Made by a program: the position numbers and the translations under genes. From a virus: a DNA stretch of 42,044 nucleotides. Shown piece after piece: positions 1 through 42,044 of this stretch. Numbering within the stretch: the stretch's first letter is position 1; each line of letters opens with the position of its first letter. Below the pieces are notes generated by a model that searched no databases, was not told where the DNA came from, and worked only from the letters and a program-made list of their open reading frames with translations. The stretch lies in the IMG/VR virus record IMGVR_UViG_3300049911_000063, positions 1 through 42,044 of that record; one strand, given 5' to 3'.

Positions 1-59
1 CAATTATTAGGCAAGAAAATAAAGATAAGAAACGAATAAGAAGGTTTTTGGATGAATAA

Positions 60-240
60 AAAGGCCGCCGTCGGCGAGGGAACTAAGCGACAATGCCTTT
101 CTCGGCGCACGCCCTTGGGGAAGGGGGACTATAAACCCGCCAAGTGGAGCGGTCTGCTATCACGGAGAAGCCAGATTAGTCACTGGCCGAAACCCCAGGG
201 AGTATCGGGTATCAGCCGCATGCGCCCGGCGGCGGCCTTT
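60..240 (+). ncRNA. structured RNA candidate A
   Basis: Bases 60-74 pair with 226-240 in a 15-bp helix with one G-U wobble, enclosing about 150 nt. Internal hairpins include 112-116/121-125 with a GGGG loop and 170-174/183-187 with an 8-nt loop. The 3' strand ends in CTTT and is followed 20 nt later by the ribosome binding site of the holin-like gene at 261. It could be a noncoding RNA, a leader element or an elaborate terminator. The strand is inferred from the direction of neighbouring genes. I recognise no known family. Overlapping reading frame 52-270 looks like a translation of the RNA, not a protein. Confidence 0.45.
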
Positions 241-260
241 AACTTTGTAGGAGGTACAAA

Positions 261-602
261 ATGCACATAAGCCGCAAAACTCTCTTGGCCGTGGGCGGCG
301 TCCTGCTGGTGCTCCTGACCTTCCTTAAGGTTCAGTTTGGGCTCTCGGCGGGATTCCTGACGGCCATCACCGGAATTGGGGTAGCTATGGGCTACATCTT
401 TTTTGAGGCCAAGGCCGACCTCAGAAAGATTTCAGATCAGACTGTCCGATGGAAGGACCCCAAGTTCTGGTTGGCTCTCATCGCCGTGGTCTTGGCAGCC
501 GTCAATACCAACTTCGGCCTGAAAATTCCCGTTGAGGCGGTCATCGCCGTGCTCGGCGTCATCATGGCCATCTTGTTCGGGAAGAAATTGGCGACGGCCT
601 AA
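261..602 (+). CDS. holin-like small membrane protein
   Basis: A 113-residue protein with about four hydrophobic segments (roughly residues 8-25, 29-48, 68-84 and 89-107), separated by a charged stretch at 49-67 (EAKADLRK, RWKDPK), and ending in a short basic tail GKK. The start has a strong GGAGG 7 nt upstream. Size and topology suit a phage holin, which would open the inner membrane for the wall enzymes. On a circular map it lies between the transglycosylase at 40166 and the NlpC/P60 gene at 3473, which supports a lysis role. No holin family signature was identified, so another small membrane protein remains possible. Confidence 0.5.
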   Translation: MHISRKTLLAVGGVLLVLLTFLKVQFGLSAGFLTAITGIGVAMGYIFFEAKADLRKISDQTVRWKDPKFWLALIAVVLAAVNTNFGLKIPVEAVIAVLGVIMAILFGKKLATA

Positions 603-630
603 GCCCATCCAGGGAAGGGGAGGGGTGAGC

Positions 631-1254
631 ATGAGGAGAAGAAAAACCGCTCGCCCCTCCAACCTTCCCGGAAAAGAATTGGAAAAATTATCATTATGCA
701 GACCCCGTGGCCGGAAGGCGAAAATTGGGCCATGCGCGAAATGTGGAACGGAAAGCCGCCTGGTCACCGGCCTTTGTCGGCGGTGTTATAATCAGAATAA
801 ATATTTAAGATATTTGGCCCGGCCAGAAATAATCGAACGTAAAACCGAACGCAAAGTTAAGCGTGCTATCAAAGAAAAAGAAAAACAGCTACACCGAGAG
901 AAATGGCGGACTGCACATCCTGGATGGAAGCACCTGATAAAAGGGAGCAAGCAAGAACCGTCTCCGGAAGGAAGTCCCTCCTGGGTTGCGGATTGGCTGA
1001 AACACCAGGCAGAAAATTATCTCAGAGAAAACGCTGGCCACTTCGACCGCAATGGGACCCGCCCCTGGGCCATGACCGAGGAGCAGGTCATCGGTCTATG
1101 CCGGATTATCTATATGGCAAAACATCATCATAACGATAAGCGGGGATATCAGGCAGGGGATAACTATGCCCGGCGTGATCGGCATAGAGAGGGGGAAGGG
1201 GACGGCCTCTACCTGGATCGGCCCATCTCGCCGGAGCTGAGGAGATTGAAATGA
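631..1254 (+). CDS. zinc-ribbon protein of unknown function
   Basis: A 207-residue basic protein. The N-terminal third holds a CxxC...CxxC zinc-ribbon (CAKCG then CRRCY, residues about 36-55). A long highly charged, probably helical Lys/Arg/Glu segment follows (EIIERKTERKVKRAIKEKEK), then a C-terminal region with AMTEEQVIGLCRIIYMAKHH. The ATG at 631 is preferred to upstream in-frame starts because a GGAGGGG motif lies just before it. The next gene overlaps its stop by ATGA. The basic charge and zinc ribbon suggest nucleic-acid binding, but no function is assigned. Confidence 0.7.
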   Translation: MRRRKTARPSNLPGKELEKLSLCRPRGRKAKIGPCAKCGTESRLVTGLCRRCYNQNKYLRYLARPEIIERKTERKVKRAIKEKEKQLHREKWRTAHPGWKHLIKGSKQEPSPEGSPSWVADWLKHQAENYLRENAGHFDRNGTRPWAMTEEQVIGLCRIIYMAKHHHNDKRGYQAGDNYARRDRHREGEGDGLYLDRPISPELRRLK

Positions 1255-1442
1255 AAATCATCTTGCATATTCCAGTTGATGTTGATCCCGATGGGGTGCA
1301 TTGCGGGAATTGTCAATTTCTATCTTGGATGAATTCTTTCCAAAGCGCTAGATGTTGTTTATTTTTTAATGAATTAAGTGGTAAATCTATACGTCTCCCC
1401 GAATGTCTCAAGGCCGAAGTTGAGGCGAAGGAGAAAACATGA
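1251..1442 (+). CDS. small cysteine-rich protein
   Basis: A 63-residue protein with five cysteines (CGNC, RCC and PEC), coupled to the preceding gene by ATGA overlap and to the next gene in the same way. The spacing suggests a small metal-binding fold like others in this genome. Function unknown. Confidence 0.65.
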   Translation: MKIILHIPVDVDPDGVHCGNCQFLSWMNSFQSARCCLFFNELSGKSIRLPECLKAEVEAKEKT

Positions 1443-1648
1443 ATCCACTACAACCCGCGATTGACTTGCTGATTCGGTCTGCCTCTAGAGAAGGGACGGA
1501 TAAGTACACCCCGGCCATTATTATTCTCAAGGTGGCGGAGAAGGTGGATAAAGAAATGGCATTAATTTCTATTGCCTGGATTCCGTCCACAAGACCAGAT
1601 TTACCTGGGCTGCGCGCTCTCCTAGAATCCCGGCCTGAAAAGGAGTGA
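1439..1648 (+). CDS. small hypothetical protein
   Basis: A 69-residue protein without membrane segments or cysteines; predicted mostly helical with the stretch ILKVAEKVDKEMALISIAW. It is translationally coupled to its upstream neighbour by ATGA. No family recognised; kept because spacing and overlaps fit the operon. Confidence 0.55.
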   Translation: MNPLQPAIDLLIRSASREGTDKYTPAIIILKVAEKVDKEMALISIAWIPSTRPDLPGLRALLESRPEKE

Positions 1649-1651
1649 ATC

Positions 1652-1873
1652 ATGGAAATAACAATAAAGATAGAGAAAAATCGTGCTGGCATTTATTCAG
1701 ATAAAGAAGTTTTTGATTCTTTCGTTGATTTAATAATGGCCCTTGAAAGATTTTGGCCCCATGACTCTATCCCTTCAAAATATATCAAAAAAGAAATAGC
1801 CAAGGCAAAACGATTGGAATATTTAGCCAAGGCTTTAGTAACAATTTTAAATTCAATAAAGGAATCAAAATGA
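1652..1873 (+). CDS. small AT-rich hypothetical protein
   Basis: A 73-residue Lys/Ile-rich protein. Base composition here (1652-2124) is clearly more AT-rich than the flanking genes, a sign of recent acquisition. The gene starts 3 nt after the previous stop with AAGGAG just upstream, and overlaps the next start by ATGA. Function unknown. Confidence 0.55.
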   Translation: MEITIKIEKNRAGIYSDKEVFDSFVDLIMALERFWPHDSIPSKYIKKEIAKAKRLEYLAKALVTILNSIKESK

Positions 1874-2124
1874 CTATTCAAAGAACGGTTTATGCGGTCA
1901 CTGTTAAAAGTCACGATTCTCTTTTTGAAAGAATTTACCATGTTCTTTCTAGTTCTGGATTAAACGCTGGAGAAAAGGCTCTATTTTTGGCCGAAAAGGA
2001 ATATAGATTATCTAGTCTTTATGTAGAAAAAACCCCAATTGTTTGTTATTTAGATGGCCTCATCGAATCCAGCGGGGAGGCCGAGATGGGGGAGGAGGAG
2101 AGGAAAAATGCCAAAAGCGATTAA
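1870..2124 (+). CDS. small AT-rich hypothetical protein
   Basis: An 84-residue protein, AT-rich in its first two thirds like its upstream neighbour. It has a charged acidic-basic tail (GEAEMGEEERKNAKSD) whose DNA also supplies the GGAGGAGGAG ribosome binding site of the next gene. Function unknown. Confidence 0.55.
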   Translation: MTIQRTVYAVTVKSHDSLFERIYHVLSSSGLNAGEKALFLAEKEYRLSSLYVEKTPIVCYLDGLIESSGEAEMGEEERKNAKSD

Positions 2125-2356
2125 GGTTAAGACATGCTTACAATGTCCAGATGAATATCGTTATGGAAGTTGCAGGGTAACTCAAGGAATGGATTGCCAG
2201 CCGATTCCCCCTGATTGTCCCCTCTCCGACTGGCCGGAGGTAAACAGGATTGAGATACGAGAACTGCTTGTTTTGCATGACGAAACTCTAGGCGAGGGTA
2301 TTGATCGAGCCGTCGAAAAGCTCCGCTCCTTAGGCATCATTATCAAGGAAGAATAA
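2108..2356 (+). CDS. small cysteine-rich protein
   Basis: An 82-residue protein beginning MPKAIKV, with Cys residues arranged as CLQC, SC, DC and DC within residues 9-37, a plausible zinc-binding or disulfide-rich head, then a helical C terminus. ATG 2108 is chosen over the in-frame ATG 2054 because it has a strong purine-rich ribosome site. It overlaps the previous gene by 17 nt. Function unknown. Confidence 0.6.
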   Translation: MPKAIKVKTCLQCPDEYRYGSCRVTQGMDCQPIPPDCPLSDWPEVNRIEIRELLVLHDETLGEGIDRAVEKLRSLGIIIKEE

Positions 2357-2442
2357 TGATAAAAGTAATTTTACTTATGTGCATTGCTGCGGCTTATTTT
2401 ATTATTGGATTTTTTGTGGAGACTAGGCTGGAGAAGGAATAG
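2356..2442 (+). CDS. 28-residue single-span membrane peptide
   Basis: A tiny reading frame fitting exactly between two genes: its ATG overlaps the preceding stop (TAATG) and its stop directly abuts the next ATG. The peptide is MIKVILLM followed by a continuous hydrophobic stretch to about residue 20, then a charged tail ending RLEKE. This looks like a one-pass membrane peptide. Exact packing supports a real gene; function unknown. Confidence 0.5.
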   Translation: MIKVILLMCIAAAYFIIGFFVETRLEKE

Positions 2443-2730
2443 ATGTCTGAAGTAGCCTCGATTTGCCCTTGTCGGGATACGCTTCCCATCCGGGTAAGAA
2501 TCCCTGCCGATCTATCCTGCTCGGGAAAGGCGAAATGGAAGCGAATATCAATTGACAAATGCATTACGCCGCTCATTGAGGCTCTTCAGAATTTCGGCAT
2601 CAATATGCGCGGGAGTTGCTGCGGTCATGGTGGGGATGGGGATATCCACCTCCAGGACGGAAGGATTTTAATTATCAAAAAGGACGCGGTGGAATATCTG
2701 AGGAAAAAGAAATGTCCGATGAAGCGGTAA
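2443..2730 (+). CDS. CCGHG-motif phage protein
   Basis: A 95-residue protein with the motif MRGSCCGHGGDGDIHLQDGR (residues about 55-74). A Cys-Cys-Gly-His-Gly core followed by a glycine and an aspartate-glycine-arginine turn recurs in small phage proteins of unknown role; Cys and His could bind a metal. An early CPC pair (residues 8-10) adds potential ligands. It overlaps the next gene by 19 nt. Confidence 0.65.
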   Translation: MSEVASICPCRDTLPIRVRIPADLSCSGKAKWKRISIDKCITPLIEALQNFGINMRGSCCGHGGDGDIHLQDGRILIIKKDAVEYLRKKKCPMKR

Positions 2731-2984
2731 AAAAGCGCCTCCAGCGGGCTATCCGCGCCGCGATGGAGGACTTCCGAGGAATGGGCTTCGAGGCCGAGAG
2801 AATTTACCATCCCTTTTTTCACATTCAGGTTAATTTCATCAATAAAACAAGACGGATTCATATAAGCCTAGATTCTGTATCGGCCTCAGAAAAGCAGATA
2901 ATACGAATTGAAAAAAAAGATGGGAGTAAAGAGATATGGCTTCGTCGGAAAGGAATTGAGAGATTTGATAAATTCTTTTTTTAA
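2712..2984 (+). CDS. small hypothetical protein
   Basis: A 90-residue basic protein, MSDEAVKK at the N terminus, with amphipathic helix then beta-like segments (FFHIQVNF, RRIHISLDS, QIIRIEKKDG). Start 2712 has AGGAAAAAG upstream and gives a more natural composition than the longer frame from 2616. It closes the first operon; RNA candidate B follows. Function unknown. Confidence 0.55.
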   Translation: MSDEAVKKRLQRAIRAAMEDFRGMGFEAERIYHPFFHIQVNFINKTRRIHISLDSVSASEKQIIRIEKKDGSKEIWLRRKGIERFDKFFF

Positions 2985-3000
2985 TTATAAGATAATAACG

Positions 3001-3111
3001 GGGCCGCCATCGCTATCCTGCGCGAAGGATGTCTGAAGCACGAAATGGTATTCACTTGGCTAAACCAGTGCTCGGGCCAAGGACCGGCTGGTCAATCCGG
3101 CATGGCGGCCT
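3001..3111 (+). ncRNA. structured RNA candidate B
   Basis: Bases 3002-3010 pair with 3102-3110 (9 Watson-Crick pairs, extended outward by G-U pairs). Three arms are seen inside: 3015-3019/3026-3030; a bulged arm where the continuous strand ACCAGTGCT (3064-3072) pairs with AGCAC and TGGT flanking a GAAA bulge (3037-3049); and 3082-3085/3090-3093 with a 4-nt loop. The shape is a cloverleaf of about 110 nt but is not a tRNA. Its 3' end GGCGGCCTTTAA is identical to that of candidate A. It lies in a gene-free gap. Confidence 0.4.
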
Positions 3112-3159
3112 TTAAATGATTCACAATTTTAATTTCATGTCAAGAGGAAATCCCCCCGG

Positions 3160-3220
3160 CTAAACCGTCCACCCTGGACGCCTAAACCGTCCACCCTGGA
3201 CGCTTTCCGCGTCCACCCCC
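3160..3220. repeat. 22-bp phased repeats with palindromes (operator or iteron candidate)
   Basis: Two exact tandem copies of a 22-bp unit (3160-3181, 3182-3203) each contain CGTCCA-CCC-TGGACG, an inverted repeat with 6-bp arms (3166-3180 and 3188-3202). A third left arm CGTCCA lies at 3210-3215, so the arms start at 3166, 3188 and 3210: exact 22-bp phasing, close to two helical turns. The array ends 42 nt before the gene at 3258. A weak promoter can be drawn with TGGACG (3197-3202), 18 bp, TAATAT (3221-3226), in which palindrome 2 covers the -35. It could bind a regulator or a replication initiator. Confidence 0.6.
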
Positions 3221-3257
3221 TAATATCCTAAAAAAACAGGGTGTACGCTTATCCCGC

Positions 3258-3476
3258 ATGGAAGATCTACGGAGGCCGATAAAGATTTGGGAGAGGCAGG
3301 GCCGACGACTCTGCCTCTCCGTCGCTTATCTTTGTTATCTCGGGAGCCTCATTCAAATCAATGAGGATGAAGAAAAGGCCTTTTTGGAACTCGGCGTTCA
3401 TCTTACGGGAGACAGAGCCGAGCGGATCGAAGACTTTCCTGGTACGGCGGCCTTCATTGAGGGGGACCGGGCATGA
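3258..3476 (+). CDS. small hypothetical protein heading the lysis block
   Basis: A 72-residue protein with central hydrophobic stretch LCLSVAYLCYLGSLIQI (about residues 18-34) that could be a membrane segment or a buried helix, then an acidic tail. Its stop overlaps the NlpC/P60 start by ATGA, so the two are coupled. The phased palindromes lie directly upstream. Function unknown. Confidence 0.55.
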   Translation: MEDLRRPIKIWERQGRRLCLSVAYLCYLGSLIQINEDEEKAFLELGVHLTGDRAERIEDFPGTAAFIEGDRA

Positions 3477-3913
3477 ATATCAAGGCTGCCTACCTCCGAG
3501 AAAAAGCCGCATGGTATATCAGCCAATTCATTGGCCTGCCTTATCGCTGGGGCGGAGATGATCCGATGCTCGGCTTTGACTGCTCAGGTCTCATCATGGA
3601 GGTACTTCAGGGTGTCGGCCTGGAACTCCCGGCCGATGACAAGACCGCCGATATGCTCTGGCAAAGGTATCGGCCCTATGAAGTCGCAACCCCATACCTA
3701 GGCTGTTTGATTCTCTGGCTGAATGCCGAAGGCCGGGCAGTTCATATCGAAATGGCGATTGACAACGACCACACTATCGGCGCATCTGGGGGGGGATCCA
3801 AAACCCTGACCCGCGAGGACGCTATCCGGATGAACGCCCATGTGAAGATGCGGCCCCTAGCCCATCGCGGCGGCTACAAGATCGTGGACCCCTTCCTGAG
3901 TTTAGGAGATTAA
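3473..3913 (+). CDS. NlpC/P60 family peptidase (endolysin candidate)
   Basis: A 146-residue single-domain protein. The hallmark GFDCSGL places the catalytic cysteine at residue 37, preceded by PYRWGGDDP, typical of NlpC/P60 hydrolases that cut peptides in the bacterial wall. The catalytic histidine is probably H91 in AVHIEMAI. Length equals a bare catalytic domain, without signal peptide or wall-binding repeats, so export would need a holin. Neighbours downstream are a lipoprotein and membrane coiled-coil proteins, supporting an endolysin; a tail-associated hydrolase is the alternative, but no tail genes are near. Confidence 0.88.
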   Translation: MNIKAAYLREKAAWYISQFIGLPYRWGGDDPMLGFDCSGLIMEVLQGVGLELPADDKTADMLWQRYRPYEVATPYLGCLILWLNAEGRAVHIEMAIDNDHTIGASGGGSKTLTREDAIRMNAHVKMRPLAHRGGYKIVDPFLSLGD

Positions 3914-3915
3914 AC

Positions 3916-4113
3916 ATGGCCGGAACACTTGATGCAATTCTTGCCGTGCTGGCCCTTGTGAAAGAAGCCTTCGCGGCCCTGCATAAGGACCAGGCCGATA
4001 AATTTCTGGCCGAATGGGAGAAAGATGAACAAGCCATTCTCAAGGCTCTTGAAGCCGGGGACGCTGCTGCTCTTAACGCTATGCGCGCTAAGTATCTGCG
4101 GCCTCTCCTGTAA
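3916..4113 (+). CDS. small helical protein in lysis block
   Basis: A 65-residue Ala/Leu-rich protein, predicted fully helical, with LDAILAVLALVKEAFAAL at the N terminus and a charged second half. GGAG lies 8 nt before the ATG. From position 4025 its DNA also encodes, in another frame, the N terminus of the lipoprotein gene that follows. This nested arrangement recalls spanin gene pairs, but here the upstream member has no clear transmembrane anchor. Function unknown. Confidence 0.6.
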   Translation: MAGTLDAILAVLALVKEAFAALHKDQADKFLAEWEKDEQAILKALEAGDAAALNAMRAKYLRPLL

Positions 4114-4276
4114 GACACCCGAGCCGAAGATTTTGCCGGTAGAGTCATTCGTCGTGCAGAAACTTGCCAACGGTAACTGGGAAGTGAAGGAAGGTTTTGT
4201 CTTTGAGTACTTCAAGTGGCTGGCCAAGGCTCGGCTGCTTCAGATCAAGCTTGATGAGTGCGAGAAAAAGAGATGA
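4025..4276 (+). CDS. putative outer-membrane lipoprotein (o-spanin-like)
   Basis: An 83-residue protein with a basic N terminus (NKPFSRLLK), a hydrophobic core TLLLLTLCALSICGL and a cysteine at residue 29 followed by KTPEPK, a signal-peptidase-II-like site although the box GLSC is not canonical. The first 89 nt lie inside the preceding gene in a different frame, a nested layout known for Rz/Rz1 spanins. If real, it would help disrupt the outer membrane at lysis and implies a diderm host. The next gene overlaps by ATGA. Role is inferred from context. Confidence 0.55.
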   Translation: MNKPFSRLLKPGTLLLLTLCALSICGLSCKTPEPKILPVESFVVQKLANGNWEVKEGFVFEYFKWLAKARLLQIKLDECEKKR

Positions 4277-4557
4277 TCGAAAAGTACATGTTCCCGGCTT
4301 TCATGTTCATGGCCCAGGCAATAGTGCTCTTAGTCGGACTACTCAAGGCAAAGAAAGATCGGGGACAATATCGGTATAACCCCCATGCGCCGGGTGAAGC
4401 ACAGGCCTGCAAGGACCATAAGGCGGCCCTGGCCAAGCTCGGAGAAAAGATGGAACTTCAGGGACAGGCAATCGCCAGGGTGGAGGAGAATCAACAGGGT
4501 CAGGAGAAGCGCCTGGACTGGATTCAGGGGAAGCTGAACGGGAAACAAAACAAATAA
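4273..4557 (+). CDS. membrane-anchored coiled-coil protein (i-spanin-like)
   Basis: A 94-residue protein: transmembrane segment at about residues 6-24 (YMFPAFMFMAQAIVLLVGLL), then a soluble helix rich in Glu/Gln/Lys (LGEKMELQGQAIARVEENQQ) of coiled-coil type. ATG 4273 overlaps the previous stop and is preferred over GTG 4258. One N-terminal anchor plus coiled coil is the layout of inner-membrane spanins; together with the overlapping lipoprotein gene it could form the spanin pair. A membrane-linked accessory protein of another kind is possible. Confidence 0.55.
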   Translation: MIEKYMFPAFMFMAQAIVLLVGLLKAKKDRGQYRYNPHAPGEAQACKDHKAALAKLGEKMELQGQAIARVEENQQGQEKRLDWIQGKLNGKQNK

Positions 4558-4575
4558 TTTTTCATGGAGGTAAAT

Positions 4576-5364
4576 ATGAAAAAGTATCTTGCGGCTCTTT
4601 TCATCGTGGCGTTTGCCGTACTCGCCTTCGGGCAAGTCACTGGCAAATATCTGGGTTTTACTCCTGACCGCTACTGGGATAATAACGGTGTCCTCTGCAC
4701 CGACGGCGCCATTATCCCCAAAGGCGGAATCAACTACGCCACCATCATCCCTGCCGGTACTGTTGGATCACTCATCACTACTGGTACGACCTGGGTTCAA
4801 TTCCCAACGGTTAATGCTGCGGGCATCAAACTCCTACTTGAAAATACGGCCGACACCGGGGAGTTTGCTACCGTACGCCTCCGCGCCCGGGCCAATAACA
4901 CTACGAGCACGGGAAATGGCGGGAACTTCATCGGCACTACAACCTGTATTGATGCTTCAGCCTCGGCTATTGACCATGAATATGGAAATCTCAAGGCCGT
5001 CAATGCTTGCGCCCAGCCTAACGCCTTGAATCAGACAACCGATTCCTCAAATATCGTCACAGCTCTTTATGGACGCATTGACGCAACGGGAACTTCGGTC
5101 GGACGGCGCTGGGTTGGATGGTTCGATACCCATGCCACGACTAAGGCGGCTGGTGGTGATTACTTGGTGCGCCTTTCCCATAACGGGACAATCGCCAATG
5201 ACGGCGCGTTCACTGTCTACAATGGCGGAAGGATGCCCGTGCTGTTCAATTTTGAGGATGCTGCTGGGTTCCTGACCGATAGTGACGGAAGCCATAGTGT
5301 TGCCTCGGGCGCTATCGCCGTGAAGACCCCGGCGGGCACGAAATACATCGTGCTTTACAACTGA
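4576..5364 (+). CDS. secreted beta-rich protein with signal peptide
   Basis: A 262-residue protein starting MKKYLAALFIVAFAVLAFGQ, a textbook Sec signal peptide (cleavage near residue 19-20), unusual for a phage. The mature part is Ser/Thr/Ala/Gly-rich and beta-like, with VRLRARANNTTSTGNGG and a repeated-strand look similar to virion surface or decoration proteins, and ends KTPAGTKYIVLYN. ATG 4576 is chosen because GGAGG lies 6 nt upstream; the in-frame ATG 4564 lacks one. It sits between lysis and packaging genes. It may act in the periplasm or on the cell surface. Function not known. Confidence 0.65.
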   Translation: MKKYLAALFIVAFAVLAFGQVTGKYLGFTPDRYWDNNGVLCTDGAIIPKGGINYATIIPAGTVGSLITTGTTWVQFPTVNAAGIKLLLENTADTGEFATVRLRARANNTTSTGNGGNFIGTTTCIDASASAIDHEYGNLKAVNACAQPNALNQTTDSSNIVTALYGRIDATGTSVGRRWVGWFDTHATTKAAGGDYLVRLSHNGTIANDGAFTVYNGGRMPVLFNFEDAAGFLTDSDGSHSVASGAIAVKTPAGTKYIVLYN

Positions 5365-5366
5365 CA

Positions 5367-5588
5367 ATGGATCGTAAGATCACGATAAGTCTGAAGGCCC
5401 TCATCATCGGGGGCCTTTGCGCTGTTCTCCTATTCTGGGGAGTCCTAAAGATCATCACTATTGAGAAGTCCCTTGATAACGCCCGGCTTGTCATTCAGGT
5501 CCAACAGAACTCGCAGAACATTCAGGCGCTTGATAAGGCATTGGGTGAAGCGCTGAAGCAGATTGAGGAATTGAAAAAGGCGAAGTAA
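5367..5588 (+). CDS. small single-span coiled-coil membrane protein
   Basis: A 73-residue protein with a transmembrane segment at residues 9-28 and a C-terminal coiled coil (QQNSQNIQALDKALGEAL, then EELKKAK). Same topology as the product of 4273-4557, so it is a second spanin-like or lysis-accessory candidate. It starts 2 nt after the secreted protein gene and ends just before terminase. Function not certain. Confidence 0.6.
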   Translation: MDRKITISLKALIIGGLCAVLLFWGVLKIITIEKSLDNARLVIQVQQNSQNIQALDKALGEALKQIEELKKAK

Positions 5589-5592
5589 TCCC

Positions 5593-6144
5593 GTGAAGAA
5601 ATTCCCGGCCCGGCAAGTCCTCTTTGTTCAGGAATACCTGAAGGACTTGAATGCTACCCAGGCCGCAACTCGGGCGGGATATTCTAAAAAAACTGCTGAA
5701 CAACTTGGTCATCAACTACTTAAAAAACCTTCAGTCGCGGCGGCTATTACCAAGGCTCAACAGAAACGGGCTAAGCGTCTTGAAATCACGGCAGATCGGG
5801 TACTCCAGGAAATCGCCATCCTCGCCTTTTCAGACCTCAAGGATTATATCGAAATCAATGACGATACGGGCGCGGTTCGGGCCAAGGGTTTTGACCAAAT
5901 GCCGCTCAATGCAAGCCGAGCCCTAGAATCCATTACAGAGAACCGGACGGTCAGGGAAGACGCCAAGGGCGAGGACTCAATCATCAATGAAAAGGTTACG
6001 TTCAAACTGCACAGTAAGACGGCTGCCCTTGAATCTCTTTGTAAGCATCTTGGGCTTTTTGAGAAAGACAAGGCTCCACTATTCCCGGCGAATATGAAGT
6101 GGGTTTTTGTCTATGACGATAAAGAGAAAAAACAGGGCCAGTGA
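5593..6144 (+). CDS. terS: terminase small subunit
   Basis: A 183-residue protein beginning (GTG start) KKFPARQVLFVQEYLKDLNA, followed by TQAATRAGYSKKTAEQLGHQ: the Terminase_2 type helix-turn-helix that recognises viral DNA at the packaging site. LLKKPSVAAAI and a central helical oligomerisation part follow. The position directly before the large subunit, with a stop-start overlap, confirms the identity. GTG 5593 begins the conserved N terminus. Confidence 0.92.
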   Translation: MKKFPARQVLFVQEYLKDLNATQAATRAGYSKKTAEQLGHQLLKKPSVAAAITKAQQKRAKRLEITADRVLQEIAILAFSDLKDYIEINDDTGAVRAKGFDQMPLNASRALESITENRTVREDAKGEDSIINEKVTFKLHSKTAALESLCKHLGLFEKDKAPLFPANMKWVFVYDDKEKKQGQ

Positions 6145-7466
6145 TGCAAATTCAAGAAGTGCGCCGGGAAATCATCTTGCCCTATGTCCTAAAGCCGTGG
6201 CAGAAAGAGGTCAAGTTTGATCCTCATCGCTTTAAGGTTATAGCGGCCGGAGCGCGGTCTGGGAAAACAACGCTTGCGGTAGATTGGCTTGTTACTTCAG
6301 CTCCCCAAGATGATATGCGCCTTGGAGATTCGATGAGCTGGTATGTTGCTCCTACCTATACTTCGGCGGAGGACATCGCATGGGCAAAGTTGAAAGAAAA
6401 TATCCGCCCACTTCAAGAGCAGGGATTGGTCAAGCGAATCTATGAAGGCGACATGTCCATCGAACTCTATGCGGGCCAATGGATTCAGCTAAAAGGCGGA
6501 GATAAGCCCGATTCGCTTCGCGGAGTCAAGTTGCGGCGCCTTGTGCTAGATGAACCTCAAATCATGAAGTCTGAAGTCTGGGAGGAAGTGCTCGCGCCCC
6601 GGACTTCAGATTATCTCGGCCCGGTCATGTTCATCGGAACACCTAAGGGCTATAACTGGTTTTATGATTTATCCCAAATGGAAACCAAAAACCCAAGGGA
6701 CTGGAAAACCTTTAGAATCAAAACCGCAGAAGCGGGAACGCTTCCGTTTGAGGAAATCGAACGTGCCCGCCGCGATATGGACCCCCGTGTTTTTAGGCAA
6801 GAGTATGAGGCATCGTTCGAGACCTTCGGCGGCCAGGTATTCTCTGACTTTGACAGGAAGAAGCATGTCTTAGAAAAGCCCATCCTCTTTTCTTCTGGTC
6901 AAGAATACTGCCTTGGGATGGATTTCGGATGGAGTGCGCCTACAGTCGTGCTGTTCATCAATGTCGATGCACAAGAGAACGTGACGGTATTCGCCGAACT
7001 CCTGCGACGGGAAACATCTATCCCCCAAATTGCACTCGACATTAAGAATCAAACTAAAGGACTAGGCCGGGATCAATATGGGCGGCCGACGGATGCTCTG
7101 CCTTCCCTTATCGGCTGCGATCCAGCAGGTGATGCCCGGAACGAGGCGCTTGGAACTTCATCGGTTGAGGAACTGCGGAATTTCTTTAGCTATCAGGTCG
7201 TTCAATATCGGCGCAAATATCCCGGCGTTATTCAAGATCGGATAAATCAGATTCGCAAGTGGCTGAGGAATGGGAAGCTAAAAATCTCATGTACTTGTAC
7301 GCATCTCATTCAAGCATTTGAGATGTATCGCTACCCCGACCCCAAGGGCGACATCCAAAGCGAAATGCCGCTCAAGGATGGAATCTCTGACCACCCCATT
7401 GATGCCCTTGGTGAATTCTTCCTTAACCGATTTCCTGTTCAACAAACAACCGTGAGGGCCATATGA
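6144..7466 (+). CDS. terL: terminase large subunit
   Basis: A 440-residue packaging motor. The ATPase domain shows Walker A GARSGKTT at residues 36-43 and Walker B RLVLDEP with D136-E137. The nuclease domain has acidic residues at D260 (GMDFGWS), D326 (GCDPAGD) and D420 (HPIDALGEFF), the usual RNase H-like triad positions. It cuts the DNA concatemer and pumps it into the procapsid through the portal. ATG 6144 overlaps the terS stop; an in-frame GTG one codon earlier is equally possible. Confidence 0.95.
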   Translation: MQIQEVRREIILPYVLKPWQKEVKFDPHRFKVIAAGARSGKTTLAVDWLVTSAPQDDMRLGDSMSWYVAPTYTSAEDIAWAKLKENIRPLQEQGLVKRIYEGDMSIELYAGQWIQLKGGDKPDSLRGVKLRRLVLDEPQIMKSEVWEEVLAPRTSDYLGPVMFIGTPKGYNWFYDLSQMETKNPRDWKTFRIKTAEAGTLPFEEIERARRDMDPRVFRQEYEASFETFGGQVFSDFDRKKHVLEKPILFSSGQEYCLGMDFGWSAPTVVLFINVDAQENVTVFAELLRRETSIPQIALDIKNQTKGLGRDQYGRPTDALPSLIGCDPAGDARNEALGTSSVEELRNFFSYQVVQYRRKYPGVIQDRINQIRKWLRNGKLKISCTCTHLIQAFEMYRYPDPKGDIQSEMPLKDGISDHPIDALGEFFLNRFPVQQTTVRAI

Positions 7467-8950
7467 GCCTATTTGCTAGCCAAGCATCCTCAATGGTGAC
7501 GAATAGCCTCTTGAAGGCCAAGTGGGCGGCAGATGCTGCTCGGCAAGAGGAAGCGGGTAACCGCTTTGATATCTACTCGGACGACTATGAGGAAATTATC
7601 CGGGAGAAGATCAAGGAACTATTCTGCAAAAAGAATTACAGCCGCCTTTTCTATCACGTCAATCAATCACAGAACATCCTGAAGCGCGTTATCAATGAGA
7701 TCAGTACGGTCTATAAAGTCCCGTCGCAGCGGACGCTTGATAAGCCAAGCGACAGATATGACCAAATCCAGGGCGAAGTGGGGCTTGATTCGCGGATGAA
7801 GAAAGTGAATCGCCTTGTGAATCTTGAAAACGAAATGATTGTGGTCGTGGCCATCCGGGACGGGCGGATGATGCTGGATGTGGTGAGCCCGGCCAATTGC
7901 GTGGTCATTCAGAACGAAGATAACCCGACTAAGATGGATGGGTTTTTCTATATGCAGACATTGGTCAATACTCCGGGATCAAGCCTCGTGCAATATCCGT
8001 ATTGGGACGTGGACGGCAATTATCAGATTCTTGATAAGGACCTCCGTCCGAAGGAAATTATCTACACACCGGCGGATTATCCCTACCGCGATAAGGCGGG
8101 GCGATTCGTCATCCCGGCCGTGCCCTTCCATCGCCAACACCCGGAAGACAACTTTTGGGACCAGGATTCAGGGCGTGACCTCTATAATGCCGCCGTGCTC
8201 ATGGGCGTCAAGATGAGTCTGTTTGATTATTACTTTAAGACAGGCACGATCAAGCAGATTTACGCCATTGGGGAGGGGATTGATATTCCGAATGAGCAGG
8301 TGGCCGATCCCCTGACCATGCTCGTGGCGCGGTCAAGCGCACAGGGCAATGCTTCGATCGGCGTTCTGGATATGCAGCTCAACCTTGACCAGCTCATAAA
8401 GTCGCTCACCTTCCAACTCAATTCCGTCATCAATAACTATGGCATCTCGGCTGATATGTGGTCGCTGAGCATTTCTGAGATGAGCGGCCGGGCGTTGAAG
8501 ATCAGGAACCGGGCGCTCTTGGAGTCCAGACAAGAGCAACAGGAAACCTACAGGACGGGTGAGGCTGAGCTTTTTGACGTGATGCGGATAGTCAACAACG
8601 TCCATGCTTCATTCATGGGCTGGCAGAAGATTCCCGAGGAAGCGACCTTTGCCGTGGACTTTGGAGAGATAGACTTCCCGGAGGATCCGAATTATGAGAT
8701 CGACCTAGAGGCCAAGCGACTGAAATCAGGGCTGATATCACTTGGGCAATTCTACATGAAATTTAATCCAGACATTCAGGACGAGAAGGCAGCGGAGAAG
8801 GCCATCCTTGACAACCTGAATAAGCTCAAGGTGACGCGGGAGGAGAATCCTACGCTGGACGAAGCCTTGAACTTTATCATGAAGGGCGCGGAGAAGGGGC
8901 AGCCGGGGGCGCAAGGCAATCAGGCCGGGGCTGGCGGGGGCGTGGAATGA
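7463..8950 (+). CDS. portal protein (SPP1 gp6-like)
   Basis: A 495-residue protein with the layout of SPP1-type portals: N-terminal helical region (EEIIREKIKELFCKKNYSRL), central domain with VYKVPSQRTL and ISADMWSLSISEMSGRALK, and a long C-terminal helix region (DFPEDPNYEIDLEAKRLKSG, then LDNLNKLK). Twelve copies would form the ring through which DNA enters. Its start overlaps the terL stop (ATGA). The acidic, Gly-rich tail GAQGNQAGAGGG is likely disordered. Confidence 0.92.
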   Translation: MSLFASQASSMVTNSLLKAKWAADAARQEEAGNRFDIYSDDYEEIIREKIKELFCKKNYSRLFYHVNQSQNILKRVINEISTVYKVPSQRTLDKPSDRYDQIQGEVGLDSRMKKVNRLVNLENEMIVVVAIRDGRMMLDVVSPANCVVIQNEDNPTKMDGFFYMQTLVNTPGSSLVQYPYWDVDGNYQILDKDLRPKEIIYTPADYPYRDKAGRFVIPAVPFHRQHPEDNFWDQDSGRDLYNAAVLMGVKMSLFDYYFKTGTIKQIYAIGEGIDIPNEQVADPLTMLVARSSAQGNASIGVLDMQLNLDQLIKSLTFQLNSVINNYGISADMWSLSISEMSGRALKIRNRALLESRQEQQETYRTGEAELFDVMRIVNNVHASFMGWQKIPEEATFAVDFGEIDFPEDPNYEIDLEAKRLKSGLISLGQFYMKFNPDIQDEKAAEKAILDNLNKLKVTREENPTLDEALNFIMKGAEKGQPGAQGNQAGAGGGVE

Positions 8951-9087
8951 AGCTTCCTTGGTACATGAAAGACGGCGGCCTTACCCGGACCGGCGATGGC
9001 CCGCCCATGATGACGATAAAGTTTAGCCGCCTTTGGGTTTGGTACATGAAAATCAAGATATTTCTTTTTGGCAGGAAAATAGCATGA
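8947..9087 (+). CDS. 46-residue phage protein with aromatic basic tail
   Basis: Starts MKLPWYMKDGG and ends FSRLWVWYMKIKIFLFGRKI. Both boundaries are ATGA overlaps (with portal upstream and the 9084 gene downstream). Short proteins with this MKLPWYMK...WVWYMK pattern sit near portal genes in other siphophages. The C-terminal aromatic, basic helix could insert in a membrane or bind a structural partner. Function unknown. Confidence 0.6.
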   Translation: MKLPWYMKDGGLTRTGDGPPMMTIKFSRLWVWYMKIKIFLFGRKIA

Positions 9088-9305
9088 AACTTCGAGAGAC
9101 GATCCGCCGAGTCCAGCTCCTAGAGCAGAGTGCGGCCGATAAGGCCGGGGCAAGGTTCCTGCTCCTGGATGAGGGGCAGTTGACCGGGCCGAAGGCGGGA
9201 GAATACGTGACGAAGATGGCGAATCAAATCCTGAAGGACATAGTGCCCGAGATAATTGAGGCGGCGAAGATCGGGAAGGAGCTTTTGAGTGAGGTGATAC
9301 CGTGA
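9084..9305 (+). CDS. small hypothetical head-region protein
   Basis: A 73-residue helical protein, MKLRETIRRVQLLEQ at the N terminus. ATG 9084 overlaps the previous stop by ATGA and the next gene starts on a GTG that overlaps its stop. No family recognised; its place between portal and morphogenesis genes suggests a head-assembly role. Confidence 0.6.
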   Translation: MKLRETIRRVQLLEQSAADKAGARFLLLDEGQLTGPKAGEYVTKMANQILKDIVPEIIEAAKIGKELLSEVIP

Positions 9306-9568
9306 CCGGCAATCCGCACCTCAGCCTATTCCGCATCAAGGTGGCGATGCTCATGGAGCAACACGGCCAGCGGCTGCGGGTGTTCGTTGCGGAGAATAAA
9401 CTTACGGGCCTCAGTCTCCAGGCGCTCAAAGAACAGAAGGACGCGGAGCTTTCAAGATGGACATTCAACCGGGATAAGCTCAAGAAGGAGATCAAGCGGG
9501 AAGTGGCGGGGCTGGTCAATAAGATATTCCTGGCTACGTATCATCAGGGGATAAAGCGTGCCCGATAA
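9302..9568 (+). CDS. small helical head-region protein
   Basis: An 88-residue basic helical protein (GTG start). It may correspond to the N-terminal helical part of a head-morphogenesis (SPP1 gp7-like) protein whose C-terminal Cys motif is encoded by the next, overlapping gene at 9558; that would make the two a split version. This is an inference from order and size only. Confidence 0.5.
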   Translation: MTGNPHLSLFRIKVAMLMEQHGQRLRVFVAENKLTGLSLQALKEQKDAELSRWTFNRDKLKKEIKREVAGLVNKIFLATYHQGIKRAR

Positions 9569-9992
9569 ATTCAGCGACATTGAGGAATTGCGGGGGACCG
9601 GTGCCTCCCTGACAAATCAGGTCCTTTCAACAAACCCCTGTCCGAGTTGCCAGGAATGCAATGGAATGAGCATGACCTTTGACGAGTGGGAAGGATCACC
9701 CTGGGGCCTACCGGGAAGCTCCGGCCGCATATGTGAGGACGACTGCCACTGCGTGCTGATACCCGACGAAATGCTGCCCGAGTTTCCGGCCATAGGCGAT
9801 GAAGTCAAGCTCCGGGGCGACAAGGACACGGATATCAGCGCCATAGTGGAAATAGGGCCGAATGAGGCGGGCCTGAAGGAACTCATGGAGGAGTGGTACG
9901 CCAAGGGCAACGCGAAGCTTCCCCCCGAAATATATGAGATGGACTTTGAGGATATCGGACCGTACCTGAAGAAGCTCATGGGGAAAGGCTAA
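9558..9992 (+). CDS. head morphogenesis protein, C-terminal Cys-motif type
   Basis: A 144-residue protein (GTG start) with PCPSCQECNGMSMTFDEW then PWGLPGSSGRICEDDCHCVL. This is the CxxC...W...GLP...C...C signature found at the C terminus of Mu gpF and SPP1 gp7-like minor head proteins. The usual N-terminal helical domain of some 200 residues is missing, so the protein is short or split from its upstream neighbour. It likely joins the portal in procapsid assembly. Confidence 0.75.
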   Translation: MPDKFSDIEELRGTGASLTNQVLSTNPCPSCQECNGMSMTFDEWEGSPWGLPGSSGRICEDDCHCVLIPDEMLPEFPAIGDEVKLRGDKDTDISAIVEIGPNEAGLKELMEEWYAKGNAKLPPEIYEMDFEDIGPYLKKLMGKG

Positions 9993-10450
9993 TGTCTGAA
10001 TTCACGATCAATGTCAGCGGCCTGGATGCGGTGCGCAAGCGGTTCAAGAGCGTGAATGACTTTTTCAACAGCAAGGCTCCGGTCCAAAGTATAGTCAGCG
10101 AAATCAAGGAGGGCATTCTGACAAAGACCGCTCAAGGCCATGACTACATGGGCCGGAACTTCAAGCCCTACTCGAAAGCCTATGCCAAAAAGAAAGGCTC
10201 AAGCCGGGTGGATTTGAGGGGGACGGGGGAAATGATGGACTCGGTGGATACCGAAGTAACCGACCCTAGACATGGGCGGGTGTTCATCAGGGGGGCCAGG
10301 GCGCTCATTGCTCAATTCCATAACAAGGGTGGGCCACGAGCGGGCCGTCCTCCTATGCGAGAGTTTTTCAATATTTCGAAGTCGGCCCTTCAAAAGTTAT
10401 GGACGAAGTACAGAGACGATGTGCTTATGAGACTCCTGGGGAGGCGGTAG
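9992..10450 (+). CDS. phage virion morphogenesis protein (Mu gpG-like)
   Basis: A 152-residue protein with the family pattern GHDYMGRNFKPYSKAYAKKK, LRGTGEMMDSV and ARALIAQFHNKGG followed by RAGRPPMREFFNIS. These landmarks match the phage virion morphogenesis / tail completion family. It probably completes the head-tail interface. TAATG overlap with the upstream gene. Confidence 0.85.
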   Translation: MSEFTINVSGLDAVRKRFKSVNDFFNSKAPVQSIVSEIKEGILTKTAQGHDYMGRNFKPYSKAYAKKKGSSRVDLRGTGEMMDSVDTEVTDPRHGRVFIRGARALIAQFHNKGGPRAGRPPMREFFNISKSALQKLWTKYRDDVLMRLLGRR

Positions 10451-10756
10451 ATGAAAACTATAAATATTTTAGGAAAGACTTATACGCTGCATTATAAAAA
10501 TAATCTTGCCCGAGACCATAATGCAAAAGGGGAGAGCTGCGGGAACGCTCAGTTTATTAATATTGATCCAACCCTATGTCCCGATGGACAAGAAGAGACC
10601 TTTATCCATGAAATCATAGAGCAATTAAATTGCAACCTTGATCTGGGCCTCAATCATCAAAATATATCTTCAATAGCGATCGGGTTATATCAGGTATTTT
10701 CGGCTAACCCGGATATTTTCGGGAAAATAAATCTCGGATTGGATGAACCAAAATGA
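10451..10756 (+). CDS. small zincin-like protein (HEIIE motif)
   Basis: A 101-residue protein with FIHEIIEQLN (His-Glu at about residues 53-54) and LGLNHQNISSIAIGLYQ downstream. The HExxE-then-His pattern is that of small phage metallopeptidase-like proteins: H, E and a later H could hold zinc. Its DNA is more AT-rich than the neighbours. It could be a processing protease, though the sequence shows only the motif. Confidence 0.65.
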   Translation: MKTINILGKTYTLHYKNNLARDHNAKGESCGNAQFINIDPTLCPDGQEETFIHEIIEQLNCNLDLGLNHQNISSIAIGLYQVFSANPDIFGKINLGLDEPK

Positions 10757-10890
10757 AGATCGGCAGGCGCAAACTCCGAATGTCGAGCGGGGAGATTCGT
10801 ACATTCGGATCGAGCAGGAAGCGGGCTCGGTTTGAGAATGTAGCTCGGGCCGTGAAGCATGGATGGAAACCCAGGAAAAGGAAACGGTAG
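10753..10890 (+). CDS. 45-residue highly basic peptide
   Basis: MKIGRRKLRMSSGE at the start and KHGWKPRKRKR at the end; about a third of residues are Lys or Arg. ATGA overlap with the upstream gene and a stop just before the ribosome site of the 10902 gene support it. Such basic peptides are common between phage head genes and may bind DNA or RNA. Function unknown. Confidence 0.55.
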   Translation: MKIGRRKLRMSSGEIRTFGSSRKRARFENVARAVKHGWKPRKRKR

Positions 10891-10901
10891 AGGAGATTCA
10901 C

Positions 10902-11315
10902 ATGGGATCATTCGGTGACTATCTGGAAAAGAAACTGCTAGATCACTTCTTTGGCAAGGCGGCCTATACCGCTCCGATAATCTACTTGGCCCTGTCCACG
11001 GCTGATCCGGGGGATGACGGTTCGACTATTGCCGAGCCGAGCAGCGGGGGATACGCCAGGAAATCAACGGCGGCCTCCGATTGGAATGCGGCAACACTGG
11101 GCGCCGGCGCAACGGACAATGCGGCTGATATCAGTTTCGCCGAATCAAGCGGGGCATGGGCGGCCGGAGCAAACCTTACCCATTTCGCCCTGTTCGATGA
11201 TCCGACGGCCGGGAATTTCCTGGGATGGGGTGTTCTGACTACGCCACGGGCGGTTGCGGCGGCGGGCGTCATCCTGAAATTCGCGGCCGGGGATTTGGAC
11301 GTTAGTCTGGATTAA
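10902..11315 (+). CDS. phage structural protein (YLALSTADP type)
   Basis: A 137-residue protein: helical start DYLEKKLLDHFFGKAAYTAP, then YLALSTADPGDDG, GGYARKS, DISFAESSGAW, HFALFDD and a C-terminal AAGDLDVSLD. This order recurs in a family of small virion or tail-fiber-associated proteins of siphophages. ATG 10902 with GAGGAG upstream is chosen over 10863. It likely decorates the virion. Confidence 0.75.
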   Translation: MGSFGDYLEKKLLDHFFGKAAYTAPIIYLALSTADPGDDGSTIAEPSSGGYARKSTAASDWNAATLGAGATDNAADISFAESSGAWAAGANLTHFALFDDPTAGNFLGWGVLTTPRAVAAAGVILKFAAGDLDVSLD

Positions 11316-11350
11316 ACAATCTGCAAAAAGATAACGGCAAGGATGTGTGC

Positions 11351-11542
11351 ATGAATAACAGATGGGTCGTTTATCTAGACTCAGGGGACAAGGCAGTCTC
11401 AAGGCCCACTCGTCTTGATGCTGACGAGGAATTGAACATCCATGAGGCTGCCCCAAAAAATACATCACCAGTAATTGGCACGAAAGAACAGTTGATGAAA
11501 CTACCCTCTCTCGTAGAAGAAGATTTTGCAGAACTGGATTAA
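11351..11542 (+). CDS. small acidic hypothetical protein
   Basis: A 63-residue acidic protein, MNNRWVVYLDSGDKAV at the N terminus. AAGGA lies 7 nt upstream of ATG 11351; ATG 11345 is an alternative. It lies between two structural genes and may be a small virion component. Function unknown. Confidence 0.5.
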   Translation: MNNRWVVYLDSGDKAVSRPTRLDADEELNIHEAAPKNTSPVIGTKEQLMKLPSLVEEDFAELD

Positions 11543-11545
11543 ACA

Positions 11546-12955
11546 ATGATCCCTTTAACTGGTTGGTCTTACTGCAAACAAAAGGATATCCCGAATACTT
11601 ATATTGATGCGGATTTAACGGACTATCCCTATCCTATTTTCATCAATGGTGACACGGACATTGGGGTACACGCACTTCCAACCGGCTATGATATCAGATT
11701 TACGGCCTCAGATGGGACAACGCTTCTTTTCCATGAACGCCGGTCGTTCGCAGTTGTGGCTGGCGCGGCTACGGGACGCTGGATAGTGAAGATTCCAGCC
11801 CGTCATGCGGCGGGTGGCGATTTTATTTATATTCACTACGGCAAGGTGGGCGCTCCGGATGTTTCAAGCGGCCCTGATGCCTATGATGCGAATTTCAAGG
11901 GTGTCTGGCCTTTAGATGAATCTTATGGAACAGGAGCAGACAATTACAAAGACCGCACGGCAAACGCACACCATCTTACTCTGATAGATGCGAACGCTAA
12001 TTCTGGCCAGGTTGATGGACCAATAAACAAGGCCGTTGATCTGAACGGGGATGCGGATTATTTGAAATCAGCTATTCATTCCGATTTTGACCCTGGCGGA
12101 GCTATGACCATCGAAGGATGGCATTATCCTGATTCCCTTAATTTTGTAACGGCTGACTTAGCTCAAACAAGGCCGGGCTATACGGTTTGGCGATTGCGGA
12201 TTCAGATGAATGCAAATGATTTTAGATTTGGTGCTTATACCCCACCCGCTGATCCAATCGCAACTTCAACGACCCATCCCACAACGGGAACTTTGTATTA
12301 TTTGGTCGGAACATATGACAGAACTCTTTCATCAAATAGAATTAAAATATTCATGCAGGGCGCACTAGAGGGACAGGCAGACGGGATTGATGCTGATATT
12401 CAGCCCGCTGGTTCGTGTATATGGATAGGCACAGACAATATTTCTTCTTTTCTTGACGGCCCAATGGCCGAAGTCCGTTATTCTAATATCGCTCGTTCCT
12501 CCGCCTGGATTAAGGCTACCCTTCACGACATAGTTGATGGCTACCAAGCCGGTGAATGGGGGGCGGAGGTGGTAGCACCGATCACTTACACCCTCGCCGG
12601 TTCAATTGACGGAGTATCCAGCCTGACTGGGAACGCGAAAATGACCGCTAAGCTGGCCGGGTCAATCCAAGCCGCTTCCACCTTTACCGGGGAGACAAAG
12701 ACCACCATGCGCCTCGCAGGGGCCGTGGCGGAGGCTTCTTATCTCGGCGGGGGTATGAAGATTATCATGCGGCTGGCCGGGACTATGGCGGGAATCTCTG
12801 CGATGACTGGGAATCTCCTTGAAATATTCAGCCGCTTGAAGGCCATCATATTCACAGTCACGCCAAGGGAACGGATTGTCAAGGTTCCTGACCGCAAGAG
12901 AATAAGAGTCGTCCCGGACCGGGGACGGATTGTTACTGTGGATAAGAGGTCATAA
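11546..12955 (+). CDS. adhesin-like structural protein: DUF2341, LamG-like domain and LAG repeats
   Basis: A 469-residue modular protein. Residues about 1-120 resemble the DUF2341 fold (WSYCKQKDI, DIRFTASDG, IYIHYGKVGA). Residues about 125-325 form a concanavalin/LamG-like sandwich (VWPLDESYG, TIEGWHYP, YLVGTYD, PMAEVRYSN). Four tandem 20-residue repeats starting LAG follow at residues 350-429 (DNA 12593-12832), and a basic tail with VTPRERIVKVPDRKRIRVVP. LamG-like sandwiches often bind sugars, so receptor binding or capsid decoration is likely. The tail with the next small gene resembles fiber-adaptor modules. Confidence 0.7.
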   Translation: MIPLTGWSYCKQKDIPNTYIDADLTDYPYPIFINGDTDIGVHALPTGYDIRFTASDGTTLLFHERRSFAVVAGAATGRWIVKIPARHAAGGDFIYIHYGKVGAPDVSSGPDAYDANFKGVWPLDESYGTGADNYKDRTANAHHLTLIDANANSGQVDGPINKAVDLNGDADYLKSAIHSDFDPGGAMTIEGWHYPDSLNFVTADLAQTRPGYTVWRLRIQMNANDFRFGAYTPPADPIATSTTHPTTGTLYYLVGTYDRTLSSNRIKIFMQGALEGQADGIDADIQPAGSCIWIGTDNISSFLDGPMAEVRYSNIARSSAWIKATLHDIVDGYQAGEWGAEVVAPITYTLAGSIDGVSSLTGNAKMTAKLAGSIQAASTFTGETKTTMRLAGAVAEASYLGGGMKIIMRLAGTMAGISAMTGNLLEIFSRLKAIIFTVTPRERIVKVPDRKRIRVVPDRGRIVTVDKRS

Positions 12956-13233
12956 TGGCTACCGCAACGATAACTAAAAAAGCCGGAGAGAAATTCGCCG
13001 TCGGGTTCCTCTACAAAGCTCCGGATTTAGAGGACGGCGAAGTCATCACGACTTGCACGACTTCGGCCACATCGGGTCTGACCCTGAACGGAAGCCCGGT
13101 CATCCTGGGGGCTGTAGTCTCCCAGATGATAAGCGGAGGCACGGCGGGGACAATCTATGTAGTCACGTTTACGACCACGACATCGGCGGGAAGCATTTAT
13201 ATTGACACTTATTCAGTGACGGTAGAAGCATGA
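12955..13233 (+). CDS. Ig-like small structural protein (fiber adaptor type)
   Basis: A 92-residue all-beta protein: KKAGEKFAVGFLYKAP, LEDGEVITTCTTSA, LTLNGSPVILGAVVSQMISG, GTIYVVTFTTTTSAG. This one-domain Ig-like pattern is common directly after fiber-type genes in siphophages and may link a fiber to the virion. It is coupled to the adhesin gene by TAATG. Confidence 0.6.
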   Translation: MATATITKKAGEKFAVGFLYKAPDLEDGEVITTCTTSATSGLTLNGSPVILGAVVSQMISGGTAGTIYVVTFTTTTSAGSIYIDTYSVTVEA

Positions 13234-13262
13234 AGCGAATCGGCAGACGCCGTAAGCGATAA
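13230..13262 (+). CDS. 10-residue basic micro-ORF (uncertain)
   Basis: MKRIGRRRKR, starting in ATGA overlap with the previous stop and ending before the AGGAGG site of the scaffold gene. It resembles the first residues of the 45-residue basic peptide at 10753. It could be a translational coupler or a decayed remnant. Confidence 0.2.
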   Translation: MKRIGRRRKR

Positions 13263-13277
13263 ATTTAGGAGGCCAAG

Positions 13278-13868
13278 ATGGCTGACAAAGAGGAAAAACC
13301 CAAGGTGGATGAAAAAGCGCCGGAAGTGCCGGACGGAAAAGACGTGGTAGTCGATCCCAAAATCGCGGACCTAATGAAGGACCCCGATAAGCTCAAGGAA
13401 TTGCTCCAAGATAGGGAGAATATCCTTGCAAGAATGAACAAGCTCGCTAAGGACAGAAAGGATGCCGAAGATAAGGCACTGACCGAGCAGGGCAAATTCA
13501 AGGAGCTGGCAGAGAAGCACAAGGCGGAGGCGGAGGATTTGAAAAAGACGTTCGCCGGGCAGCGCATCGACTTCGAGTTGAGGTTGGAGGCGCAGAAGGC
13601 GGGCATCATTGACGCCGGGGATGCGGTCAGACTCTGCGATAGGGCCGGGCTCAAACTCTCGGAGGATTTCGCCGTAGTCGAAGGCGCAAAGGAAGCGGTT
13701 GAGGCCCTACGAAAGGCCAAATCGTACCTGTTCGCTGAGACCGACGAAAAGATTCCGCCGCCCGGCATTGGGAGGGCTTCTCTGAAAGGCGTACCCATCA
13801 AACTCGATGACTCCGTTCATGGGGTTGATCGAATCGCTGCGGGGCTTGCGAATCAAAAGAAAAAATAG
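13278..13868 (+). CDS. capsid scaffolding protein
   Basis: A 196-residue, highly charged protein. Long coiled coil at about residues 35-100 (KELLQDRENILARMNKLAKD, KFKELAEKHKAEAEDLKK), a small C-terminal globular part and a basic end NQKKK. Position immediately before the major capsid gene, charge and coiled coil fit a scaffold that guides capsid assembly and then leaves. AGGAGG 6 nt before ATG. Confidence 0.82.
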   Translation: MADKEEKPKVDEKAPEVPDGKDVVVDPKIADLMKDPDKLKELLQDRENILARMNKLAKDRKDAEDKALTEQGKFKELAEKHKAEAEDLKKTFAGQRIDFELRLEAQKAGIIDAGDAVRLCDRAGLKLSEDFAVVEGAKEAVEALRKAKSYLFAETDEKIPPPGIGRASLKGVPIKLDDSVHGVDRIAAGLANQKKK

Positions 13869-13886
13869 CCCTGAAAGGCAAAGCGA

Positions 13887-14813
13887 ATGTTTACTCTCAT
13901 TGAATACGCGAAGGGCACACAGGACGAAGTCCTTCGCGGTGTAATCGAAGTGTTTGCCGAGGAGCCGCTCCTGGCGAATATTCCTTTCCGTCCCATCCAG
14001 GGGAACGCGCTGTCCTATAACAAGGAAAGCGTTCTCCCCGGCATCGCCTTCCGAGGCATTAACCAGGCATATACCGAGAGCGTGGGCGTCATCGTTCCCG
14101 CTACGGAGAACCTGAAGATCCTGGGCGGCGATGCGGATACCGACCTGGCGCTCATTAAGTGGTTCGGCGAAGACCGCCGGTCCACCGATATCGCCCAGAA
14201 AGCCAAGGCTGCTCGCCTGTACTTCCTCAAAATGCTCATCGACGGCGATGAATCTACCGACCCCCTCCAGTTCGACGGTCTCAATCGCCGGATTGGAACC
14301 GGAACGCAACACTTCCATGCCGATGCGGGCACGGGTTCAGCCGGCGCCAACCTCGTTGAGAACACCATGACGGTTCTGGCGGACCTCCTGGATGGCACCC
14401 CCTCCATGTACATCATGGGCAAGGCCCTAAAACGCCAGGTGGACTACTTGTTCAAAGGCTCGACCCTTTTCGGCTTCACCGATCCCAACTTCTTCGGCCA
14501 TCGCACCCCGACCTTCAACGGCATTCCCATTCAGATTCTGGACAAGGACAATTCTGGAAACGAAATCCTGGCCTTTGACGAAACCGAAGGTTCAAGCTCC
14601 GGCGTGTGCGCCTCCATGTATGCCGTCGTGTTCGGCGTTGATTCGGACTTATGCGGAATCCAGACCGGCCCGCCCGAGGGTACGGACAAGGGTACGCTTG
14701 AGACCAAGAATGTCAAGCGCTACAACATCGAATGGCTGGTCGGTTTGGCCACATTCAAGGCCCGGTGTATTGCCCGCGTGCAGGGTATCACCAAAATCTC
14801 GGGCGTCTATTAA
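13887..14813 (+). CDS. major capsid protein
   Basis: A 308-residue protein. N-terminal helix region FTLIEYAKGTQDEVLRGVIE, then LPGIAFRGINQAY, a feature of one lineage of HK97-fold coat proteins, then DTDLALIKWFGEDRR and C-terminal VKRYNIEWLVGLATFKARCI. Length, codon bias toward C-ending codons and position after the scaffold support it as the main capsid shell. No separate prohead protease gene precedes it. Confidence 0.9.
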   Translation: MFTLIEYAKGTQDEVLRGVIEVFAEEPLLANIPFRPIQGNALSYNKESVLPGIAFRGINQAYTESVGVIVPATENLKILGGDADTDLALIKWFGEDRRSTDIAQKAKAARLYFLKMLIDGDESTDPLQFDGLNRRIGTGTQHFHADAGTGSAGANLVENTMTVLADLLDGTPSMYIMGKALKRQVDYLFKGSTLFGFTDPNFFGHRTPTFNGIPIQILDKDNSGNEILAFDETEGSSSGVCASMYAVVFGVDSDLCGIQTGPPEGTDKGTLETKNVKRYNIEWLVGLATFKARCIARVQGITKISGVY

Positions 14814-14824
14814 GGAGATGCATT

Positions 14825-15181
14825 ATGAGCGACTATCCAATCACAAAAGACGATGAAGCCGTCTTGAAATCAAGCGGTCTTCAAGGCGCCGGCTCCGTGA
14901 ACGGCACGGGCATTGCCATTGGCCCTACGGGCCTCATCAAGGCCATTATTATTGTGTCCGTTGTGGTCTCTGGTGGAACCCTGGACGTACATCTAGAGGA
15001 ATCCGATACGCTTGGCAGTGGCTATGCTGACATTCCTAATGCAGTTTTTACTCAACTCACCGCTGCCGGTCAAAGCAACCCCTTATTTTTCAAGGCCACC
15101 AAGAAGTATGTCCGATATGTCGGAACGGTAGGCACAAACAACGTCACCTGGGAAATGCTCGCCGGCCAGGCGAACCGGTAG
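14825..15181 (+). CDS. small head-region beta protein (decoration or stabiliser)
   Basis: A 118-residue beta-rich protein: IIIVSVVVSGGTLDVHLEES, FTQLTAAGQS, KKYVRYVGTVGTNNVTWEM. This is the layout of small phage structural proteins encoded just after the coat. ATG 14825 has AAGGAG 8 nt upstream and is chosen over in-frame upstream starts inside the coat gene. Confidence 0.65.
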   Translation: MSDYPITKDDEAVLKSSGLQGAGSVNGTGIAIGPTGLIKAIIIVSVVVSGGTLDVHLEESDTLGSGYADIPNAVFTQLTAAGQSNPLFFKATKKYVRYVGTVGTNNVTWEMLAGQANR

Positions 15182-15196
15182 AAGGAACGGCCCGCC

Positions 15197-15562
15197 GTGA
15201 TTTACAAACTGAAACATCCCGATCCAAGCAAGGAGGGGTTTGTCGCGGGCGTGGACTTTTGCGGCGGGTTCGGAACAACGAACAGCCTTGAAGATGCGGA
15301 GAAGTTGAGACGAACCTGCGGATGCGAGATCACAACGCTGGAAGGAAACCCGGTCCAGGTCGTAGAGGAGCGAATGGCCATGAAGATTCCTGGCTATAAG
15401 GACACCATTCCTACGGGGCCGGTCATCTTGCGGGCTGTTGTTGAACCAAAAGTCGATTCACAAGACAAGGGGGCTGCTGACGCGGCCCCCGCGTCTCTTT
15501 CTCCAGAAGTCCAGCCGGACGTGAAACCCAAGGGGCCTAAACGCAGGAGACCTAGAAAATGA
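15197..15562 (+). CDS. small head-region protein with basic tail
   Basis: A 121-residue protein (GTG start with GAAGGA upstream). N-terminal domain FVAGVDFCGGFGTTNSLEDA with two further cysteines (RRTCGCE), a Pro/Ala-rich linker, and a C-terminal basic tail PKGPKRRRPRK. Overlaps the next gene by ATGA. Probably a minor head component; family not recognised. Confidence 0.6.
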   Translation: MIYKLKHPDPSKEGFVAGVDFCGGFGTTNSLEDAEKLRRTCGCEITTLEGNPVQVVEERMAMKIPGYKDTIPTGPVILRAVVEPKVDSQDKGAADAAPASLSPEVQPDVKPKGPKRRRPRK

Positions 15563-16254
15563 ACGTTGAAATCCTGACCGACAATCAGGCCGTAAAAGGA
15601 TATGACTATCCCATTGAGGTCAAAGTCTATACCGCCGGCGCACAGATAAAGCCGTCAAGCGCAACTATTGTTATAAAGGACCCGGACGGCGATGAGGCTT
15701 TAGCCTCAACCGCCATGACCGTGAATGCGAGCACGGGGACCCTAACCTACACGCTCGATGACGCCCTACTTGATACGCTTTGGGAAAATGCCCTGATTGA
15801 GATTGAATACACAGTCTCCGGCGTCAAGTACCGGGTGGTTTTCCTGTTCGATTGTGTTCTGAATGCGCTCGGGTGCAACGTCACAGACATAGACCTTAAA
15901 GCCTATGCTCCGGGCCTTGTGGACCAACTTTGGGCAACCGAAGTCAACTATTCCATTCAAATCTTCGAGGCATTCAGGCAAGTGGAACGGGCCATCCGGG
16001 ACAAGGGCCGCCGGCCGCATATGCTCATTGATGGCAATCAAGTCCGGGAGCTGGTCATCCTCAAGACATTCGAGATGATCTGCTTTGATTTTGCCAAGAC
16101 CCCCGAGGACATCTGGTGGGCGCGATATCAAAAATATCATGAGGCTTATGAGGCAGCCTTTGCCAAGTTGGTTATCAAATACGACGAGGACGAAAGCGGG
16201 GCCATTGATGCGGATGAGAAAGAGAGCCTGGGCGGGATTGACTTGATAAGGTAA
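15559..16254 (+). CDS. head-tail connector-like protein with EF-hand loop
   Basis: A 231-residue two-domain protein. Residues 1-100 look like an Ig-type beta domain (EVKVYTAGAQ, TLTYTLDDA). Residues 110-205 are helical and resemble gp6-type head-tail connectors (LWATEVNYSIQIFEAFRQVE, ELVILKTFEMICFDFAK). At residues 209-220 lies DEDESGAIDADE, a complete EF-hand calcium loop (D1, D3, S5, G6, I8, D9, E12). Position between coat and tail tube genes supports a connector role. Confidence 0.65.
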   Translation: MNVEILTDNQAVKGYDYPIEVKVYTAGAQIKPSSATIVIKDPDGDEALASTAMTVNASTGTLTYTLDDALLDTLWENALIEIEYTVSGVKYRVVFLFDCVLNALGCNVTDIDLKAYAPGLVDQLWATEVNYSIQIFEAFRQVERAIRDKGRRPHMLIDGNQVRELVILKTFEMICFDFAKTPEDIWWARYQKYHEAYEAAFAKLVIKYDEDESGAIDADEKESLGGIDLIR

Positions 16255-16257
16255 CAC

Positions 16258-16680
16258 ATGGGCGCATTGACTGGCATCATCGGGGCCATTGAGACGCGGC
16301 TTGAGGCGCTCGGCTTCCATGCTACTGAGGAAGTTTTCGATTTCGATGCCGTCCCGGATTCAATCATTGACAAGGCCTTCAGGATGGAAGCGGCGCAACT
16401 CAATGCCGAGTATTTTGCCGGGAATGCGGGGGCGGCCGGAACTGAGGAGATATCAATCTGGATAGCCTACAAGGCGCTGAGAAAACCCCGGACGGTCTGG
16501 AAAACCTCTCTCAATGACGGGGAGACGATAGAGGCGGACCTGCTCAACTCGGCGGCAATAGCAGCTCTTTCGAGTAATCCGATTTTGCAGATGAACAGGG
16601 AAGCAGTGCCCCAGAAATACGTCCATAACTATATCGTCTCGAAGTTAGTTTTTAGCGTGAATTATTTACGAACCTTATAG
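16258..16680 (+). CDS. tail completion / minor tail protein candidate
   Basis: A 140-residue protein starting MGALTGIIGAIETRLEALGF, reaching WIAYKALRKPRTVWKTSLND and ending VHNYIVSKLVFSVNYLRTL. Size, strand pattern and position before the tail tube gene fit a tail terminator or completion protein. No exact family motif identified. Confidence 0.6.
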   Translation: MGALTGIIGAIETRLEALGFHATEEVFDFDAVPDSIIDKAFRMEAAQLNAEYFAGNAGAAGTEEISIWIAYKALRKPRTVWKTSLNDGETIEADLLNSAAIAALSSNPILQMNREAVPQKYVHNYIVSKLVFSVNYLRTL

Positions 16681-16689
16681 GAGGCAGAT

Positions 16690-16875
16690 ATGGATAAACA
16701 GCAATTCCGTTGGCTTGTCGATAGCTGCGAAGATCGACGCGGCCGGCGGCTTGAGAAAGACAAAATCTACGAGGCGGAGGATTTCCCGGCGGCGGTTTTG
16801 GCCCAATGGGTAAAAACCGGAGAGGCCGAAATCATTCAGGCCGTGAGGAAAGCCCGCAAGGAAGGTGACTCATGA
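16690..16875 (+). CDS. small head-tail region protein
   Basis: A 61-residue charged protein (MDKQQFRWLVDSCEDRRGRR). Strong AGGAGG upstream; its stop overlaps the tail tube start by ATGA. Conserved position suggests an assembly role; function unknown. Confidence 0.6.
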   Translation: MDKQQFRWLVDSCEDRRGRRLEKDKIYEAEDFPAAVLAQWVKTGEAEIIQAVRKARKEGDS

Positions 16876-17933
16876 CAACTCCAAACACAGCCCAAGGAAG
16901 GGACTATGCAATCGGGGCAGTTAAGGGGACCGACTGGGGCACGGCTATTGCCCTGCCCGCTGCCTCTGGCCTCGTGTTGCCCATTGGTGGGCTCAAGGGC
17001 TTCGATGCCGGGGCGGTCGAGTATGCCCCTAGGCTGGACCATGACCAAGGCCCCGTACCGAAGGGCGGTGACTTCGGCCCCTACAAGGCCAGCGACTTTA
17101 GCATCGAATGCGACATGCTCTACAGTCCAGGCCCACTCGGAAAACTGATTGCCATGCTTTTTGGGACGGCTGGAACTCCGGCGGCTGGGGGTGCCACGAG
17201 CAAGGTTCATACCTTCCAGTGGAAAGCCAATACAGTCGGGCTATTCGGGACCGTGGTGGCTGAAATGCCGAGCATCATCCACGAGTGCCCGAGCGCAAAG
17301 CCCACGGCCTGGAGTTTAACGGTGGGGGATCACGGAAAAATTAAGTCCATCCTGAAGCTCCGGGGCAATAAGATTATCGACAATTCGGCGGTCAACACGG
17401 CGACCCAAATGGACGCCCTGACCTATGTGGACCGCTCGAACCGCTTGAAATTCGGCGGTTTCGCGGTGAGGATGAATGCCTTTAGCGCGGGTAACGTCGC
17501 GGCGGCTACCCCGCTCGCCAAGGTCAATAGTTTCACCGTAGATTATGAGCGGCCATTGGACAACATGCTTTGCGCGGGAGCCGATCACATCGTCGAACCT
17601 ATCGAAAACGGATTTTCCAAGATCGGCATCAAGCTCGGGTTTGCCAGGATGAGTGCGACTGAAGCCGGCTACTTGGCCACGATGTTGGCCGAGACCCCCC
17701 AGGAAGCGCTCCTTACCTTTACTGGCAACCTTATCGAAACCACTTACTATTACTACCTCAAGCTCTGGTTCCCCCGGCTCATAATTGCGGATACTAAAAA
17801 CGTTGTGGATCAGATCATCCACAGCGAGTTGACCCTGGTGGCCGAGGAACCCGCCGCGGCGCCGACTGGCATGACCTACACGGCCCCCTATCTTGAACTG
17901 GAAAACTTGGCCACTACGGACTACCTGGCCTGA
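16872..17933 (+). CDS. major tail tube protein
   Basis: A 353-residue protein rich in beta and Gly/Ala: YAIGAVKGTDWGTAIALPA, LLPIGG-type strands, FSIECDMLYSPGPLGKLIAM, SWSLTVGDHGKIKSIL-like segment, VDYERPLDN. It precedes the frameshifted chaperone and tape measure, the standard siphophage order. It should form the rings of the tail tube. Its size allows one extra surface domain. Confidence 0.85.
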   Translation: MTTPNTAQGRDYAIGAVKGTDWGTAIALPAASGLVLPIGGLKGFDAGAVEYAPRLDHDQGPVPKGGDFGPYKASDFSIECDMLYSPGPLGKLIAMLFGTAGTPAAGGATSKVHTFQWKANTVGLFGTVVAEMPSIIHECPSAKPTAWSLTVGDHGKIKSILKLRGNKIIDNSAVNTATQMDALTYVDRSNRLKFGGFAVRMNAFSAGNVAAATPLAKVNSFTVDYERPLDNMLCAGADHIVEPIENGFSKIGIKLGFARMSATEAGYLATMLAETPQEALLTFTGNLIETTYYYYLKLWFPRLIIADTKNVVDQIIHSELTLVAEEPAAAPTGMTYTAPYLELENLATTDYLA

Positions 17934-17945
17934 TAAGGAGATTCT

Positions 17946-18332
17946 ATGGCGAACATCAAGCAATTGATTGAGCTCTCCGACTGGCTTACCTTTGAATTGG
18001 CCTCAGATAGACTGCTTTCGCCGCCCATCTTCAAGGTGCGCGTGAAGCCGATCTCTGGTCTCTCGCCGTTGGATGCAACTATCGGTCCCAACCCGCAGGA
18101 CATCCGGCTTTCAAGCATCATTATTGATGCCGTATTGGATGCTATCGTGGAGTGGGATTTGGCCTCGGAGGGGGTGCCGATATTGCCGACGCCGGAGAAT
18201 AAGCGCGCTCATCGGAATTACCTGACGCAATTATTCTCGGAAAAAGTTAAAGATGCAGAGACTCCATACGGACTTCTGGGCCTAGAACTTTTCACTTATG
18301 CTCAATCAATTGAGAATTTCCTAAAAAAATAA
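17946..18332 (+). CDS. tail assembly chaperone, short form (G-like)
   Basis: A 128-residue protein (MANIKQLIELSDWLTFELAS). Located between tail tube and tape measure, the fixed place of lambda G / GT-type chaperones. It ends in KK-stop on a run of seven A residues, where ribosomes can slip into the -1 frame to make the long form. It coats the tape measure during tail assembly. Confidence 0.85.
   Translation: MANIKQLIELSDWLTFELASDRLLSPPIFKVRVKPISGLSPLDATIGPNPQDIRLSSIIIDAVLDAIVEWDLASEGVPILPTPENKRAHRNYLTQLFSEKVKDAETPYGLLGLELFTYAQSIENFLKK
18323..18329 (+). promoter_or_regulatory. programmed -1 frameshift slippery site
   Basis: Heptamer A-AAA-AAA (X XXY YYZ form) directly before the zero-frame stop TAA at 18330-18332. 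After slipping, reading continues ATA ACG GCC with no stop until 18637. CTCGCC (18341-18346) can pair with GGCGAG (18380-18385), a possible stimulatory stem. Confidence 0.8.
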
Positions 18333-18637
18333 CGGCCTGGCTCGCCTGGTGGGAGGACTGGAGTGAGGTGGCGGATCCGGGCGAGATAGGGCAGGGGAGC
18401 CACCCGAGTCAGAATCCGCCGCCACTTGAGGGTGGAGACGCCTTTGTATGGAATTGGTATCAAGAGAACAGCACGGGGTTTGTCCGAGACTATGGACTTA
18501 TGCCTTTTTTGCTCAAGGAGATTGGGCTTGATGACTCAGGAATGAGAATGATGATCCTGAAACTCACCCGGATTCATCGAGTCATGGTCAGGATGGACGA
18601 AAAAAGAGCAAGAAAAATGCAGGCGGAGTTGAATTGA
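18329..18637 (+). CDS. tail assembly chaperone, -1 frame extension (T-like)
   Basis: The -1 frame extension adds 102 residues to the 128-residue G-like protein, giving a fusion of about 230 residues, join of 17946-18329 and 18329-18637. It begins ITAWLAWWEDWSEVADPG; no stop lies between the slippery site and the GTG at 18368 that might be taken as an independent start. The C-terminal part is helical and basic (IHRVMVRMDEKRARKMQAEL). As in lambda gpGT, this part would recruit the tail tube protein to the tape measure complex. Confidence 0.8.
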   Translation: MTAWLAWWEDWSEVADPGEIGQGSHPSQNPPPLEGGDAFVWNWYQENSTGFVRDYGLMPFLLKEIGLDDSGMRMMILKLTRIHRVMVRMDEKRARKMQAELN

Positions 18638-18638
18638 A

Positions 18639-21071
18639 ATGGCCGACATAAATATCAGCGTTGCCCTGGATAGCGCAAAGGCCGAGCAGTCCGCTAAAAA
18701 TCTGGATAAAGCCGTTGATAACTTGGGCAAGACGGCCGAGAAGGGAAAATCTCCTTTTGATTGTCTTTGGAAAGAAATTTTCAAAGGCATAACAATTCAA
18801 CAACTTGCCTCAAAGGCTGTCAAAGAGTTTACGGACTTTATTAAGGGCTCCATCATGGCGGCGATAGAGGCCGAGAAGGCTGATGCCGCTCTTAAATCTG
18901 CTCTCGGTGCGACTGGCCGAGAGGTGGATAACAATGCGAAATATTTTATTGCCCGCGCTTCGGCTCTTCAAAAACAAACGATCTATAATGACGAAGCTAT
19001 CAAGGGCGCCCAGGCCTTACTAATTCAACTGACCTCCCTGGACCGGGACGGAATAGACCGGGCCACGCGGGGAGCCATCGGCTTGTCCAGCGTCCTGGGA
19101 ATTGATCTTAATTCCGCTGCCCTGCTTGTATCCAAGGCTATGGAGGGAAATACCGCCGCCTTGGGTCGATATGGAATCAAGGTCAAGGAAACGGGGACGG
19201 TCGAAGAAAAGCGAAATGAACTGCTGCAAAAGCTGGAAGGATTTTATAAAAGGGCGACCGATGCTACGGGAACCTTCGCCGGCAAGCAAGCCCAGCTCAA
19301 GAATAATCTGGATGACTTTAAGGAGACCGTCGGCAAGGCAATTATAGAAAATAAAACACTCCAAAAGACCGTTGAAGATTTAAGCCTCGGTTTTCAATAT
19401 CTATCTGAACATGGGGAGACTTTAAAGAAAGTTATTAGTGGAATTATGCTCGCCGCTCAAGGAGGCGGCTTGGGTTTGTTTTTGGCTATTCTCGCGAAAT
19501 TAGCTAATGTACAACGGGAAATAAATAAAGAGGGCGAGAAAGCCCAATTTTGGGCCAGTGAATATAACGACGCACTTCTTGCTATAGCTAAATCCGGCGG
19601 CGATTTAACTAAGCTTCCGATTGTGGCCTTTTTTGTTGAGTGGGCCAAGGGAACAGAGAAAGGCCAGGCGGCCCTCAGGCTTACCGAAGAAGAAGCAAAA
19701 AAACTCGGCATAAGATTACGTAGCCAAGTCATAGAAGATATCAAGGACACGGAACTTGCGCTGAAGAAACTCAGGACTACGGCGGGGGAGGGAACGCCCG
19801 GCGCCATCGTGGTTCTTGAAAAAAAACTCGCAGACCTCCATAAGTATCTTAGCTCGACGGAGATGCTTGCCGATAAATTCGGGTTTACGCTCCGATCTAA
19901 GCTTACGAAAGAATTAAGAGATACGGAAGCCGCTCTGGAATTAATGCGTAAATCTACGAGTGACGAAAGCGTAGCAATTGATACATTAGAGAAAAAAGTA
20001 AAAGACCTCAACGCGGCCCTCCATCCCGAACAAAAAATTCTTGAAGATTTAGGCATTGTCTCTATCCCCAAATTAAAAGAAGAAACGAAGCTTCTGGCTA
20101 TACAACAAGGAGTACTCGAAAGCGAATTTAAAAAGGGGAATGTGGCCGTAGCGGATTATAAAAAGAAAATTGATGAGATCGAACTCAAGATGAGACAGTA
20201 CGCGGCCGTTATTAAGGGTCAAGTTATTCCCATAAATAGAACATGGGTTTTGGAGGCAATCTCGGGTGGGGCCAAGGTTGATAAGGAAGATGCAAGGACT
20301 TATAAGGCCAAAATGGATCGTCTTCAACAATGGGTTTTAAAAAATAGAGAAGCAATTGATCGAGTTTTTGGTTGGACATCTTATTTTTTGGGGGGGATTG
20401 AGGGCCTCTATAATCAAGCCTATTCCAACCGAACGACGGAAATCGATAATGAAAATAAACAAAAGCAAGATGCGATAGATGCTGAGTATGAGAGGCGGAA
20501 GAAGGACATAGAAGATTCCACGCTGAGCGAGGAAGAAAAACAGACGGCTCTTGCCGCGCTTGATAAGGAATATAAGGACGCCAAGGAGCTCGCCGAAAAG
20601 GAATATGAAGCCAAGAAGAAGAAGCTCCAGAAAGAGGCGGCCGAAAAAAATAAGGCCTTGGCCATTATTCAGGCAGTCATCAATACGGCTGAGGCAGTGA
20701 CAAAAGCCTGGGCTCTCGGGCCGATCATCGGGCCGATCCTGGCCGCTCTTACTATGGCTATGGGCATGGCCCAGATTGCAATCATTAAATCACAGGCCAT
20801 CCCCCTGGCCAAAGGCGCAATGTTTGATCGGCCTACTCTTTTGGGTAGCGGCCGCTACGAAGTGGGGGATGCCGGCAAGGAAGCCGTTTTGCCCGTCGAG
20901 CCGCTTATGAAACGGATTGAGGCGGCTGTCGCAAGGCGCACCGGGGATAACCTACAAATTACGGTCCCCATTTATCTTGATGGTCAGAAAATTGACCAGA
21001 GAACCATCAAGCTCATAAAAAAGGAGGGTAGTCTTGGTCGCTTCAAATTGGATTCCAAAGTGGTGAGCTAA
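18639..21071 (+). CDS. tape measure protein
   Basis: An 810-residue protein starting MADINISVALDSAKAEQSAK. Helical N-terminal domain, an ALLIQLTSLDRDGID region typical of tape measures, hydrophobic stretches near residues 260-290, repeated coiled coils (including near-repeats with LTEELRDTEAAL-like segments), a central hydrophobic region around WALGPIIGPILAALTMAMGM, and C-terminal YEVGDAGKEAVLPVEPL. It sets tail length and helps DNA entry. The length suggests a tail of roughly 120 nm using the usual 0.15 nm per residue. Confidence 0.92.
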   Translation: MADINISVALDSAKAEQSAKNLDKAVDNLGKTAEKGKSPFDCLWKEIFKGITIQQLASKAVKEFTDFIKGSIMAAIEAEKADAALKSALGATGREVDNNAKYFIARASALQKQTIYNDEAIKGAQALLIQLTSLDRDGIDRATRGAIGLSSVLGIDLNSAALLVSKAMEGNTAALGRYGIKVKETGTVEEKRNELLQKLEGFYKRATDATGTFAGKQAQLKNNLDDFKETVGKAIIENKTLQKTVEDLSLGFQYLSEHGETLKKVISGIMLAAQGGGLGLFLAILAKLANVQREINKEGEKAQFWASEYNDALLAIAKSGGDLTKLPIVAFFVEWAKGTEKGQAALRLTEEEAKKLGIRLRSQVIEDIKDTELALKKLRTTAGEGTPGAIVVLEKKLADLHKYLSSTEMLADKFGFTLRSKLTKELRDTEAALELMRKSTSDESVAIDTLEKKVKDLNAALHPEQKILEDLGIVSIPKLKEETKLLAIQQGVLESEFKKGNVAVADYKKKIDEIELKMRQYAAVIKGQVIPINRTWVLEAISGGAKVDKEDARTYKAKMDRLQQWVLKNREAIDRVFGWTSYFLGGIEGLYNQAYSNRTTEIDNENKQKQDAIDAEYERRKKDIEDSTLSEEEKQTALAALDKEYKDAKELAEKEYEAKKKKLQKEAAEKNKALAIIQAVINTAEAVTKAWALGPIIGPILAALTMAMGMAQIAIIKSQAIPLAKGAMFDRPTLLGSGRYEVGDAGKEAVLPVEPLMKRIEAAVARRTGDNLQITVPIYLDGQKIDQRTIKLIKKEGSLGRFKLDSKVVS

Positions 21072-21072
21072 A

Positions 21073-22176
21073 ATGCCAATACGATTCATTTATCTTAACC
21101 GATGGCGTAGCGGAGTCATCATAAATCACTGCTCGGAGCATCCCCAGAACCCGGCTGAAGATACTCAGATAGACAGTCAGTCCTACTTCTGGAGGACGCG
21201 CTACGGGACAGGCGCGGGCAACGGCCTGTTCGTGGTGGATGCAACGTGCAATAAAATAAACTTCGATGAGGGCGGGGCAGAACTCACGGGGACCGTGGCC
21301 TCCGCCTCCTACAATGGGAACGCTCTGGCAACGGCGGTAGCGGCGGCCTTGAACGGGGCGGCGGGGAAGGCTCTGACATACGCCTGCGTCTATTCAGAGA
21401 GCACGGGCAAATTCACAATCTCGGCCGGGGCAAACTTCACGCTCCGATGGCTCAATGGAACGAATAAAACCACAGATATTTCTGACCTCTGTGGCTACCT
21501 GGACACAGCAAACGATACCGGAGCGGCCACCTACACTTCAGACAATCGCCGGATTCACTGGCCTAAAGCCTTTATTGACATAGACTTACTAACGGCCTGC
21601 GAAGCAAATTTTATCGGGCTTCTGGGGCACAATATCTCATCGGCGGCGGTCATCAAGCTCTACGGCGCGGATGATACCGCTTTCACGACAAATCTCACGA
21701 CGGACACGATCACCTGGGCCTTGGGTTCAATATACTTTTTCCTGTCAGCCTCAAGGACGAAACGTTACTACAGGGTGAGCATTGAAGACCCGACCAACAC
21801 GGGTGCCTACATTCAGATCTCGACAATCTCTCTGGGAAAATATTTTGAGCCTAGCCGGAATTATATTGTAGGTGGTCCAGAGGGGCCGGAGGACTTGGCT
21901 GATTTAGGATTAAGTGATAGCCTGAATTTATATGGTCAGGAAAAACCCATGCTTGATACATGGGATCTTCCCTTCGATGGACTCAGTAATGCTGAAAAGG
22001 CAGAAGTAAGAGTACTTAATTTTGAATGTGGGCTCACCAAGGCCCTGATTATTTGCTTCGATTCATCTTCTCCGAATACGACCTCTTATCTTGTGGGTCA
22101 AACGGAAACAGAAAAACCCGTTCCTAATCATTTAAACAACTGGTCCTGGACGGGGCACTTTAGAGAGTTTGTTTAA
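21073..22176 (+). CDS. distal tail / tail-tip component
   Basis: A 367-residue beta-rich protein right after the tape measure, where the distal tail protein sits. Segments include FIYLNRWRSGVI, an inserted Ala/Thr-rich domain at about 50-150, and SASRTKRYYRVSIEDPTNTG near the middle. It ends NHLNNWSWTGHFREFV and its stop overlaps the next start. Family not certain; position is the main evidence. Confidence 0.65.
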   Translation: MPIRFIYLNRWRSGVIINHCSEHPQNPAEDTQIDSQSYFWRTRYGTGAGNGLFVVDATCNKINFDEGGAELTGTVASASYNGNALATAVAAALNGAAGKALTYACVYSESTGKFTISAGANFTLRWLNGTNKTTDISDLCGYLDTANDTGAATYTSDNRRIHWPKAFIDIDLLTACEANFIGLLGHNISSAAVIKLYGADDTAFTTNLTTDTITWALGSIYFFLSASRTKRYYRVSIEDPTNTGAYIQISTISLGKYFEPSRNYIVGGPEGPEDLADLGLSDSLNLYGQEKPMLDTWDLPFDGLSNAEKAEVRVLNFECGLTKALIICFDSSSPNTTSYLVGQTETEKPVPNHLNNWSWTGHFREFV

Positions 22177-25100
22177 TGGCCCTCAATCCTCCAACCGATC
22201 TTGGGGCAAATCCAACCGGTTATAATTCTATTCAACTCGGCTGGGGGAATAATGATATTTATGATTTAGTTTATGTTTTTAGAGATAGTGTACTCATAAA
22301 AGGCCTAGCCGGTTCAACTCAGGATTATTTAGATAATTCATGTGGGGACGGGATCAACTATTCTTATTATGTAGTAGGGCATATAATCGGAGAATCATCA
22401 GACCCGTCAAATACAGCCTCCGCCACGACCCCACTCATCCCCGATGATAATTTAGGCGGCTCTTGTGTCTCAAGCACTGAGATTCATCTGACCTGGAGGC
22501 AAAACACAGGGAACGCAAGCGGCCATAAGATTTATCGGGACGGCGTTCTAGTCCACACTACCGGCGCCAACGTCACCGAATGGAATGATCCCGGCCGGAA
22601 TCCGGCGTTTTGGTACTCCTATTATGTCACTGCCTATAATGCCCTGACTGAAAGTTCGCCTTCAAATACAGTTGACATTTTCACGGCGGATCCGCCATCC
22701 GCCCCCTCGAATCCTTCGGCCGTGGCCGTCTCTACCGGCCAAATCAATCTTAGTTGGCAGGATAATTCCTACAATGAAACAGGATTTAAAATTGAGGAAA
22801 GTGCGGACGGATCAACCGGTTGGACGCCGATCGCCACGCTGGGGGTGAACGTCTCATCTTACCAACGGGCCGGGCTCGCATCGAATACCCTCCGCTACTA
22901 TCGAATCTATGCCTATAACGATAGCGGCGATTCCGGCTACTCGGCCGTGGTGTACGCCCGGACCTTCGCGGCCATCTCTGACCCTACAAATCTGGTAGCA
23001 ACGCCTTGGTCTGATACAGAGATCGAAATTGTTTTCCAGGATAACTCATCTGAGGAAGATGGGCATGAAGTCTATCGCAAGGATACCGGGGCTTATGCGC
23101 TCATCATAACCCTTGCGCCTAATCAGGATTTTTACCGCGATCCGAGTTTGACGAAAGGTTTGACTTATACCTATAAGGTCCGGGCGAAACAGGGATCATC
23201 CTTTACCGGCTATTCAAACGAAGCCTCAGCTACGACGATCTCTGAGCCGGCCGCGCCGACGGTCCTGGCTATCTCCGAGATCAAAGACAAATCCATGCGC
23301 CTGACTTGGACGCCTACGACCGGGGAGGTAGGCTATAAGATTGAGAAGTCAACCGATGGCGGATCGAATTATACCGAGATTGCAAAGCTCACCGCTGAGG
23401 TGAGTTACTTCCTGGCCCGAGGATTGACGCCGAGCACAGAATACTATTTCAAAATCCGGGCCTATAACAAGGCCGGGAATTCTTCCTACACTTCGGCGGT
23501 CCATGATACGACCTTAGCCGGACTCACCCGGTCCGCTTTTGAGGCTCTCGTCCGCAAACCCATTGCCACTCTCATTTATCTGATTGAAATGAATCCCAAG
23601 ATCACCTTGGCCGGGTGGTCTTTGACCTCCGGCAAAACCTATACCTATGAAGTCGGAGTACAAGAACGCGGAATTGATATTGAAGAAGCTTTCGAAAATG
23701 GGGTGGCCCTCACAAAAAAAACCTCGATCGCAGACGTGGAATCCACGGCCTCAAGTTTTTACTCCGACTTCTTTGGCCGGAAATTCTATGTGCACACTTC
23801 GGGCGGAGATAGTCCGATCAATTATCTCATCGAAGGCGCGTTCTGGCTTTATTTCACGAACTACTCACCCGGCGCATCGCCCACGGTTTTTAATGAAAAG
23901 AATTATCTCCCCCTGCTCGAAAAGGCCGACATCCCGGACGCCTGCCAGGAAATCTCCCCGCTCTTTGAGGGGAATTTCTCTATCGCCTCCGGCTCCATCA
24001 CAATAAAGAATGCAAAGATCGGAGGGGAGTATTATTGGGATAAGCGATATGCCCGATATACTTTCGAGAATCGGAAGGTCCGGGTCCTGGCCGGCGGGCC
24101 AGGTTTCGCTTACGCCGACTTCGAGGCCATCTTCCCGGCATTCATTGATGCATTATCAATTTCAGACCAGGCCATCACTTTTGACCTCAAGGATTTTCGC
24201 GGGGGACTCAGCCGGGATTTGCCGATCAATCATCTATGGAAAACTGATTATCCCGAACTCTCCGATAACGAAAATGGCAAGGTGATCCCGCTTGGAATCG
24301 GGGCACTGACAAACTTGGTTCCGATCTGTATCAATGCTACGAATCGGAGATATAAACTTCGGGATGGCCGAATTAAATCGGTTGCCGCCGTAAAGCAGAA
24401 TGGGGTCACCTTGACTGGCGGGACGGATTATTATATCGATTATCAGCGAGGGATTATCACTCTGAGCCGGAGCCTAGTATTTGATAATGCTGATGTCGTC
24501 ACGGTCGATTTTGATGGCCTCTGCAACCTAGCCGGTGAACTTCTCTCAAATGGAGCGGACCTCTTTATTTGGATCTGCCAAAATCTTCTTAATCTCAGCC
24601 TGACCGAACTCGACTTGGACAGCATTTACAAGACAAAGTATGACCGGACGGCCGCCCTGGCTTCACCCTTTCATCGGCAAATAAAATCTGATGAGGTTTT
24701 CAGGACGCTTGAACATTCCTGTCTGGCCTATACCTATCAGGACAGCCAGGGACGGCTGGGCTTCAGGACGTTGGATACAATACCGGTGTCGGATGTCCGC
24801 TATGTTCGCAATTGTGAAATATTCGAATTCTCCCGGAACCGGGGAAATGAATCGGTCTTTCGCGGTGTGAATGTTTGGTATAATGAGGACCCTCAGCACG
24901 ATAACAACTGGGCCGGAGTAACGGCTACCGATAATCAAGCATTGTGGAAAAAGCAGGCTTCCGAGATTCTTGATATTTATACTTGGTTGACTACCCAAGC
25001 AGACGCTGAGGCTGTAGCGACCGCCCTTAAGAATGATCTCCAAAAGGACTATATAAACTTCTCGGTTCATACCCTGCTTTTTGGGTGCATGGCCGGGGAC

Positions 25101-25232
25101 CTCATTTATTTCAGCCGGGACCGCTTCCCGTCGGCTTCCGGCTCAGCCAATAAAATTCTTCTCCGCATTATGTCGATTCAAAAACAAATCAGCGCGGGAA
25201 AAACTATCATAAAGGGAGTGACAATCTCATGA
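22176..25232 (+). CDS. tail tip protein with five FN3 domains
   Basis: A 1018-residue protein. Residues 1-447 hold about five fibronectin type III repeats, seen from recurring INLSWQDN / MRLTWTPT and YYFKIRAYN / YYRIYAYND strands. Residues about 450-1018 form a phage-type tail domain (IATLIYLIEMN, FWLYFTNYSP, FRTLEHSCLAYTYQDSQG, FRGVNVWYNEDP). FN3 units on tails usually aid surface attachment. It lies between distal tail and fiber genes; it probably forms the tip hub. The FN3 set sits N-terminal, not C-terminal as often seen. Confidence 0.8.
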   Translation: MALNPPTDLGANPTGYNSIQLGWGNNDIYDLVYVFRDSVLIKGLAGSTQDYLDNSCGDGINYSYYVVGHIIGESSDPSNTASATTPLIPDDNLGGSCVSSTEIHLTWRQNTGNASGHKIYRDGVLVHTTGANVTEWNDPGRNPAFWYSYYVTAYNALTESSPSNTVDIFTADPPSAPSNPSAVAVSTGQINLSWQDNSYNETGFKIEESADGSTGWTPIATLGVNVSSYQRAGLASNTLRYYRIYAYNDSGDSGYSAVVYARTFAAISDPTNLVATPWSDTEIEIVFQDNSSEEDGHEVYRKDTGAYALIITLAPNQDFYRDPSLTKGLTYTYKVRAKQGSSFTGYSNEASATTISEPAAPTVLAISEIKDKSMRLTWTPTTGEVGYKIEKSTDGGSNYTEIAKLTAEVSYFLARGLTPSTEYYFKIRAYNKAGNSSYTSAVHDTTLAGLTRSAFEALVRKPIATLIYLIEMNPKITLAGWSLTSGKTYTYEVGVQERGIDIEEAFENGVALTKKTSIADVESTASSFYSDFFGRKFYVHTSGGDSPINYLIEGAFWLYFTNYSPGASPTVFNEKNYLPLLEKADIPDACQEISPLFEGNFSIASGSITIKNAKIGGEYYWDKRYARYTFENRKVRVLAGGPGFAYADFEAIFPAFIDALSISDQAITFDLKDFRGGLSRDLPINHLWKTDYPELSDNENGKVIPLGIGALTNLVPICINATNRRYKLRDGRIKSVAAVKQNGVTLTGGTDYYIDYQRGIITLSRSLVFDNADVVTVDFDGLCNLAGELLSNGADLFIWICQNLLNLSLTELDLDSIYKTKYDRTAALASPFHRQIKSDEVFRTLEHSCLAYTYQDSQGRLGFRTLDTIPVSDVRYVRNCEIFEFSRNRGNESVFRGVNVWYNEDPQHDNNWAGVTATDNQALWKKQASEILDIYTWLTTQADAEAVATALKNDLQKDYINFSVHTLLFGCMAGDLIYFSRDRFPSASGSANKILLRIMSIQKQISAGKTIIKGVTIS

Positions 25233-26773
25233 AGGGACAAGATTTAACCAAAGAAAACGATCTCCAGTTTCACCTCAAAGATGATTGGCGCAAAGCGCAC
25301 GGAGTTTGGGAAGGGGTCCAAGATTATCTTGATCGCAATATGCTGAGGCTGAACCGGAAGACAACGCCTCAGTTTTTGACCCTGACGAATGATGGGGCAT
25401 GGCATGATCTGGATATAACGGCGTATACCTCGGCAACATGCAGGGCAATCCTTCTGGCCGTGAGAGAAACCTCCGGTGGACGGTGGGCCAATTTATACAC
25501 CAGGGTCAAAGGGTCCTCGGCTGATTATGAAGGCATCGCAGGGTTTTCTTATACCACTAGCACGGTTGAAGGCCATACCCATGATGTTTTACCGTTAGAT
25601 GCGGCTTGCCAGATTATCCAGAAAGTCGATGTGGATGGAATTTTTCAATATAAGCTCAGCAAAGAAGGAACTTTTGATGTTTATCTTGTCGGCTATTTTG
25701 ATGCGGGCGCCACGGGCGGCTCACTGAGCCCGTACCTTTCGCCTCATACTCATCCGGGAACAGATATTACTACTCAGGTACAGGACGCGGACACGGTGGA
25801 CGGTTTGCACGCCTCGCAAATTCAAGCGACATCAAACGCGGATACGGTCGATGGCCAACATGCGTCGGCCTTTGCGCCGGCTGCTCATCACGGACAGCAT
25901 GAATCCGGCGGCGGCGATGATATTAGGCTTGACGATCTCAAGGCGCCCGATGATAACGCGGACTTAGACGCATCCCCCACGAAGCATGGTCTTGAAGCTA
26001 AGGGAACGGGACAAATTTATGATGTGCGGCTTGGAAACAATACCTGGGGCCGGTATCTCAGGAAGACGTTCGTTCAGATAGAGGATGAGTTTGTCAGCGG
26101 AGACGGCGGAGTAATACAGACGGGGGGAGGAGCCGTTGGTGATTTAGGATGGCAACTTGCTATTACTAGTATCTCCGGTCAGGTGGGCGATGCTCCACTT
26201 GCTGTGCTAGATGCAAACCATATTGGCGTCAAGGATTTGCAAACAGGGAATGCCGCAGGAACCTCCGTAAAGCTTACTTTACGGGGGAATTTTGTTCCGA
26301 GTCGTTCTCTCCAGCCCGCTTTGATTGACGAGGTGGAGTATATTTTACAAGTCCCGGATAACACGGAAATTTTGACGCGGATTGGCCTTTTTAATTATGG
26401 TGCTCAGAGCGTGGGTGGGGGGGGTGACTGCGCCAGCGCATGGTTTGATTATGATTCTAACGTGGGGGGGAATTGGTACGCTTCCTCATGCGGTACGCCA
26501 CTTGACCCCGGCACAACCGATACAGGTATCGCTTGCGTAAGTGGAAATTGGTATGTACTGAAGATAAAGCGCGTCTCGGCGGCACAATGGGATTTTTATA
26601 TTAACGATGCTCTTGTAGTTTCTCGGACTACGAAATTGCCGAACGAGGCTTATGGCTTTCACCCGGAGATGTGGGTGAAAACACTAAGAGTTGCTGTGGT
26701 CTATGCCCGAAGTATTTATCCCGATTATTTCCGGATGCTCTGCGTGCCGATGCCGGGGAATAGATATACATGA
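25229..26773 (+). CDS. tail fiber / receptor-binding protein candidate
   Basis: A 514-residue protein. The middle has two copies of a TVDG(L/Q)HAS motif (residues about 190-215), a hallmark of fiber shafts, then an HHGQHESGGGDDI linker. The C-terminal half (about 290-514) is beta-rich and looks like a LamG/ConA-type jellyroll (IEDEFVSGDGGVI, WDFYINDALVVS). It probably recognises the host surface. ATGA overlaps on both sides. Confidence 0.78.
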   Translation: MKGQDLTKENDLQFHLKDDWRKAHGVWEGVQDYLDRNMLRLNRKTTPQFLTLTNDGAWHDLDITAYTSATCRAILLAVRETSGGRWANLYTRVKGSSADYEGIAGFSYTTSTVEGHTHDVLPLDAACQIIQKVDVDGIFQYKLSKEGTFDVYLVGYFDAGATGGSLSPYLSPHTHPGTDITTQVQDADTVDGLHASQIQATSNADTVDGQHASAFAPAAHHGQHESGGGDDIRLDDLKAPDDNADLDASPTKHGLEAKGTGQIYDVRLGNNTWGRYLRKTFVQIEDEFVSGDGGVIQTGGGAVGDLGWQLAITSISGQVGDAPLAVLDANHIGVKDLQTGNAAGTSVKLTLRGNFVPSRSLQPALIDEVEYILQVPDNTEILTRIGLFNYGAQSVGGGGDCASAWFDYDSNVGGNWYASSCGTPLDPGTTDTGIACVSGNWYVLKIKRVSAAQWDFYINDALVVSRTTKLPNEAYGFHPEMWVKTLRVAVVYARSIYPDYFRMLCVPMPGNRYT

Positions 26774-28113
26774 GAATAATATTTTTAACCAGCCTAATTC
26801 TTTTATTCGCCGCCTGTGGCCCGCAGGATACGGTGACGATTGAAGTTTGTGTCATTTCCGGCCTATTACCTGGGATATGGTGTTTATCGAAGATTCTCAA
26901 AAAATTCAAAAAGGGACAAAAACCTAAAGTCTCATGCAATGTTTGCCATGAGCCCACGGTCCGGGTCTGCGATGAGACCGGGAAGCGGGCGGTAGCGAAC
27001 TGTCCGGCCCATGATGTGCCCCAGAGTGAAGCCCCGGCCCTCTATTGCCGCCGCCATGCGCGTAATCCGCTGGCCTCTCCCTGGTTAGTTTTGGCCTGGC
27101 TGGATTTGCAGTCGAAGGTCCAGCGATATAGTGACGAGGAGCTTGATACCTTCGCCCGGCGCGTAGGTGAGACCGGAGTCCGATATATCAGGATATTCTA
27201 TCCGGGTTGGGATGACGATGGCCCCGGCGGTTGTGTATTTCCCTATCTCCAGGAGACGGACGGACGATGGAACCTTGACAAGCCGAATCCGGCCTATTAT
27301 GAGAACCTTCACGATATGGCAGTCATGCTCGGTAAATATGAGGTCGGTCTCTATGTAGATATGGCCGATCAATGCTCCTGGGACCGGGCCTGGGACTGTT
27401 GGCGCCGGAACGTCAACGGCGTCTATGGCTGGATGGATACCTCGGCCCTGGCCCTGGCCTACTGGAAGGCGGCCGCGGACCGGGTGCTGGCCGCCATAGG
27501 TGGAGCTGAGGGGAATATCATCGGCTTAGGGAACGAACTCCGCCGGCCGGACGACGATGACGTTACTCTCGAGTGGGCTCTCGCCTGGGCCAAGCCGCGG
27601 GTTGATTATCTCATCAGCCTCGGGATTCAGAAGCCCATCACCTTCAGTGGCGGAGGTCGGACGGCTCATAAGATCGTCGGGGCCATCTCCGATGAGGATG
27701 GCTATTACCCGGACAATTCTTTCCTGGCCATCATAGAACATGGGATCGGCCTTGTGGATCATACTCCGCCCGGCTCCACGTCCCTTGAGGCATGGCTGGC
27801 CGGCTACTCACCATTCCATCTCCTCGGTTATTCCGACGACGGAACCGATACGAATCCTTGGTGTGCAATTCCCCCGGAGAAGGCCGGGACCTATGACAAG
27901 GCCGGAGGGAAAAGCGCCTCTATCGCGGAGAAGATCAAGCTCATCAAGTTATTTCTTCAATACTTTAAGGAAGGCCAACTCCGAGTCATCGAGTTCCTTC
28001 CCCGTGAAATCAGCTTTGATGAGGGACCCGACTCCCTGGCCGACCAGAGCCTTGAGGCATTTTGGAGGGTTGGATTAGAGGTTTTTGGTAAAGATATCCG
28101 GAGAATCTTCTAA
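26770..28113 (+). CDS. TIM-barrel glycoside hydrolase-like protein with N-terminal membrane/lipoprotein signal
   Basis: A 447-residue protein. It starts RIIFLTSLILLFAACGPQ, a lipoprotein-type signal with cysteine 16, followed by a second hydrophobic stretch (about 21-39). Residues 56-96 hold C56, C59, C67, C78, C93 and His residues that could bind zinc. Residues about 100-447 resemble a clan-A (beta/alpha)8 hydrolase: VRYIRIFYPGW, LGNELRRP with N255-E256 as acid/base candidate, and RVIEFLPRE with E408 as nucleophile candidate. It follows the fiber gene, so it may degrade host surface glycans. Substrate unknown. Confidence 0.65.
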   Translation: MRIIFLTSLILLFAACGPQDTVTIEVCVISGLLPGIWCLSKILKKFKKGQKPKVSCNVCHEPTVRVCDETGKRAVANCPAHDVPQSEAPALYCRRHARNPLASPWLVLAWLDLQSKVQRYSDEELDTFARRVGETGVRYIRIFYPGWDDDGPGGCVFPYLQETDGRWNLDKPNPAYYENLHDMAVMLGKYEVGLYVDMADQCSWDRAWDCWRRNVNGVYGWMDTSALALAYWKAAADRVLAAIGGAEGNIIGLGNELRRPDDDDVTLEWALAWAKPRVDYLISLGIQKPITFSGGGRTAHKIVGAISDEDGYYPDNSFLAIIEHGIGLVDHTPPGSTSLEAWLAGYSPFHLLGYSDDGTDTNPWCAIPPEKAGTYDKAGGKSASIAEKIKLIKLFLQYFKEGQLRVIEFLPREISFDEGPDSLADQSLEAFWRVGLEVFGKDIRRIF

Positions 28114-28248
28114 GAAATATCTCTTAGGAACAAAATATTCGCCGAAATAATATTTATCTTTTGATAATTGTACTTTGGCAAAGGTATGTTTTTTTCCGCA
28201 TGACGGACAGATAATATCAAAAAATTCAATCTTTTGTTTTTTTGACAT
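28075..28248 (-). CDS. small zinc-ribbon-like protein (minus strand)
   Basis: A 57-residue basic protein MSKKQKIEFFDIICPSCGKK with one CPSC pair, AT-rich unlike the late genes. It overlaps the end of the hydrolase gene tail-to-tail by 39 nt and its upstream neighbour by 23 nt. It would be expressed with the 28226-28390 gene. Weak support. Confidence 0.4.
   Translation of the reverse strand: MSKKQKIEFFDIICPSCGKKHTFAKVQLSKDKYYFGEYFVPKRYFLEDSPDIFTKNL
28108..28129. terminator. terminator-like hairpin at late operon end
   Basis: Bases 28108-28115 pair with 28122-28129 (8 bp, one G-U, 6-nt loop) across the stop codon of the hydrolase gene, followed by an AT-rich stretch. It could end late transcription. 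There is no clean T run. Confidence 0.3.
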
Positions 28249-28390
28249 ATTGGAAATGATATTTATTTTTTCCGTTGGGCAATACTTGCTCAATTAAACT
28301 GATTGCTTCGCGACCAAGTTTGGACTGAGCTATTAATTTTCCGTCTCGATAAACTTTGATTTGATGGGCTTTTCCATTCCATTTTATCAT
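28226..28390 (-). CDS. small basic protein, lysogeny cargo candidate (minus strand)
   Basis: A 54-residue protein MIKWNGKAHQIKVYRDGKLI, ending FQYVKKTKD. ATG at 28390 is chosen over longer frames (28591) because a strong promoter (28397-28425) ends 6 nt before it, leaving almost no leader. It lies between the late operon and attP on the minus strand with its own promoter, the usual site for genes expressed from a prophage. Function unknown. Confidence 0.5.
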   Translation of the reverse strand: MIKWNGKAHQIKVYRDGKLIAQSKLGREAISLIEQVLPNGKNKYHFQYVKKTKD

Positions 28391-28396
28391 ATTTAA

Positions 28397-28425
28397 AATA
28401 TATAATCTCAGCCCACAAAAGTCAA
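28397..28425 (-). promoter_or_regulatory. sigma70-type promoter, predicted leaderless
   Basis: On the minus strand: TTGACT (28425-28420), 17-bp spacer, TATATT (28402-28397). The predicted start point falls on or next to the ATG at 28390, so the transcript would have no leader. Confidence 0.6.
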
Positions 28426-28659
28426 GGGACTTGAGACCTTCGGGATCGATCCCCGCCGGACGTTCTAACGTGCCCATTTTGTGACCAAGTTTCAGAATGC
28501 TTCTCATTCTCTTTCCAGCCCTGCCTGATACTGTGTCCAAAGTGCGTCCAAATTCAGTCGCAAGATTCCTCTCCATTCCCCAAGAGTCCACATTGAAATT
28601 GGTCGTATGACCAATGGGATTGTGTTGATATTGTGCGGATTATCTAGGCAATAAATGAA
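28426..28659. other. gene-poor stretch between cargo genes and attP
   Basis: No supported gene. The minus frame stays open to an ATG at 28591 (reading SWGMERNLATEFGRTLDT), so an N-terminal extension of the cargo protein cannot be excluded. A palindrome GGGATCGATCCC lies at about 28440-28451. It probably includes integrase arm sites, but no repeats were found. Confidence 0.3.
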
Positions 28660-28702
28660 ATGGCCAGGGACGGAATCGAACCGCCGACGCAGAGATTTTC
28701 AG
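28660..28702 (-). other. attP core: 3' part of a tRNA-Phe gene
   Basis: Read on the minus strand this is the end of a tRNA: anticodon-loop part CTGAAAATC (anticodon GAA, Phe), T-arm GGCGG-TTCGATT-CCGTC with closed 5-bp stem, acceptor strand CCTGGCC and discriminator A; no CCA encoded. No 5' half is present, so this is a core that would rebuild the host tRNA-Phe on integration. It lies 29 bp beyond the integrase stop. Only one copy is seen, as expected of attP in a circular phage. Confidence 0.82.
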
Positions 28703-28730
28703 GTACATAGGAATTTAGAAGCGACTGATT

Positions 28731-29855
28731 CTATTTGGCCTGATTTACCGGCCCTTCGTTCTGTGGCCTATCTCCTGGGCGCGCGTCGAGCAAATCAACT
28801 GCCATCCTTTTCCGCTCCCTCGAGGTGTGACTATAGATCAAGGTTGTACTGGGACGGGCATGACCAAGAATGGCGGCTAGGGTCACTATGTCTACTCCGC
28901 GTCCTAAAAGGTTAGACGTAAAAAAATGCCTCAAAAGGTGGAAATGCCAGGTGACTCCGGCCAACCGGCCAGTCATGAGCACGGTCCGGCGAAGGAGGTC
29001 CGGCTGTCGGCGGTTGGGAATATCAAAGATATATTCCTCCTTATTGGTTGGAAATAGCAGAGATAATTCCCCCTTATTTGCAAAAATCGCGCCTCGGGCG
29101 GTGACTTGAGACACACTACCGCGGCTCTGAGTCTCGATCACGGCCAGGGCAGCCCAGTTCAGGGGCACCTTGCGGATTCGATCCCCCTTGCCCTGGACAT
29201 AGGCTTCGCCGTCCTTAATATCCCTCCATTTGAGATTAAGGATTTCGGATTTTCTCATCCCGGTATTGAGGGCCATCTCTACCAGGGCGGAGAAGGCGGC
29301 CTGGAGCTTGGAATGGGGGACAAGGGAAATCATCCGAGCAGCACAACGGATATAACGAATCTCATCAACTGAGGGGACCCGGACGGATGACTCCTCTCTG
29401 AAAAACTTAACCTTCCTAAGCGGATTCGGCCCAGCATAGAGGCCCCAGTCGGCGGCCCGATAGAACATCCCCCGCAGGAGCTGGAGGTAGCGGTTGACAG
29501 TGGCCTTGGCCAGCCCATCCTCTAGGAGCTTGGCCCGGAGTTTTTCCACGGCCAGCGGAGTAATCGCCGGCAAGGTCAGGACGCCTTCAGCCTTGAGGAA
29601 GGCCATGATTTTATCAAACCGCTGCTTCTCTCTGGGGGCTGAGGCGGGCTTGGTCGCACGTGCCCAAGCGAAGTATGTCTCAGCAAAGTCAGATAGCAGA
29701 GGGCCAGCCCCTAGCTTGTGCAGGCTTTCTTCAATCTGCCTGGCCCTATCCTTGGCCTCCAGGAGTTTATCGGTCTTGAGGGATTGCCTTTTCCGCTTGC
29801 CGTCATGGTAGTAGTCTATCCAGTAGAACCGGCCGCGCTTATGGATTGAGGTCAA
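28731..29855 (-). CDS. int: tyrosine site-specific integrase
   Basis: A 374-residue recombinase. An AP2-like arm-binding N terminus (RGRFYWIDYYHDGKRKRQSL), a SAM-like core-binding domain (about 55-145), and a catalytic domain with R201 (TGMRKSE), K223 (QGKGDR), H306 and R309 (FHLLRH), H332 (LGHAR) and nucleophile Y341 (LIYSHTS): a complete set. It joins attP (28660-28702) to the host tRNA-Phe gene. It begins with TTG overlapping the stop of the Com-like gene (TTGA), so expression is coupled. Confidence 0.95.
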   Translation of the reverse strand: MTSIHKRGRFYWIDYYHDGKRKRQSLKTDKLLEAKDRARQIEESLHKLGAGPLLSDFAETYFAWARATKPASAPREKQRFDKIMAFLKAEGVLTLPAITPLAVEKLRAKLLEDGLAKATVNRYLQLLRGMFYRAADWGLYAGPNPLRKVKFFREESSVRVPSVDEIRYIRCAARMISLVPHSKLQAAFSALVEMALNTGMRKSEILNLKWRDIKDGEAYVQGKGDRIRKVPLNWAALAVIETQSRGSVSQVTARGAIFANKGELSLLFPTNKEEYIFDIPNRRQPDLLRRTVLMTGRLAGVTWHFHLLRHFFTSNLLGRGVDIVTLAAILGHARPSTTLIYSHTSRERKRMAVDLLDARPGDRPQNEGPVNQAK

Positions 29856-30025
29856 CTTGGCTTGAGCGGCTCTACTTGAGCCTTCATGCGTTTATCGTTC
29901 ACGTTCCGGACAGTGAAGTCCTTTTTGCATCGTTCGCAGTGCATGACCGTCAGCCCGGAGCTATCGCGTTCATGAACAGCAAGTAGCTTGAGACAATCGG
30001 GGCAACGGATAAGGAAGATTCGCAT
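29852..30025 (-). CDS. Com-like zinc-ribbon protein
   Basis: A 57-residue protein MRIFLIRCPDCLKLLAVHER with CPDC near the start and CERC at about residues 34-37: a four-cysteine zinc ribbon resembling Mu Com, which regulates translation by binding mRNA. Its stop overlaps the integrase TTG start, so it may control or accompany integrase, for example as a directionality factor. Role inferred from place and motif. Confidence 0.65.
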   Translation of the reverse strand: MRIFLIRCPDCLKLLAVHERDSSGLTVMHCERCKKDFTVRNVNDKRMKAQVEPLKPS

Positions 30026-30032
30026 AGACGAA

Positions 30033-30257
30033 TTATTTGATTAGATATTCATGATCTTGAAATAGATTTTTTAAAGCAATGGCTCCGGTTATATCTTGAT
30101 AAATAAGAAAAGCAATTCCACCAATTGCAACGATGAGGCCGAAAATGGCACAGGCCCTCAAAAGCCAAGTTGCCTTTTTGCGTTCAGTCATAATAATAAT
30201 TTGGATCATTCGCACGAAAATATAAGCTCCGATCATATAGCCGATTGCCTGAATCAT
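30033..30257 (-). CDS. two-span membrane protein in the lysogeny operon
   Basis: A 74-residue protein with hydrophobic segments at about residues 4-23 (AIGYMIGAYIFVRMIQIIIM) and 32-53 (LLRACAIFGLIVAIGGIAFL), separated by ERKK. It is encoded between repressor and integrase, thus expressed in the lysogen; superinfection exclusion is possible. AT-rich. Family not recognised. Confidence 0.6.
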   Translation of the reverse strand: MIQAIGYMIGAYIFVRMIQIIIMTERKKATWLLRACAIFGLIVAIGGIAFLIYQDITGAIALKNLFQDHEYLIK

Positions 30258-30258
30258 A

Positions 30259-30570
30259 TCAACCCTCCTTTTTTTGAGCTAATTCTTTTATGGCTTCAAT
30301 GGCCGTTTTGAGTGCATCTAAATTTTCCCTGGATATTATGAACTTAAAAGCGATACATTTTCCAACTCGGCAAAACAATTCTTCTAAATCCGCATCTAGT
30401 GTATCTGCAATTTTGATCAGATTGTCGGCTGTAATATTTTCAACCCCGCGTTCAAGGCGCGAAATAACAGCCGGAGAAAGTCCGGTCTTTTTGGCCAACC
30501 CTGTTTGTTCAAGACCCCTATAAAGCCGGAGCCTTTTCACGTTTTCGCCTAGAATAATTTTACTATCCAT
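30259..30570 (-). CDS. CI-like repressor, XRE-family HTH
   Basis: A 103-residue protein. The HTH lies at about residues 10-55: LGENVKRLRLYRGLEQTGLA, KKTGLSPAVISRLERGVENI, then LIKIADTLDADLEELF. The C terminus is short and helical, without a LexA-type peptidase domain, so induction by RecA-driven self-cleavage is not expected. ATG 30570 with GAGAGG upstream is preferred over GTG 30582. It faces the Cro-like gene across a divergent promoter region. Confidence 0.85.
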   Translation of the reverse strand: MDSKIILGENVKRLRLYRGLEQTGLAKKTGLSPAVISRLERGVENITADNLIKIADTLDADLEELFCRVGKCIAFKFIISRENLDALKTAIEAIKELAQKKEG

Positions 30571-30613
30571 TGCCTTTTTCACCTCTCAAAATATAACACT
30601 CTCGCCAAATAGC

Positions 30614-30643
30614 ATTATATGCCTAGTCAATCTGCTACGTCAA
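30614..30643 (-). promoter_or_regulatory. repressor promoter (minus strand)
   Basis: TTGACG (30643-30638), 18-bp spacer, perfect TATAAT (30619-30614). Transcribes the repressor-integrase operon. The CCTAGT half-site at 30622-30627 lies in its spacer. Confidence 0.7.
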
Positions 30644-30696
30644 AAAAAGTCCAAAATTATCTTGACAAGCCTAGTGACTAGGACTATATTACTAGT
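30622..30696. promoter_or_regulatory. operator sites of the lysogeny switch
   Basis: Perfect palindrome CCTAGT-G-ACTAGG at 30670-30682 inside the plus-strand promoter spacer; half-site CCTAGT at 30622-30627 inside the minus-strand promoter spacer; palindromic ACTAGT at 30691-30696 just after the plus -10. Likely bound by the CI-like and Cro-like proteins. Confidence 0.65.
30662..30690 (+). promoter_or_regulatory. early (Cro-side) promoter
   Basis: TTGACA (30662-30667), 17-bp spacer, TATATT (30685-30690): close to consensus. The predicted start point near 30697 lies only about 8 nt before ATG 30705, so the first message would be nearly leaderless. Confidence 0.78.
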
Positions 30697-30704
30697 GGTT
30701 GAAC

Positions 30705-30881
30705 ATGGAAGACCTTAAGGAAAAACTCAAAGAGTATATGGCGGCCAAGGACATTACCTTGGAAGCCGTAGCGGCCAAGATCGGAAGAAATCCAAAAACA
30801 GTTTGGCGTTTTCTCCATGATTACCCAATGCATTTTCGCACCCTTTATCGAATCCGGCGCTTGGTGGGAAAAAATCAATGA
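30705..30881 (+). CDS. Cro-like small HTH protein
   Basis: A 58-residue protein: MEDLKEKLKEYMAAKDITLE, AVAAKIGRNPKTVWRFLHDY, a helix-turn-helix close to full length. First gene of the rightward early operon, opposite the repressor. TTG 30699 is an alternative start. No ribosome binding site is seen, consistent with a leaderless message. Its stop overlaps the next start by ATGA. Confidence 0.7.
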   Translation: MEDLKEKLKEYMAAKDITLEAVAAKIGRNPKTVWRFLHDYPMHFRTLYRIRRLVGKNQ

Positions 30882-31078
30882 CCCCCCTTCTTACGGTCAA
30901 GGAGTGCGCGAAGGAATTGCGCTGCTGCGAAAAGCACGTCCGCGATCTCATCAAGAGAGGGACCATTGTTGCTTACCGGGATAGTCGGCGATTTCTCATA
31001 GGGGAGACCTCTTTCAATCTCTACCTTGACCAGCGCCGGGTTTCGGCCAGCCACTTATCACCTCCAGGGACAATATAG
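30878..31078 (+). CDS. excisionase-type HTH protein
   Basis: A 66-residue protein of the HTH_17 / excisionase type: LLTVKECAKELRCCEKHVRD, LIKRGTIVAYRDSRRFLIGE. This winged-helix pattern binds DNA as in Xis and MerR-like proteins. It could direct excision at attP or act as an early regulator. Coupled to Cro-like gene by ATGA. Confidence 0.75.
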   Translation: MTPLLTVKECAKELRCCEKHVRDLIKRGTIVAYRDSRRFLIGETSFNLYLDQRRVSASHLSPPGTI

Positions 31079-31092
31079 GAAAAGGAGCAAGG

Positions 31093-31554
31093 GTGGGCAA
31101 TCCAAATAACGGCGGCAATCTCGGATTCCAGAGCCTACTCTATTATGCCTTCATCGTTAAAGCCCGACACCGCGTTGTTGACGTGGCCGTGAAACTGAAA
31201 ATTGCTGAGGATACTTTATACAAATACATCGAAGGCCGGAATGTGATGCCGCCGGACCGAATAGTCGATCTTATTCGGGTCACCGGGGATTTAGAATTTT
31301 TGGAATTTTTCTGTAAACCTTGCGGTTATATGGCAGTCAAGGCCCCACAAGGAAAACTCTTTGACCAACCCCATGAAAAAGATGAAATCCTTTTATCAAT
31401 CCTGAACGGCCAAGCGTTAGAGGAAATTGAGAAAGCCCATGAGGATGGCCGGATAGACAAGCAGGAATTTCAGAAGATTCAGAAGCGATTGACCCATCTC
31501 CAGCAGAAGGCGGCGGAGATTGGGGAAAAAATACGGGCGGAGATTAAGGCATGA
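31093..31554 (+). CDS. CII-like phage regulatory protein
   Basis: A 153-residue protein (GTG start, AAGGAG upstream). Residues about 10-60 resemble the CII-type HTH (LLYYAFIVKARHRVVDVAVK, LKIAEDTLYKYIEGRNVMPP), then a hydrophobic middle and a C-terminal coiled coil (FQKIQKRLTHLQQKAAEIGE). Likely an activator in the lysis-lysogeny decision. Place in the early operon agrees. Confidence 0.7.
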   Translation: MGNPNNGGNLGFQSLLYYAFIVKARHRVVDVAVKLKIAEDTLYKYIEGRNVMPPDRIVDLIRVTGDLEFLEFFCKPCGYMAVKAPQGKLFDQPHEKDEILLSILNGQALEEIEKAHEDGRIDKQEFQKIQKRLTHLQQKAAEIGEKIRAEIKA

Positions 31555-31775
31555 ACAGAAATACAACCTGTCACAATTTTGAGTGCCCTCATATTGAAAC
31601 TTGCACATTCAATATTTGGGAGGCTCCAGAATCCAAGGGCCCATGCATGGATGGGAAAAATGATTCTGGAGATTATCTTTCCGCAAAACAGGCCATCTAT
31701 GGGGATTATATAAAAAAGGCAGCGGCGCAAAAAGAAAAACCCATGAGCCGCACGGAATATTTTGAGGAATGGTGA
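31551..31775 (+). CDS. small cysteine-rich protein
   Basis: A 74-residue protein with four cysteines (CHNFECPHIETC, GPC) and an acidic, aromatic C terminus (RTEYFEEW). ATGA overlap upstream. It starts a run of small Cys-rich early proteins. Function unknown. Confidence 0.55.
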   Translation: MNRNTTCHNFECPHIETCTFNIWEAPESKGPCMDGKNDSGDYLSAKQAIYGDYIKKAAAQKEKPMSRTEYFEEW

Positions 31776-31779
31776 AACC

Positions 31780-31977
31780 ATGACCTTCATCCTCATCCCT
31801 CCCGTTATCTCCGAAGCCGACACCATGAGGGATTGCCCGATCTGTGAGGGGAGTGGATTGGCTTGGATATCATTCAAAGAAGGGACTGTTGATCTTGCTT
31901 ATCGCCAGTCCTGCCCCGAGTGCGGCGGGTCCGGGCAGCTCAGCCGGGACAGAGGGGCCAGGAGTAGCCTGGATTGA
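31780..31977 (+). CDS. DnaJ-type zinc-finger small protein
   Basis: A 65-residue protein with CPICEGSGLAW and CPECGGSGQL, the CxxCxGxG pair of DnaJ-type zinc fingers. ATG 31780 with GAGGA upstream is preferred over 31762. The end of its DNA forms hairpin CCAGG-AGTAG-CCTGG (31958-31972) and GCTCA/TGAGC (31938-31942 / 31975-31979), so the mRNA structure may run into element D. Confidence 0.55.
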   Translation: MTFILIPPVISEADTMRDCPICEGSGLAWISFKEGTVDLAYRQSCPECGGSGQLSRDRGARSSLD

Positions 31978-32074
31978 GCAATATGCGATCCGACCCCTTA
32001 CGCCATGCCCCTAGCCATGAGGCTAGAACCGCTTGGCTACCGTTGCACACATATTTAGGTAGCCGAGGCCAGGT
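31978..32074 (+). promoter_or_regulatory. structured leader element D (possible translation control)
   Basis: A 97-nt gap with CTAGCC-ATGA-GGCTAG (32011-32026) and a 10-bp hairpin 32032-32041/32058-32067 with one G-U and a 16-nt loop. The likely ribosome binding site GAGG (32065-32068) of the 32075 gene is mostly within the 3' arm, so folding would hide it. Confidence 0.5.
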
Positions 32075-32347
32075 ATGAACAAAAAGCCCGCTACGGTCAA
32101 ATTTGCCCCTTGCAAGGAATGCGGCGAACGCTTTGCCAAAAGACGCAAGGATCATGATTTTTGTACGGACAAATGCCGGTTCCAATATTGGAATGCCCGG
32201 CGCATGGATTTCCGGACTGTTCTCCGGAAGCTGGATATCATCATCGAACAGCTTGCTAGATTTGATAATTGCGAACCGCGCCCGATGCTTCTTGTTGGAC
32301 ATGACCCCCGGCTTGAGAAAGGCGCGGAGACAAGAGAGAAAGAATGA
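32075..32347 (+). CDS. small zinc-finger protein
   Basis: A 90-residue basic protein with FAPCKECGERFAKRR and DFCTDKCRFQYWNARR (CxxC...CxxxC), resembling treble-clef zinc fingers of small DNA-associated proteins. The C-terminal half is helical. Its ribosome binding site lies in element D. Coupled to the next gene by ATGA. Function unknown. Confidence 0.65.
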   Translation: MNKKPATVKFAPCKECGERFAKRRKDHDFCTDKCRFQYWNARRMDFRTVLRKLDIIIEQLARFDNCEPRPMLLVGHDPRLEKGAETREKE

Positions 32348-32604
32348 AACATTGTGGATTAAGAATAAAATGCATTGATTGCAAGGCAAAAGAAACTTGC
32401 TTATTTTATATCTCAAAAAGAGTTTCAACTTGTGGAAATTGTAAATATTTTAAAACTCTAAAAATCATACCTTTTGTAAAAGGATTTTATGTCGGGGATG
32501 GTCGCTGTTTATTCCCAAAGCACAGATTATATAAAGAATATAAAACGGTCGGAGATTCCTGCGAAAACATTGAGAAGGCCGCGGGGATAAAGGAGGGAAA
32601 ATAA
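32344..32604 (+). CDS. small cysteine-rich protein, AT-rich
   Basis: An 86-residue protein with eight cysteines: CGLRIKCIDCKAKETC, CGNC, RCLF and SCE. Two zinc sites are likely. Clearly more AT-rich than neighbours, suggesting transfer. Starts in ATGA overlap. Function unknown. Confidence 0.6.
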   Translation: MKHCGLRIKCIDCKAKETCLFYISKRVSTCGNCKYFKTLKIIPFVKGFYVGDGRCLFPKHRLYKEYKTVGDSCENIEKAAGIKEGK

Positions 32605-32903
32605 TGATACATAACGAATCGAGTCCATTAGCGGGAAAAACGGTCAGGATTAAAGCTGGATATATTCATTCTCAAGTTGAAAATTTTGCTGGTTCAGAAT
32701 TTCGGGTTGAGGATTGGTGGGATAGAGTCTCGGGAATTTCCTGGATGTTTCAAAAAGGAAATCCAGCCTGTTTAGTTTATTCTCTCCGAATTGTACCTAA
32801 CTTCTTGCCACTCAACGATGAAGTCCTCTATGGAAAAATAGGTCCATTCGGCCATCTAGTACATATTACCGAAATCGAAATTCCAAAAGAAGAAAAACCA
32901 TGA
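32604..32903 (+). CDS. conserved phage protein of unknown function
   Basis: A 99-residue protein with SSPLAGKTVRIKAGYIHSQV, FRVEDWWDRVSGISWMFQKG and DEVLYGKIGPFGHLVHITEI. This whole pattern is familiar from small phage and mobile-element proteins, with no known role. The fold appears SH3-like beta. TAATG overlap upstream, ATGA downstream. Confidence 0.7.
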   Translation: MIHNESSPLAGKTVRIKAGYIHSQVENFAGSEFRVEDWWDRVSGISWMFQKGNPACLVYSLRIVPNFLPLNDEVLYGKIGPFGHLVHITEIEIPKEEKP

Positions 32904-33169
32904 GCCGCGGTCCCCGGAAGTCGAAGGAAGTCCGTGAGGCTGAGGCACGGGAACTTGAGCTCTATGCCATGAAACGGTCCGAATTCCATCCGCGTCTCTG
33001 CTGCCGGGGCTGCGGAGGATTCGGCGTAGCTACCAAGTGGCTGCCCGGAGTCGGGCCGGTATGCCCAGAGTGTTTCGATCACGTTGATTTTGATGGGCGA
33101 GCAACACCGGCCGAACCGGGAACCACGGCCGTGGGGGCAACACCCCAGCTCGCCCTTTTTGAAAATTAA
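32900..33169 (+). CDS. zinc-ribbon protein ending in a beta-clamp-binding motif
   Basis: An 89-residue basic protein with CCRGCGG and CPEC (residues about 35-62), a flexible Pro/Thr linker, and QLALF at residues 83-87 near the C terminus. QLxLF is the known motif by which proteins bind the bacterial sliding clamp. It might bring a zinc-ribbon DNA-binding head to the replisome or interfere with it. Confidence 0.6.
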   Translation: MSRGPRKSKEVREAEARELELYAMKRSEFHPRLCCRGCGGFGVATKWLPGVGPVCPECFDHVDFDGRATPAEPGTTAVGATPQLALFEN

Positions 33170-33183
33170 AGGAGGAAAACAAA

Positions 33184-33456
33184 ATGAAACCTAATTGCTA
33201 TGACTGTCAGTATCGCGGCGAAATTCCAGGTGATGCACATTCTAGGTGTCTTCATCCTGACATTGGCCCCCAAAACTCAAATCCTTTCGGGGCTATGGTA
33301 GATATGATGAGAGGAAAAAATAGAGAAATAGCCCAAAAGTTAAATATCAGTGGCAATCCACATGGGATTCGTAGTGGATGGTTTGCGTGGCCAGCAAATT
33401 TTGATCCCGTATGGCTTGAAAATTGCGATGGTTTTACAAAAAAGGAATCTAAATGA
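33184..33456 (+). CDS. conserved small phage protein (CYDCxYRG type)
   Basis: A 90-residue protein: NCYDCQYRGEIPGDAHSRCL, then GNPHGIRSGWFAWPANFDPV and LENCDGF. Cys residues at both ends likely bind a metal. This arrangement recurs in phage genomes; role unknown. Strong AGGAGG site upstream. Confidence 0.65.
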   Translation: MKPNCYDCQYRGEIPGDAHSRCLHPDIGPQNSNPFGAMVDMMRGKNREIAQKLNISGNPHGIRSGWFAWPANFDPVWLENCDGFTKKESK

Positions 33457-33457
33457 C

Positions 33458-33616
33458 ATGCCCGACCTAACCGACCGCTACGATTATTGCGCCATGCAAT
33501 TTCCGGCTGGTTGGCTGGAAGATGACGGCCAAGGTGGGTTGATCTGCAAGCAATGCAAGGCGCGGGCCGAGAGGTTCGCACCTCAATCGAATGTTGATGT
33601 CGAAGAAAGAGAATAA
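33458..33616 (+). CDS. small cysteine-containing protein
   Basis: A 52-residue acidic protein MPDLTDRYDYCAMQFP with a later CKQC pair. ATG 33458 lies 1 nt past the previous stop; the in-frame 33350 start would overlap deeply and is less likely. Function unknown. Confidence 0.5.
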   Translation: MPDLTDRYDYCAMQFPAGWLEDDGQGGLICKQCKARAERFAPQSNVDVEERE

Positions 33617-33618
33617 AA

Positions 33619-34059
33619 ATGATAATCGGATCAAAACACTCCGAGGAAACAAAATTTAAAATGAGCCTTGCGCATAAAGGCGAAAAACATCCCATGTGGG
33701 GGAAACATCATCGGGCAGAGACGAAGAAGAAAATGTCCGAATCTGCAATATTTGCCGATAGAAAAGGCGATAAAAACCCCAGTTGGAGAGGTGATGAAAG
33801 AATTGATTCCCAGGGATATAGATTTATTTATCGGCCGGACCATCCCTATGCTGATCAGCGACACCCTTATATTTATGAACATCGGCTTATAGGGGAAAAG
33901 GCACTTGGAAGATATCTTAAAAAAAATGAAGTTGTCCATCACGTGAATGGTAATCCTCTAGATAATCGAAATTCTAATCTTTTGATATGTTCGACAGGTT
34001 ACCATATTTCTCTTCATGAGAAATTAAAAAAACCAAAGAAGGAGGAAGTACATGAGTGA
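33619..34059 (+). CDS. HNH homing endonuclease with NUMOD3 motif
   Basis: A 146-residue protein. N-terminal NUMOD3-like DNA-binding segments (HSEETKFKMSLAHKGEKHPM, KHHRAETKKKMSES), then HNH: EHRLIGEKALGRYLKKNEVV, HHVNGNPLDNRNSNLLIC. Catalytic His are the HH pair (about residues 111-112), with N and H in the following turn and helix. It is free-standing between two genes, with no intron seen. AT-rich, typical of a recent mobile insertion. Confidence 0.85.
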   Translation: MIIGSKHSEETKFKMSLAHKGEKHPMWGKHHRAETKKKMSESAIFADRKGDKNPSWRGDERIDSQGYRFIYRPDHPYADQRHPYIYEHRLIGEKALGRYLKKNEVVHHVNGNPLDNRNSNLLICSTGYHISLHEKLKKPKKEEVHE

Positions 34060-34462
34060 ATGGCCTAGCCCGCAAGCGGGAATCCCGCCGGAAGGTTCTT
34101 ATGCTTTCCGGGTAACCAAGGAACCGGATATCAAGGAATTTGATTACACAAAAAAAGACGGCTCGGAACACATAGGCAAGCGACTTGTCCTCTATGTGGA
34201 AGCTTCAAATGAAACCGGGACCTTTAACGTTGTCGATTCCTTCATCCCCTGGGAACCCCGATATGCCGATCTTTGCGCCGCGCTGAACGTGGAACATGGC
34301 AAAGATATTCATGTCTCGGGCCGAACCTTCCTCGGAGAAATTATCCATGAGGCCGACAAGAAGGATGCCAAGAAAATCTATCCCCGGATCATCAAGATCA
34401 AAGCAGGGGATGAAGATACGCCGTTCTCCGGCGAGGACGACGAATCCGAAATCCCATTTTAA
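34052..34462 (+). CDS. single-stranded DNA-binding protein-like
   Basis: A 136-residue protein with an OB-like beta pattern (GSYAFRVTKEPDIKEFDY, KRLVLYVEASNETGTFNVVD, GKDIHVSGRTFLGEII) and an acidic tail ending DDESEIPF, which copies the bacterial SSB C-terminal tip DDDIPF used to bind partner proteins. It directly precedes the Sak4-like ATPase. SSB function is inferred from tail, size and context. Confidence 0.7.
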   Translation: MSEWPSPQAGIPPEGSYAFRVTKEPDIKEFDYTKKDGSEHIGKRLVLYVEASNETGTFNVVDSFIPWEPRYADLCAALNVEHGKDIHVSGRTFLGEIIHEADKKDAKKIYPRIIKIKAGDEDTPFSGEDDESEIPF

Positions 34463-34472
34463 GGAGGGTATT

Positions 34473-35498
34473 ATGACTTATCAAAAAGCAACGCGACGGC
34501 AAGCTAAGCTAAAACTTGCTATCACTGGGCCGAGCGGAAGCGGCAAGACTTTTTCGGCGTTACTTATCGCAGCCGGGATCGGCGGAAAGATTGCGGTCAT
34601 TGATACCGAGAACGGTTCCGCCTCGCTCTATGCCGACGTAAAGGAAGGGCCGCTAGCCGGGATCGAATTCGATACTCTGGAGATTGCCCCGCCGTACACG
34701 ATAGACAAGTACCTGACCGCGATTGATATGGCAGAAAAGGCCGGATACAACGTCCTTATTCCTGATTCAATTTCTCATGCCTGGGCGGGCGAGGGCGGCT
34801 TACTGGACAAGAAGGGAGCCCTGGACGCTCGGGGAGGCAATACCTATACGAACTGGAATACCATTACGCCCGAGCAAGAACGTTTCAAGGCCCGGATCCT
34901 CCAGGCCGATCTCCATATCATCTGCACCATGCGTTCAAAACAGGATTATGTCCTGGAGCAAAACGAAAAAGGGAAAAGCGTTCCCCGGAAAGTCGGCCTA
35001 GCTCCGATTCAGCGCGACGGGATGGAATATGAATTCACGACTGTCTTTGACCTGGGGATGGATCACAATGCGGCGGTTTCCAAGGATCGGACCAGCCTTT
35101 TTGACGGCAAGATTTTCAAACCTTCACGGAAAACTGGCGAGCAGCTTATGGCCTGGCTAAAGGAAGGCAAGGCTATGCCGAAACCCTCTCCGAAGCCTGA
35201 ACCCACGGGGGCCGAGTTTCCCGAAGGGGCAAATGGAGATCAGGTCCTGAAAATTAAGGCCGGGTTTGATGTGCTCCAAAAAACTGGAATCCGCGAAGAT
35301 ACGATCTGGGAAGGCATCAGGGATTATATCAAAAAAGCGACCGGAGGTGAAATTGCCGACACCGCCGCCATGACCCCTGAAATAGCCGAGACGGTTATTA
35401 CATACCTGGACAAATGGGCGGAGCACATAAAACAGAGCAAGAAGCGTCTAGCCTCAAAAAAGACGGCTGCTCAGTCTCCGGCGGAAGGGGATTTTTGA
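34473..35498 (+). CDS. Sak4-like recombination ATPase
   Basis: A 341-residue protein with Walker A GPSGSGKT at residues 19-26, VIDTENGSASLYAD (44-55) and Walker B VLIPDS with D98. This matches AAA_24 / Sak4-type RecA-like ATPases that act in phage single-strand annealing recombination. A charged C-terminal part (about 240-341) may bind partners. ATG 34473 has AAGGAGG 7 nt upstream. SSB-like gene upstream supports a recombination module. Confidence 0.82.
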   Translation: MTYQKATRRQAKLKLAITGPSGSGKTFSALLIAAGIGGKIAVIDTENGSASLYADVKEGPLAGIEFDTLEIAPPYTIDKYLTAIDMAEKAGYNVLIPDSISHAWAGEGGLLDKKGALDARGGNTYTNWNTITPEQERFKARILQADLHIICTMRSKQDYVLEQNEKGKSVPRKVGLAPIQRDGMEYEFTTVFDLGMDHNAAVSKDRTSLFDGKIFKPSRKTGEQLMAWLKEGKAMPKPSPKPEPTGAEFPEGANGDQVLKIKAGFDVLQKTGIREDTIWEGIRDYIKKATGGEIADTAAMTPEIAETVITYLDKWAEHIKQSKKRLASKKTAAQSPAEGDF

Positions 35499-36211
35499 TG
35501 GATACGAAGCAAGCTATTTCGATGGAATTTCCCGAAGAACAATCAATCGTTCGGGTCACAGAAGAACATCGGCAAGCCCTTGCTGTTCCAGATCGGGCTA
35601 GAGCCCTGGTCGTGGTGGGCCAAGAAAGCCTGGATATCGCTAATGCTTTTTTGAAAGACATCAAGCGACTAGCCTCTAAAATTTCCGAATCTTTTGATCC
35701 CCAGATCACTCAGGCACACAACCTGCATCGCTCACTCCTGACCGAGAAAAAGAAATTCACTGATCCTCTGGAGCAAGCCGAACGAATTATCAAGCCCAAA
35801 ATTGCGGACTACTTGGCCGAAGAAGACAGAAAGCACCTAGAGGCTTCCCGCGCTAAGGCCAGGGCTGAGAGAGAAGCCGAGCGGATTGCTGACGAAGCAA
35901 CCGATAAAGCCTATGAGCTAGACAGAAAAGGGCAAGAGTCCAAGGCCGATGCCGTTATTGATAAAGCATACGGCAAGGTTGGCGAGATTTTGGCTTCCGC
36001 GCCCGTTGTTCCTGAACCTCCGCGCAAGGAAGGCTTATCCATACGGGAAGACTGGAAGGCCGAAATTGTGAATGCGGCATTAGTTCCTCGCGAATATCTT
36101 ATCCCGGATGAGGTAAAAATCGGTCGCGTAGTCCGGGCAATGAAGGGGCAGATCGAAATTCCTGGTATTCGGATATTTTCAGTGAAGATCGTTTCATCGA
36201 GAACATCATGA
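35498..36211 (+). CDS. recombination-module coiled-coil protein
   Basis: A 237-residue protein. N-terminal part with LKDIKRLASKISESFDPQIT, LLTEKKKFTDPLEQAERIIK, then a coiled coil of Ala/Arg/Glu (RAKARAEREAERIADEAT) and a C-terminal beta segment (IPGIRIFSVKIV). This pattern is common next to phage ssDNA-annealing or RecA-like genes; exact role unknown. TGATG overlap with the ATPase gene. Confidence 0.65.
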   Translation: MDTKQAISMEFPEEQSIVRVTEEHRQALAVPDRARALVVVGQESLDIANAFLKDIKRLASKISESFDPQITQAHNLHRSLLTEKKKFTDPLEQAERIIKPKIADYLAEEDRKHLEASRAKARAEREAERIADEATDKAYELDRKGQESKADAVIDKAYGKVGEILASAPVVPEPPRKEGLSIREDWKAEIVNAALVPREYLIPDEVKIGRVVRAMKGQIEIPGIRIFSVKIVSSRTS

Positions 36212-36402
36212 CCATCCTTGCCCATCACAAACCCGGCCCCCATTTCTTCTGTCCTCATTGCCACGCCGATACCCCTCATTATCTCCGGGCGAACGGTCAG
36301 GCGGCCGTGTGCCTATGCTGCAACAGGGGCCCGGATCAACCGGTCAAGGGGTTGATCCAAGCACTACCCGCCACGTCGGGCGGGCCGGAAAGGAGAGTTT
36401 AA
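36208..36402 (+). CDS. small zinc-ribbon protein
   Basis: A 64-residue protein with FFCPHCHADTPH and AVCLCCNRGP, a four-cysteine zinc ribbon with extra histidines. ATGA coupling to the upstream gene. Function unknown. Confidence 0.6.
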   Translation: MTILAHHKPGPHFFCPHCHADTPHYLRANGQAAVCLCCNRGPDQPVKGLIQALPATSGGPERRV

Positions 36403-36930
36403 ATGACTCAAGATGAATTAAAAATCATTATCGAAAAACACGGGAAGTGGCTCCGCAATGAGGATGGCGAAGAAAAGGCCGACCTCACCGGGGCCGACCT
36501 CACCGGGGCCAACCTCACCTGGGCCGACCTCACCGGGGCCAACCTCACCGGGGCCAACCTCACCGGGGCCGACCTCACCGGGGCCGACCTCACCTGGGCC
36601 GACCTCACCGGGGCCAACCTCACCGGGGCCAACCTCACCGGGGCCAACCTCACCGGGGCCAACCTCACCGGGGCCAACCTCACCGGGGCCAACCTCACCG
36701 GGGCCAACCTCATTGTTATTCATCCCGGCCCCTGGACAATGATCGTCACTAAAACGCATGTCCACGTCGGATGCGAGAGATTTTTGAATGACAAAAGTGC
36801 CGAAGCCGCCATGCGAATGCTCGCCAAAAAACATAAGGCCCAGGATTTTTTACGGCTCTATATCGAATCTTTAAGGGCGGCGAACAAACTCATGAAGCTA
36901 TCGGCCGTGGCTGCGAACAAAAAGAAATGA
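36403..36930 (+). CDS. pentapeptide repeat protein
   Basis: A 175-residue protein. Residues about 26-105 are 16 pentapeptides of A(D/N)LTG type, which fold as a square beta-helix of four coils. A C-terminal domain follows ([20 protein letters not shown], then a helical basic end). Some such proteins mimic DNA and inhibit gyrase; in phages the role is mostly unknown. The repeat DNA is almost invariant at 15 bp, so the array may have expanded recently. Confidence 0.85.
36478..36717 (+). repeat. 16 x 15-bp coding tandem repeat
   Basis: Unit GCCAACCTCACCGGG with AAC/GAC alternating and two TGG variants. The last seven units are nearly identical in base sequence. It encodes the pentapeptide array and keeps all frames open on both strands. 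Confidence 0.9.
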
Positions 36931-36946
36931 GCCTAGCCATGTTCAC

Positions 36947-37080
36947 AAGGCCGGAGGGCTCTCAGCCTAATCTCAACCGGCCTTTCTCTTTACCCTGGGC
37001 CGCAACGTCATCCCTACCTTGCGGTCCTTTCATTACCCTCCTTTTTCTATCGGGGCCGGGGGTCCGAGTGCTCCCGGCCC
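36947..37080 (+). other. three consecutive GC-rich hairpins (E1-E3)
   Basis: E1: 36947-36954/36977-36984, followed by TTTCTCTTT-like bases and holding a small GGCT/AGCC hairpin. E2: 36997-37005/37019-37027, 9 bp with one G-U. E3: 37053-37060/37073-37080, perfect 8 bp with a 12-nt loop. With element C they fill a 284-bp gene-free gap. One or more may be terminators after the pentapeptide gene. Confidence 0.5.
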
Positions 37081-37104
37081 ACCTCTCTTTAACACTAAGC
37101 ATTA

Positions 37105-37189
37105 GGGCCGGAAGCGGGATGGATGCCCGTGTGTAACTGTTGCTACATGGATAGGGTGCAACTTCATAAAACCCCTATTCGTCCGGCCC
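37105..37189 (+). ncRNA. structured RNA candidate C with H-type pseudoknot
   Basis: Closing helix 37105-37112/37182-37189 (8 bp, perfect). Inside are a hairpin 37114-37118/37126-37130 and a pseudoknot: stem 1 37139-37143/37158-37162 (GTTGC/GCAAC), whose loop base-pairs through ATAGGG (37151-37156) with CCCTAT (37173-37178). Third loop is A-rich. It lies 26 nt before the replisome organiser gene, so it could control its translation, act as an sRNA or be processed. No known riboswitch or ribozyme class recognised. Confidence 0.5.
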
Positions 37190-37214
37190 ACCTCTATGAA
37201 GGGCAATCATAAAC

Positions 37215-37916
37215 ATGGCCAGAGGACGCATGATAGACCGCAGGGTCAGTATGTCCAAGAAAATCGGGGCTGTTTCGGATTCGGCAAAGGTTCTTTGGTT
37301 CATGATTTACCCTCACCTAGACCGGGAAGGCCGGGTCAAATTTGAGGACCTTGAAGATTTCAAGGATGAGATCATTCCCAAGTTTAAATCATGGAATCCA
37401 AAAAAAATAGCTAAGGGCCTGAATGAATTGGCTGATATTGACCTCATACAATTGTATCCCGATGGTGATGATATTGCTATGGAGTTCAATGATTTTGCTC
37501 GATTTCAAATTGGCCTTCATAAAGAAAGGGAAGCTGATAGTAAAATAAGCTCTCCACCTAAAAATCCCGATGAGTCCGGCAATTACCGGATTAGTCCGGA
37601 AAATTCCTCTTTAAGTATAAGTATAAGTTTAAGGAAGGAAGGAAGGAATATAACGCCCAAAGAAGGGGTTGAGGGTGAATTTGATAAATTCTGGACCGCC
37701 TACCCCAAGAAGGTCGCCAAGCAGGATGCCCTAAAAGCTTATGCCGCCCTTCGTAAATCTATATCGCTTGCCGATATTGCCTCAGCCCTGAATGGCTATA
37801 ACGCCGTCATTAAACGTGAACAGAAAGACGCGAAATACATCATGTACCCCGCGACCTTCCTGAGAAATGAGAAGTGGAAGGATTTTGTGGGGGTCACCTA
37901 TAAGCCGCCGCTATAG
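37215..37916 (+). CDS. replisome organiser / replication initiator-like protein
   Basis: A 233-residue protein. N-terminal winged-helix type: ARGRMIDRRVSMSKKIGAVS, SAKVLWFMIYPHLDREGRVK. Flexible middle, then C-terminal FDKFWTAYPKKVAKQDALKA and PATFLRNEKWKDF, a pattern of phage replication proteins that load helicase. Its own DNA holds repeat-rich AT sequence (37563-37660), as in lambdoid O genes where the origin lies within the gene. Confidence 0.8.
   Translation: MARGRMIDRRVSMSKKIGAVSDSAKVLWFMIYPHLDREGRVKFEDLEDFKDEIIPKFKSWNPKKIAKGLNELADIDLIQLYPDGDDIAMEFNDFARFQIGLHKEREADSKISSPPKNPDESGNYRISPENSSLSISISLRKEGRNITPKEGVEGEFDKFWTAYPKKVAKQDALKAYAALRKSISLADIASALNGYNAVIKREQKDAKYIMYPATFLRNEKWKDFVGVTYKPPL
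37563..37660. other. candidate replication origin inside initiator gene
   Basis: Two related units GAGTCCGGCAATTA and TAGTCCGGAAAATT (from 37571 and 37592), two CCGG palindromes, then AT-rich TAAGTATAAGTATAAGTTTA and four GGAA repeats. Iteron-like sites next to an AT-rich, strand-asymmetric block are typical of phage origins. Confidence 0.35.
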
Positions 37917-37925
37917 GGGGAATAA

Positions 37926-38276
37926 ATGAATAACTTTTATATCTCCCTCCGGTTCATGCAGTTTCTTTCTAAGCATCGCGGCCGAGAAAACGCCGTACCC
38001 CGAGAGAAAATCTTGGGCCATCTCAAGGCATATTTTCCAAATCTGGATGATAGATCATTTAGGGAACTTTATATCAAGCAGCCAATTTGTGTATGCGAGG
38101 ATGGCCTTTTTGCGCCAAACCTGGACCGGCCGCTTGAGGCGAAAGAATGCTATGAATATTTACTCAAGAGAATTCCGAGAGACCAGGCATGGGCGCGGAT
38201 AAAAATCCTGCTCACGTATTATCCCTGTCTATGGTGGGGGGAAGAAAACCAGATGGATTTATTCGGGCAATCATGA
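37926..38276 (+). CDS. replication-associated protein with beta-clamp-binding tail
   Basis: A 116-residue protein: helical N terminus (YISLRFMQFLSKHRGREN), a winged-helix-like middle (ILGHLKAYFPNLDDRSFREL), and C-terminal QMDLF at residues 109-113, matching the sliding-clamp-binding motif QLxLF. Sitting right after the initiator gene it may link phage replication to the host clamp. Family unknown. Confidence 0.6.
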   Translation: MNNFYISLRFMQFLSKHRGRENAVPREKILGHLKAYFPNLDDRSFRELYIKQPICVCEDGLFAPNLDRPLEAKECYEYLLKRIPRDQAWARIKILLTYYPCLWWGEENQMDLFGQS

Positions 38277-38728
38277 CCAAACGCGCAGCTGGCAACGCAA
38301 ACCAACGCTGGATAGCCGACTGGCTTATTGAGCGCGGATGGACGGTCAGGAACTTTCCCGTGATCAGCCGTCCCATATTCGGCCCAGGCGGTAAGCCGAT
38401 GACGAAAGACGGGCGGATGATATTTAGCCGCCTTTCGCTGGATACTTTCGGGGCTGATTTAGTGGCTCGCAGGGATATGGGAGCGATCAAGGAAAACGGA
38501 ATGCTCCTCTGGATTCAAGCCTCCGGCTCATCCGGCGTGAAAAAGCGGGTCGATGAGTTTAAGAAATATTTCCAATTCCTTCTCCCCGGCGAACATCTCC
38601 AGCTCTGGATAAAGACGGGGACAGCCTGGAACGTGAAAGAGATTCCGATAACCGAAGGGGCTGAGCCGCTTGAGCTTGGAAAAATAATCAGGCGCAAATT
38701 TTACAGCGCGAGCGGGTGGGAGTTCTAA
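38273..38728 (+). CDS. PD-(D/E)XK-like nuclease candidate
   Basis: A 151-residue protein: NANQRWIADWLIERGWTVRN, then LDTFGADLVARRDMGAIKEN and GMLLWIQASGSS, then KRVDEFKKYF. The DLVA...LWIQAS pattern with strand-acidic-strand-Q recalls resolvase-like nucleases (Q or K at the usual catalytic place), possibly a Holliday junction resolvase. Motifs are imperfect. Coupled by ATGA. Confidence 0.5.
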   Translation: MTKRAAGNANQRWIADWLIERGWTVRNFPVISRPIFGPGGKPMTKDGRMIFSRLSLDTFGADLVARRDMGAIKENGMLLWIQASGSSGVKKRVDEFKKYFQFLLPGEHLQLWIKTGTAWNVKEIPITEGAEPLELGKIIRRKFYSASGWEF

Positions 38729-38730
38729 GC

Positions 38731-39402
38731 GTGAAATGGCCAGATGATTTTATTGATCGGGTAATCTGTGGGGATTGCCTTGAGGTTATGAAAAAAATTC
38801 CAGACCAAAGCATAGATACTATTATTACCGATCCCCCGTATGGCTTTGGAAGATTTGCCGGAGATGATAAGAAATCTTTTATGCAGATTATCCACGGTGC
38901 CTTTATAGAAATCAAGCGGATATTAAAAAATGGCGGATGGGCCTTTGTGTGTTCTGGAACCGGAGAATTAAAAAATTTATTTGAGGCTATCCCGCTCAAC
39001 TATCAAAGGCTATTGTGGATTTATAAACCAGCCGATTGTACGTTCCCTTATCGGGGATGGCTTCTGACTTCAGAAGCCATCGCGCTTTTTTCTAATGGTT
39101 CACCCTCTGTGCTTGCCGCCCGGATCGGAAACTATATGCATGATGTTTATATACATAAGGCGGTAGGCCAAGAAGGAGTTGATGGCCATCCAACCGTAAA
39201 ACCGCTTTGGATTATTAAAGATTTATGTTCACGCACGATGGGGATTATTCTTGATCCCTTTCTCGGCTCTGGCACGACGGCCGTGGCCGCTAAATCTCTC
39301 GGACGGCATTTCATCGGCATTGAAATCAATCCTGATTATTGCAAGATAGCAGAAAATAGATTAGTTCAAACCGGCCAACAACTTGAACTTATGGAACTCT
39401 AG
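38731..39402 (+). CDS. DNA methyltransferase (N4/N6 type)
   Basis: A 223-residue protein with catalytic motif DPPY at residues 34-37 and AdoMet motif DPFLGSGTT at 175-183, so order IV then I (beta class). RVICGDCLEVM precedes DPPY. The middle (about 100-160) holds the target-recognition part. No restriction enzyme gene is near; it may protect phage DNA or mark origins. GTG 38731 follows the upstream stop; GTG 38716 is the alternative. Confidence 0.88.
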   Translation: MKWPDDFIDRVICGDCLEVMKKIPDQSIDTIITDPPYGFGRFAGDDKKSFMQIIHGAFIEIKRILKNGGWAFVCSGTGELKNLFEAIPLNYQRLLWIYKPADCTFPYRGWLLTSEAIALFSNGSPSVLAARIGNYMHDVYIHKAVGQEGVDGHPTVKPLWIIKDLCSRTMGIILDPFLGSGTTAVAAKSLGRHFIGIEINPDYCKIAENRLVQTGQQLELMEL

Positions 39403-39403
39403 C

Positions 39404-39715
39404 ATGAAAAGAAAACTATTTATAAATTGTCAATTTGTTGGCGGCACGAAACGGATTGAGGCTGAGGGCGAAAAAATAAACCTGAGAAAAGGATTTAATT
39501 TATTTGTAACTTGTAACCCAAGAACAGAATGTTGGTCTGTCACAGAATTACAAAGCGGCATGAAAGTTGCCGATTCAGGAGGGACAAAAAAAGAATCCAT
39601 CGAAATAGCCCGCTATAGATTAGCCGAATTATCGGACGATCAGATAAAGCGGGGAATCGAGGCGGCGATAAAAAAATATGGAATATTGAATCCATTTCCG
39701 GAGAAAAAAGCATGA
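39404..39715 (+). CDS. AT-rich hypothetical protein
   Basis: A 103-residue protein MKRKLFINCQFVGGTKRIEA with three cysteines and LAELSDDQIKRGIEAAIKKY at the C terminus. Its AT-rich composition differs from neighbours. ATG 39404 chosen, just after the methyltransferase stop. Function unknown. Confidence 0.55.
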   Translation: MKRKLFINCQFVGGTKRIEAEGEKINLRKGFNLFVTCNPRTECWSVTELQSGMKVADSGGTKKESIEIARYRLAELSDDQIKRGIEAAIKKYGILNPFPEKKA

Positions 39716-39861
39716 GAAAAAATGATGCTCTAATTTTCCTTGGCCTCTTGGCGCTGATGGTCATCGGCGCGCTTTTTGTGGGCCTCATAGTGGGGGACAA
39801 GGTCGGCCATGCGCGGGGGATTCGGGAGGCAACGGCGGCGATTATGGAGGTGATAAATTGA
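39712..39861 (+). CDS. 49-residue single-span membrane protein
   Basis: MRKNDALIFLGLLALM, hydrophobic to about residue 28, then a basic-amphipathic tail HARGIREATAAIMEVIN. ATGA overlap upstream; its end supplies GGAGGTGAT, the ribosome site for the next gene, and overlaps its TTG start. Probably real; could be holin-like. Confidence 0.55.
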   Translation: MRKNDALIFLGLLALMVIGALFVGLIVGDKVGHARGIREATAAIMEVIN

Positions 39862-40169
39862 AAAAATATATTACCATTTGCGAAAAGTATGGGCCGGCCA
39901 TGAAGATGACCGATCCGAAGAAGGCTAGGCGGTATTTCGAGGAATGCGTGAAGCACACCATGTCTTTCGGCAAAACGCGAGAAGAAGCAGAAAAAAATGA
40001 ACGTTCCAGTCTGGGTTATTTTGCTGGCTATTATGACCACAAGACACGACTTCGGGTTGAGAAATTATTTTTATGTGCCCACCCCATTTTTGGAAAAGCT
40101 TCAAAAAGAATCCCATCCGCAGAAGAAGCTTTTGAGGCGGGCAAAAAGATGGCGAGGAGGAAAGATTGA
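39858..40169 (+). CDS. conserved phage protein (YGPAM type)
   Basis: A 103-residue protein starting at TTG with an excellent GGAGGTGAT site. Pattern YGPAMKMTDPKKARRYFEEC, SREEAE-like GKTREEAEKNERSSLGYFAG and LFLCAHPIFGKA matches a widespread small phage family of unknown function. Helical. Confidence 0.7.
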   Translation: MKKYITICEKYGPAMKMTDPKKARRYFEECVKHTMSFGKTREEAEKNERSSLGYFAGYYDHKTRLRVEKLFLCAHPIFGKASKRIPSAEEAFEAGKKMARRKD

Positions 40170-40831
40170 GTAAAAAACTATTTTGGGGATTCGGCATCCT
40201 GGGCCTGTTTATCTTCGGCCTCATCCTGGGGCTGGCCTGGACGAATGGACAGATTAAGGGGCTAGATGAGCAGCTCCAACAGAATCAAAAAGCTATTCAG
40301 GAATTGCGCGATGAAAATTTCCGGCTCATGAATCGCCTCAATGACCTCATCCAAATCGGTCATGAACTTCGGTCAATGCCGCTTTCAAATATGCCGCTCC
40401 GCCCCGCTCTGGCCGTGGCCCAGATCGTCATTGACAAGGCTCATCAATACCAGGGCGTTGGGTTGACTAAGGGACTTATTACGTCCGTTATCCGCATTGA
40501 AAGCGCGGGGGACATTCGAGCAGCGAGTATAGCTGATTGCTTTGGCCTCATGCAGCTCTTACCCACGACCGCTATTCCGCTTCTGACCAAGATGGGTTTT
40601 GATGTGGCCTACGGGGATGATATTCAATCCCTGCTTTTTGTCCCCACCGTGAATGTCCTTTGCGGAATCCATGAGCTTGTCCGATTGCGGACGCTTCACC
40701 TCAGCCAGGGGATAGACTCTTGGCACGTCACCCTCATGGCGTATCTTTACGGGCCGGGAGTCCCAGGCCTTGCCTACAGTCAAAAGATTATTTTTCAGAG
40801 AGAGGCGATGAGGGAACGGGGGATCACATGA
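40166..40831 (+). CDS. membrane-anchored lytic transglycosylase (SLT)
   Basis: A 221-residue protein (TTG start, GAGGAGG upstream). Transmembrane segment at about residues 5-25, coiled coil at 30-60 (LDEQLQQNQKAIQELRDENF), and an SLT domain with catalytic E112 (SVIRIESAGD) and FGLMQLLPTTA (126-136). It would cut glycan strands of the wall, complementing the NlpC/P60 peptidase. Anchoring suggests a SAR-like or membrane-tethered endolysin. Confidence 0.85.
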   Translation: MSKKLFWGFGILGLFIFGLILGLAWTNGQIKGLDEQLQQNQKAIQELRDENFRLMNRLNDLIQIGHELRSMPLSNMPLRPALAVAQIVIDKAHQYQGVGLTKGLITSVIRIESAGDIRAASIADCFGLMQLLPTTAIPLLTKMGFDVAYGDDIQSLLFVPTVNVLCGIHELVRLRTLHLSQGIDSWHVTLMAYLYGPGVPGLAYSQKIIFQREAMRERGIT

Positions 40832-40935
40832 ACCGCCTACTTTTCCTCACCCTCTTGGCCTTTTTCGCCGGGCTTCGTTTGGGCAAGCGGTCAATCCGGC
40901 GGCGGTATCCGAATAAGGAGAAAATATGCAACTAA
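40828..40935 (+). CDS. 35-residue membrane peptide
   Basis: MNRLLFLTLLAFFAGLRLGKRSIRRR: short hydrophobic start and a very basic end. ATGA overlap with the transglycosylase stop. It overlaps the next gene start by 10 nt. Possibly a lysis accessory. Confidence 0.45.
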   Translation: MNRLLFLTLLAFFAGLRLGKRSIRRRYPNKEKICN

Positions 40936-41114
40936 AAAAGGGACTCAAAATTTATTCATCTGAACCTTGGTATGACCTGACGGATGGCGGTTATCTGAAG
41001 CCAGAAAAGATGTTGGTAAAAGCAGAAGACATCAAACGCGTGAAAGATGCAGTAGAAATTATCCAAGATTTTTTTAAATCATGCGAAGAACAAATTAAGG
41101 ATTTCCTTCAGTAA
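40926..41114 (+). CDS. small hypothetical protein
   Basis: A 62-residue protein MQLKKGLKIYSSEPWYDLTD with a C-terminal helix (DIKRVKDAVEIIQDFFKSCE). AAGGAG lies upstream of the ATG. Short phage proteins with this start (LKIxSSEPWYDLTDGGYLKP) occur near lysis genes. Function unknown. Confidence 0.6.
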   Translation: MQLKKGLKIYSSEPWYDLTDGGYLKPEKMLVKAEDIKRVKDAVEIIQDFFKSCEEQIKDFLQ

Positions 41115-41123
41115 AGAATAGCC

Positions 41124-41192
41124 ATGATCCTCCTCGCCCTCATTCTCCTCATCGGGTGGACGTGGCTGACAGCTTCATGGAGGATGATCTGA
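41124..41192 (+). CDS. 22-residue hydrophobic peptide (uncertain)
   Basis: MILLALILLIGWTWLTASWR, a single hydrophobic helix. It starts 9 nt after the previous stop without a clear ribosome site. A tiny membrane peptide like those at 2356 and 40828; weak support. Confidence 0.3.
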   Translation: MILLALILLIGWTWLTASWRMI

Positions 41193-41238
41193 GGTTTAGG
41201 ATTCGCAGCAGGCCGAGTCAATGAGAAAGTAAACCGGA

Positions 41239-42044
41239 ATGATAGAAAAATTCATCGAGTATAATCCGCGGACTGATACGCTCAGGCTTATTACTGAATG
41301 CGAAACCGTCATCAATCGGTATAAAGAGAGTGGCCTTCGACTCACGCTTAGGCAGTTATATTATCAGCTCGTTTCAATCAATGTGTTGAAAAATGAGGAA
41401 CGCAGTTATAAGAACTTGTCATCCGTAGTGTCTCGGGCCCGGCTCGGCGGAATGTTGGATTGGGACTCTATCGAGGACCGCATAAGGAAACCGAACAGTC
41501 CCCCCGAATTCACGAACTTGGCCGACCTCGTAGAAGTGGCCCTCGTGTCATACAGACTTCCCAGGTGGAAAGGCCAAGATTATTACGCCGAACTTTGGAC
41601 CGAGAAGGATGCCATCGCCAATATCCTTTTGCCGATCGCCAGGAAATATCACATCACGCTGATGGTGAACCGCGGTTATTCATCTCAATCAGCCCTCTAT
41701 GAGGCGGCCATAAGGCTTAAGAAAGCCAACGAGGAAGGTAGATCACCAATTATTTTCTATCTTGGCGATTTCGACCCGAGCGGCGAGGACATGGTCAGAG
41801 ATATTAAAGAAAGGCTGACTACTTTTGAAGTGGAGGATTTAGGAGTCGAGAAAATAGGGCTAACGATAGAGCAAGTCAAACAATTCAAGCTGCCTCCGAA
41901 TCCCGCAAAAATGACAGATCCAAGGGCCAAGGCCTTTGTCGAAAAGTACGGGGCATCTTCTTGGGAGGTTGATGCGCTTCCGCCGGATATCCTTATCTTG
42001 CTGTGTGAGAGTTTCATAAAATCCTTCCTCGACCAGAAGAAAAT
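41239..42044 (+). CDS. Toprim-domain protein (Topo VI A-like), cut by window end
   Basis: 268 residues are present. N-terminal part RLTLRQLYYQLVSINVL then SYKNLSSVVSRARLGG and WDSIEDR, and a Toprim core with E122 (WTEKDA) and D177/D179 (YLGDFDPSGED). This layout is common in phage and bacterial proteins related to topoisomerase VI subunit A / Spo11, with unknown substrate. The end is lost here; if the molecule is circular it continues for Ile-Asn-Tyr and stops at bases 8-10. Confidence 0.8.
   Translation, partial: MIEKFIEYNPRTDTLRLITECETVINRYKESGLRLTLRQLYYQLVSINVLKNEERSYKNLSSVVSRARLGGMLDWDSIEDRIRKPNSPPEFTNLADLVEVALVSYRLPRWKGQDYYAELWTEKDAIANILLPIARKYHITLMVNRGYSSQSALYEAAIRLKKANEEGRSPIIFYLGDFDPSGEDMVRDIKERLTTFEVEDLGVEKIGLTIEQVKQFKLPPNPAKMTDPRAKAFVEKYGASSWEVDALPPDILILLCESFIKSFLDQKK

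Follow-up and report, generated by a model that had tools for sequence, protein, structure and literature searches.

The window, as the stretch of DNA analysed here is called, has 42,044 bases and comes from an IMG/VR virus record; its genes include those for terminase, portal and tape-measure proteins. The structure described in an earlier note on this DNA lies in a 284-nt gap (36931-37214) that is bordered on its 5' side by a pentapeptide-repeat gene and on its 3' side by rep (Table 1). By its match to phrog_270, the rep product is a phage replication-initiation protein. On the minus strand, from which an antisense RNA against the leader would have to come, a single weak promoter-like site was detected (37257-37230), against a chance mean of 0.7 for such sites. 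Within the pentapeptide-repeat gene, positions 36480-36712 form a nearly perfect tandem DNA repeat with a unit of ~15 nt, CTCACCGGGGCCAAC/GAC, which suggests a recent expansion.

Table 1. Positions of genes, reading frames and predicted RNA elements around the rep leader of the window
Feature	Position	Strand	Basis or remark
Pentapeptide-repeat gene	36403-36930		precedes the gap
Leader ORF 1, 69 aa	36927-37136	+	start codon and pentapeptide-repeat stop overlap (ATGA)
Hairpin a	36947-36984	+	AAGGCCGG...CCGGCCTT, then TTCTCTTT; stem kept in L067, inner hairpin changed
Hairpin b	36997-37027	+	GGGCCGCAA...TTGCGGTCC; L067 has the stem with another loop
Copy A, collapsed form of the conserved junction	37053-37080	+	model R1, fold, colinearity with L067
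Direct repeat CCGGCCCACCTCT, copy 1	37074-37086	+	3' arm and flank of copy A
Copy B, the structure described in the earlier note	37105-37189	+	alternatives: nested MFE or pseudoknot
Possible second leader ORF, 29 codons	37123-37212	+	frame listing; MPVCNCCYMDRVQLHKTPIRPAHLYEGQS
Direct repeat CCGGCCCACCTCT, copy 2	37183-37195	+	3' arm and flank of copy B
Probable Shine-Dalgarno of rep, GAAGGG	37198-37203	+	sequence; relatives have GAAAGGA at the equivalent place
rep, replication-initiation protein, 233 aa	37215-37916	+	phrog_270, E 6e-21

Four hairpins in series, a, b, copy A and copy B, are predicted in the 300-nt leader. The leader as a whole folds significantly, with 0/200 shuffles folding as well and a z of -3.0.

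Fold of the reported structure

The outer helix of copy B consists of eight perfect pairs (37105-37112/37182-37189), and the hairpin that it encloses has five pairs, including one G-U (37114-37118/37126-37130); both lie where the earlier note had placed them. The H-type pseudoknot that was also placed inside the outer helix is possible as a pairing scheme. Its stems S1 (5 bp, 37139-37143/37158-37162, GUUGC/GCAAC) and S2 (6 bp, 37151-37156/37173-37178, AUAGGG/CCCUAU) can form, with UUCAUAAAAC as the third loop, but the pseudoknot is not the predicted fold. The predicted MFE structure is a nested four-way junction of -34.8 kcal/mol, which uses instead a hairpin at 37131-37135/37144-37148 and a hairpin around 37151-37156/37173-37178. 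The outer helix and the first hairpin together with S1 alone give -26.9 kcal/mol, and with S2 alone -27.2 kcal/mol; by a rough estimate, forming both stems under any usual pseudoknot penalty would be several kcal/mol worse than the nested fold. The structure ends 25 nt, rather than 26 nt as first given, before the rep ATG.

Compared to shuffled sequences (-25.8 ± 3.3 kcal/mol), the MFE of the 85 nt is of moderate significance, being matched by 5/500 shuffles and, in a separate run, by 2/200. In a 131-nt context the fold is unremarkable (26/200 shuffles). Pseudoknots with stems of at least 5 and at least 6 bp appeared in 6/3000 shuffles of the inner 69 nt and in 7/300 shuffles of the 284-nt gap, so that one such pseudoknot is unremarkable across the 42-kb window. 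An 8-bp helix arose in 208/1000 shuffles of the gap.

Rfam 15 gave no match at the gathering score in the window and none that was meaningful up to an E value of 10 in the leader. The only Rfam match over the reported stretch was to the Tymovirus tRNA-like element (RF00233), where the stretch AUnGGGUGCAAC resembles one stem; with an E value of 8, 11.3 bits against a cut-off of 40 bits and several broken pairs, it was taken as chance. The string GUUGC...GUGCAA and the order of the helices also led us to consider the pistol, HDV-like, twister and hammerhead ribozymes. The arrangement did not fit these ribozymes, and Rfam reported none of them. No DNA homologues of the leader were found in named phages or plasmids, and the exact 22-nt pseudoknot core was not found in viral contigs. 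A degenerate pattern used to look for prophages in bacterial genomes gave three matches, which were judged to be chance, the sequences being unrelated and without the expected fold.

The conserved three-way junction before rep

Relatives of the locus were located in viral contigs through the neighbouring proteins, which selects contigs with a similar gene order. In ~11 other uncultured phages a conserved three-way junction lies just 5' of the replication-initiator gene, and nine of these relatives were aligned by covariance model. The junction has an outer helix of 7-10 bp on which a G-rich hairpin is stacked; between the 5' arm of the helix and this hairpin come an unpaired UCC and then a small hairpin of variable sequence. 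Six members (L005, L006, L003, L004, L007 and L135) have this architecture directly before rep, with an outer helix of CCGGGAG/CUCCCGG or similar and a G-rich hairpin of GGAGGGG/CCCCUCC, which the 3' outer arm adjoins without a linker. Many looser pattern matches in viral contigs fold differently from the element and were excluded from these counts.

Two covariance models were used, R1 built from four relatives and R2 from nine sequences. R1 finds L067 (E 1e-4), L007 (6e-4) and L004 (5e-3), in each case immediately 5' of rep; when it was run with filters off on three divergent contigs, L156 and L146 were added (E 0.005-0.008). R2 finds L189, which is in neither model (E 0.008 in 0.95 Mb), and finds L147 weakly. 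Searches of whole records returned one copy of the junction per genome, always before rep. Ten relatives and the window have 21-29 nt between the end of the junction and the rep start; L146 has 35 nt.

The helices of the junction covary. In the nine-sequence alignment 99.4% of the cells are paired, against 87.8% after shuffling of the partners. Fitting the alignment to the model promotes pairing, and the sequences are related; the small hairpin is accordingly supported less firmly than the outer and G-rich helices. There are 18 double-change cells against a shuffle mean of 5.8, with seven pairs changed on both sides. The covariation is 0.258 against 0.081, a score that none of 500 shuffles reached, and sliding the partners by 1-3 columns leaves only 44-68% paired. 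RNAalifold recovers the same helices. The substitutions include G-C to C-G and to A-U, A-U to U-G in the outer helix and G-C to A-U in the G-rich hairpin. One pair of the outer helix is A-U in six sequences and U-G in the other three, which favours RNA of the rep-sense strand over a DNA palindrome. The element is a real structured RNA family that is not catalogued in Rfam, occupying the slot before rep and having the three-way junction, within a leader ORF, as its core. In this respect the earlier proposal of a structured RNA of no known class is supported, the fold that covaries being the three-way junction; an equivalent of S1/S2 was not found in the relatives read. The pseudoknot appears private to the window phage, of little general weight and unproven as the actual fold.

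The nearest relative, L067, is 77% identical to the window over much of the leader and 97% identical over the last 31 nt (window 37183-37213, L067 3786-3816). Its leader has hairpins a and b followed by one compact three-way junction (1/200 shuffles). Copy B corresponds to the L067 element in its 3' arm and flank, which are repeated in the window as CCGGCCCACCTCT at 37074 and 37183, and copy A is colinear with the 5' arm of that element. Copy A retains the outer arms GGGCCGGG/CCCGGCCC and the conserved GUCCGA, while both inner hairpins are gone; it scores 18.7 bits with R1 (37056-37077), and its fold was matched by 2/200 shuffles. Copy B has hairpins at 37114-37130 and near 37149-37180 with an extra hairpin in between, and AGCGGG follows its 5' outer arm in place of UCC. 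Neither model scores copy B as a member of the family. We read it, in its slot next to the ribosome-binding site of rep, as a diverged version of the conserved junction, the window having a reshuffled arrangement of the element. Duplication followed by divergence would be the simplest account of the window element, copy A having collapsed and copy B having diverged. Elsewhere in L067, an ORF at 5330-6034 resembles an HNH-type homing endonuclease with repeated N-terminal motifs. It separates the counterparts of 37926-38276 and 38189-38728 of the window, which is without this insert.

It is noted that the protein encoded 5' of the junction in L147, L156 and L189 has an acidic tail at its end (DDDIPF, GDIPF or DDDLPF) like that of single-stranded DNA binding proteins. 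The upstream protein of L156 had no match in PHROGs. In this subgroup the junction probably lies between ssb and rep, and not between an exonuclease gene and rep.

Leader reading frames and proposed control of Rep translation

A tiny leader ORF is present in 13/13 loci, with its ATG -4 to +8 nt from the upstream stop codon and overlapping that stop in three. In 10/13 loci its stop lies no more than 25 nt from the rep start, where 1.5 would be expected from shuffling the gap. In the window, only the second frame would give such an ending. Leader ORF 1 stops inside copy B (37134-37136), 78 nt before rep; the second frame overlaps ORF 1, ends 2 nt before the rep ATG and could finish the run. Readthrough of the ORF 1 stop codon was considered, ORF 1 and rep being in the same frame, but further in-frame stops are located at 37152, 37167 and 37197.

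Within the leader ORF the 5' arm of the junction usually falls in one phase and the 3' arm in all three, which argues that the RNA is conserved rather than the peptide. The N-terminal half of the leader peptide (MN..RES/ARLS) is common to several members. A conserved small protein is less favoured, since the leader peptides have no match in PHROGs and the phase in which the 3' half is read varies. A run of translation seems to have been kept, although the RNA is more conserved than the peptide.

Our preferred reading, which we hold tentatively, is that an intercistronic RNA traversed by ribosomes in the leader controls the translation of Rep; the structure probably tunes the amount of replication initiator made. 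Ribosomes that finish the upstream gene would resume at the ATG that overlaps or lies near its stop and read the short leader ORF through the junction, thereby opening it. They would stop at the rep start, where either these or newly bound ribosomes would initiate Rep. Without a traversing ribosome, the compact junction 21-35 nt upstream would shield or isolate the rep start region and Rep would stay low, so that Rep output would track translation of the preceding operon. The conservation and covariation of the fold, its strand, position and single copy and the presence of the leader ORF are observed, and from them we infer translation of the leader ORF, its coupling to Rep and the direction of control. 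The Shine-Dalgarno of rep lies outside the junction, so direct occlusion is not evident. Counting against the mechanism in the window itself are the score of copy B with R1 (3.9 bits), its lack of UCC and the early end of ORF 1.

A wider form of this reading would have a new cis-acting junction RNA, opened by coupled leader-ORF translation, set the initiator level across a group of tailed phages whatever initiator follows, with the duplicated copy in the window having become a pseudoknot switch. The ORF 1 stop lies three nt before S1, and a terminating ribosome could favour one fold over the other. We regard this wider form as quite unlikely.

Several plasmid initiators are reportedly controlled by a leader ORF together with RNA structure, namely repY-repZ of the IncI-alpha plasmid ColIb-P9, which uses a pseudoknot switch, repA of IncL/M, IncB, and tap-repA of R1. 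The phage loci are similar to the repY-repZ type in having a short leader ORF before the initiator gene that ends near the initiator start and passes through strongly folded mRNA. They differ from it in being phage loci, in conserving a three-way junction, and in having the leader inside a longer operon; the pseudoknot was seen in the window only, and no conserved one among the relatives read. The reference list of PMC10724649 includes studies on the control of plasmid replication initiators by leader ORFs and RNA structure.

Among phage elements, the ESAS of Cluster K mycobacteriophages are conserved inverted repeats of unknown function shortly before start codons (PMC3203893). They are 17-bp imperfect repeats found at many genes per genome and are tied to the SAS motif (PMC3203893). 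The junction resembles ESAS as a conserved phage inverted repeat near a start codon, but it is present in a single copy per genome, only before rep, and has two inner hairpins. The SAS motif itself is 13 bp long.

Alternative explanations and significance

The strongest alternative, possible though on the unlikely side, is that the element is an intercistronic stem for mRNA stability, processing or termination, which would set different levels on either side by blocking 3' exonucleases, by an RNase III cut or by partial termination. The very stable GC-rich stems between cistrons are what such a function would use, and they are also the feature shared with REP-like intercistronic stem-loops and intrinsic terminators. 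T-rich sequence follows the outer helix in L189 and L008. In L189 this stretch is short and is accompanied by a possible promoter, and the outer helix may be a terminator there. In two more distant relatives the same slot holds a stem and then seven T's (L154, 2680-2800) or six (L157, 1850-2050), with a sigma-70-like promoter sequence after the stem in the former and before it in the latter; this looks like a terminator plus a new promoter, or an attenuator, before rep. In the window, hairpin a and copy A resemble weak terminators, although the terminator scan lists only copy A, at chance rate. A T-tract directly after the stem of copy B is absent, the sequence there being ACCTCTATGAAGGG. Against this explanation, no T-tract follows the outer helix in nine conserved members (L135, L005, L006, L007, L004, L003, L146, L147 and L156). 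The fixed unpaired UCC, the three-way junction and the constant distance to the rep start codon would not be needed by a simple stability stem, and the junction differs from REP-like stem-loops and terminators also in its single copy.

The junction could alternatively be a boundary block at the DNA level, where phage recombination enzymes swap replication modules and the pairing is incidental. The block is kept while the flanking genes change: upstream genes vary between exonuclease-like, short ORF, pentapeptide-repeat and SSB-like types, and several types of rep gene follow it. The rep genes of the window, L003-L007, L067, L135, L146, L147 and L156 are mosaics in which N- and C-terminal domains have been exchanged independently; the Rep proteins of L005 and L156, for example, are 72% identical over the last 104 residues only. 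The window and L067 have different rep genes despite the similarity of their leaders up to the very end of the gap. However, homologous recombination needs neither compensatory changes nor a strand-specific G-U pair, and the sequence of the block differs among members. We consider this explanation unlikely.

Copy B might also be a degenerating relic or a chance fold without function, with the family element functional in the relatives. The low R1 score, the absence of any match with R2, the missing UCC, the only moderate advantage over shuffles and the truncated leader ORF 1 are consistent with a relic. On the other side, copy B has a perfect outer helix and lies at a distance from rep that is within the range of the family, its flank is almost identical to that of L067, and the whole leader folds better than every one of its shuffles. 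That copy B is such a relic or chance fold is, in our judgement, highly doubtful. That the core is a ligand-binding RNA made of outer helix, hairpin and H-type pseudoknot, as the earlier note proposed, is very improbable, because the conserved core is the three-way junction with no S1/S2 equivalent found in the relatives read, the nested fold is predicted to be more stable and the downstream gene suggests no candidate ligand pathway, even though such pairing can form and seldom arises when the inner 69 nt are shuffled, and no Rfam family fits. The observation of the earlier note is partly confirmed, and its interpretation partly supported.

The level of the initiator decides the timing of phage replication, and control of this kind is hardly known in uncultured phages. 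The junction is a candidate RNA family absent from Rfam, and under the preferred reading of ribosome-traversed control it would be an example of a phage counterpart to the leader-ORF control of plasmid copy number. A portable RNA that keeps its place while initiators are exchanged would usefully illustrate how mosaic phages retain control over a module that has been swapped.
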